From NCBI RefSeq assembly GCF_042242105.1, contig NC_092032.1, positions 9,812,415 to 9,876,414 on the forward strand: a DNA stretch of 64,000 nucleotides, given 5' to 3'. Origin of the DNA: Pempheris klunzingeri (lineage: Eukaryota > Chordata > Actinopteri > Acropomatiformes > Pempheridae). Made by a program: the position numbers and the translations under genes. Under the pieces are notes generated by a model. The model was not told the DNA's origin and ran no database searches. It saw only the letters and a list, made by a program, of their open reading frames with translations. Positions 1 to 64,000 of this stretch are shown here, in pieces. The first letter of the stretch is position 1. Each line of letters opens with the position of its first letter.

Positions 1-264
1 TAATAGCTACACTGCTAAACTTCAAAGCTACTGACTACCCATGGTGGTGAAATAAACAGTCTTCTGCAAGCATTGTGCTATTTTGACTGGTTTGGTCCAA
101 GCCCTTTGAACGAACATGCTGATAATAAGCTGGCACTACTTTTTGGAGCATTTACAGAATTTAGCACTTCAAGAGCATGAGCTTCCCCATCTTTGTCAGG
201 CAGTCCTGTTATTCCAGGAGTTCACCCATAAACCGTGAAGGGACAGTGGGACTGTGGGACTCAC

Positions 265-344
265 CACGCGTGCTGCTCTCTCCTGAGATTCACACTTTCT
301 GCAGAACCAAGGACCAGTGGGCACCTGCACGATGCCATAACAGG
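265..344 (-). CDS. mllt10: mllt10 (AF10) coding exon 2, partial gene
   Basis: Read on the minus strand, a CTTCAG acceptor is followed by 80 nt that translate as ACYGIVQVPTGPWFC and then RKCESQERAARV, ending at a gtgagt donor. This is the continuation of the first PHD finger of the AF10/AF17 family. The phase fits exactly: exon 1 ends with a single G, and this exon opens with CC to make the joint Ala codon. Together the two exons give 243 nt, or 81 codons. AF10 is a nuclear reader that partners DOT1L in H3K79 methylation (established for the family). The remaining exons lie beyond position 1. AF17 (mllt6) has a very similar PHD finger; mllt10 is preferred because skida1 is the neighbour, as in human. 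Confidence 0.9.
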
Positions 345-3300
345 CTGAAGAGAGACGGAGGGGGCATTAAAGTGAGTCATCACAACCACAACAAAAGACT
401 CCATTTCACACCACAAAAGACATTGACACAGTGATAGTGAAACCACAACAAACCTGACGAAACTTGATAGCATCTTTACAAATATTGTGCTATCTTCACT
501 AATTTTTTTGCCAAACTTGTGACTAAATTGCCTTGAACGGAGAACTGAATTGTGTTTTAATTCAACAGACTGCTGTTGTTTTAATCTTACTCTACTGGCA
601 GTTTGCTTGTGCTAAAGAACATTTCAAGCACTTAGGACAATGAATCACTAGTAATACACCGTTAACGACAACACACATGGTCATCAATGATAACTGTTCG
701 CTTTATGAATGGCTGTCAGAAATTAAGAGAATACTCACAATGACAGAAGTTACATTTTAAGTTTATGAAGAGCAGTGTGGACGCTCCATAAACAGGCCAC
801 GATGTGGGTGAGTGAGTTTTCAGTCGCTAGTGATGTCTCTTTACTTCAATACATTCTTCTTCTAGGGTATGCTGATTCTTAATATGTTAGACACTGCCTC
901 TGCAAACAATATTATTCACACGGTGGACAGCATTTGTGAAAACACACTTTGCTCTTTCACCATGAGTTGTAACCTGATTTTGCTGATGCTTACGCGACTC
1001 GGCCTACAAGTTGCAGGATAGGCAGCGCAACCCTAAATGCGGCTGCACCACCCTAAATAGCCTACCTCTACACATTTTCAGATTATCTCTGACCCGACCA
1101 GAGCCCATAATCCAGTGGAATAAACAGCTATAATCCAGATTTCTGAGAACAAAACACCCAAAGGTTACCGAGTTCAAATGAAGAAACGGGTGACCAGACT
1201 TAACAACAAAACATCAAGCACCACTTGGACAGGATATTCTGCATACGTGATTCATTTAATTAATTACAGCTGGCTGATCCAATCACTTGAAAGCTTGCAA
1301 TATTTATTTGTTGCAATGCGAACCGATGTCACAACAGTATGTGGACGCTCTGTTGCTATTTAACTTTTCTCTGCGACTCAGAGGAGCCCCAAAACACACA
1401 GAGGACAAGTTTTTACTCATCTCATCTCAAACTTGTTGACAAATGTTAGAGATATAGAGTGCATTGCATCCTGCATAGCACTAGCTTCAAGAAGAAGTAC
1501 CCAAGCTGTGCTCCAGTTAGATACAACATGTAATGACTCTGTTTTGATTCTGTACATTCACATGAGAAGAGTTACAAAATTAAGTGCACTTTTAAATGCC
1601 ATGATTCAGACTGAAAACTTTTCTGACAGTGTTGCTGATAGATACTTTTGTCCCACAAAGCAGCGTGTAATGGAAAAAAAATCAACAGTATAAGTTTGAA
1701 AATGGAACATGTTTTGTTATAATAATTTCACATTTCAAACTGAGGATACTTAATTGTGCATGTGTTTTGGTGCACTTCAATATAATGTTCTCAAAACATG
1801 AATTTATTGTGAATATTTTATAGTATTCGTATTCAGTGAGGACTTTGGAAAATTCTCCCTGTCTCAGTGATACACTGCTGGTCTAACTTAGGTTTACAGT
1901 TTATTCTTTCTTTTGATGCAAATGAACAGGCTCTACTTTAGTTGTGTCACATCTATAGATAAATGCCAGTGTTATGACGGATGTTATATTTTCAAAAATG
2001 CTCCAACTGATGAATATCTTTTGATTCCTGCAGTCCAGGGGCAGATATGGAGAAGGTCACACATCAAATGACACAGTGCTGTTGCTTTATTTAAGAAGTG
2101 GCTTTCATGCCACGTTGTCCGTGTGTCCCTTTCTCTGCAAAGCACTGAATCTTACCGCATTTGGGAAGTGGCTGGATATTTAACAGAGCTCATGTTTTGG
2201 CATAAGCATTGTATCTGTGGTCTGACATCCAAAATATTCCATACCCCACCCCAGCTTTCAGTAGTTAGCGACCTAATATTTTGTATTGAAGACTCAGAAT
2301 GTGGCATAATGACTGATTAATGGAGTATGTTTAATACTGAGAGTATCACACTGCACTAAAAAAAATAAACTAACTCGTATTTGAAAGTGCACTAAATATT
2401 AGGCAACTTGAAGTTTAACGGGGTGAGATGCGAATATGATGCAACCTTAAAAGTTATGTATCAGATATTATGAAAACTGGCACAACTGTGTATCTAATAA
2501 TAAAATAATAGCTCATATTAAGATTAGTTTTTACAGCTTTACACCAGCAAAGGCAAAACACGTGGGACAAACAGATTTAACATTTGACTAGATCTGAGTG
2601 CTGCCATGTGTATTTAACAGTTCGGCTGTTAGTGGGTTGTTACAGAGGAGCTCCTGTCACACCTTTTTCCAAACACTAAAAAAAAAAAAAAACCCGTGTT
2701 GTATGTGAAGAAACGCTGAAATGCATCAGCATGGGTTGCTCGTTGCTGACATGTTACACAGTTTGTACTCTCTCCCTGTGTTTGGACACATGGCCAGCTG
2801 TTACATTTGTAAACACTGGACGTCATCGGCTGAGTCATCTTGGGGGAGCCCTGGTTTGGCAGCACAGCATCACTGTCACTGTACTGGGAGCCAACATGCA
2901 GCCATTACAAATCACTACTTTAGTGCTTGAATATGCCCGAGCAGCGTCTACATAAGTCCCCCCTTCAGGTCTAATGCTGTTTGGACTAAAATTTAGTAGG
3001 CAGTGGGTCGGATCGTATAATTCTATCAAGCGTATTCCTCCTTCTCTGAATCCAACATGACAGCTTCTGACAGGGATAGAAAAAAAAACAGAGCACGACT
3101 CACAGCCAGAATGCGTTCATAAAGCAGCTGCCAACTATCGTCCTCTGCGGATTAAACAGGCTAAGTTAGCTGCCAAACCGGAGCAGTGGAGCGCCCTGCT
3201 GTATGAGCAGAGGCTGACCTCAGCCTGGCCTTGGTGAGGGCAGGCGGAGGAGGAGGAGGAGGCTCTACGCGGAGCGCCTCATAACCTTGCAACAAGACAA

Positions 3301-3358
3301 CGCTAACTAGCCTGCAGGCTAACTGCTAACATCTAGCTGAGCTAGCAGCACAGCTTAC
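345..3358 (-). other. mllt10: mllt10 intron 1
   Basis: This 3.0-kb intron separates the two mllt10 coding exons. Its donor is gtaag (minus strand, at 3358) and its acceptor is ttcag at 346-345. It is AT-rich with short scattered open frames, none of which has a recognisable domain. A short GGA-repeat stretch lies near 3246-3262. The part from about 3.1 kb to the exon is GC-richer and merges with the promoter-proximal CpG-rich block. I see no other gene in it. Confidence 0.75.
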
Positions 3359-3521
3359 CTTGATGCACGGCGACGTTGCAGCCGTGTCCGTCGCAATACA
3401 CCAGCGGGTTTTCGGCCCAGCCTCTCTCGTCGGAACAAACACAGCAGCCTCCGATCATCTCCTTCATATTACTCGTCGAGAACTCGTCGTCCGCCGCCAG
3501 ACAACGCTCGCCGGAGACCAT
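3359..3521 (-). CDS. mllt10: mllt10 (AF10) coding exon 1 with start codon
   Basis: The minus-strand ATG at 3521 is directly preceded by an in-frame TAG, so the start is well defined. The 163 nt encode 54 residues plus one base. The protein opens MVSGER and continues into MKEMIGGCCVCSDERGWAE, NPLVYCDGHGCNVAVHQ, the Cys/His core of the first PHD finger of AF10. The family's usual N-terminus (MVS...) is kept, followed by a short variable linker. The exon ends at an AG|gtaagc donor. It lies inside a CpG-rich block, as expected for a first exon of a broadly expressed gene. Confidence 0.92.
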
Positions 3522-3689
3522 CTACGAAGAAAGCGGACATGCGGAGGAATAGGATACCAAGATGAACCGAAGCCTTCGCTCGAGACGTCCCTCTTTCCCC
3601 TGCTACACCGCTTTAAGTCCCACTCGGTCGAAATGTCATGTTTTAAACGTGTTTACGTCCCTTCTCGACACCGTATTTTTCACCAAAAC

Positions 3690-3960
3690 ATCCACTTCGC
3701 GGCGCGGCGGTGAGGAGAGGGGGGGGGGGGGGGGGTGTCGTAGAGAACAGGAAATGCGTAATGACGCAAGGCGCGTGTGTGTGCGTGCCCTCTGACCGGA
3801 AGTAAAAGCCAGATGTGATTGGATCTCACGGAGCGACGTTCCATTTTGGTTCCACATGGCTGGAGTAGTTTGAAAGTTTGTAGCAGAGGCTCCACTTCAC
3901 TTTACTAGATTCACTGTCAGCACTGTAGCAACACGGAGGTAGGCAAAGATGGCAAAGTGT
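3690..3960 (-). promoter_or_regulatory. mllt10: Candidate mllt10 promoter / 5' UTR region
   Basis: The region is GC-rich and lies 170-440 bp upstream of the mllt10 ATG. It contains a CCGGAAGT ETS-type site at 3796-3803 and an inverted CCAAT box (ATTGG, 3818-3822). A YY1-like AAGATGGC lies near 3947. No TATA box is apparent, which fits a housekeeping-type CpG promoter. A run of about 17 G at 3719-3736 falls between these sites and the coding exon. The transcription start site was not determined. Confidence 0.5.
3719..3736. repeat. Poly-G tract in mllt10 5' flank
   Basis: About 17 consecutive G residues (C-run on the transcribed mllt10 strand), in the presumed 5' UTR or promoter. Homopolymers of this type are length-unstable and often miscounted in assemblies. 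Confidence 0.8.
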
Positions 3961-4202
3961 AACTGACAGAGACCCACCAAGCTCAGCAGCTGTGAGAAGC
4001 ACGATTTTTAGAATGTGTTGGCCGTGTGTTTAAAATGTGTTTGTAGCAAAGACTGCAACTCTTGATCTGCTGATACTGTGTTTGTGATGCATAGAGCACA
4101 GCTGCATTTTTAAGAAAGCATACATATGTTCCAGATTAGATATCAGGGTTTTGACTTCAAGTGTGAGGATCAAGATGTATTGTTTTGCATCAAAGCAAGA
4201 TG

Positions 4203-4500
4203 TAGAGCTGAAACAATTAGTCTTTAAATGATCTCCTGAAAAATTGCAGATTTTCTCTGCTTTATATAATTTTAATATTTATTACGTTATCCTTGGGTTT
4301 TTTGGACTGATGGACAAAACAAGAAATGTGAATACATCAAGTTTAAGTTCTGGCCAATTTGAATAAGCATTTTTATTGATATTTTGTAAAATAATGAATC
4401 AATTGAATGTGACGATTCTTTACTGCCTTGGACTGATTTTATAGATTAAACAATTAACTGATTAATCAAGTTGGAAGTTGCAGAATAATCAGAAAACTTT
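4203..4500. repeat. Degenerate fish interspersed repeat
   Basis: The stretch opens with AGCTGAAACAATTAGTC, continues through GGACTGATGGACAAAACAAG, and closes with ATTAAACAATTAACTGATTA. This order of motifs is characteristic of a very common non-autonomous repeat found across teleost genomes. The copy is eroded, with no obvious terminal duplication. Identification is from pattern memory, not from a library search. Confidence 0.6.
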
Positions 4501-4587
4501 TGTTGGTGTATAGATGGTACACAATTAAACACATTAGTTGTTGCAGTAAATTCTGGAGAGGTGCAGATTTTCCCCCTTCTATTAAAA

Positions 4588-4690
4588 TGTTCTATTCAAT
4601 TTAATCGTTTTATTGTCATATGTACAGATAAAAACAAGTTTCACCGCACAATAAAATTCTTGCTTTGCCATTTTGCCTTCAACAGTGCTT
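4588..4690. repeat. Possible short fish repeat fragment
   Basis: The stretch includes TTTTATTGTCATATGTACAG and then ACAAGTTTCACCGCACAATA, wording that recurs in dispersed fish repeats. Boundaries are uncertain and no target-site duplication was seen. Confidence 0.35.
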
Positions 4691-7600
4691 CAGGATTAAA
4701 TAAATAGAAAAATAAACAGCAGCTATACAGAAAAACTATATACAATTCAAGTAGTACTACATCTAAGATTGGTTTTACCTCATCCTGTAAGAAGCCGATT
4801 GGATTGCAGTTACATCACTTTACTACTACTCCATGTGCACATTTGTAATAATACTAAAAGTTTAACAATTAATTTTCAAACTGCAATTCAGAAAGTGTTC
4901 AGGCTTGTAGGTCTGTATTGTATCTTACTGAATTCATTCAAGATAACACAAGAATAGAGAGATGATAAAAAAAAATGACATTCATAAAATCCACTATGCT
5001 GTGTTTTCCTTCATAGTACAAAAGTATGAACAACAGCTTTTTAACAGCTTTAAAGCCAAGAATAACTACAGGCCAATGTTTATATGCTAACACTAATGAA
5101 TAGCAGCAACATGGGCTGGAACAGTTCAACTAACTAAATATTATGTTTACTATGTCACCATGCTATTTCACTATGATTAAGACTGGTAGAAGAAATGAGA
5201 GGGTATTAGCTTAGTGAGCATGGAGACAGCAGACTTGAGACAGCAATTTGACAAGCTTTTCATTGTAAGCATGAATACCTTTTATCTTTCAAAAATATCA
5301 AATAGGCTTTGAGAATCCTACATCAGGCTGCATATCAGACCTGTCAATATACAGATTTGTTTTGATAGTATCCTCATGCTGTTGCCAAGGATGCTCCAGA
5401 ACACACACTCACACACATACACACACACGCTATTCCAAGCACTCAGCTGCTGCTTGCATCACCGATTCCTCTGAGCGAGCTCTCGCTCTTGGTTTCCAGA
5501 GAAACGTAATGACTTGCCAATAATGCGCAAGAGCACACGAGCGTCCTCCGTGTAATATGGTGAGCGAGAGGTCCCTGGGAGTGCCTGCCCATTGTTTGCT
5601 TTAATTTCAAATTGCTCAAATGCTCCAGTCGACACTGGGCACTGCACTAAAAGGGGGTGTAGGAGGGATGGGGAGCTGGGGAAAAGGGGAAAAAAAGTGA
5701 ATTGTGTGTGGCAGGGGAAAACCTATTAGAGCTGGAGAGAACAAAGGGAGGCGAAGGAGGGGGCAGCGGCGGTGGAGGGGCCCATATAGCTACTGAAACA
5801 CTGAAAATGGCAAATGATTTTTACAACTTGCACTTGATTAAGTCAAAGTCTGCACAGATCATGTATAATGTTCCCCCTGTTGTCAGAGGGGAGCTCTGAG
5901 ACGGCAAATTGCAGTGACACTGTCTGCCTCCAACCACCACTGGTGATCCCAGAGAACATATAGCACTCAGAGCTTTTTATATAATTTAAGGTATTCTGTG
6001 ATCATAACCAGACTGTCCTCTTAGATGCTATATGTCATAGCTTTGATGGTCATACTACCAAGTTTGTGTTGGGATGAGGATCTCTAAATACCCTTCAACA
6101 GCATCTCTGCCACTGGATCTGTTTGGAAAGAATAGCTGTCTTGTCTCAACCTCGCTGCATTAAAGTTAGGATTCAATGCACAGAAGAAAGCTGCACCATT
6201 TTTCCACAGTACAAACATAGCCTATAGACCAGGACTCATGTCATAGGCTACTGGTTTTCAAACATTTTGCCCTGTAGTCTGCACAGCAGGTAGCCAATTT
6301 CTCTTGCTCAGGAGTAAAGGTAGACCTGGCTGAGAGAGAGCAGAAATAAACAATAGACTGAATTGTAGTATCTCTCATTTCATTGATTTTGCAGTTTGCA
6401 AGCATTTAACACAATTATCTGGAAACTATGTATGGAAAGAAGAGAGTTTATTTCCATCGACTTGTTCTTGTCTCTTTCGGCCTACATTTAATTGTCAGAA
6501 AGGTGACTTCACAGCATTTGAGATTTAAAAAGTCTGGCGGCTCTCTTGATTGGGTTCTGGGCGCGTTTGCATAGGCCGGGTGGAGTTTTATGGTCTCTGG
6601 GCAGCATGAGGAACGTGTAAAATTACGCAGGGAGGAAAGGCAGCACTCGGAAAAGCAGCCTCCACGCCCACTGACTTATATGTAATCTGCATCTGAAATG
6701 GCATTGTGTTAAGGCACTGTGTACAAAAATACTGGACATGCCCAAGCGCCTGCCAGTTATTTATGTTGTCTAATGGTTGCTGCTCTTCATAGATTCCCCA
6801 CTTAACTCCATCTCATTTAAAGCTTATGTCTTTTCTTGAAATTAATAAATTCTCAGAAAGAGAAAGACCTGGGGGTAAGGAATGTTTGTTAGAAACATCA
6901 CTCCAGTAATAAAACCCAAATTTTGTCCTTAAACATTGCATCCTAACTGTGTGTGTGTGTGTGTGTATTGCAGGGGAACTCCGCAGAAAACTAAAACAGT
7001 CTGGGAGGAATGTTTTCACAGACTGAGCTCATAAGCTTCGACAAATGACTACAGACAGCTAAGTATAGGACTTTTATTTTGAAGCAATTGTGTCCTCAAA
7101 CAGATGCCATATGCTTGTTTTCAAATCAATTTATTAATGAGTGATGGGTGTTCTTCACGGGTGTTGGGCACAATTTAAACCACCTATGGCCTGTGAACCT
7201 TACCAACCCAAAATCAACGTAGTTTACGCTAAGCTCAGGAAAATGTGTGCTGTGCTGCATATTTGACCAGTTTTACATAAACTAGTCTTGCACATAAGTT
7301 TTACCCACCTTTTGTTCTTTAAGTCTGGTTAAATTGGAACAATGAAAACAGTGTTTCACAGACAAAGCGGTGAGTTAGCAGCAAACACATGCACGAGTTC
7401 TTCACCCCTTCAGTCCATCTCCATGTTCCATGAATACAGCTAATACAGTAAGTTTTAGTTTAGATGATTCCCCTGCAGCAACCCCAGCAAACACATCAAT
7501 ACATTTAATAGAGCCTGATGTTCATTTAGGCAGTAAATATAGACTACACGTCCGACTTTGTAGATATTTTAAGTAATATATTTCAAACCTGTGAATGGCC

Positions 7601-8541
7601 TATTACCTGGTCTGGTTCTGCACGTTTCTCTTATGGTTTATGGTAAATGTAATGTTGTAATAGTAGTGACAGACCATGTGCATTCCCATCTGTGTCTTGT
7701 GATGACTATTGTGGGAACAATTCAAGAAAAAGGAGACTATAAGCTCTATATTGTAGACATTTTAGTGTTTTTTCATCTGCTGCTGAGTTTCACCCCTGAA
7801 ATGCATGAAATACACTGAAATGACCAGAACAGCGAAATGAACCAAACGCTCCCCAACCTCATAAAGCCCCTTTCCCTGGTCACACCACATTCAGACCCAT
7901 CAGTATCTACTCGTGGTCTCCTCTCTGGCCGGCCAGTAGCGCAGGGACCCAGGGAAAAAAAATACAAACAGTCCCAACACGGCGGGGTGAAAGGTGAAGA
8001 GAGCCCTCCCCCCACCACTGTCCGCACACACTTCAGGCTCGGATTGCATGTAAAATCACATTCTCCCGGGGTGGTGGGGGGTGGAGAGGAATTCATTGTT
8101 TTGGCATGGGGCAGTGGGTTTGTGTCATAAAAAGTCTATGCTCTTACAAGTGCCTGCGCCTCCTTGACCAAGTGTCTCCATAAAACTCAATGCGAAACAA
8201 ATGACTCGGAGCTGCGGGAGCAAAGCGAAGGGGTTTGATGAGCGTTGGAAAAGTGGAAGAGTTTGGAAGCTTGTACCAGAATATGTTTAATGGCCGGTGA
8301 GCTTATGAAAAAAACAATTAAACTCACCAGATGAACCGGTTACGTAAACCTCGTTCAAGAAACTGGTTTCCACATGGCACTGCATGGAGCGTGTGGACTT
8401 ACTTAATATTTTGCAAGCCTGTTAAATTGAAATCAGCTATGTCCAATTATATTTATGTTCCACAAATGGTGCATTGGAGTTTCAAACAATTCCATTGCTG
8501 TTTAAATGTAGCCTGCACTGCACAAAGGTATGGAGCACTGG

Positions 8542-8542
<1 letters not shown>

Positions 8543-8579
<37 letters not shown>
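8543..8579. repeat. TG microsatellite
   Basis: A run of about 17 TG units, uninterrupted, in the mllt10-skida1 interval. Confidence 0.9.
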
Positions 8580-8581
<2 letters not shown>

Positions 8582-8948
8582 GCCGTGTCCTTACCGTAAT
8601 GCGTCTATCCGCCCATAATAAGCTGGTCTTCAAGTACTGGATAAAAAACATTTAAAGTGTGTAAAACAACAGTTAGAAGTTTCTGCATGGAGAGCATTCA
8701 CCATCTACACATTAAATTAAAAATATATTATTATCATGAATCCAGATTACACTGGCACTGGCTCCCATGAAGCAGGCTTGACTCCATGCTTTAAACTTGT
8801 CCTACAGATTAAAGTGTGTTGAGGTGCTTTCCCTCTGTTGTAACATATACAGTGGGAGCGTAATGCCCATCCCCAGGACTGAGCCTGAAGTGCCAGATTT
8901 AGTCTTCTGAGGTATTTCCCCCGTACCATCAGCACACAGCGGGCTGGT

Positions 8949-8982
8949 GAGAGAGACCTCCGCCGTGCTTGAGGTCTCTCTC
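8949..8982. repeat. Perfect 12-bp inverted repeat (hairpin)
   Basis: GAGAGAGACCTC at 8949-8960 is exactly complementary to GAGGTCTCTCTC at 8971-8982, with a 10-base loop. It could fold as a hairpin in DNA or RNA. There is no gene context that explains it. Confidence 0.7.
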
Positions 8983-11171
8983 TCGGCCACTGGGTCTCGC
9001 CCCCTCCCCTCTGACATCCAGGCGCAGGAGAGGCTGGAATAAGTGTCCCATGGCATCTGGTGTATCACAAATCTGCATCTACCTAATAGTCTTAATTGGA
9101 AATGTAATGGCTGTTTGTGTGTCTATATATGGATAGGGCTATGTAATATATATTTTGATATAATATTAAGAAAGTATAGGAGCCTATAGTAGATTGTAGT
9201 TTTAGATTCCCTAAACTGGGAGCTCTAATTCAGAAACACGTCCATAACCCCGGTGTATGAGAAACTTTACTGGCACGTGTTACATGTTTTCGCAACATTG
9301 TTAGACAGTAACAACTATTTTAAAATTATTTAATTCATTTACTTTTGAAGCAGATGAAGACCTGTTTTGTTTGGTCATATTTAAAGAAAAGGTTTGTCAT
9401 GTTGTGAGATTTTAAAATACTTTGACAATATAAGTATAAGTAAGTATGTGAATTATATAGAACACATCGTATCTTTTCACAATATATTTTAAAAGAAGGA
9501 TAAAACACTATAAAACCCCAAATCTTATTTCCACCGTGGCCCAGAGATTTGTTCTCTGTATCTATGATAATAAAAACAGCCTGATAGTTATATTTTTATT
9601 GAACAACTGTCATGACCAGACAACTGCACCGCCACTAAGATGTTTTTATGTTATGGGACAATTCACATTACACATCACTTTGGATGTGGACCCATTTGGG
9701 TCAGTGGAAGAGAACTGGTTTGTTCACACTGGTTTAAATCTACAGCCAAGGAAGCTTTGGCTGTGTTGCATGCGATCCGAGGAAAAACCATAAGCACGTA
9801 TTGTGTCAAACAAAATAACCAACTCGGGTTCCCGAAAGGGCAGGAGATGCAGTGGTCAGGACGTGACATGAAGCGAGCCTCGGCTCCTCCCTGCATCTCC
9901 CAGGCCGGGCACGGTGCGCCGCGGCTCTGGGATCTGAGCTATTCCCCCGGGGATCCGGACCTCAACGAGCTGCCCCTCCTCTCACTTCAGTCTTCTGCAT
10001 CCGTGAAACTCCGCATGCCCCGTGAATCAATGCTGCCATACAGGATCAGCACGTGAAAAGGCGAGTTCTGCTGCGGCCAGGGCGAGAAGAGCTCAACGTG
10101 CGGGTCACTGGTTGGATTTAAAAGCGACGAGAAGGCAGGTGAGATGACCCATGTGAGTGAACTGGGGTTAACTGACTGTGGAGTCACTGGACAGCCTATG
10201 AGACATACAGTATATTCACTGATAGTAGCACAGAGGCGCACCAACACACACACACACACACACAACCCCGAGCATAACCCCGAACGTCCACAAGTAACAG
10301 CTTTCTGGGTTTGTCGAGTAAAATATAACCTACTTTGTAAGTAGATTGGAGCTTTTCACACTAGAGGCTACTATAATTATAACTTTTGATTATCTGTGCC
10401 ACAATGCGCAGAGCCACCGTAATGAAGCTCTTAAAAGAAAGCAAAAGCCAAACCATAAAAAAGAGTAAAATATTGATCAAACAAGCCATAGTTCCCATAT
10501 ATAGGCTGACAGTTCAAGGTGCAAAGCTCTGACCCTAATCCTGAGAAAACGTGCGCACGCGTGTGTGTGTGATGGCCACAGGTACCGTAGCCTATATATA
10601 TTGTGTGTGTATATTTTTTTCCCCATAATTATTTTTTCCATTAAGTCCCATTCACACAATGTTTTCCTCATCTTCTTTGGCATGCACGATCCTGTCTGCA
10701 TCTCCGTGTCCACCACCATAGCAGAGTAATACTGCGTGGATTGTGTGGACGTGATCCAATCATATTAGGTCAGGTTTAACAAGGAGCCATAATAACAACG
10801 CCTACATGTGAAACAAGCTGTTTGACGTAACACCGATGTAACGTGGTGCTATTCAAGATACAGTGAATGATCTGTAAATGAGTAAATAGGCTTAACATTG
10901 TGGAGATGAGCGTGCCCAGTCTTGAGTTTGGCCGTGAGGAACTGGCCACAAGGGATTCACGTGTCTCACTGATAACAAAGACGGAACAAAACAGGGAGTA
11001 TTGAAAAAATATGGCTCAGGGGCGAAACACAATAGTCAGTCCAAACAGCCTTCTGTAGGCCTACCGGTAATTCAAACAATTAGCCTATATAATATACTAC
11101 ACTGTCCCAGTGTTTGGACAGCGGTGTGGGTGGTGGCTTCAGCCTACGTCCTGATTTCTGTGCAGCCTATG

Positions 11172-11275
11172 CGCATCTGTGTGTGTGTGTGTGTGTGTGT
11201 GTGAGGAGCGCGCGTGCCTCTTTCAGTTCGCGTGTCTTTCTTTGTGTGTGTGTGTGTGTGTGAGTGTGTGCGTGT
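11172..11275. repeat. Compound TG microsatellite
   Basis: Two TG-rich runs (about 11178-11203 and 11242-11275) are separated by a short GC-rich unique stretch. The second run is interrupted. Confidence 0.8.
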
Positions 11276-11912
11276 TTGTGCGTGCGCATATTCTCTGGAA
11301 AGTCATAGCCGCGTGTGTATAGGCGTACACACAAAGTATCATCACGCATTAGTGTCACACCAGACGCAGAAACAATTCTTAGAAATAAAACAGCCAAATC
11401 GTGACTACATTATGTTCAATAATCCAACATGCCCATGCCCCCCCCACCCTATTATAAAAGCTACTTGTTGATAGTTACAAATAAATATTATTAACATAAC
11501 ATGTATATTTTTCAGTATCTTAAATTAACTTTATAATTGTTGCTCTAGGATCTCCCGTTGAAAATACAGCTTTTTTACGGGGGATCTTAATTGGATTTTT
11601 TAAGTGGCTGCAGCTTTAACCTTCACTGTGTGGAAAATCTTGTGGGAAAAGCAACCCTGACTCTGCACTTTGAGCCCGTCCAATCACTGTTCGCGTTGTT
11701 TTACCAGAGTGCAAAGTAGGCTTCAATTTAGCAGGGATTTGCCACTTCAGCGTGACTCCACTAAATTCACAAGAAATTCAATTCTAGAGTTTGACGGTGT
11801 GCTTATTTTATTTTTAATTTTTAAATCTCCAAATCGTAACAGTTGCTCACGTAAACACACAATAGGCTGTATTAACCGTGCTACACCTTGCTGTGCAACG
11901 CACTGCAAATTA

Positions 11913-11915
<3 letters not shown>

Positions 11916-11972
<57 letters not shown>
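11916..11972. repeat. Long CA microsatellite
   Basis: About 28 perfect CA units, the longest uninterrupted dinucleotide run left of skida1, about 1.3 kb upstream of its start codon. Confidence 0.92.
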
Positions 11973-11974
<2 letters not shown>

Positions 11975-12599
11975 TAAAGGGAAAAGGTATTTTTCAAAAA
12001 AATGTATAACAAGGGAAATGCCGATTTATTAAGGTACAGCCAGACAAATGAATCCAGGCCTACGCAGTGTGCACAAATATTGCAGGATAAGTAGGTCAGT
12101 CTATAGTCAACCAGCGAGGGGAAAAAAAATCATATGGTGGAAAAGCCAGAGCCAACAAAAGCAGATGAGTTGAGGCTTGGTCAGGGCAGCAGCCTGAACG
12201 TGGAAAAGCAGCTCTCCAAGTGTAAAAAGCAAATGTCTTTGTTTAAGCTGCGCTGCGTTAACACACATCAAACCGTCTAAAAGAGCCGGAGTGTGGAGTC
12301 ATTTTACCAGCGTACAATCGATTGCCTATATGAGTACTGGCGCATGCATCTAGATGCAGACCGAAAGGGAAAAGCACAATACATTCCAGTCTTATCATGA
12401 CACTGTGCAGGCTCGGGCTACCTACTCTGGCCCCACAAGACCTGTGAACTGGGGGGAAATTTCAGCTTTATTTAGCTATTGGATTATGAAGTTATTTGCT
12501 CATTTGCATTATTTACTCAAAAATCGGAGTCTGCGGCCACAATTGTGAACTATTATAATGGTGGGGTGTGGGAGGGGGTGGGGATGGAATATCCATTTT

Positions 12600-12820
12600 T
12601 ATTGCATCACCTGTCAGCGGCGTCCAATGGGCGTCGACTCCGGGGGCATTAATTGATGAAGGTGTCTCCAGACTCGCGCACCTCCCCTCTCTGTCATTTT
12701 ATTTGTGGCTCAACCAGCAGCCAGAATAGCAGCTGCATTTTAGCTCTTATTCTGTTTCTCTCTGTCTCGGACTCTCTCTCTCTCTCTTTCTCCCTCCCCC
12801 CCACCCTCACAACTCCCTCT

Positions 12821-12851
<31 letters not shown>

Positions 12852-13250
12852 CCTCTCTCTCTCTTCTCGCTATTTTATCCCTCTGGCTGAGGCAGTGGTG
12901 TACACCTACCCCTCGTCCTGCTGCCGTCCAGAGGGGAGTGGAGCCGGCAGAGGCAGGTAGCAGCAGCCCCTGCTTGGTGGACGCATCCGTCGCATTCCTC
13001 CACCATGCCGGACCCGGGCAAGGGGCGACGAGTGGATGCTGTCGGCTCATTCAACCTATTAGACACCGGCAGCTCCATTTAACTCCGCATGTCAAAGTTT
13101 GCATTTTCATGACGCAGCAGCAGCAGCGTGGATGGATTAAAGGTATGAGCAGGATGCCTTGAGCCCGCGACCCCATGCCATATACTGGTAAATCCATAAT
13201 ATACAGAGAGTGACTACATGGATTAATACATTGGAGCGGATACATGAAAC
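12600..13250 (+). promoter_or_regulatory. skida1: Candidate skida1 promoter and 5' UTR
   Basis: This 650-bp stretch precedes the skida1 ATG. It has a CCAAT box at 12624-12628 and a long pyrimidine tract dominated by CT repeats (about 12,755-12,865). A GC-rich leader-like segment follows. A possible splice donor, AAAG|gtatga at about 13,140, raises the chance that part of it is a spliced leader; I could not place its acceptor. Confidence 0.4.
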
Positions 13251-15764
13251 ATGGGAGACCTGGAGTGTGGCTTTGAGGAAATGCAAGGAGTGAGATTGGG
13301 ATACCTGCTCATCAAAGGCAAGCAAATGTTTGCTTTGTCTCAGGTCTTCACCGACCTGCTGAAGAACATCCCTCGGACCACGGTGCACAAGCGCATGGAC
13401 CACCTGAACGTGAAGAAGCACCACTGCGACCTGGAGGAGCTGCGGAAGCTCAAGGCAATAAACTCTATAGCTTTCCACGCCGCAAAATGCACTCTCATAT
13501 CGCGGGAGGACGTGGAGGCTCTGTATTTCTCCTGCAAGACGGAGCGGGTGTTGAAGTCCAACAAAAGGAAAGCGAAAGCGGGGTGCTCCCCCGGGGATGA
13601 CGAGGACGCGTCCCCGGGGCTCCTCCGTGCGGACGCCGAGCTGTGGAAGGAAAAAGTTTGGTTTAGTTTGCACGGTGTCCCGGAGACTCTCGCACTTCAC
13701 AACAAAACCGGCAGGAGGAGGGAGCTGACTCCTTGCCTTACCGACTCCAAACTACCTCAATTTTACCACAAAACGCACGGACGCGAATACCGTTCGGTGG
13801 TCAAGTCCAGTCACAAACACTTTAAAAACTATGAAACAGCTAAAATAACAGGGAACCGTGTTACTTTAAGCCAAAGGCACTCGTTTTTCCGGAGCGCGGT
13901 GAGCCGGCAGCCGGTGGTGCTCCAGTCCGCCATAGCTGCTCAGTCCAGGCTCTCGCGCTCAGCCGGCGACCTACTTCACAAAAGGAAGAGGAGGCGCGAG
14001 GGGGGCGGCGGCAGGGACAGCGCGAGGCACTCGTGGAGCAGGAGCAGACACGCGCACCACCACGTACCACCGGTGCTGCTCGTGCAACCCAAATCACCCG
14101 GTGCGCACGGGACCTCTTTCGGTGCTTTCCACCTCGGTCCGGACTTCTATCTTGACCCCAGACCTCACCATCACCACCACCACCAGCATCACCACCACCA
14201 TCATCATCACCACCACGAGCCCACTTTCCCGGAGAGCTACAGCAGCGACACCGAGTCCAGCACCTACTCAGACCGGCCGTACCCGGACTCCGACTTTGGG
14301 TCCGGCTTCTCCACCACCAGCAACTCCGGCAGCTCGGAGGAGGAAGAGGAGGGCGAGGATGAAGACGACACGCAGTCGGAGAGTTCAGAGGTCAGCTCGG
14401 ATGAGGAGGAGAGCTCCACTCAGTCCGACTCCAGCTCTGTTTCCAGTCGTGTTTCGGTCCAGAGCATCCGGTTCAGACGGGCCCGGGTCGGGTCTCTCGC
14501 CAAAACTCTCAGCGCCAATAAAGCACCTTTGGTCCTGCAGCCCACGTTTCACTACAACCACCAGCAGCAACAGGAGAAACAGCACAGGACTCTGGGCCAT
14601 GTTTCCACCTCACAGCCGGGGGACAGCAGACAGGAGAAGCTACAGAAATGTGATTTTACATGCAGTGAAACTAGAAAGGACTCGGGACCTTTACAGTCAC
14701 CAAAATTTAACCCATCTGCTGCGGGGGAGAGCTTTTTCGCCGAGTCCATAAGGGAGAGGGCGTTTGAGGCTGATCCAAACAGGGCTGAACCAGAGCTGAC
14801 CCCTTATTCACCGGGACCCAACCGGAATAAGGCCTTCCCCCCATCACGCAGGACGCCGGGGCACCCCACCAAGTGCCCCCCGGGACTGAGCGCGCAGTGG
14901 GACCACGACAAGCCCTCCAAATGCACCGAGAAAAGGGAGGCGAAAGCCACCAGCCAGAAACTGCCCACTCCAGTGAAAAAAATCAAGACCGAGGCGGAGG
15001 AATCCCCTGTGACCGCCGCCCCCCACCCGGACAGCAGGACACCACCCTTCAACCTCCACAATGTGAAAGTTAAAGTAGAGGAAAGCTGTGATGAATATGA
15101 ATACCAGAGCCAGGCCACTGTAGTCAGGAGTAAAGGAGATAGAGAGAGCAGCAATGGACAGCATCCCAACGGAGCCATCAAACAAGGGGACTATTTCAAC
15201 AGCGGGGTTAAAGCCACAGAGAAGAGCCCCGATGTGGTCCCCAGGTCCCCCTGTGGTCCTCAGGAATGCAGGAGCACCCTGGACACCCCTTGTGTGGACG
15301 AGGGGGAGCACAGGACCAAAAACTGCAGGGCTGCCGTGCCGGGGAATAAGAAATCCCGAGTTTCCCGGACGCAAACAAAACTAAACGTGCCCAGGGTCAA
15401 CAAGGCTGCCTCCTCTTCTTCATCTACTTCTTCTTCTTCCTCCTCCTCCTCCTCCTCTTCTTCCTCCTCTTCTCGTCCCGCGGGCTGCACGGAGGAGGTA
15501 TCCGCGGAGGATTTACCGAGCAGACGCAAACGCAGCAACGCGAGCACCGTAGCATCGCCTGCAAAAATGCCTTTCAGCCTGATGGCAAATTTCCCATCCC
15601 CGCCGTCGCTGGTTGTTGGCAGCGACGGGGATTTGTGCCCCGCTTACTCCCTGAACTCGCTGAGGGGCCCCGGGCCTCCCCCTCTGTCTCACCCCGTGTG
15701 GAGGTGGCAGCCAGGCGGCCAGATCCTCCCTCCCCCACACGCTCAGAGAACTAGGAAATACTGA
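13251..15764 (+). CDS. skida1: SKI/DACH domain-containing protein 1
   Basis: An uninterrupted 837-codon frame, close to the human protein's length. Residues 1-110 form the SKI/DACH domain: [20 protein letters not shown], then [16 protein letters not shown], a KRMDHL motif and [18 protein letters not shown]. The rest is low-complexity and probably disordered: basic KRKRRREGG near 245, a His run at 306-322 (17 residues, one Gln), a Glu/Asp/Ser stretch at about 362-392, and a Ser run near 720-743. Two sumoylation-type motifs, IKTE (Lys 579) and VKVE (Lys 608), suit a transcriptional regulator. The start is chosen because the domain begins right after it and matches the family N-terminus. The coding region lacks introns, as in other vertebrates. 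Function is poorly known; a nuclear co-regulator role is inferred from the SKI/DACH fold. Confidence 0.95.
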
Positions 15765-18064
15765 GCAGGTTTTTTTTTTAATTTAAAAAAAGCAAAAAAG
15801 CAAAACAAAAGCCCCCCCACCTCCAGCCTAATTGTAGCGGAGTCTTAAGGCGATCTCACCAACTATATCGGTGTTTATTATTATTATTTTTTCCTTCCCC
15901 TCTCTTTTCTGTGAATGGGGTTTTACATTCCGCTTTGTTTTGAAGTTTGATCGAGGGAAGCCCACAGGATCCCCCTTTTTGGAGCCTCAGAAAACGCCCA
16001 CAGGACTGTGAGACACCGCTCGTGGATTTACGCTTAAAAAAAAAACTTAAATAAGCTATCAGTCCTAAGCAATATGTTAGGTTCTCGTTGTTGTGTTTAC
16101 TTGACTTTTTTTCTGATGATCTCTTCTTCGCTTTTCTATGCTCGACCTGTTGGATTGTATGGTGTCAGGGTTTCAGTGCTTTGTGCTTTGTCTGAAAGAG
16201 GAAAGGGGTAAAGAAAAAAAAAAAGAATAATAATAACAACCCCACAGCATTCCTTGAGATGAGGCTACTCTTTATCTAGACTGAGAGGTTGACTTGGTAA
16301 ATCAAAAGACAGAAAAAAAAAAAAGATCAGGGTTTCCCATTCTGTGCCACTTGGTGTATTTTATATATCAAAGCTGTGTTTTCTTTCATGGCTGACCAGC
16401 TTGGCCACATTGGGCCCATGTGTCCAAGTGTTAAATATCAGAGAATTATTAAAAAATTGGTTTATTAATGTCTTTCTATACATGCTCACGGTTAAGCCTT
16501 TATTAGATTTGACAGGAATTTATTCCTGGTGGTTGTGGGGTGTTTTTTTTTCTTCCTGGAGTCCTTGTGATCTGGTTTTCACTCTTGTTTTCATGTCTGC
16601 GGAGTATTTCCTGGTTTTGCAAATGTGTGACTGTGCACATACGCAGGCCCAGACACAACACAGGCCTTATGTGCAGACAATCAAAAAAAAAAAAAAAAAA
16701 ACAGAAATAAGGCTCAGACCTTCACGACACGCTCGGTCCCACGACACACTCACGTTCCCGCCCCCCCTCCCCTCTTGGTCCACTTGGCCACCGATTTCCT
16801 CTGCGCACCATATTTGTGCCAGGGGCAGTCTTGTATTTGCATTTAGAGCACGAGAATAAGTCTGAATAAACGCGAAACACAGAGATAATAACAACGTCCA
16901 GGAGAGGATATGGGTGGGATGTGATTCAGGAGTCACAGTGGGGGAGAACAGCAGCGAAACACAGCGTGAAACATCTTCTAGCGACTCTGGCTACTCAGAA
17001 ACAATGCGACAAAGCACAAGAGATAGGCTTAAATGCATTGCACTTTGATTCTGTTGGGGGTCTTGTTTCAGCTTTAGGGTTTTCTGACTGGCCTGTGAAA
17101 TGATGTCTGCTAGGGGAAAAGAAACAGCTGAAGATGAGACTGTTTAATGTGAATGTAGACACAAAGGCCAAACTGCATTCACCTGACTGCTATTTTAAGA
17201 TTTGAGATTCACCCATATGTGAGTTTCTAACACGCCATGGTGATTTTCTGACTTCCTATAATTTAACAAAATGCCAACTTCCATGTTCATTATTCTGTTT
17301 TTAGCTGAAGTCAGTTGTCTCGATCTGAGCTGGGGGGAAAAAACGCCACTAATTTCCTATTTTTGGCTGTGTTGCTCCCAAAATACAATCAGTTTTTGAA
17401 ATATTGCTTTCTTTATTTTTCACCATCCTGTTTTTGAATATGGCCGCCCAGTGAATGTAATGCCCCAGACCTGTTTCATTCAGCCCCTAAATTCAGTGCA
17501 TTTAGAGTCCACACCTTTTTTAGAAACAAAAAAAACAAAAACGGAGGTAAATCAAGTGGGCGAAGTTGCACCTACATGTGGGTATTTGAAATAAACGTGT
17601 AGATGTTTTTAATGGCAGTGCAGGACGCGCTCTGCTAATTGGCAGGCTTTTCTGTCTGCGACAAAGAGAGGCCCAGCTTATGGCGAGCCAGATCACAACA
17701 AACCCAAAGCCCGTGAATGATGTCAGCCCCCTCACAAGCACAGCAAAGGGTGCATTCATTCAGAGGATTGTAGAAACTATTTAAAGGGTGATTGTAAAAA
17801 AAAAAAAGAAAAAAAAAGGGGAAAAATGTACAAAAAGTGAGTTTCACTCTGCTGAAACCGGTGTAGATACATATGGTAGGTGTTCAGCCATGTGATCAAA
17901 GCACCACTCTGCAGCCATGAAGCCCCAAACTCACCATGGGCCTTATTTCTAAGGCTGGACGTGACAATTCAAACTTGAACTTATATTCTCAGCCTGTAAA
18001 CTGGCTATTTTTGAAGCCATGACACAAGCTGGTGTATAAGCAGGCTAGCAGTAAAACACGGAGG

Positions 18065-18106
<42 letters not shown>

Positions 18107-19000
18107 AGGGGGGTGTGCTGTGTTGCAAGAGCGAAGCTTTCAACCTTTAATCCGCATGTCAAAAGCATAGGCTGCACAGCATAGGAGGAAGAGGAATAGC
18201 CTGCGCCCAAAGCAGAGCGGCTTTGCCCCCCTGACGCACCAGCCTATTCTCACGCAGCACTCAATGCGCGGCCGAGGGACTGGGATGGTGGTAATGGCCT
18301 GTTGGGAGGGCCTTTCCACCGTTAAGACAAATAGCTCTCTGACAGTGACGCTATCAATGTAAACAATTGCGTCGTGCAGCAGCGAGAGGCTACATGCCCC
18401 CCCCACCCCCCAACACTACCACCTCTCCTTCCTCCTCGTCGCCCCCCCCTTACTTCCCTGCCCTCCCCATTCACTCATTACTTCGCTTTTTTTGATACAA
18501 TACTTGAGGTCAGGTTTTTGACATGGAATTTGAAGTCACTGGTTGTTTATATGAAACTGAATATTTATTTTTGTGAATTTTCTGGGGTTTCTTGTATATT
18601 GATTTTTTTTGGTTGTGAATATATATACAGGACAACTGCACTCGAAATGGAAACTTGAACGGTGGATTTCTGAAGCACTTTCCCTTTCTTTTTTTTTTCT
18701 TTTTTTAATTATGAAGCATTCATTAAACGCGACTGAGTGTAATCACCGGACTCTTCTTCTTTATGTTGATTTGGAGAAGCATGTGTCCTTTTGGATGGGT
18801 GTTAAAAAATCATTATGGAGAAATGTAGGAGAGAGTTGTAGGAGTTATAGAGGAAAACATAGAAGTGACATCTCAACTTTTTGTGGGGTTTTCCCTTTTA
18901 TTTTTTAATTGTCTTTTACTTTGGAACACAGCTGCTTTTCGTCCTTAATATATATCTTGGACTGATTTGTCATTAAATGTCCCCAGCCTTTCAATTACCC
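15765..19000 (+). other. skida1: Probable skida1 3' UTR and flank
   Basis: The AT-rich sequence after the stop has long T and A runs and no domain-bearing open frame. Candidate AATAAA signals include 16865-16870 and one near 17590; which is used is unknown. A GA repeat lies at 18069-18101. Vertebrate skida1 transcripts have long 3' UTRs, so several kb may be transcribed. Confidence 0.45.
18069..18101. repeat. GA microsatellite
   Basis: About 16 perfect GA units followed by a GGGA-rich tail. Confidence 0.9.
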
Positions 19001-20445
19001 CTGCAACACGAGCAATTTCATAAGCGTTAAGGGAAAATTAGTCATATCCAGTCTACAGTTAAATAACAGATAAGGATTTTTGTCCTGAGGCAAAGAGGTG
19101 TCACATTTGAAAGGAGATAGACCCCAAATAGATCTGCAGTAGTGCTTATCCACATTATGGGCAGTTTAAACTAACAATAGAACTAATGATGACTGATGGT
19201 AAATATCCCATAAAGATGGCAGGGCACAGTATCTTCACTTATGGTAGGGAGGGAATCCCATCTACGGTGTGTTTAAGGGGTGTGTGAGGGAAGAAGTGGT
19301 AGGCCTGCAACAATAACAAGAGGCAAACCGCAGACATTTACGCATGCAGCATTTCCAACCGCTGCACATGAGGTGGTGCAAGCCTACTGGGGTTAATACA
19401 CGAGGCAGAGAGAGAGAGAGAGAGAGACAGCTCAGTAAGCTGGCCTGAACACTCCTACAGGAGCGCTGAACGTCTGAGCAGCTCATAAAACAAGCAGCAT
19501 TGCAACTTCCATGCATGTGCAGGACTCTTGTAGCAATGCTCTCCCCTTCCTTAAACAACAATGTGAGTATTAGTCCTGCAGCAAAACTACAACTTGGAAT
19601 ACTGCAGAGAAAGCCAAAGTCAGCGTACAGTGATGCCATAGAGGGTAAAATACAATAAAATACACCAACAATTCATATATGTGGGCTATACACGGACACT
19701 CAGGGATACAGATAAACTCGCCCAAAGGCTATCTGACTTAAACAATATTGTGTGCAGCGCAGGACCTCTCACACAACTTTTCTAAGCCTTGACCAGACTT
19801 GCCCTTCTGCCATGTTTGACGTGATGTTTCCCTGATTAATGGGGCTCTGCGGTATATGGTGCAGGCCAGAGCCCGGAGGTTGATAAGGGGAGCCGGGGCT
19901 GGCAGGCTGTCTGGCCCCGGCACGGCTGCTGCTGGAGGGGCCATACTGGGAGCAGAGACGAGCCATTATACTGCTGCAGGCGTTTCAGGGTTAAATTCCA
20001 GTGCGGATTGGGAAGCAGCAGACTGTAACTTCTATAGAATAACAATAGAAAGAATACGAGAAAAAGAACAAAACGAGCCTTTAACACAATTTGGTTTCAG
20101 TAATAAAAAGATGTTTTCTAAAGAGCTCAGCTCATTGCTCTCAAAATGATATTTGACTGCGTGTTAGAGAAACGAAGTTCTGGGTAATGCTGACAGACAC
20201 ATGCCGCGTCAGGGTCAGCACTTTGCATTGATCTTTGAGACAATTAAATACACGGAGACCGATAAAAGCTGTCAGGGCGTTTTTATGTTAAATCCCTCAA
20301 CTGTAAAGTATCTGCCTGTCACCCCCCCACCTCCCCCCCTCCTCACACAAGGTCACCCACAAGCTCAAAATATTTTGGTGTAAAATATTAATAAACAAAG
20401 ATAATCTTTTGACGTGTTGGAGACACCATGCGCGTGCGCGTTTGT

Positions 20446-20448
<3 letters not shown>

Positions 20449-20493
<45 letters not shown>

Positions 20494-20524
20494 GTGTGTG
20501 TGCGTGCGTGTGTGTGCGTGTGTG
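20449..20524. repeat. TG microsatellite, compound
   Basis: A long TG run with TGCG interruptions. It is the reverse complement of the CA run that begins 145 bp further on. Confidence 0.88.
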
Positions 20525-20667
20525 AGTCTCAGAGAGCTTCTCTTCACATGAAGCCTGTTGGGGAGGAAAGCTGCTGCAGGACTGAAATTAAAGCTGAATA
20601 AAACTGCCTTATACATATTTTAGTTTTGGTTTTTAATTTATAAATGATTACATTCAATTGTACGCTG

Positions 20668-20668
<1 letters not shown>

Positions 20669-20710
<42 letters not shown>
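20669..20710. repeat. CA microsatellite
   Basis: About 21 perfect CA units, facing the TG run at 20449-20524 in inverted arrangement. Confidence 0.9.
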
Positions 20711-20712
<2 letters not shown>

Positions 20713-23286
20713 CTAAATGCAGAATGCAAAATCAAATTAAAGCTTCCTCCTTTGATTAGGTGAAGCACCACATATGTTGTAAAGCAGGGCAGATCTTCTG
20801 TTCAACGTGTAAAACAAAGTTTGTCCACAGAGAAAAGTCGGAACAATCTACTGGCTCCTCCACGCGCTGAGCTCCTCCGTGTGGCCCCACGTGCTCTTTA
20901 ACGCGCATTTATACAAGCTATAGCTGTGAGGAACAGGATGGATTAAAGGAACTATAAAACCTCGTCCTTTCTCTCCCCCACTCCTGCATTTCTCTTTTCT
21001 CGGTATTAATATTTCTGACCTTTTTGGCGTATGAGCTGTAAGCACTTTCACGCTTCAGCACTTGTGAAGGTGTGCGGACTTTAAATAGACTTTAAATGGA
21101 GTTTGAGTTACACGAAGCTTTAATGTATGGAAGTGGGCCACTGACAGATATCTCTCCTCATTGTATCTCGAAACTTGGCCTTCATGTTTATTTACGACCC
21201 TACTTTCATACAAATATGGTTTGTAATCTTTTTGCAAAGACTCACACGCTTCTCCATTTGCAGCTCATGTGTATTTTTTCTTTTTTCTATGTTAGGTGTG
21301 TGGAGAATAACAACCAGCCAATATGCGCAAAAGTCTGAGATCTTCACGAATTAAACAGAAGAAATGAAAAGGTCAAAGGCTCTTAACATTATAATATTAA
21401 TAGAATCATGCAGCCACGGTGACACAGAGGCACAAAAAAAGAAGTGAAGGTTTTGTATCTCCATCAAAGTTTAGATCACTCCATGATAACTGACATTCCC
21501 ACATATTCAGGAACATTTCCCCTCCATCACCCCCGTCCTACCGCGGCTCAACACCGGGGAGGAAGCCGCGGGGAAACAGCGCTGCCTCTGCTCGGGTTTA
21601 CCCGGCATCCTCCTGCACAGACGCGGGGTCAGAGTGGGGGACGGCGGCCTGTGTGGGGAGCAGACGGGAGCCACGCTGCTGCAGCAGGTTTTCACTCTGC
21701 AAGTCACATTCAAACGACAACTGTTGTTCAAGCACCGGGTGAGATGTTGTGTCGCTTTTCATCGTGTTTTGAATTTATTTATTTTTTTTAATTCTGCTTT
21801 AACTGCACACTAGGGTTAAACTGCAGGGAGGCATTCAGCTCAGCAATATTTCTTACTGAATTGTCATGAATGCATAACAGACCCAGGATAACACAGCAAA
21901 ATGTATTAAATTAAAATGTAATTATTGCTAAAAGTAAAATAAATAAAAACTACGTAGGCATGCAGGTTAATTTTTTTTTATAAATCTAAATTATTAGTAG
22001 AATTATTCTGACTAAAATCTCAGATCACCAAATTATATCTCTGCTGAGTCACTTCGACTCTGTATTTTCTGGGCTGCATGTGCAAATTGAATTGAAATGC
22101 TCTCGAGTTAATAACTGGCCCTAAAAACGCGTTTGGACGAAGACAGAGGGAGTCCACAGAGAGCCCACAGAGGCTGGTGTCTGGTGGGTTTCCCTGGCCG
22201 GGGGGACCGCGTGGGGGGAGGAAAGGGGAAAACCAGCACCAGAGGGCTTCTGCTCGGTCATGGAGCTCAACTCCATTTGTTAAGGCTTTTCTGCGGACAG
22301 GAGAGAGCCAGATGTAGCCTCACGCTGAACGCAGTCAGGCTGGAGCAACTTTTAACGTACAATTCAATCAGTTATCGACAAGTTCGCGTTCGATGACGCG
22401 CACTGGACCCGAGGGCAGCACACGAGGCCGTTTGTGTATCACATTCAAATACCTTATCAATAAGAACTTTCTGTTATTCCCCGCTGCTTTCTGTTGGCAT
22501 GCATGGTCTTCATACAGCCCCTGGCTCCCATCAGAGGTTTATTTATGAATTATTCATCAGGTTCAACTAGAGGATTAGGCTGTTTATAGACCCATACAAA
22601 ACTATTTACACACTTCATATATTCACATGTGGTTCAAGTCCCAGTACTGGTGTGTTTGTGGAGATAATTGCATTAGACATTAATAACATTAATAAAACAT
22701 TTTGTTTATGTTGGGTGAGAAAGTGGACCTCAACTAAAAACTATGCACACTATTGTTTATGTGGCTTTCAAACCAAACAGACTTCACTGTCAGTCAGTGT
22801 GACACAGAAAAATGTGGTTTTCACTTGGAAATAAAAGTGTAGATTCAGACATGCAGCTCAAATAAAACCCTTTGGCCCTAAATGGACAAAATAATAAGAC
22901 AAAACATAACTACAAAGAATTTATTTTTTTTTTAAATGAAGTCATTCTGTAGCGACCAACATTTTAGATAAAAAAAAAAGTTTAAGTTTGAAATTCCTGT
23001 TGTTCATTACTTTAAAATTGCTTAATCCCATTACATGAATGGTTGAACATGTGCCATGTATGAGCTTGTTTCATGGTCCATCCGGAGCTTCCTGAATCCT
23101 CAATGATCATCTTGAATTATTAATATTGAATTAATTCAATTTATTGGTTTGTAAATGTAAAAAAAAAAAAAATAGGTAGGAAAAATATACAAGGAATCTG
23201 GATGACTGTGATTTATGAAGTCATTTTCTGAAAGTTTTTTTGAATTGAAATCAATAAATTGTTGGCCTTTAAAGTGAACCCCTCCT

Positions 23287-23287
23287 C

Positions 23288-23313
<26 letters not shown>
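23287..23313. repeat. Short CA microsatellite
   Basis: About 12 CA units, in the skida1-pkd1l1 interval. Confidence 0.8.
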
Positions 23314-23318
<5 letters not shown>

Positions 23319-26300
23319 CCACACATGAATCTCATATAGTGGTTTCTTTGTTCTAAGCTAGAAACACCTTGTTTGTGACATGGGCACATTATTTGTGTTT
23401 AAAGATATATCTTCACATTCAGCTTTCACAAAATATATTTGCTGTAAAAAGGTTAATCTCGCTGGTTCGACAGGCCACATTTCTTTGAGAGGTTCACCTA
23501 AAAGATGTTGGACAACTTTCCATCAAAAATTCCAACAAAAAAAGTCTCTCCCAGAACTATTTACAAAGATTAAAACCACCACCATGAAATAATTTTAAAT
23601 GCCTATTTTACAGTCTAGCTGGATAAATCTGAAATAAAACGTCAGTGCAGTCCAAAGATTAAAGCTCCTGCGTGTCCATCCTCCATATCAGCTAATTAAA
23701 ATGTTCCACGGCCTTAAAAGTAATATCTGGACACTAGTTCCCTTTATATTGTTGAGGACATTACACACTATAGGGGGATTTGAACACGGCCACAAGCGGC
23801 GGTGACCTTTGACCCCCTCATACCAGGGAGTTAGGACATGGAGCCCAGGCTGGATTTGGGGATAAAAGCCACCAAGAGGCACACACAACAGAGAGCCTCC
23901 TCCACTGCTGCAAACACACTGATGCATCAAAAAAAAAAAGAAAAAGGTGTAATTTGTATTATTAACATACAAAACAGGAACAATCCCTCTGATATAAGGA
24001 CAGACAGAAAGTTTGCTGGGCATCTACCAGTGGCCTACATGCATTCAGGCCACAGCTTGTCGATTATTGATTACTATGTCAGCTAAGTTGACAGATATTC
24101 TCACCTACAGCTCCTCTTGTATTAGGGCTATATGTCAAACGTCAGACATGAAAAACGCCGGCCTATTGCCTTGCTGCAGGGCACGCAGGCAGGAGACACC
24201 ATGCGTCAAAACCAGATTGGAGCAGATGAGCTTCCTTTCTTCTCCTCTTCAAGTGAAGTTTCTTAAATTGGGTGGTTGAGAAATATAATAGGACACAGGG
24301 CTGTCTGGGCCTTTGCCAGATAAGGTTTCAGCCAACTTTTTTCACCCGCTGCTTTATATTGGGTATTCAGGATGTGGGGCAAAGGGGAAAGCTGGGGATT
24401 CAGGACTCGTTGTAACTAACTCCTCATTTAGGCCTAATTTCACTGGGTAGTTAGCAGGTATGTTCAACTTTGAAAGAGAAATCTGTAGAACGTTCCTTCA
24501 TTTAGGCATATTTGCAGCACTCATTATACATATTATAGGTCAAATTAAATTATATTCTTTCACTTTACAATACTTCCTTCACTTATTTATATTCCTACTA
24601 AGCTAATTGTCAGACTTAATCAAACTTTGTGGATTTGTTTTTTTAAATCTTAAGTATCACATTATATTATTTGATATAAAATACAGGTCTCTGTGCATTT
24701 TTGTGATATTTTTTTTAAGTCCTGATGTTTCTTCAGTCCATTGATCTGTTTTCCACGGTGGTTTTGCTGTGATGGGCTTTAACTTGTATACTATCCTGTT
24801 AAACTAATTTTCTGATGTCTCTCTCTCTCTCTTCATCCTTTGTTGTCAAACCCAGGAGACTGTTCCTGGTGATCCAGCCCTGATAAGATCTGCATGTTAC
24901 AGTGGATCCTCGTTAATAATTTGTCCTGATTGGGGCTTGTTTGGAGAGTAATCTGAGCCCGCAGAGCTGCTTCTCTGGCTGGAGCGCCTTCAAATAGCTT
25001 TCAAATCAGGATGTTTAGCTTACATGTTAAAGCACAGTGGTGACTCCGGCCAGGGCTTAAACTTTATTAAAGGGCTGCCTGATTAACACGTGTCAGGCCC
25101 ATTAAACCACTGTTTTTCTATGTGGTCACTCAGCCTAATTACCCATTACTTAATGAACTTTAAATGACTGTTGTGAATATTTGCTCTCTGCAGACACATT
25201 TACTGTCCCTCCACTGTCTCTCACAGCTCATCGTGACCCTTCAAAGCGTTTTCCAGGTGTTTCCTTCGTGGATTCGTGATTAAGCAGCTTGTAAATGAAT
25301 TTGGGAATACGCTGATCCAGGACCAGAAGCAGAGAACTTTGGGACAACTCAGCAGCTCGGGCCAAAGTCCCTTTAACAAGCTCAAGAAGATAACAAAGAG
25401 AGGAGCCAGGCGAACTTAAGGGGATCATCAGGGGACCGTTTGTCCACTTGGATTAGATAATTAAGGTGCGACTTCAGTGGGAGATCATTAATGGACACAA
25501 GGCGACGACCACACATGTATTAATACTGAGACACGGAGCATCGCCACATTATATGTATGACTCAGTGCTTTACGCCAGTCTTTCATTAATCAAATATGGA
25601 GTCAGTGTTTTTCAGGCTGGACACGAAGATGAGAGCTGTGTTACAAAAAATCCCCAAACTATGGCCACAATAAACAGCCAGAAGAAATGCTAGTGGACTG
25701 AAAAATGTGCACGTGTGAATAGAATAGAATAGAAGAAGCATGGATTGAATCCTCTGCTTCTTCCATCTTTCTCCATTATTCTTTCTTTAAAAAAAAACAC
25801 ACATTTCTTCATTTCTTCATCTTTCACATCCTTTATTTTATTTTATTTCCATCGTTGTTGGTTGAGAACTGAGTGGCCTCTTTTTCTCTCGTGGAAACTC
25901 GTTGCCATGATCTGCTTATCCTGTTTCATCTGTGTTTTGGCAACATGGTGCAGCGTTTTCTTCTCTTCTTCCAAGCAGAGAATGTTTAACCGCATCCCTC
26001 TGAAATGGCACAAAGCTGATGAGGGAGCAGAGAGACGGGGAACACGCTTCAGTCCGGTTTAGAAATCCTCCATCCAGAGTGAAGTCGCTCTCACCTGAAC
26101 CCTCTTTAGCAATCTGACTTCATTTGCGGATGATTTCTCTGACAGCTGCAGAGTGAGCATTTATTTTTTGGCTTTTTCATTAAAACGCATCAAGAAATGT
26201 CCATAAAATGAGTGCGTTAATGAGGCTCCTGTATAGGAAATATTAAACGATTTAAATGAAGTATTCGAGCTGCTGCATGGATTATTTGTTGGTATTGTTC

Positions 26301-26932
26301 AGGAAGATGAGGTTTGCTGAGATCAGCCCTAATAAACATCAATTTTGATCAACTAATTCAACTAATTTATCAGTTTCTATAAAGTCCTCTGACAAGTCAG
26401 CCAAAGAAGCAGGACTAAGAGCTCAACATCCCTCCAGAAAAACCTAAAATAATTTGGTAAGAACAGAGGAAGTAACATTCAGAGCAGCAAGCACAGACTG
26501 TTAGATCTATTTTTGGGAGAATCAGTCATGAAACTTTATTGTTAAAATGTCTCATCACGCTCAGAGGAGGAGAACTTTGCTCTCTTTATAAAAAAAAAAA
26601 AAAAGGTGGATTAAATATGACTTCAAGTCGCTCAACGTGAGTTTTATTTTATTTTTTTTTCTCCATATCTGCTCAGTTGAAAGCACATATCCTCACACCA
26701 CATGTCAAGCCTCTTCTTTTAATTCCTCCCTCGCGGTTTAATGTCAGCCTGTAAACGCGTTAAAATTATGCAAATAAAGAAGTGAGTGAGCTGAGTTACT
26801 GGGCTGATTTTCCTCCGCTACATTCCTGCTTTTAACACAACCCCCATGATGGCAATATGTGGTATATTTGTCACTCCACGGTCTACCGGACTCTGAACTG
26901 AACTGGTTTCTCCTGCGGTCTCGGTGTCCTCT

Positions 26933-26950
26933 GGGGGGGGGGGGGGGGGG
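26933..26950. repeat. Poly-G tract
   Basis: About 18 consecutive G residues followed by CGCACAC; no gene nearby. Confidence 0.8.
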
Positions 26951-28149
26951 CGCACACTCCAGGCGCTTACATAACGCTCGGTCTGTTTATTCCGCCTCTC
27001 CGTTACGCAGCGCCGAGACGCCGATACAGCAGCTTCTTTTTGAAGATTTCGTTGACTTGATCGTTTGTTAATTGTACCACTGCGTGCGCACCTTGAAACC
27101 CCCCCCAGTGCCTAACGAATAAAGCAGGTTATTGGAGCTCAGCGGGCCTGGGGGGGTGAGGTGGGGCTGGGGGTGCTTTACGCACAGTCAGGACCGCAAC
27201 GCTGCGTATTGACGCTTGGGGTTTGGTTGGAAAATGCGTCTCAAAGTGGGATCCGGGCACCTCAAGGGGTGCTTGAATGGACTCTGGGGGGTCCCGCAGC
27301 AAGCAGGGCATTATGTATTTACTATATGTGTGTAAATTAACTCACATGGAAACATCCTGATTAAATTTGCACGCAGGGAATCAAATATAGGTTTCACCCC
27401 TGCGACTGATTGTCTTCATATGCAGTTAAACCTATATTAAATCGACAATAAAACCTCACTATTTAGTTTTTCTGGGAGGGGATCAAATGAAATTGGTTTG
27501 TGTTTCTGTGATCAGGTGTGTTTACTTCGTGTTTGTATGACGTGAAGACGTCTGCGAGCTCCTGAGCAGGACAGACGAAAACGAAATCGCCCAAATATGC
27601 GCGTATTCTGTATAAAAAATGGACCGAGAAAATGTGTTTGATTCCCCCCGCTGTGCCCCTCTCTGGTGCCGTCAGCTCCAGCAGATGCTGCGGTCTGACA
27701 GCCCCCCCTGCCGGCCACAAGGAGGAGTGGGAAATTCTCTTAAAGGGGATGTCTGGAAAACCGGAAAAGGTTTTTAAGGTGGATCGGTGGAGTTAGCTGC
27801 ACGACGAGGACGGTTTTACACCAAAGGGCTCACAGGGCAAACTGGACCCAAACGACACACATCCACCGGTTCGGTTGTGTTGATGCATTTCCAAGCCCAA
27901 CAGCTCTGAGGTGCTCTGCAAAATTATGCTTCTTGACAGGGAGTCCAAGCTGGAGCCTCCACTGCTACCTGTCTTAAACCAGCAAGTCCACAAACACCTC
28001 TAATGGTGAGATCTTTGTTTCCCCATCATTTCTACTTTTAAAACGACGTCTTTGAAGAGTTTCCCTTCATTTAAGCGAATAAGTAGCGACCCAGATCCAA
28101 GCAGAGTGGCGGTTTTACGCACTGATGCACACAGATGAAACCCAACTGT

Positions 28150-28230
28150 AGGACCCGTCACCCCCGTTGTCATTTTACTCATCATAAAAAAAATATTTTA
28201 AGACTCAGAATAAAACTAAACGGTCCATGA
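28150..28230. repeat. Dispersed repeat, copy 1 of 2 in window
   Basis: This stretch shares clear similarity with 46531-46606. Both contain CCGTTGTCATTT, then TATTTTAAGACTCAGA, then TAAAACTAA and GGTCCA in the same order and spacing. The copies are 18 kb apart, the second inside pkd1l1. It is probably a fragment of an interspersed element of unknown family. Confidence 0.6.
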
Positions 28231-29141
28231 GATGGAAATATTTTTCATACTGCAGCTCACTGTGTGTGAGCTTTATAGGGATTTAATGGCGCAGTCAGGC
28301 CGGCTGGCAGAAGGATGGTCCCTAAAAAAAAGCCTCCATATTCCTGATGGCAAAATAAAACAGAGATGTGAATAGTTTGGGCTGCTGTTGAAGATTCAAC
28401 ATGCTGTGTTTAAAGTTGATGAAACGATAGAGACCAGTCTCCGTCTCTCAGGTGGTCCAGTCGGCTTCAAATAGCTGTTTACGGAATCAAATCAATAATG
28501 GGATTTTTCCTGGTGGCTCGACGCAGCACGGAAATAATTCATCTTCCTGTGATTCAGGCTGTGGGGCCTTTGTGATTCATGTAGGCACCTGGACAGGTCA
28601 CTTTAGGCCACTTCAGTTTTATCATATAATGAATGTACAGGCAGGTCTTTACATTATGCGTGCACACCAGGGCTAGATAAAATAACAGGAACAACACATC
28701 ATTTTCAGCAGTTTTCTTGCGTTTTGTCAGACGTGCTGAATAATTTCCTTCGCCTCGTTAATTTTTGGAGAGTTTGTGACAAAAGAACCAGCAGCTCAGA
28801 CAGCAACACGGGCCTTTGTTCCTCTGGAAGTTGCTTTATTTTGCATGAAAACCTCACTAGTAAAACCCACAGCTGTGCAAGTAGTATTCAGCTTGTGCTA
28901 CTGGTGACCTTTGAAATTGTGATTTGTATACGGAGCAGACAAAGCACGGCATTAACGTGGGATAATAACGAAGCAGCTTTATATAAATTCTGATAATGAC
29001 CCCATACACAAAATACAGGAGCACTGGGTCAGTCAAGACCCTCACCGGCACTGCAGGAAATACACACAGCTTTACATAAAAAGCTCCCACACACTCTCAC
29101 TAGCATTTAATGAAGTTCATTTGCACACAGTCCCTGTCTGC

Positions 29142-29160
29142 CCCCCCCCCCCCCCCCCCC
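29142..29160. repeat. Poly-C tract upstream of pkd1l1
   Basis: About 19 C residues ending roughly 107 bp before the pkd1l1 start codon, in the presumed promoter or 5' UTR. Confidence 0.8.
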
Positions 29161-29267
29161 ACCAGGTATGCACAGAGACTGTGGTGTCAGAGCACCTGCA
29201 GTCCTCCTCCATCCCTCCTTCCTCCTCACAGGACAGCCGAGCCTCTGCTCTTGCTGCGGCCTCAGAC

Positions 29268-32200
29268 ATGTCCGGTGCTTTTGTCTTCACGCTCCTTTCA
29301 TCGCTCCCGTTTCTTCACCGCCTGTCTGTGGCTCTTCCCCCATCAGATCCCGAGAAGTCGCCGTGGTTCGTGGGGTGCGTGAACGCCAGCGGCAGACTTT
29401 ATGCACCCAAAGGTGCCCGTGACCTTGACCCGGTAGCCTGCTCTGCGCGTTGCCTGGATGAGGGGTGAGTTTGGGGGAAACCGTATGAAAGCATGTGGAG
29501 TCAGATGTATTTCAGCTAAAGTCGGGTTGTGTGTTTGTGTAAAATAATGGAGGAAATCCACTTCATGATTTAAAAAAAAAAAAAAGATTCCTGTTGAGAG
29601 CAGCAGTTTTTCAATGTGACACAAATAATCTTGTATTAGAATCATCTCCTTATGAAAGAAAACAGTCCTTCAAACGTGTATGCTGAATAGCTGTGATCAT
29701 TCTGAAATATTTTAGATATTAGAATTTAATTTCCAACACCAGGCCAGATTTTTAATACATATATGACATAAAAGTACATTTTTTTTCCTCTTATCAAAAA
29801 AAATATGAACATTAACTCAATGGGTGTAAATGTTTGTATTTAAGACATTTCTTTCAATAATTAGAAACTCTAAACATTAGAATAAAATGTGAGCTTTGCT
29901 CTCAGTCAGAGATATTGGCTGACTTTTCCCCATCTCAGACATATTTTTTAGATTCAGTGCTACAACATGTGGCTTATTGCTGTGTCTCAGGACATCTTAA
30001 CATGAGCTCTGAGTTGAGCTGCATGCAGATATTTGATTAACCTCCAGTATTTGTTGTTGAAGGCACCACGGTGCAGCGTTGACCTCAGAGGATTGTTACT
30101 GTGGCAACTGGCAGCAGGGTTTGGTGGCCAGTGAGTGTCTGAACATCTCAGCATCTTGCAGGGGAGGAAGTCAGGATGTCAGAGGAGACAGTGAGAGACG
30201 AAGGTGAGACAGACTGCTGCCTCGTCCTTTCTCCCTCAGCCTCTCTGGGTCTGTTTCACGTCCTGATCCATGAGTGACCGAAGGCGCAGACTTCTGCATT
30301 AGACTGTGAATCCTTTCTTTTCCAGTGTCCTCTGCTTGCCTGTTGGAGGTGGACCAGGAAGTGCAGCGTTCTACAGAGCTGAAGGACCATTTCTGCACAG
30401 TGTTCGTCTATCTGCCTCTCCAGACACAGTGCATGCTGGGAAGGCTTTTGTTGTGGAAGTTTCAGGAAACCTGGCTGGACGCCCCAACCAGACCACAGGT
30501 CAGCTGCTGCTTTACACATGTGTAGCTCTTGGAAACATGACGTTACAAATACTTTCTGACTTGGCAAAGAGAGTTTGTTTTGACTGAAATGTTTTCTCCT
30601 TTACATATATGTGAAAATGCTGCAGAAATATTATTTCTTTAACATTTATTTTGTGGGACTGTAATTGTATAAATTATTTTTTTTAAATATTTGTTGTATA
30701 TTCTTTATAGTTTCACAGAAAGTAATTTGAGTTTTTGCCTGAATAATTTTATTATATAATGAATTATATTATTTATAATTACATGAATTCTATTATATCA
30801 TGTAGTATCATAAATGATTAATATTATTAAAGTGATTACAGAGAGAGTCTATGCACGCACATGTTGGTCTGCGCCAACTGTGGGCTCAATTTTAGAAAGA
30901 TCAAGTATTTGTGTAGGCAGTGTTTTTTTATTTATTTTATTTATTTGAATTTTTAAAGGTTCACTTATTTTACAAGAAAATATGTTCTTGCAAAAAACAG
31001 CCAAAGCCATCTTACAAAAAAATCTACATGTTTAGACATAAACTAGAATCAAGCTGCACAAAGGTCTGTGTTGCAATGAAAAACATATTTTCCATTATTG
31101 TTTCTTAAATACTGCACACCTCCTGTTTAATGTGGTTAGAAATAATCTACAATAATTTATCTATATTGGATTAATACAAATTAATGCAAGTTATATAAAT
31201 ATGACTATGAACAGTGATATAAATGATCTGATTCTAAAATGATTATTTTTGAGTAAATATTTAGCCTCTGTTGTGCTGACCAATATTTAATTCAAAGTGC
31301 TAACTAGTTTTACTCTGAAATAATTAACACACAGAGAAAAAAATCAGGATATTTGACTAATGTTTATCATAAGAAAATATTTGTAGCATACATTATTGTT
31401 TGAAATGAGTTTTTCTGTGATTTATTTTTTTTCTTTTTAGGGATTTGGGGTCTGCGAGGGCAGGACCTCTCTTATGTCACTGTTGAGTTTCATGAAACGA
31501 CCCCTGAAGGTCAAAGTTCACGCCGTGTCAGCGTGTCAGATGATGGCTCCTTTGTTCTAACGTCTGACTGGATTTTGGAAACTCCAGGAAAATATGAACT
31601 CAGTACGTCAACAAGAGCAAACATATTTTGTGAAAAAATGAATTACTCAACTGACGATGAAAAATATTTGTTATGATGTTGTAACCCTCTGTCTCCTCTT
31701 ATCCTGTCATTTTCTGTTCAGACGTCAGCGTCTCCAACCCCCTCTCCACTCTCTCCTCCACCCTCCACCTCTCCGTGTTGCAGCCCGCTCCACACAGCCT
31801 GCTGATCTCCTTGTTTCATGGCCCCCTGGGCATCCCCTCCTGCATCCCTTTCCTACAGACAGACTCCAACAAAGTGGAGGCAGTGTACCTGGGTGACCCC
31901 GTCACACTGCGGGCAGACATGGGTGATGGTCCACCGGTAGAGTTTTATTGGTCGTTTACTCACGAGGAAAAAGAGAGAAACATGGAGGGTAGAAAGGCAG
32001 CTTGCCTTCCCAACTCAGACTGTCTGAGCAGCACTGTGGTAAGACGGGCCATTGATGAATATCTCAAAATTAATTTTTCAGCATTTAAGGCTGAAGTTCC
32101 CTCTTCTTAACTCATCACAATGTATTCTAACAGCCTGGTAGTGGATTAATAAATCATCAAAACCTCGTAGTCTAAGCTAAATGAAGCAACTTTGGCAAAT

Positions 32201-33339
32201 TCAATGACAACGAGGTTAAAAAAAAAAAAGTGTCAGCATTACAATAAATGAATAAATGATGTTAAGGTCAGCCTGCTCATGTTTACAATCCAGTGTGCTT
32301 TATAACAAAGAATATCAAAAAGATTACAACCCTTTCAATATCAAGAAGAAATAAAAAATCAGTAGCTACCTCTGGGGTCTCTTATCAGCTTCAGACATGG
32401 AGGTATTGCACATTATCTTTTTCTGAATAGCCGGGGCTGTTGTGAATAACTGCATTCAAGATTTATGATGGGTTGTATATTTGTAGAAATTCTGTTATGC
32501 AGGTGTCTCATCTGACAAATTAGTCAAATCTAGGGAGATTTTAAAAAAAATGACAACAGAATATATAAATAGCAGCCAAAAATGGATCAAATGCGGCAAT
32601 AAACGTTTGTTTTACTCACATTAAATTATGTTTCTTATTTAAGAGGCATCAAGGGTCAACAGTAAGTAGAAACATCACAAGTCAAAAACACATCCAATAA
32701 TCTGGTGAATTATGGTGTAAATCTTTCTAGCCTCCATTAACCAGAAAGGGACACAACCCAACTCTGATGCACATATTTAAGGTTATAGTAACCACACACA
32801 AGGAGGGATTATAACCAAGTATGTTCACTCGCGGAGAGATACACCAATTGGTTCATCTGCAAACCTGATTTAAGCAGCAGGCAGAACTGCAGGGACTGAT
32901 GGTGGGTTAAACAGAGAAATGCTGTAATATTTCTGAGCTGAAATGTCTCTGGAACGAGGTCATTTTAGTGCTGTTTAGAGAATTTGGTTTTGATTAATTG
33001 TTTTGTAGATAAAGACACCAAAAACTATATAAAAAAACCTAAAAAAATACATAGTAAAAATTAACAAGGTGTCTGTTGGTGTGGAAACATTGCTGTTCTC
33101 TTTGGTGATTTGGTGATTTAGGATGATAAAAAGGATGTTTTTGTTATTGAAAAAGTAGTCAGAAAAGTATTAAAGAACTAACTATTGGTTCTCAAATTTT
33201 CCCGGTCAACTGTCATATTTTTAATGTGATGATTAATCTTAAATGTCCCCAGAACTGGACCTTTGAAACAGAGGGAGTTTACATGGTGTCAGTGAACGCC
33301 TCAGGTGCCAATGGATGGACACAGGAGACAATTCATCTT
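29268..33339 (+). other. pkd1l1: pkd1l1 exons 1-6: signal peptide, WSC, PKD-like
   Basis: Exons: 29268-29464, 30063-30203, 30326-30498, 31441-31602, 31722-32038, 33253-33339. The ATG at 29268 starts [20 protein letters not shown], a good signal peptide. An upstream in-frame ATG at 29121 would add a Pro-rich stretch (from the poly-C tract) and hide the signal, so it was not chosen. WSC domain, about residues 33-110: [42 protein letters not shown]. Its cysteine spacing and CYCG motif are diagnostic of this carbohydrate-binding module. Exons 3-4 and 5-6 each encode a beta-rich unit ending in a PKD-type strand ([30 protein letters not shown]), so probably two diverged PKD repeats. Confidence 0.8.
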
Positions 33340-36300
33340 GTGAGTTTCATTCACTGAAAGTATTATGCTCATGTTTATTATTGATCAAAGAATTAATCCG
33401 GGGATATTTTAAATCCCTTGAAAAGAGCAAAATCAACAATGTGTTAGTCTCTTGCTCAAGACTTCCCCAGCCTGACTGTGGCTCTCAGAAAAAAGCCCAT
33501 TGGTTCCTACTAAAGATCTAAATCGTTAAAAACGCCTCACAAATATAGTTTCATTTTTAAAAAAGACTCAACAATTTCTTAAAACAGCTGGGCATTGTAG
33601 TTTACAGCAAACGTTACTCAAATGACAGTAAATGAGGCATTTGTTGGGAACTATTTTCAGCTGCGGATTAATACACATTTGGTAACTTAACAAGAGGAAT
33701 AACCTAAACAGACTTTGGTGTGCAATACTTATTTGTGGAATCAATTCATTGTGTTTTTTGGTCTTTTCATGCGATTTGCCGACATTAAGAGAAATACAAA
33801 GTATGACTTATCCTTTAATCGCTCATTTGCACTTATACTTGCAGGTGGTGGTGCGTCTGGCCGTCTCTGACCTCAGAGTGAGTGTATCAGGGGATGGGCT
33901 GACCTCCGGAGAGGGCGTTTCTGTGGACACGGAGCTGTTCACCACCATGAAGCACCTCCTCATCCTCAACCTCACGCTGAACGCCGAATACGGCAGCACT
34001 GATGCGAAGGATAATTTAAGCAGCACTGACGGAGGTGACTTTAGTAATGACAATAAAAGCATCAGCGACAACACCACTGACATTCATGATGCTGAAAATC
34101 ATTCAAGCAAAATGACTCACCAGGAAAACTGTAACCATGGCAACACCAGCAATGCTCACAGTCTCAATCAAAGTCACAGTAACATCTATTGTCACATTGG
34201 CACCCACTCATGTCTTTGCTCTTATAATAACCTTCAAACCTCCAGCCGCTCCAGCTGCCAATTGCTCCTCCACCTCTACCTCCACTGCCGCCTCCCCACA
34301 GCTGCAGGACGGTACCACCTCACAGCGTCTGTTCTCTCCACTTCTGATCCCCCGTCAGTGCTGCTCTCCACCGTCTTGCCACGAGCCTTGATGGTGTATG
34401 AGTGTATATGTGTCCTGAGGCCTTCTGGGAGTTGGAAGTCAGCAGTTTCAACACGTGCAGGATTCAGCCTGGAGGTCGTCAGCCCCGCCAGCAGACTGGG
34501 GTCGAGAGTGATTTGGACTTTTAGTTTGGATGCTGTTATTTTGATGAACAGGACTACGGAAGAGTGGAACTTAAATGTGTCTTTCACAACAGCAGGCTGC
34601 TATGAAGTGACAGTTAAGGCCTTTAACCCGACCAGCTGGGCCTCATTCTGCACACACATCCTCGTTCAAGATCCAGTCGGAGAGCTGGTGTTAAACGCTC
34701 CCAGTGTGATCACAACACATCAGAATCAGTCCGTTTCATTTAGCGTGACAGCTGGGTCGAATGTGACTGTGTCTCTGCTGGTGAATGCAACACTACTGTA
34801 CAGAAACAGCAGTTACGCTACAGGAGAAGAGGCAGCGGTGGTTTTGCTTTTCGACCACACCGGGACGGTTGTGGTTGAGCTTCGAGCTGAGAATCGAGTG
34901 TCTTCTGAGAACAAAAGCGCGAGGGTTTGTGTTGAGGGGAACAGGAAGCCGTCACCACAAGTTACAGCTAATCCAACATGGCAACCACCTACCGGTCAAA
35001 GTCCTGTTCGCAGCCTTGCAGACAATGGTGAGTAAGTATTTCTAACTAACACCCACTGAGCAGTACCAAACATTTGAACATTAATTAAGCATTTTAGAAA
35101 ATGAGTGTGACTTTCTTTTCTTGTAAATGTGTCAGATTTTTATCTTTAATCAGTGTCTAAACACTTTGATTGTATGACAAATTTCTCAAATAATTTCACA
35201 GTTCTTTTTAGACTGTCAAAGAAAATGAAAGCTTTTGTGATGCTTGTTATTTGGCACCCTTAAGAAATAACAAAAACTGTTAAGCTTCAAAATCATGAAG
35301 TTGATAAAGAGTTGTCTAATCTGCCTTCGATGGGACATTACGCCAAGTTCTCCTATCAGGTCCATCTTTTGTTTTCTCCCTATGTTTGCACAACATAATA
35401 ATTATTAGTCTCTCATTAAGAATTGATATTTGTCCAGTATATTTAAATATAATGACAATGTGATGTGTGTTTTGACCCTGACAGTGCGGATTTATGCAGC
35501 AGAACAAGCTTATCCCACAAATATAGACGTAACTTTCATGGCTGTGGCTGATGTACCAGACCCTGTGGAGTTCCTCTGGCACTTTGGAGATGCGAGTTCA
35601 GCCAGAACCACCTCGAGGACCATCACCAAAAGATACCACCAACCTGGCAGGCATGTGGTACACACAGAATGACACAGTATTCAAAATACAGTTTATAGTA
35701 GTGCATTGTTTCATTGTACTCCAAATGACCCAAAAACTGTAAATTGTAAAGTTTCATCATGTGTGCCGCCAAGTTATTTCATAAAAGCACTTAGATAACC
35801 CGTTAAGAGAAATAAATGGAGATCGAGTACACAGGCAGATCTGTCCCTGAATAATACCAATATTCAGTCTCATATTTTCAACACCTAAACTTCTCATTCA
35901 AATCCCCCTCTTCAATGTAGATATGATGTAGTTGCTGTCATGTCAAGTGGTCGGACCTCTCGTACCTCCGCTGTGTTCCCACTGGTCGTCCAGAGAGCAG
36001 TGAAGCTCCACAGGCTGCTCCACCAGGCGTCTGTCCTGCAGAACCAAGCGGTGACGGTGAGTTGCCGGGTCAGTGCAGGGACCGACGCCACCTTCCTGTG
36101 GAGCTTTGGAGACGGAACGTCCAGGCTGGGACAGAGCACAGAACAGCACGTCTTCCACAGGTGACATTCACTATCAGTATTGATTTTTAGCTTTGTGGTA
36201 GCTCAAAGTTGGATGTTTTTAATAGAGCTCGACTTAAATCTATTGATATATATGGATATATCATAAAGAAATCCAATACAGAAACATAGTTACGTAGTTG

Positions 36301-39300
36301 TTCATTGCTCTGTAAATCTTAAAAATTTGCTGTAATGTGTATTTTAGCCTGTGTGTGTTTTTCTCTCTGCAGGACAGGAGAGTTCAGAGTGACAGTAACT
36401 GTGTCTAACCTGGTCAGCACTGCCTCTCTAACTAGCCACATCTTTGTTGTGGATCAGTATTGTCAGCCTCCACCAGTCAAAAACATGGGGCCTCTCAAAC
36501 TACAGGTACATTTTACCAGCAGCACTGTTACCTTGATCTTAACATGCGAACAGTACAATAAAACTTTCTCCTTTCCGGTCTCCAAGGTCAGACGATATGA
36601 GGTTATCCGTCTTGGGGTGACCTTTGAGGCTGAAGTTGACTGTGACGTTTCAGGAGGCCTTCACTACACCTGGACATTGTTTGACTCTGCAGGATGTGTC
36701 GTCCCTTTGCCTCTCATAGACACACACAGACAGAGCCTCGTAGTGCCCAGCCACCTCCTGCACTACGACACCTACAGCGCCATAGCCAGGGTATGTGAAA
36801 ACTGTCACTGGCACTGACCCTTTACCTGGGACTCTTTACGAGAATTAATGTTCCACTTCTGAACTTTCAGAAATGAGTGAGTGTGGTTTGACTCCAGTAG
36901 CTGTCGTTGCTCTGCAGGTTCAGGTGATTGGCAGCGTGGTGTACAGTAACTACAGTGTGAGAGTGCAGGTGAGACCAACCCCTCCTGTAGCCTTCATCCA
37001 GGGTGGCACCAACGTCTTCATTAACAACAGGAACGTCACCGTGGTAACCATGGACGGGCGGCGATCCTACGACCCCGACTTCCCCATGAACCCAGTCAGG
37101 TACAGAAACACCTTTGATGGATATGAGGGGTACGCTTGTTTCACTTCTGGAAGGATCTGAATCAAATGTGCATTCAAACTCAGCTCTATGTCTGATGTTC
37201 TCCTCACAGCTTCAGTTGGACGTGTAAACCAGTCAGCTCCATATCCAGCTCCTGTTTCCAACAAGACGTTCCCACTTCATCCCCCGTGTTCGTATTTCCT
37301 GCTAGTTCCCTAAAACGCAACTTTGACCAGTTCCAGTTCTCGCTCACCGTCCACAGCGGTGAGCGTTCAGCGCCATCGGAGACGTTCCTCACAGTAACGT
37401 CAACAGTGATCGGGTGAGAAGCACTATGTCTGAAGACTGTGGATGTGCATTAAACCATTTTTGCCTGCAAATAAAATAAATATCAAAGGGCAGATGAGAT
37501 TTGGAGGCTCTGAAGAGTAGTTGGCAGTATTAAAGAGCATGCTGATACACCCTGTGACACTCACCTCTTACCTCATCTGAATGTGTCCGATCCAGGAAAG
37601 TGTCAGTTTACTGCCCTCAGTGCCAGGGAGACCAGGTGAGCTGGGATCAGTCTTTCTTTGTCAGCGCCCTGTGTGAGGGCTGTGATCTTTCCCCAAACTA
37701 CATTCAATACACCTGGAGCCTGTACATGGTCAATGCCTCCTCCAAACCTGTCACAGAAGGTAAAAAAAGAGGACATGTACAGTAAATTGTCATATTATTT
37801 GCAAGAAGAAATTCTCCCCTTAATTCTCTTCTGTTCTGTTCTAGTCCCGTTTTGTCACACAGTGGATCTCAGTGCTCCGTCCACCATTGTAGAAGGTCCA
37901 GCCGCTTCCCCTCGGACTCGTGGGACTCATGCTGCAGATGCCTCACAGTACGCCCGAGCTGTCAGCACCGCTGCTCCCGTCTCTCTGATAGAGAATGCCT
38001 CTGAAACCAAAGCCAAAAAGCTCGATCTGAATGTGTCCGACAGCGGAACATCATCGAAGAATAACAGAAAGAAGTGGACTACGGCTGGTGTGTAATTAAA
38101 TGTGACTGCTGAGATACAGACGCGCCTGTAAAAATGGCTGCCACTAACTCTGACTTCTCTCTTTTCCTTGTCACACAGGCAGGACAGAACTGGAGCCTTC
38201 GCCTCTTTCTTCGCTAGTCAACATAAGAACAGCAGGATCGGGTGAGCCTGGCCAGCTGTGTGTACTGTCAGGGTGCTGCTGGCTTTTACTGTTTTTAAAA
38301 TGGTTTTGTGAAGAAAAGTGTGAATAACCACAATCACCATCAAGAAATGTTCAAAAAAAGCCTGAAGTAATAAACTGCAAGGTCATAGTTACAGTAAAAT
38401 GGATAGTTAATGAATTATTTAACAGCTTATCCGCTTCATGTGCAGGAGACGAGCCCTTTCATCACCCACTGGGGGAGCTTGACCCTCCAAAGCCTTCGTA
38501 CTCCTCTACTGAATACCAGCCGCCTGCCCGTCACAACAGTGGTGTGCTATATTCAGACAGCTTTGGCCAAAATGACGTTATCAGCGAATTCCCAAATGAT
38601 TTGGACTATTCTGCTGACGGGGAGTCTTTTTCTTTTCCTATCCCGGAGAGCGGAGACTTGGGAGGTCGTCCAGGTGAGACACAACTGAAAAAGTTCCAAC
38701 CCAGAACAAATTATGAGGAGAGATGGGAAACATTCACTATATTTCTTAGTCTGATTGTAACACAATTATTTAGATAAACACAATCTGTTTAGATGGTGCG
38801 TTAAAGCAGATTCTATTACAGATTCAGATTATGATGTTCCCTTGATGGATGCAGAGGAAGGAGACCCAGGGATATCGGCAGGAAGACCCACAGGTACAGT
38901 ACATGTCTGTGTTTGCTAATAGCCACGACTGTGGGAGGTTGTGTGTTAACTCATGCATACTCCCAGGTGTGGATGGCGAGAGCTTCAGTGCAGGAGATGA
39001 TTCAGTGTCTGACCCTGCATCGCCTGAAGACAAAGGGAGTAATCTGATGCATTCCAGGCCATCTGCTGTGATCCAGGAGCCGATCCTGCTGGATTTACCC
39101 CGTGACCCGGTCGACAGAGGCGTTTTTGAGTCCTACACTCACACAGGTACCTTCCTGTTCTCAGGAGCACTCATTTCTTTATCTCTCTTAATCCACCTAT
39201 CTCAGCCTTTTTAGTCACCATTCTCTCTCCATCTCTCCAGGAATTTCCTCCCCTTTGCTCCACTTCAAACCCTTCAGCCTGAGGCCTGGGAGCAGATACA

Positions 39301-42300
39301 TGTTGGAGGTCACTGCCAGTAAGTTTCACAACAACAGCTGACTTTTATTTTAGCAGAATGTGATGTGTTATCAGCACTGAGCCACGAATGGAAGACATGA
39401 CAATCAAATATACAGATCCTTCACATTCCAATATAAGCCCTGAGGAACAAAACTCCTCCCTGTTGTTGGATACGATTATCTTTCATAACAAGAAGCTAAG
39501 TTTACTTTGCAACTAAAAAGTCATAGTTGACCCTAAATGTTAATGTTAATTCAGTGACAAAAGTAGCTAGAGAAAAATTCAGTCATCACACAAGTCCTGA
39601 TTTCTTGATTATTTTTTTTGGCATTTGCGACAGTGCTTTTTACATTTTTCATTTACTTCTGACATTTCTAAGAGCAAAATATAATAGTTTTCTTCTTATT
39701 ATTCTAATTGTCTTGTAAGAGGGATGCTTTGATGGGTTGGCAACTACAACTACAGTATAATAATGACGACAACTTAAGGCCCATTTCTAATGAAAATTGA
39801 AGCAGCGTATCTGCAGATGCTAATACTTTACCTGTTGTACTCAGAATCTCACGAGAGTTCTCTGGGCCGGACTCAGCTCTTCTTAAAAACCACCCCTGCT
39901 CCAAAAGGCATAACGTGCCAGGTGCAACCAGTCAGAGGAGTGGAGCTGTATACACACTTCAGCATCTTCTGCAGCTCAGGGAAAGAGGTACTTCCTGTCT
40001 CATACAGTAAACACACGCACACAGACTTTATTGTTTTCACACATATGTCTTATTACTCACTTGACCCTGTATACTTCAGCTTTGATTTTGTTACACTGCT
40101 CCCTGCATGCCAGCTCTCGCTTGTTTTTGTGCGTGTGTGCTGTAGGACTTGGTGTATGAGTTCAGCGTCAGTGTGGAAGGGGGCACACCTCCCAGGACGC
40201 TTTATCAGGGGAGAGACTTCCAGTATTACTTCAGCCTTCCTTCTGGTGACCCCAATGATGCCTATAAAGGTAGACACACACACACACACACACACCGATT
40301 TATAGCTTTTATACTATACAAAGATGCTTTATCATGCCGACTAATTGCAGAAAGTTTATTTTCACTAATTGAGTGATTACATTTTTCTGCCTGTAGTTAC
40401 TATTTACACAGAGATCAGAAGCGGCACGTATGGGACGGCTACTAAACCCTGTCCTGTCACTGTCCAAGTCCAACCGAGCTTCCTCAGAGATGCCTCTTCT
40501 CCTTCCTTCCTTGATCCTGATCTGGAGCTGTAATCATGTCACCACACCACACCAGGATTTCATAAACATAAACATTTTAATGCGTGTCTGTCTTATTATC
40601 CACGCAGAACATTGTTGTGTTATTAGTATCTCCTTCCCTCCAGGTCAGAGTCGGGTCTGAGGAACCTCTCGGCTCTGGTGCGGCTCGGTAACAGTGCGGA
40701 GGTCCGTAACTATGCCAGCGTCCTCTCCAGCATCCTGAACAGACTCAGCCACGACACGGAGGCCAACACACACGCACAGAGACGCATACGCAATGTGCTC
40801 ATTTGCACAGCATGTGAGCTCGAGAGCAGTGAACAGGTACACACACAGACCTAAAATCCCCTCTTCGAGCATCTCCCACTCTCCATTTCTGTCATTTTAA
40901 TAACATGTCATTTAATCCTAGGCATCAATGGTGGACAACATCAGCATTCTCAAAAACCTTTTACATGTTACAAGTCAGGTAGGTAGGAGGTTGTCTGCTT
41001 TCATGGACTTCCATTGATTCTCATAGATGCTGAAAGATGGAAAGTGTTTCTTATTCTTGTTTTATCCTGTTTAGGTGACATTAGCGAGTGCAAGACAAGT
41101 GACAGATCATGTTCGGGGCATCTCAGAGAGGTTTTCGGAGTCCAGTGCTCCCATCTGGTACGATCTGGACCAGAAGACACTCGACACTCTGGTCGGCCTG
41201 CTCTCACACAGCCTGCAAGCTGCCGTCGCCAGTAACGACTTCCCACCAGGAATGTCCAACAGCGCCGACATCAAACAGGCGTTAGAATCAGACTCGCATG
41301 ATGATAACATCCAAAATGACATAGCCCCTTCTACCGGCTGCACACCAGACTCATCCAGTGGCGTTTACGTCAAACGAGGAGGATCGATTTCAGCGAAGCG
41401 GGCGGTGCAGCTTGTCACTGATATTCTACAGACTGCTTCAGACCTGATGCTGGTGAGAGAGAACAAACATGTTCTTGTGCATATCTACTCACAAACCTCC
41501 TCCATTTATCTCTCCACCATCAATTCTCTGTTTTTTCAGAAGTTCATCTCGTCCCACGAGGCCCAGGAACACAGAGTCAGCGCTGGTCTCATCGCCATAT
41601 ACGCCACATACCAAAACCAAACCTCTGCAGCCATCAGCAGTGGCTCAAGCACCTTCTACACGCCTGCCTCCCTGATCCAGCTTCTGTTTGTTCATTGCAG
41701 TAGAGAGACTGAGAGCAGATCGCATCCACCGTGTGTGCTCGGCGTGCTGACTGAGCTCACCCACAGCCCTTACACCTGGGCCCACCATCCCGGAAAGGTG
41801 AGACCGCCATGACATGTTGGCACTTGGTGATCAAACACCAAGGTATCGATCTCATTTTCCTCTGCTGACTTCCAGCTGAGCGGACCAGTGGTTGAGCTGA
41901 GTCTCTACGAGTGCAGCACGAGGAGAAAGATCCCTGTTCGCTCCCTCATTCAGCCAATAAACATCGAGCTGCAACAACCACCAAGAGACGTATGTCGCCA
42001 TTTCTTCTTCTCTGTTGTCTTTTAGCAAGTTGACTCCATTTTCATGTAATCACTACAGCAGAGTAGAGTTTTAAATGAAAGCAGGTGACCAGCAACATCA
42101 GGAAATGTGATTACTGAGCTTGAGTGTCTCTCATTCTGCAGGAGAGCTCTCTACATGAGTACGTCCTCCTGCGCAGCCGGGTCAACTACCACAGCTTCAA
42201 CATTACCCAGGAGCACTTGCAGCAGGCCATTCAGCTCAGCGTGGTGTTCACGCCGCCGCTCAACAAGGCATTTCCCATCGTGCTGCTCTTCAGGTAGACC

Positions 42301-45300
42301 TGCAGTGACTAGTTGTTTTATAGCCGTCATCATCTAGTAATTAGAGCAACGCATTAACACAATGTAATCATTTTAGTGATTTTGCGAGTAAAGAACAAGA
42401 ATGTGACACAAGAATCTCTGTGGCAGGATGTTTGAGAGGCCGACTCCCAGCATGCACCATCTGCTCAGGATTCACCACCGGGAGGGCAACACCACACGCT
42501 TCACTCTGCCCCCATCCTACCTCAGTGGTAAGAAACTACTGTCACTTTTCAGCTCTGTCCCTCCTCCTCTCTTCTGGTCTTTCCATCTATCAAACACGGT
42601 CTTTTTCTCTTATCAAATTAATTATCCCTTAAAACTCAACGCTGCCTTTTCTGGACACATTTTTTGTACCAAAATGTGTAACTGAGGCAATAAAGCAGCA
42701 CTAGATCATCATCTCAAGAGAGTTACTCATCACGGTAACAAAATCATAGTTATTTGAAATGTAGTAATACTTGCCATTACAAGACTTTTCACAGCCTCAC
42801 AGACTCTCATAGCCTTACAGCTTAAGCTATTTTGCAATGTCATATAAAAACTTTCTACGTTACCAGGACGATGCTCAATCAGTGCTGCAGAATATTTCCT
42901 TGTTTTCTTTTCTCATGTATTTTCAGAACTTGTTTTTAAAAAATAGCTTCCCAAAATCATAAACTTCTCTAGCTGCAGGAGTTGGTCACCTGGCCCTGCT
43001 GAACGCTGATTTTGGGAAAGACACACCTGGACGCAAACACCTGAGTGAGCAGGTCAACTACAGTCTCACAGTGGACAGCAGCCTGTGTGTGTCCTGGGAC
43101 GGCCACCAGGAGGGCTGGACACACCACGGCTGCAGGACACAGCAAGCAGACTCAGCCACTGCAGTCAACTGCAGGTGAGAAAGTGTGTGTGTGTGTGTAA
43201 GATAGACAGACCACGAGACCTTCACACAGAGAAACATAGAACATCGTGACCCCTTGCTTGTTGGTGTGTGCTGTTTTGTCTCAGTTGTCTCCAGCTGAGG
43301 CCGCTGACTTTGGTGCAGCAGCAGATCCAGAGCAGCCATGACACAACCGACCTGGACCCGTTTCTCAGGTGACCTCATCTTTCTTAGATTTGGATGATGT
43401 ATTAAAGCAGAGAAAGTCAAGATGTTAATGTCTGTCGACTTATATACTATAACTATACTACTATACTAGAATACTAGAACGCAAATAGCATCATAATCGT
43501 TTGCTGATCAGTTTTAAAATGTTAAAAAGCTCAAAGTAAACAGAGAAAAAAAGGCACACAATGAAAAGATAAGAGAATAACCTCCTCCAGTGCCTCCCCT
43601 CTCCCTCTCTGTCTCCTCAGTGTGTCCAGTGATGTCACAGTGCTGTGTGTGCTGCTGCTGTGTGTGTGCCTGTACATCCCGGGGTTGGTGGTGTGTAAGA
43701 GAGCGGATGTTGTCTCCGAAGCCAATCGGAGAGTCCACTACCTTCATGACAACTCCCCTTGTGACCAATATCTCTACGCTGTTACAATCCACACTGGCCC
43801 CTGCTCTGCAGCCTGCATGAGTGCAAAGGTAAGACTGACTTTAGTTCCTTTAAACCACTCATTCACTCTCACCAGCAGCATTTGCTACATTGCTTTCAAC
43901 TGCACATAAAACTTGTCAAACTTTGATGAATCATATTGAAACTGACATGTGGTTCTTAAATAACTGATCGGGCTCAATTGTGACTATAAGGCTTGTCATT
44001 TGGATGCTGTTGTCTTTATCAGAATAAATACTTTTACAGTACTTTGATAGCAGGATATTCCTAGTCTGAGTTCAGTGTTTGTCTCCCTCCCTCAGATGGG
44101 CTTCAGTGCATGAATGGATTCATAGAATAATGGAGAGTTTGTTTGGTGTTGTCAGTGGAGAACTTTCTCACCTTACTACTACCTTACTGCGTTTTGTTCA
44201 TGTAGCCAAACAAAAATACACACATACAACAGAGTTATTTGGATTTAATTAGCACACATATGTTTGATAGTGTGATGTTGAATCTTAATGCAGTTGACTG
44301 GAGGTGTTTTACAGCTGACTTCACACAGGAAAGAGAAGAAATCCACTAAAAGTGGTACGATTGTCAGAGGAGTCATAAACAGCACTGCCTGAGACGAGGA
44401 CCATGTAGACCACATCTCCCTTTTCTAGTTTAAGAACTAATGCATTGGACACGTTAATATAGTGGTAGCTGGAGCTAGCATGGTGACCTAAACTCCAAGT
44501 CATAACCTTGTCATTGTGATAAAGTCTAGCACCTATCGTAGATGATCCACGGTCACCAAACATGCTGAATCTGAAGTAGTAGACTCCTCTGACGGGGGCT
44601 GTGAAGATACCTGCATCAGAGGAAAAAAAGCAGAAAGGGGTCAAAACTTTCTCACTGTTGAATGAACCAATTAACTCAAAACTGCAAACTTGTGTCATTG
44701 TAGCAAAACAGAGGGACATTTGTTTTATTAGTTAACTAAGAAAAGCTTAATATCACATCCAGTCCTCTGTAAAGAAGTTTTATGCTCGTTTGTGTGTGTG
44801 GGTGTAAGAGCTGAGTACCTGTAGTTGGGCTGTAGGCCTGGCCGATGTTGGTGAAGACTTTACTGAACTTCAGTGTGATGTCAGTGTTGAAGGGTCCAAC
44901 ATGTCCTGCATCAGTAAGACTGGCTGAGAACGCCACCTTTGGGCGATCTGTGTGAATGTGGAAGAAGCACATAGAGAGAACTTCACTGCACTGTAGTCTA
45001 TGAACAAATGGACTGTATATCCTTGATATACATGATAACAGTTGTCATAAATATTAAAGTCACTCTGCATCCTGTTGCATTAAAAACACTTCTTAGTTTA
45101 CCAGTTCCATCCTCACTGCCAACATGATGTGACATTTAGACTTTTAATAATGGTTTATTTAACTTACCTGCATTCTCTCTCTTGAGCTCCTCCACCTCGA
45201 TCTCACTGGAGCTCATTCTGGCCTCCAAAACTGGGAACACATTAAAGATTTTCATCATAAAGTAGGTTTATGATCAGCATGTTTCATTTTCTATGATCGC

Positions 45301-48300
45301 TGTGTTGGCCTACCTGTGCTCATATTTTCAGCTACTGTTAGTCTGGCCTCAAGATCTGCCATAGAGGGCAAAATTAAGAAGCAGGTTAATAGCAGATCAA
45401 TAACCAGGTGTGAATGTTTCTGCTAAGCAGACAAAACTGTGAACACGGTTAACATTTTTTATTGTAAAGCAGGTTTATGGGAAAAATGTCTATTGGAAAT
45501 CTAAGATTTTAATCTCACCACATACGCACTCTAAACGTCACAACATGTTACTCCGGAGCTCGAGCAGGAAAATTATCACAAATATGAATTCACTTCCTAT
45601 CTATATCTAAATGTAAACAAATGTAAATATTTACCTGCGTTCTTGCTTTCACTGGCTGTCAGTCTGGCCTGCACGGCTGGGTTTAAAATAATTAATAATT
45701 AATACTCCTTAATGTGAATAATAACATTAATGAACATTGCATGAATCTGTGCAGCACTATGTGACTGTTAACCTGTGTATTATATGACCCGTGTGTCACC
45801 TGTATTTTCTTGCTCCAGCTTCTCTATCTTGCTCTTGCTGTTCCTCAGCTCCACCTTTTGTTCGATGGCCATGTCTCTGAGCTCCTTCAGCTCAGCCCAG
45901 ATATCAGGGCTGATGCTCCTCTTCCCTCCATCTTCCTGGATGTTAGCGTTCCCTGTCACCCCTCCGCTCTCACCCTGAGCCCACGTCCAGTTCAGACAGA
46001 GCAGCGACGCCAGAAGGACCGCAGCAGTCCTCATTGTGAAATATCACCAGTTTAGATGGCAGGATGCAGTCTGACATGTCTGGCTCAGTTTTTATCCACA
46101 TAAAACAGGTCACTGAGGAGCCGTATGAGAATTGAACAGATGTCTTTGATAACACTTTTAAAATAACTCCAAACATCCTTGAACGCTGAGCTGATTTTAA
46201 AGCAAACAGCAATTAGTTAGAACCATATCCTTTAAGATTATTTATAATGTATGCTTTCAAACTAACAACATTAATGGCTAAACTGTTGATAAATGGGATA
46301 TTTGTTTACAAGTTATCCTCATAAGCGACGGTGAAGTTCAGCACTAATGTGTCTGGGAAACCTTCCTTATGCATTTATCAAGTTTACATAGTGCTGAATG
46401 GTGAATATGGATTCTCACAGACAAGGGAACTGCAAGTCTCAGGATGCCCTCTGTTCAGGAGGAACTCTTAAGACACCTTAATACTCTATGATATGATCTA
46501 AATATCACCAATCAACAAGATTATAGGATGTGTCACCCCGTTGTCATTTGTCTTGTCTTAAACATATATTTTAAGACTCAGACTAAAACTAAGTGGTCCA
46601 GATGAGGTTACTTCTGGATGCTTTTGGAGACTCTTGATGTTGTAGAGTCATTTTGAGGAATCATATTGAAACTGATCACCGTCACCAGTTTAGACGGCAG
46701 GATACAGTCGGACACGTCTGGCTCAGTTCTCATCTCTATCTACCCATCTCTGAACAGCTGTCTTTGATAACACTTCAAACATCCTTGAACACTGAGCTGA
46801 TTTTAAAGCAAACAACAACTGCTCAGAATCATGCCCTTTAAAATGATTAAATTATTAGAATAACAAGATTAATGGTTAAACTGTTGATAAGTGGGATATC
46901 TGTCCACAAGTTATCCTCATAAATAGTGAAGTTCAGCACTAATGTGTCCAGGAAACCTTTTCTATATGTCTATCAGGTTTACATAGTGCTGAATGGTGAA
47001 TATGGATTCTCACAGACAAGAGAACTGCAAGTCCCAGGATGCACTCTGTTCAGGAGGAACTCTCGAGACTCCTTTATATTAAGGTAAAATCTCACCAATC
47101 GACAAGATGAAAAATAAGGTGTTAATCTTTTCCACTTAAAATCGATACACAGAATGCTACACATTTTACCACAATACTACAGTAGCTTTAAACAATGATA
47201 AAAGTTGGTTTGCTCATTCACTTCAATGTATTCTCTATGTATTACACCACAGTGCAGCAGACAGCCTAGGCCCAGTGTGGGGGGTTCATATCTGGCATGA
47301 CAACTCTGGACCTTCCCCGACCTGGTCCCTCAAACAAGTGGAGGTATCAGAGGTGAGGTGTTTGTGAATGTGCTGTTTGTTCTGTGCTCAGACTTTAGCT
47401 TTGACCATGGAGATGGTTTGCTTGTCTTCTCTTAACACAGGTGAGCAGAGGGCAAGTGAAGGGACGTTCGTGGCTCTTTGTCGGTCAGTGCTGGTTGGCT
47501 GTGAACAGAGGTGATGGCCGGGTGGAGAGGATGCTGCGAGTCTGCACTCAGGGAATAGGCTTTGCTAAGGTAGAGCGCTCACATACACGTGAAAAACACA
47601 ACATCTTTTAATCTCCTCTCCCATGTCACCCTGAGTCTCCACCTGTATGATCGCAGATGCTGTTCTTCAAGCTATCTGACTACTTGGCCAACCACCACCT
47701 CTGGGTATCTGTGCACAGCTGCACTTGCCCTAACGCGTTCACACACACGCAAAGACTTGGTGTGAGCCTGCTGCTACTGTTGGGATACGCATGTGTCAAC
47801 ACGGCAATCATATCACAAATGGATGCACAGGTAGGTTCATAAAACCCTCAAAGTTTCAGATTCGATGCATGAAACTTGTGACCCATGACGTTGTTGTTGT
47901 TCCTGATCCCTTGTTAACAGTTGCCTTACACATTGGGCATCATTGATGTATCAGCTGTTTCTGTGACGACCGGCGTGTTCAGTGTGGTGGCAGTGTTGCC
48001 TACAGCAGCAATAATATCCATCCTGTTCCGACTGCGTGAGGTCAAGCTGACGGGGTCAGGAGTCCAACGTGCAGAGGGCAGGAATACTGAAAAGAACTTT
48101 TTTGAGGGTAAAACACAGAATTTCTCCTAAATCTTAGCAATGGACATTGTAAATGTTGCTAACTTAGATCATAAAAATGACAGAAATTACCATCCACCCA
48201 TTTCTGTTTTCATTGGAACAGAATTAATCTGCTTCAATTATTAATTTGCTTCTTTTGCATTTTTAACTCTTCTTTTCTCATCTCCTCACCGCCCTTTTTA

Positions 48301-51300
48301 CTTTTTCCTATTTCATCTTTATTGTGCCTCCTCCCAGATGCCCTTTCAGCGACTGACAGTCTATTCGAGCCCCATCTCTCTTGGAGCAGTCTTCAGCAGT
48401 GGGTGCAGGAGGTATGGGGGGAGAAATATCTGGTTACACCTCAATCATCCTTCTCCATGTCTTTGCTCTCACAGCTTTTTTCTGTCCCTATCGGACTCTT
48501 CTTCTTGCGTCGTAGGCCACAGACCTGCTGCCAACGTCCACCACGATTCAGGAGAATAAAAACACAGACAAAAAACCTGCAATCCAAACACATGTGGTCA
48601 TAAGAAAGGAAGACGCTCCAGCAGTTGAGAACAATATGGGACCAGCGTTTCAAAATCCATTCATTACTGAGGGGAACGATGTTGATCAAGTGCCTCAGAG
48701 AAAAGAGTTTGATCTTCAAGGAAAAGGGAAGGAAGACAGGCATCAGCAGGCGGTGTGGTTTGGTCACCGTGGTTGTTACCACGCCATCAGCAGGCTGAAA
48801 GGGAAAGGATTCAGACCAGTATCTCAATGGTGTCACTATCTGGCCTGGACACTGTGTCTGCTGTTGTCTCTCACCTGCCTGGTGTTCTCTGCGGTGCTGG
48901 GAGCGAGGTAGTGCATGTTATACTCACTGTTTGAAAGATGATTTATATGCATTGTTATAACTGTGTGCATGTGTGTGTTTTCATGCGTCAGGTTCAGCAG
49001 CAGCGAGGTTCTGCTATGGATGCACTCTCTTTTCTTCTCACTGATCTCTTGCATCTTCCTCATCCAGCCAGCTGTGGTAAACTCAATCAACATGTACTCC
49101 TCAATCCTAAATTGGAACTGCCCAGAAAATAAATGCAATTTAACACTCAAAATATGTTCTTTTTCTTTTACAGATAATCACAGTGGCAGTGGCTGTCTCC
49201 TTTTGGTACAGGAAAAGAGCAGACTTTTATAGTTTCTCCAGTATGAGAGAATTTGAGATGGAGACTTCAGAACTGTGGCGCCACAATGGTGCTAACCAAT
49301 CAGAGGAGCATGCCCAGGAGACATGCTCGTACTTTGATAAGGTGACAACCAAACGCTGTTCTATTTCACTCTCATCTATTAAAGGGCCCATATCATGCAA
49401 AATGCACTTTTCATGTCTTTTCAACATAAATACGTGTCCCATGTGTGTCCATCCTCTCTCTGTTTCTCCTGACCATCTATCAGTACATGTATGAAAGCGC
49501 TCTGTATAGATTTGTGATGTCACAAGGGGATCTGTGGGTCATGTGACCTCCTCCAGCCCTTCAGCTGGTCATCTGTCCCCACCCACTGAAAACCTCCAAA
49601 ACAGGGTTAGGGTTAGACATCGGTGTTGTTTCTTCACCAACTCCACCTCCCAGTAACACAAAGATGTCGACAGCGAGAGCAAAGCACGCAAACTGTTCTG
49701 TTCTTCTAAAACAGCTGCAGCAGCCATGTGTCTTATGAGAAAAATAATGTGAACATTAGACCGTGTAAACCTGTCCTAGAAGGACCTCCAAATACAAGTA
49801 TGAACTTGAAAATGAGCAGAGTGTGGGGCCTTACAAATATAAAGCCAATTATCTCTGACTGACAGCTGCTTGGAGCTCGCCAGCGAGCCCGGCGCCTCCG
49901 TCTCGTGCGTCCGCTGACTGCAGCAGAGCTGAGGAAAACTCGTGGGAGGAAAAAGAGAGAGACTCTTATCCACAATACCCTCAGGTATGTCTGTTTGTCT
50001 TTGAGTGTGTGTGCACCAGTTTGTATATGATTTAAGGCTGAATTATCTCTTTGTGTTGTCATGCAGGGATTTGTCTGTCTGTGGCTCAATGCTTTTCCTG
50101 ATGCTGTGCATAAATTATGGCAGCTCTTTCACTGACCATTACCACCTCAATAAAGCTGTCAGGAAACAGTTTCTAAGGTAACATTTGCACACACACACGC
50201 TGTCTCTGTGGTTGTCCCTGTTGCTCTCTGATAAACACACTCCAAAATCATATTTTGTCTTTCAACAGGGGCCATGATAATGCATTTATGTCCATACAAA
50301 AGCATGAGGACTGGTGGGAGTGGGCACAGACCCATGTCCTTAATTCACTGTACAAGAACACATCAGCGACAACTGAGGTAAGCCATGAAGCAATGAAAAA
50401 TAATGAACCATGACCTTGTATGCAAGTGTCTATAATCCTCTAAGATAAATGTACCTTTGAAGAAAAGATCCTCTTTTATATTTCATCGACATAAAATCAG
50501 ACAAATCTTTTCACCTTTTCCACCACGTCCTCCAACAGTCGTACACGTTGATTGGAGAGCCGATCCTGTGGAAGACGGAGGCGTCCAGCTCATTTCAGGG
50601 CCAGGTAAGAAACAAATGGAGACAGACATGTCCTCAGATGGAGTATTCCATCCTTATTTCACCTGCATTTAATCACTTTATCACAAATGTGCCATCATTA
50701 TTAAGTTCCTGGGGGAAAAAAAACATATTGTGATGATTATTTTATATGGATTTTCACCAATTGTGCTAATGGTTGTGAAATAACAGCAGTTTAAGTATGG
50801 AAAAGCGGCCACATCACACATTGTCACCTCATGGAACTGCTGTGCACTGACTCCCCCTGTAGAGAGTGCTGTTTTACGACCCAGGCCACAGACATGAACA
50901 CTGTATTGGTGCACTGAAACATTTGAGTATCAGCCCTTTATAATTACCTGCATTGAGAGATGGATGAATTCTTGTACTGTACATGTATTAAAGCTACCAT
51001 CGTGTCACAGCTACTACAAGTATTACCTCTGATTCTGTTCTGATTGTCTGTGTAATGTTTTGATTGATTGCTCAGGTCTCTAGTGTGACTCTTGTCCCAG
51101 AATGTCTTCGCTTACTTCTGTCTGGGACCAGAGCGTCCACTCACCCACCCTCCAATGTCTTTGTTCCTATGGCAACACCTCCAAGGACATGCGGCCAACT
51201 GGGCTGCTACGTAGGACCGGGTGTTACAGTCAGCTTAGGCCACACGAAGTGAGGAACACACATGGTGGACTGTCATTTGAGTGTTTTCCAAATGTGATCT

Positions 51301-52048
51301 CCGCTGACACGATTTCCTTGTGGAATCAGCCCTAATGTCATCATTCAGTCATCCTCTGCTCCTCTGCAGGTCAGACGCTGCGTCCAGACTGAAGCTCCTG
51401 CATTTAGGCGGCTGGCTGGGCAGACGGACGGTGGCCGTAAAGGTCCAGTTCACCTTGTTCAGCCCCGCACCCAACTTGTTCACCAGTGTGACCTCGCTGG
51501 CTGAGCAGAGCCCCACTGGTGTCCTGCTGCTCTCTGCCAAAGTCCAGTCAGTCAGGGTGCATCACACTCCTGCTACGGGGGATTATGCTATTATGGTCTG
51601 TCAGGTAAAAGGAGACAGTATCTTTAATCTTTACAACTAGCACTGAGAAAAATCTACAAAATCTACAGAAACACAACAAAATATTTATGATTCAGAGGAT
51701 TTTAAAGGAAAAACAAGCACAACATTGGACTGAATAACAGTTTGATCACAGGATCTCATGCCACTTTAGGTTACTTAAGCCTTAAGATTGCTCACAATTC
51801 TTCTTCCTCTCCTCCAGCTCCTCTTCCTTCTCTTGTCTCTGCTGCAACTCTGCGATCAAGTGTACGCTGTGGGGCAGCAGGGGCTGATGGGATACTGGAA
51901 GACACCTTCCAACTGGCTGGAAGTGAGTCTGTCGCACATGCATAAACATACACAGGCACAAATATGAATCTCAACATAATTTAACAATAATAAAAAAAAG
52001 TAAAGTAAAGAGTCAGACGCACACAGCTTGAACAAACATGCACAGGCA

Positions 52049-52110
<62 letters not shown>

Positions 52111-54846
52111 AAGTTCACAAACAAGATCGCAATGACCTGAGCTAAAAGGGTAAAGTGACCTGTAGCTGTTAAACTAACATACCTGTGAGGTAGTGAAGGT
52201 CAAAGCACACAGCATGATTTTAACAGCAGAGAAAGAAATGCAACTGATTATGTTTCACTGCTGTAAAACTATACCTACCTACTTCTCTCTCTCTCTCTTG
52301 CAGGTCACTTTGCTGACAATAATCCTTGTGTATTACTTTTATTACATCTATCACTCCGTTATCATCTTGGAGGTTGTGGAGCTCCTGCAGAGACACAACT
52401 ACAGAGCACATGTTGACGTCAGCCTCCTGGCTACCTGGGAACAAGTGAGAGAAAGAAAAGAGATGAATGGAAAAACAAATACCAAATATGTGTTGAGAAA
52501 ACAGTTTACTGCCTGTCCTGCATTCATTTGGTACAGTGCCTTCTCTTGGAAAATGAAAGAGATGATTAGTTTATTAGCAGAACATTTGTTCTGCTAAGTT
52601 GTATAAGGTTTGTTTTTGTGTAACACACCCATATTAATTACACAAAGAGAGCCCAACTTGAGAAGTCTTAAAGATGACAGCAATGATTCCCAGGGATTAC
52701 GATGTATTTTGTGTCTGCAGTATATTCGTGCTCTGCGTGGCGTGACGCTCTTCCTTCTCACCGTGAAGTGTGTGACCGTGTTGAGGGCGAACAGGACGTT
52801 GGCCACCTCTGCTACACTCCTCACCCGCTCACTCTCCAGCCTGCTCCGGCCAACGGTAAACACATCGTGCAGCAAGGTCCTCATCCCCAGGACCATCTGT
52901 TAAAATATTATTTCAGAAAAGACAGCTCACAGATGTGGAAAACAGCACGGTTATATCCTCAGAAATCGTGCTGTTTGTTGGGAAACAATAAAGCCAATAA
53001 TCAATTTGATTTCTTTCTCCAATAAATGTAATTTGCAGACACAGCCTCCCACTCACTCATGTAATGCTGCTATTTTTTTTTTCAGATGTTCACTCTTAAG
53101 GCTGTTATTTCAGTATTTTCATCATTAGTTAATCTAAACTTCTTATTCTCAAAGGACAGACAGAGAAGATAAAATTGGTCTCCTTCTTACTGTCTCAGAT
53201 TGCAGGTCTTGTCCTGATGGTGGCGCTGTCTTGTGTGGGGAATCTCCTGTTGGTACAAAGCTCCCGGGCCTTCAGCTCACTTTCCCGCTCCCTTCGGACT
53301 CTCATGTGTCACTGCTGGGGTCCCAGGGCCATTAGGGGCCTCTGCCTCTCTGGCCCTGATTTCCTTTACCCTGGAATTCTCTATCTGTCCTCCACTGTGC
53401 TGTGGACAGCAGTGGTACATACATATTATATCATTTTACTTTTTTTTTCTCTCTTTCTGACTGACTTTCTTTACACAATTTCATTCTCAGTGGAAGAAAC
53501 AATCTGTCAGAGTCCAGATCACTGCTGTCTGTCTTTGTTGTAGGTGATAAGTGTGGCGTCCTCATTGGTCAGAAGTGCCAAAACACCTCAAAGCAGGAGG
53601 AATGTCTTCACTGTGGCAGAAATAGCCGGCTACATCAGACAGAGGGTTTCTGATGTCACTGGGAAGCGTAGACAAGCGTCAACAGAAAATCATGAGGAAG
53701 GGAAGGTGAAGAAAAAGCTGCTCAGCCCATGAAAACAGCAGAATGTCAAGTTCACTGGAAAACATTTTAATGTTGCTGTGCAGCATTTTAAATAGCTATC
53801 ATGTCAAGTGAAGTATTGAGACTATGGTCAGGATTATTGATAGACTACTGGCAATGTTACTGTGGGTGTTTCTTTAAAAAAAAAAAAAAGACCACATTTC
53901 CCATAATCCTGTTGCCCTTTTTTGTACCTCCTTAAATGTTATACATTGCACCACCTAATTATGTTTTAGATTTTCTACTATCTAAGTTAGGAAGTAAATG
54001 TGTTTGCCTTTTGTGTTGCCAGACGTGTTACTTTGAGGAGTTTGAAAGCTTAGTGGATGAACTACTGTTCAGACTCAATGCCCTCTCAAACGGCCTGCCC
54101 CCCAAACCCCATCAGCACAGGGAGGAGGACAGTCCTGTCGTCTCACTCGCACAGGAGCCCTGCAACATGGATGCACAGGCGAGTTAGCCTCATGTCACAT
54201 ATCCAGAAAAAAAAAGGCCACACGGACACCTGCATACCTGCTGTTTGAACGCTGTGTGATTCTGTCGCAGGACTTTGTGAGAACACTAACAGCAGCAGAG
54301 ACAGTGGTGGAAGATCACACAGATGTCAGAGGCCATGAAGTAGCCCTACCTGCATTTCATCTGCTCAGGTAATAAAATCAGTCAAGCATCTACTTAGACT
54401 TTAGACCATTTTCAAGAAAACAGTGAAATCATGAGATGCAAAAAGATAAGAATTCTTGTGTTTTTTCTGTATCATACTGCTTTATTAGGTCCAAGCTTGA
54501 GCTGGAGATGCTGCAGCAGGGAGGCAAAATGGGAAATGGTTCCCCCTTAGACGTAGTTGTGGCGTCAGATAAGTCACAACAACCTGGAAGAAGAGCTGAA
54601 GAAACCCCAAAAGACGGAGAGCTCCAGACTTATTTGAAGACACAAAACCACCTGCCGCTCCCATCACTCATCAGGGTTTGGGCAGAAGATGCTCTGGAGA
54701 AGCAAGTCGACCAATGGACTGAAACAAACGACAGCTGCTGGTTAGGTAAAACTCAGGCCGCCCACACAGAGGTGGTGGTGGAAGTCCTGATCCATGAGCA
54801 GCCTGTAGGGACAAATAAGCAGTTGGGTCCTTATGGAGATGGTTAG
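29268..54846 (+). CDS. pkd1l1: Polycystin-1-like protein 1 (55 coding exons)
   Basis: Whole-gene entry; exon lists are in the domain entries that follow. The spliced coding length is 10,245 nt (3,414 aa), in frame across all 54 introns. Order: signal peptide, WSC, PKD-like repeats, two canonical PKD domains, REJ, acidic linker, GPS-like region, TM1, PLAT, TM2-11, cytosolic tail. This is the polycystin-1 family layout. The lack of leucine-rich repeats and C-type lectin, and the small number of PKD domains, argue against pkd1. The PKD and REJ regions argue against pkd1l2/pkd1l3. PKD1L1 with PKD2 acts in cilia of the left-right organiser (Kupffer's vesicle) to set body asymmetry (established). 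The model is longer than the human protein (about 2,850 aa), mostly at the N-terminus. A diverged pkd1b-type paralogue remains possible. A candidate AATAAA follows at 55105-55110. Confidence 0.78.
33845..35027 (+). other. pkd1l1: pkd1l1 exon 7: large glycosylation-rich ectodomain exon
   Basis: A single 1,183-nt exon, by far the largest in the gene. It encodes about 394 residues of extracellular sequence. It begins at GTGGTGGTG after a GCAG acceptor and ends in phase 1 at G|gtgagt. The middle is a low-complexity insert rich in Asn, Ser, Asp and His with many N-x-S/T sequons (for example [28 protein letters not shown]). After it come two beta-rich units resembling diverged PKD domains ([18 protein letters not shown] and [18 protein letters not shown]). 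Confidence 0.8.
35485..36790 (+). other. pkd1l1: pkd1l1 exons 8-10: canonical PKD domains
   Basis: Exons: 35485-35650, 35921-36160, 36373-36790. Two typical PKD repeats are visible. The first has FLWHFGDAS and [16 protein letters not shown]. The second has [11 protein letters not shown] and [18 protein letters not shown]. The W-x-F-G-D and G-x-Y/F-x-V-x-V signatures are diagnostic. Exon 10 runs on into the start of the REJ region ([12 protein letters not shown]). The intron after exon 8 starts with GC (position 35651), the only choice that keeps the PKD strand GRYDVV intact. Confidence 0.88.
36918..43368 (+). other. pkd1l1: pkd1l1 exons 11-31: REJ, linker, GAIN/GPS
   Basis: Exons: 36918-37099, 37210-37413, 37596-37759, 37845-38087, 38179-38241, 38446-38673, 38822-38893, 38967-39146, 39241-39318, 39845-39987, 40146-40269, 40397-40529, 40644-40836, 40922-40978, 41075-41452, 41540-41797, 41876-41989, 42142-42293, 42427-42527, 42973-43174, 43285-43368. 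REJ signatures include [17 protein letters not shown] and YIQYTWSLY. Exons 14-18 encode an acidic Ser/Asp/Pro-rich linker interrupting the REJ region. Exons 23-29 are helical and GAIN-like ([20 protein letters not shown]). The GPS-like stretch has Trp/Cys features ([26 protein letters not shown]) but no His-Leu-Ser/Thr cleavage tripeptide. Confidence 0.78.
44244..44249 (-). terminator. Candidate poly(A) signal of C1q-domain gene
   Basis: ATTAAA on the minus strand (TTTAAT as written), about 75 bp past the stop codon of the C1q-domain gene. Confidence 0.4.
44321..46034 (-). CDS. Secreted coiled-coil/C1q-domain protein, nested
   Basis: Six coding exons on the minus strand: 45800-46034, 45635-45676, 45314-45355, 45168-45230, 44819-44947, 44321-44610. 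They total 801 nt (266 aa), and every intron is in phase 1 with GT-AG ends. Signal peptide: [20 protein letters not shown]. Exons 1-4 encode a coiled coil ([60 protein letters not shown]). The C1q globular domain opens [19 protein letters not shown] and runs through [17 protein letters not shown] and [14 protein letters not shown] to FSGFLLFPV. There is no collagen repeat, so it resembles the cerebellin-like/C1q-like proteins greatly expanded in fish. These form secreted trimers; roles range from synaptic adhesion to innate immunity. No specific orthologue is claimed. The gene lies wholly inside pkd1l1 intron 32, antisense to it. Confidence 0.9.
46044..46525. repeat. Tandem intronic duplication, unit A
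   Basis: Unit A aligns with unit B (46680-47112) over its whole length. Shared landmarks are TCACCAGTTTAGA, GTCTGGCTCAGT, GTCTTTGATAACACTT, AACATCCTTGAAC, AAACTGTTGATAA and AAGTTCAGCACTAATGTGTC, followed by the exon 33 copy. The left end of unit A lies only about 10 bp upstream of the C1q-domain gene's start codon, so this unit is also that gene's promoter-proximal DNA. Confidence 0.85.
46382..46488 (+). pseudogene. pkd1l1: Dead duplicate of pkd1l1 exon 33 (PLAT exon)
   Basis: This 107-bp stretch lines up without gaps against functional exon 33 (46977-47083). It differs at three positions in the first 87 bases, then diverges. It encodes the same PLAT start, [17 protein letters not shown]. 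Three defects show that it is not used. The acceptor AG is AA at 46380-46381. A CGA codon has become TAA at 46469-46471. The donor GT is TG at 46489-46490. Including it would stop the protein inside the PLAT domain. Confidence 0.88.
46531..46606. repeat. Dispersed repeat, copy 2 of 2 in window
   Basis: The sequence is similar to 28150-28230, with the same motif order (CCGTTGTCATTT, TATTTTAAGACTCAGA, GGTCCA). It lies between the two tandem intronic units A and B. Confidence 0.6.
46680..47112. repeat. Tandem intronic duplication, unit B (with live exon)
   Basis: The second unit of the duplication contains the functional copy of exon 33 with intact tatcag acceptor and AG|gtaaaa donor. The offset from unit A is 595 bp at the exon and slightly more at the left end because of small deletions. 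Confidence 0.85.
49385..49620. repeat. Probable fish interspersed repeat in pkd1l1 intron 41
   Basis: The stretch opens AGGGCCCATATCATGCAAAA and includes GTGATGTCACAAGGGG and GGTCATGTGACC, wording I associate with a widespread short repeat in fish genomes. It occupies most of the 524-bp intron. No open frame or terminal duplication was found; assignment is from pattern memory. Confidence 0.45.
52050..52109. repeat. CA microsatellite in pkd1l1 intron 48
   Basis: About 29 CA units, the longest dinucleotide run in the window, located 128 bp after exon 48. Confidence 0.92.
54023..54846 (+). other. pkd1l1: pkd1l1 exons 53-55: cytosolic C-tail
   Basis: Exons: 54023-54178, 54271-54368, 54489-54846. 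The tail holds an amphipathic stretch, [19 protein letters not shown], resembling the tail helices that polycystin-1 family members use to bind polycystin-2. It ends in hydrophilic sequence and a TAG at 54844-54846. Exon 53 ends CACAG followed by GCGAGT, so intron 53 uses a GC donor; reading through would hit a stop two codons later. Confidence 0.8.
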
Positions 54847-55720
54847 TTATCAACTAATACTCCATAACCTTTTGAAATAAGGTCACCAAGAATTTTTGGT
54901 ACCTCATAAAAAGGCAGTGTAACTAGTTCCTCATGACTTGACATGACAATTAATTAATGGTTTACTGAACTCGAGCCTTTGTAATGCATAAATGAAAATA
55001 CTATTTTGGTTGCAAAGTTGTGGATAAAAAGTTATAATTGAATTGACTGAATTGAATTACCCCTTTTTACAATAAGGCATCTGCAGTGATGCATATTAGC
55101 TCTGAATAAATCTCTACTGGTTTCCATTCTGATTCCTTCCTTACTGACATTAACATGGACATGTACACCAACTAAAGGGATACTTCACCTATAATTTACT
55201 TGCAACCTGCAAATCCAAAAGGTGGGCCATATATAATGCATCAAAGTGGCTTACTGGGTGTCTTTTTTGTAAAGCATTCATTATTTGCAAACTAAAAGTA
55301 ATCAGTATCAATTTAGATATTTGCTATCTAAATACTTCATCACACTCTCTCTAACCCGCTGGCTCACTCACGAGCCTCCAAGTGCAGGAAGGAATCAATA
55401 AATAAAAGTATCCAATCACATCCTCCAACGTATTATTGAGTGGCGAATTGTGATTGGAGGACGGCCGGTGGTGTCGACCAATCACAGCGTGGCAACTCAG
55501 ACAAGTTCCAGCCGGAGGAAGAGGAGGAGGCGTGCGTGATTTCAGAAGTGATTAGTTTGTATGAAAGCAGGAGACCGAGGCGCCTACAGCCACACGTCAG
55601 TATTGATCCGGACGGCGGGTCTGTGCAGCCGACAGTGTTTTGATGATATTCATCAGCCTAATTAGCTCCGTTAATTAAGCGAAGCACGTCGTTAACCCCG
55701 GACCGCGTCATCCCCGCACA
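54847..55720 (+). other. pkd1l1-pdia4 intergenic region
   Basis: These 874 bp separate the pkd1l1 stop from the pdia4 start on the same strand. The left half is AT-rich and holds a candidate pkd1l1 poly(A) signal (AATAAA, 55105-55110). The right third is GC-rich with several CCAAT boxes and forms the pdia4 promoter and leader. Confidence 0.7.
55412..55457 (+). promoter_or_regulatory. pdia4: Paired ER-stress-element-like sites of pdia4
   Basis: The ERSE consensus is CCAAT-N9-CCACG (bound by NF-Y plus ATF6/XBP1). At 55412-55430 the sequence is CCAAT, nine bases, CAACG: one mismatch. At 55439-55457, in the opposite orientation, it is AGTGG, nine bases, ATTGG: again one mismatch. The exact nine-base spacing in both is hard to get by chance. 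A further CCAAT is at 55478-55482. ERp72 is a classical unfolded-protein-response target, so such sites are expected here. Confidence 0.55.
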
Positions 55721-58700
55721 ATGAGGAAGCTTGCTCTGCTGCTCATTGTGCTGCTCGGCGTTGCACAGTTGGCAACTGTCAGCAGATGTGAGGAAGGTAA
55801 GGCTGAGCCATTTATGTGTCTACTACCACTGAGGGAGGTGTTTGAATGGAGCAATGTCGCGAGCTAATGTCATGCAAACTAGCTGGCTAAATTACTGTAG
55901 TTTGGCTAGCTGTGTTAGCACGCTAAGCTAACAGGACAGGGCAGCTAATGTCAACAGAACTGCCACACACACACACAAGTATACAGTTAGTAGGTTAGGT
56001 ATATCTAACATCTGTATTCAGTGTGCTCATCCCTCTCTTACAAACAGGATATATGTTGCTGTCACATGCATGCTTGCCTTGTTTCCTCTACTCTATGATT
56101 GGGGAGTGAAATGCACACCATCTGAGCTTGTACTCAATCAGTGTGTCCTTTTTCCTCTTTGCTCTCAGATGTTGCAGAAGACATGGGGGAGGTTGAAGAG
56201 GAGGATAGTGACGACGAAGAGGACAGTGATGATGAAGACGATGACACAGAGGTGAAAGAGGAGAACGGAGTGCTGGTTTTCACCGACAGCAACTATGACA
56301 TTTTCATGGAGGGCAAAGACACAGTGCTGGTGGAGTTTTATGCCCCATGGTACATCTGTTATTCCTCAGCTCCCTATTCACAAAGGCTTCACATACCTGC
56401 AGACTTTTAATTATTTCCATATTCTTTGATTGTCCTTTTTTTTTTTTTTTTTTTTTTTTTTAGGTGTGGTCACTGCAAACAGTTTGCTGCAGAGTATGAA
56501 AAAATCGCTCAGATTCTTAAGGAGAGTGACCCTCCCATACCTGTGGCCAAAGTGGATGCAACAGTCGCCAGCCAGTTGGCGAGCAGGTTCGATGTGTCGG
56601 GCTATCCCACCATCAAGATCCTGAAAAATGGGGAACCTGTGGACTATGATGGAGAGAGGACGGAGAAGGGTAAGGACATCTCATTCATTTAAGCATCACG
56701 ACCACTTTCCAGACCAAACTTGACCTTTTTTTTTTTCCCCCTATGTAAAGAATTGGCAGTAATATGGTGAATGCCTGTTCGTTTCAGCTATTGTGGCCCG
56801 TGTGAAAGAGGTGGCTCAGCCAGATTGGAAGCCCCCTCCTGAGGCAACGCTGGTGCTAACCAAGGACAACTTCGATGACACCGTTAACAACGCAGACATC
56901 ATCCTGGTGGAGTTCTACGCCCCATGGTCAGTCAATCACAAAAACACAGATGGTGAAATTGCCACAGTGTGCGTCAGTTTTGTGGGCTTAAAAGTGACAC
57001 ATTGGCGTGAGTGAGCTTTTTTAATAGCAGCTGTTGAGACTAAATGTTCCTCAAGTGCTGTAACTGTCCCTCAGGTGTGGACACTGTAAGCGTTTGGCTC
57101 CAGAGTACGAGAAGGCAGCCAAGGAGCTGAGCCAGCGCTCTCCTCCCATTCTCCTTGCCAAGGTGGATGCCACTGTGGAGAGCGAGGTTGCCTCACGTTT
57201 TGGAGTTACAGGCTATCCCACCCTGAAGATCTTCAGGAAGGGCAAGGTGTTCGACTACAATGGACCCAGAGAGCAGCATGGTAGGTACACCTATTGTGTA
57301 ATATCATTTGCACTAACTTGCTTGCTGTCTTCATCCGTCACAGTTAGTTGATCCACCTCCTTCCCCTCTCCCTCTAGGCATTGTTGACTACATGGGTGAG
57401 CAGGCAGGGCCTCCCTCCAAGCAGGTCCAGGCAGCAAAACAGGTGCAGGAGCTCATCAAGGATGGTGACGACGCCGTCATAGTCGGTGTGTTCCCCAGCG
57501 AACAGGACGCAGCCTATGAGATCTACATTGAGGCCTGTGAGTATCATGTTGCTCCATCAGTGTCTGAGCTGTACTATCTGTGCGTAGTGAGAGCACAGAC
57601 TGTCTCTTTCTTTTCTGTCTTCAAATTGGCATGTAGATGTTATTCTCATTGCTGTCTGTCAGGTAATTCACTGAGGGAGGACTTCACCTTCCGTCACTCC
57701 TTCAGCTCTGAAGTGTTCAAACTGCTGAAAGCTTCACCTGGTCAGATTGTCATCGCTCAGCCTGAAAAGTTCCGCTCAAAGCACGAGCCAGCGTCCCACA
57801 CTCTCACAGTGACGGTACTGTCTGTTTCATCGTTTTCAGTATTTTTCTTTTTTTTATACCAGTTTTAATTCAAATTGGTTTCATGGGGTCTGAAACCCTG
57901 AACCTCAAAGGGCTGTGCTTTCTTTCACTTCTAGTTTCAGTGTGAAAATAGACTACATAAGCAAAAAGGGGTTTCACTTAACGAACCCTTCGAGTGCTGC
58001 GTAATCTCTAAAAGAGCTAATATTCACTAAAATGTTTGGACAGTCACATTTTAACACAAGACGCAAACATGTATTTGCCACACAGGACTCTACCTCGGTG
58101 TCAGAAGTGCAGGAGTTCTTCAAAAAGCATGTGATTCCTCTGGTGGGCCACAGGAAGCCAAGCAACGAGGCCAAGCGCTACACCAAAAGACCCCTGGTGG
58201 TTGTGTACTATGGGGTTGACTTCAGCTTTGACTACAGGAAAGGTGAGTTTCTAATACTTGGGTCACTACTTGTGTTTGACCTGGTACATTGTCAAGCAGC
58301 TAATGATCCACCGTCTTATGAGTGGTGGTGTTATATGTCCTTTAGAGTGTGTGTGTGCTGCAGTTGTGTAGGAAAGATGAATCGATTGACACTAGCAACT
58401 ACTCTGAACAATTAACACCACCTGTGGAGGATTTATGACGCCATAACTTTTTTTTTTTTTCTTTAGCTACACAGTTCTGGAGGTCCAAGGTGCTGGAGGT
58501 GGCCAAGGACTACCCAGAGTACACATTTGCCATCGCTGACGAAGAAGACTTCGCAGAAGAGCTGAAGAGCCTGGGTCTGAGCGATAGTGGAGAGGAGGTG
58601 AATGTGGGAATTCTGGCAGATGGAGGCAAAAAGTTTGCCATGGAACCAGAGGAGTTCGACTCAGAGGTGCTGAGTGACTTTGTTTTGGCTTTCAAGAAAG

Positions 58701-59400
58701 GTGAGTGTTTTGTCTTTTTTTTTGTGTGATTAGCTGCAATAATCTTTCTTGCTTCAATATATACTGTGCATGAATAAATAAATTGCATCTAAATCGGTAA
58801 GAATTATCTTCAACAATCATATGGTTTGACATTTTAGTCTGGCCCTGATCTAAATGGTAAAGATGAAGGAAAATGTACTTAAACATGTTTAGTAATGAAT
58901 AATTTTCAGTTTTAAGCAGGTCTAATTGTTCACGCTTGTGAAGTGAAATCACACTTATTCTGAATTTCCTTCCTCCGTCCACAGGAAAGCTCAAACCAAT
59001 CATAAAATCCCAGCCAGTGCCAAAGAACAACAAAGGACCAGTCAAGGTTGTGGTAGGAAAGACCTTCGACGAGATCGTCATGGATACCCAGAAAGATGTC
59101 CTCATCGAGTTTTATGCTCCTTGGTGCGGCCACTGCAAGAAACTGGATCCTGAATATTTGGCTCTGGGCAAGAAGTACAAGGGGGAGAAAAACCTGGTGA
59201 TCGCCAAGATGGACGCCACAGCCAACGACGTGCCAAACGAGAACTACAAAGTGGAAGGCTTCCCCACAATATACTTTGCCCCAAGCAACAGCAAGCAGAG
59301 CCCTGTCAAATTGGAAGGCGGAGACAGAACAGTAGAGGGGCTCAGCAAGTTCTTGGAAGAGCACGCCACAAAGCTATCACAGAAAAGAGATGAACTGTGA
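55721..59400 (+). CDS. pdia4: Protein disulfide-isomerase A4 (ERp72)
   Basis: Ten exons: 55721-55796, 56169-56349, 56464-56669, 56788-56926, 57075-57280, 57378-57536, 57663-57814, 58086-58242, 58467-58700, 58985-59400. They total 1,926 nt, 641 aa, against about 645 in human. The signal peptide starts [18 protein letters not shown]. An acidic segment follows ([19 protein letters not shown]), which binds calcium in the family. Three catalytic thioredoxin domains each carry W-CGHC ([42 protein letters not shown]). Two non-catalytic thioredoxin-like domains (b, b') lie between the second and third. The C-terminus is RDEL, a KDEL-type ER retrieval signal. The enzyme forms and rearranges disulfides in the ER lumen. 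A poly(A) signal AATAAA is at 59622-59627. Confidence 0.97.
56437..56461 (+). repeat. pdia4: 25-T run at pdia4 exon 3 acceptor
   Basis: An uninterrupted run of about 25 T residues directly abuts the TAG acceptor of exon 3 and serves as its pyrimidine tract. Such runs vary in length and can alter splicing. Confidence 0.85.
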
Positions 59401-60348
59401 GAATCTCTCGACAAGTAGCTAAGAACTCTTACCGGGCTAGGGAAGGCTCTCGGAGGACACCTTTGGGAGAGAAGGGAACGCAGCGGAGTTAAATGGCGTT
59501 ACTGAGTTGTTGTGATGATTACAATGTTCAATCATCATTTTTAGTTTCTGTTCATTCCAAGAGATTCCGCTTTCTTCTGTTTTCTAAAAGCATGTAAGCA
59601 CTGACGATTTAAGTCTTTTTAAATAAAACTAAAAATGATGGCGGCTTTGTGGGCCAGCACTTAAACGCGACTCTTGTTACTGTTAATCAACACAGTTCAA
59701 GCTGAAAAGCTTTGCACACATTTCAGAAAAGTGCTAGAAGTAACACCCATGATGACCTCACGTTCTTTGTTTTTATATTTCAAATAATTGAATAAAAAAA
59801 AAAGTTTAAAAAAGAAAAGTGCTAGAAACTCAAATGTTTTAATCACATTTAAAAACAATTGAAACATTAAAAATACAAATGGCTCTACAGCCAGTCAGGT
59901 TAATCAAGTAAATCGCTTAAATTAATACTTCCAACTAACTTGGCTGTATGAGTCTTGGCAGGAGAGAGATTGCCCTCTAGTGGCATCTGTCACAAGAACC
60001 TCTAAAATATCTTTAAACTCTATAGATACAGTGCCAGCATTCGTTCAGCACTATGACATCTCTTTGAACGTTACTAACCTGGCCGGGTAATCGGGGAAAG
60101 TGCATCATGTACTGAAAATATTACATCTTCACATGCTGTATGTACACATGAGCAGGAAACCTGATGAGCTTTCACTAGCTGTCTAAACAAGGAAATGTTC
60201 AGGGTTCTTCACTGATGCAAAACAGTGAAAATCTATCAATCAGATCTAGTCTTACAGGAGGTCGCTGCCTCCTTCACACAAAGGCACTTGAAGATACTGG
60301 CACTGAATAAGTTTGTTCTTGAGATGTTTTTTGGGTGGGGGTGGGTCG
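59401..60348. other. Convergent pdia4 / gpt2 3' UTRs
   Basis: The gap of about 950 bp between the stop codons of the two converging genes is filled by their 3' UTRs. On the plus strand AATAAA occurs at 59622-59627 (pdia4). On the minus strand an ATTAAA (TTTAAT as written, 59838-59843) may end gpt2. No other open frame of note. Confidence 0.6.

Positions 60349-64000
<3,652 letters not shown>

Follow-up and report, generated by a model that had tools for sequence, protein, structure and literature searches.

Pseudogenic exons (PsiE) have been surveyed in four mammals, in which 0.4-1.0% of genes have such exons associated with them (Morais and Harrison, 2009; PMC2718932). The locus described here resembles the mammalian cases in that a supernumerary copy of a host-gene exon has acquired a premature stop codon and is decaying. 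It differs from them in that both splice sites are gone as well, in that the duplication also took in the 5' side of an oppositely oriented nested gene, and in that the host was read as a fish in the first-pass annotation. Tandem exon duplications and mutually exclusive exons (PMC9013439) likewise set homologous exon copies next to one another in a single gene; unlike in mutually exclusive exons, one copy is dead here, which leaves no choice between exons. Finally, vertebrate genes lying wholly within an intron of another gene are exemplified by LRRTM in alpha-catenin (PMC3933685); the present arrangement is of the same kind, but the nested gene encodes a C1q domain and the intron belongs to a polycystin gene. 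The dead twin is a further case of a known fate of duplicated exons, to which the likely complementary loss involving the nested gene, with the C1q gene now beside the dead copy only, adds a small twist.

A polycystin-1-family gene lies on the plus strand of the window, that is, the whole stretch of 64,000 nucleotides analyzed. Pfam matches succeed one another on this strand in the order PKD (33686-35035), PLAT (in spliced exons within 43621-47829) and Polycystin_dom (51308-51640), the combination and order of domains that place the gene in this family; the scan of the polycystin region covered hand-picked open frames only, and the three stretches most likely belong to one gene. Within the family, the name pkd1l1 given in the first-pass annotation is a putative one; exon numbers 32 to 36 are likewise those of that annotation. 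The exons considered here, all on the plus strand, are the upstream exon 32 (43621-43828) and the downstream PLAT exon 34 (47253-47352), the live PLAT exon 33 (46977-47083; 107 bp, phase 0 to 2), and further exons of the PLAT stretch at 47441-47569 and 47657-47829, delimited by hand splicing. Once spliced by hand, exons 32-36 match the PLAT domain of Pfam (E 7.7e-10) and polycystin-1 chains of the PDB (E 3.2e-18 to 3.8e-18). In one scan of viral contigs for relatives of the PLAT region, the pattern matched 1 stretch, and none was confirmed.

Self-alignment reveals a gap-free twin of exon 33 at 46382-46488, on the plus strand and in the intron just upstream, precisely where the first-pass annotation had located it. 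The two copies are identical at 96 of 107 positions, and three of the 11 mismatches fall in the first 87 bp, as had been counted. The twin is disabled at several points. First, CGA has become TAA at codon 30, in frame. Second, the acceptor, which reads TATCAG/GTTT in the live exon, reads TATCAA/GTTT in the twin; the exact AG is gone (AA), but an AG persists one base on, formed by the last A of the intron and the first G of the exon, and the reported loss of the acceptor holds for the exact site only. Splicing at this shifted AG reads F-T-stop, the stop being the third codon. Finally, the donor is lost, with no GT between 46470 and 46529. The live copy is intact, with AG and GT borders and a frame that is open together with exons 32 and 34-36.

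The twin is a pseudogenic exon. It is a same-strand copy of an exon of its host gene, its coding capacity is abolished by the TAA at codon 30 and also by the stop reached through the shifted acceptor, and its divergence is decay-like, with 9 differences in 107 aligned sites where 7.7 would be expected if half the noncoding rate applied. It does not form a mutually exclusive pair with exon 33, in which both copies would be spliceable and in frame, since the left copy has neither an exact acceptor nor a donor at its end nor an open frame.

The length of exon 33 explains why exactly one copy is usable. As 107 bp leaves a remainder of 2 on division by three, including both copies or neither gives an early stop: the normal splice form of exons 32-36 contains no stop in 238 codons, while a stop appears at codon 108 of these spliced exons if exon 33 is included twice, and at codon 85 if it is skipped. 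We infer from this frame logic, and not from the decay pattern, that exactly one copy must be spliced in. The first-pass annotation had taken the pattern of decay as showing that selection kept exactly one exon; the frame supports this statement, but the pattern alone is no proof, since in simulated neutral decay both splice sites are lost with a probability of 0.087 given that at least one is lost (0.0065 for loss of both sites together with a stop). Selection presumably played a part in this outcome.

The twin is, as had been proposed, embedded in a longer duplicated unit, the left copy of which spans 46044-46521 and the right copy, carrying the live exon, 46682-47108 (both given on the plus strand). 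The left copy comprises the presumed promoter and 5' UTR of the C1q gene on the opposite strand, intron sequence, the dead exon and 33 bp beyond. Among 425 aligned bases, 370 are identical and 55 different, plus gaps, and the E values of the pair in two BLAST runs within the window (2.8e-103 and 1.05e-101) show that the similarity does not arise by chance. With a duplicated unit and a disabled twin, the core of the first-pass reading, a tandem duplication with one copy dead, is borne out. Comparison of the window with itself (E 1e-6, low-complexity sequence masked) yielded two pairs, the unit pair and a 79-bp dispersed repeat pair. In the spacer between the units, 46524-46606 (plus strand) is occupied by a dispersed repeat, roughly 80 bp long, that resembles 28149-28231 (68 identical and 13 different bases); BLAST puts the identity of the two sites at 81% (E 1.4e-11). 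Tandem Repeats Finder, applied to 43000-49500 with a longest period of 500 and hence blind to a unit of about 600, returned no row, and Rfam gave no match at gathering level over the whole window.

Between exon 32 and the live exon 33, in the same intron as the dead twin, lies a nested gene that was overlooked in the first-pass annotation. Located on the minus strand at 44321-46034, it has six coding exons delimited by hand-picked AG/GT sites, and its open frame of 266 aa ends in a C1q domain (Pfam, E 3.1e-25). The ATG starts at 46034 and the stop codon ends at 44321; the model includes five introns, and the gene as predicted is intact. The duplicated unit starts only 10 bp upstream of this ATG and therefore holds the 5' flank of the C1q gene. 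In the left unit, this flank contains on the minus strand what we take to be a TATA-like box (46088-46097) and an initiator-like TCAGACT (46068-46074), both of which are altered by eye in the right copy; the TATA-like motif alone is weak evidence, since such strings occur on the minus strand at about 2.1 per kb. Three small exons of the C1q gene, of 42, 42 and 63 bp, correspond to 14, 14 and 21 residues, each a multiple of the seven-residue heptad typical of coiled coils. Weak direct repeats of two families, D5 (74%) and D7 (77%), are found in two introns or exons of the gene and may represent internal exon duplications. No paper combining pkd1l1, C1q and intron was found in the open-licence part of PMC.

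A probable trace of the duplication extends beyond the unit. The right unit is preceded, at a distance of 6 bp on its left, by a 24-bp stub (46652-46675, plus strand). Its counterpart at 43922-43945 (plus strand) lies in the stretch that separates exon 32 from the C1q gene, and 23 of the 24 positions agree. This counterpart is situated on the far side of the C1q gene, with which the stub is collinear. Against 43828-44320, the score of the match was reached by 2 of 500 spacer shuffles, and against 43829-46043 by none of 1881 40-mers drawn at random from the window, the 40-bp query having been chosen after the match was seen. A third stub-like site within 3 mismatches is absent from the window, and the zero count of the stub pattern in shuffles is post hoc, the pattern having been built from both matching places; the test with random 40-mers provides the fairer control. 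In this comparison, the right copy can be read as the left copy without 43946-46043, a stretch of 2098 bp that contains the C1q gene.

The likely starting point is a tandem duplication of an intron-exon block of about 2.6 kb (now 43922-46521 in the left copy) that comprised the nested minus-strand C1q gene together with a PLAT exon; complementary loss would then have ensued. One of the two exon copies would have had to fall silent, as two or zero copies hit an early stop. The left copy no longer has an exact acceptor, a donor or an open frame, and its exon decays; the right copy would have kept the exon and lost the whole C1q gene through a deletion of about 2.1 kb that spared the 24-bp stub and what had been the promoter region. 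One exon and one C1q gene would thereby have been restored, now further apart. The C1q gene was probably already part of the block before it was duplicated, and the events probably followed one another in this order. With slightly less confidence, we favor viewing this history as complementary degeneration at the scale of an exon: a single duplication would have taken in a host exon and, on the other strand, an unrelated nested gene; each of these elements would have disappeared from a different copy, which would have restored a single dose of both with altered spacing between them. The decay of the left exon and the absence of the C1q gene between the copies are seen directly, and this absence more plausibly reflects loss than later insertion of the gene on the other side. 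Against the duplication of a 2.6-kb block stand the mere 24 bp of the stub, about 45 bp of spacer without assignment, and the absence of outward homology and of a C1q relic in the spacer. Homology continues neither left of the stub (score reached by 882 of 1000 shuffles) nor beyond the right end of the unit at 47108 (839 of 1000), and no relic of the C1q gene was found in the spacer by tblastn or at the DNA level (score reached by 340 of 500 shuffles).

It is possible, although clearly less probable, that the tandem duplication was a small one, of about 0.5 kb, covering the stub, the promoter-like stretch and the exon, and that the left copy acquired the C1q gene afterwards, by insertion between stub and unit. 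The status of the dead exon as a relic would be unaffected. The direct succession of stub and unit in the right copy would then be the ancestral state, and a spacer devoid of C1q relics would be in keeping with it. However, the five introns of the C1q model argue against a simple retrocopy, the 5' flank of the gene lies inside the unit common to both copies, and no target-site duplication is visible by eye at the junctions. Duplication of the whole block is preferred over later insertion because the C1q gene has introns and because its 5' flank is present in both copies.

The divergence between the copies bears on the age of the duplication. Of 318 aligned noncoding sites of the unit, 46 differ (K2P 0.165); for the exon and its twin, in a gapped alignment, the count is 9 of 107 (K2P 0.090). 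Nine differences in the exon are in line with what half the noncoding rate would produce (7.7; a probability of 0.75 for at most 9) and with the mean of 8.4 obtained by simulating decay on the dead branch only; over its full length, the exon has thus diverged as expected if one copy decayed freely and the other was under constraint. From the scarcity of differences in the first 87 bp, the first-pass annotation had concluded that the event was fairly recent or that gene conversion was at work. This deficit leans toward that view in being pronounced against the full noncoding rate (3 found, 12.6 expected, P 0.0008; Fisher p 0.0046), but the proper expectation is half that rate, or the dead branch only, against which it is weak (6.3 expected, P 0.118, and P 0.080, respectively). 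Divergence is high in the last 20 bases of the exon (6 of 20 differ in the gapped and 8 of 20 in the gap-free alignment), is not significantly uneven among bins along the unit (chi-square 16.2, 10 df, p 0.095), and an 87-column window with 3 or fewer mismatches arises somewhere in 200 of 5000 shuffles. Given the noncoding K2P and the fit of the whole exon to a decaying and a constrained copy, neither a recent event nor gene conversion, nor a functional spell of the twin, is needed. At substitution rates of 2-8e-9 per site and year, the duplication would, as a rough guess, be some 10-40 million years old.

It is very improbable that the twin still functions, as an alternative or poison exon through whose stop the gene is regulated. 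An AG does persist one base downstream of the lost acceptor, and nine GTs, which are candidate donors, follow at 46530-46607, including gag/GTTACT at 46607; yet no GT is found near the old end of the exon, and the whole-exon divergence matches neutral decay of the twin. Least probable of all is an assembly artefact in which two haplotypes were joined end to end, for, although the analysis rests on the assembled window, the units differ by 12.9% mismatches plus indels, which is far above the usual allelic difference, and the C1q gene is present on one side only.

The locus provides a clean worked example of the principle that an exon of a length not divisible by three can hardly persist in two copies, and suggests that a nested gene and an exon of its host may be sorted into different copies after a single duplication. 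Its use will mostly be in annotation, as automated gene prediction may include the dead exon or put the promoter of the C1q gene in the wrong place.

Elsewhere in the window, further coding stretches were observed. On the minus strand, 61084-61461 resembles by eye an exon of alanine aminotransferase, although the raw frame has no Pfam match at 0.001. None of the names pdia4, skida1 and gpt is mentioned in the text of PMC5318412, a paper on zebrafish pkd. Two open frames lie on the plus strand: the first, at 13248-15764, runs over 838 codons and contains a Ski/Sno DHD and an EPOP domain, and the second, at 58942-59400, encodes a thioredoxin domain with RDEL at its end. We take these frames to be SKIDA1-like and PDIA4-like, respectively.
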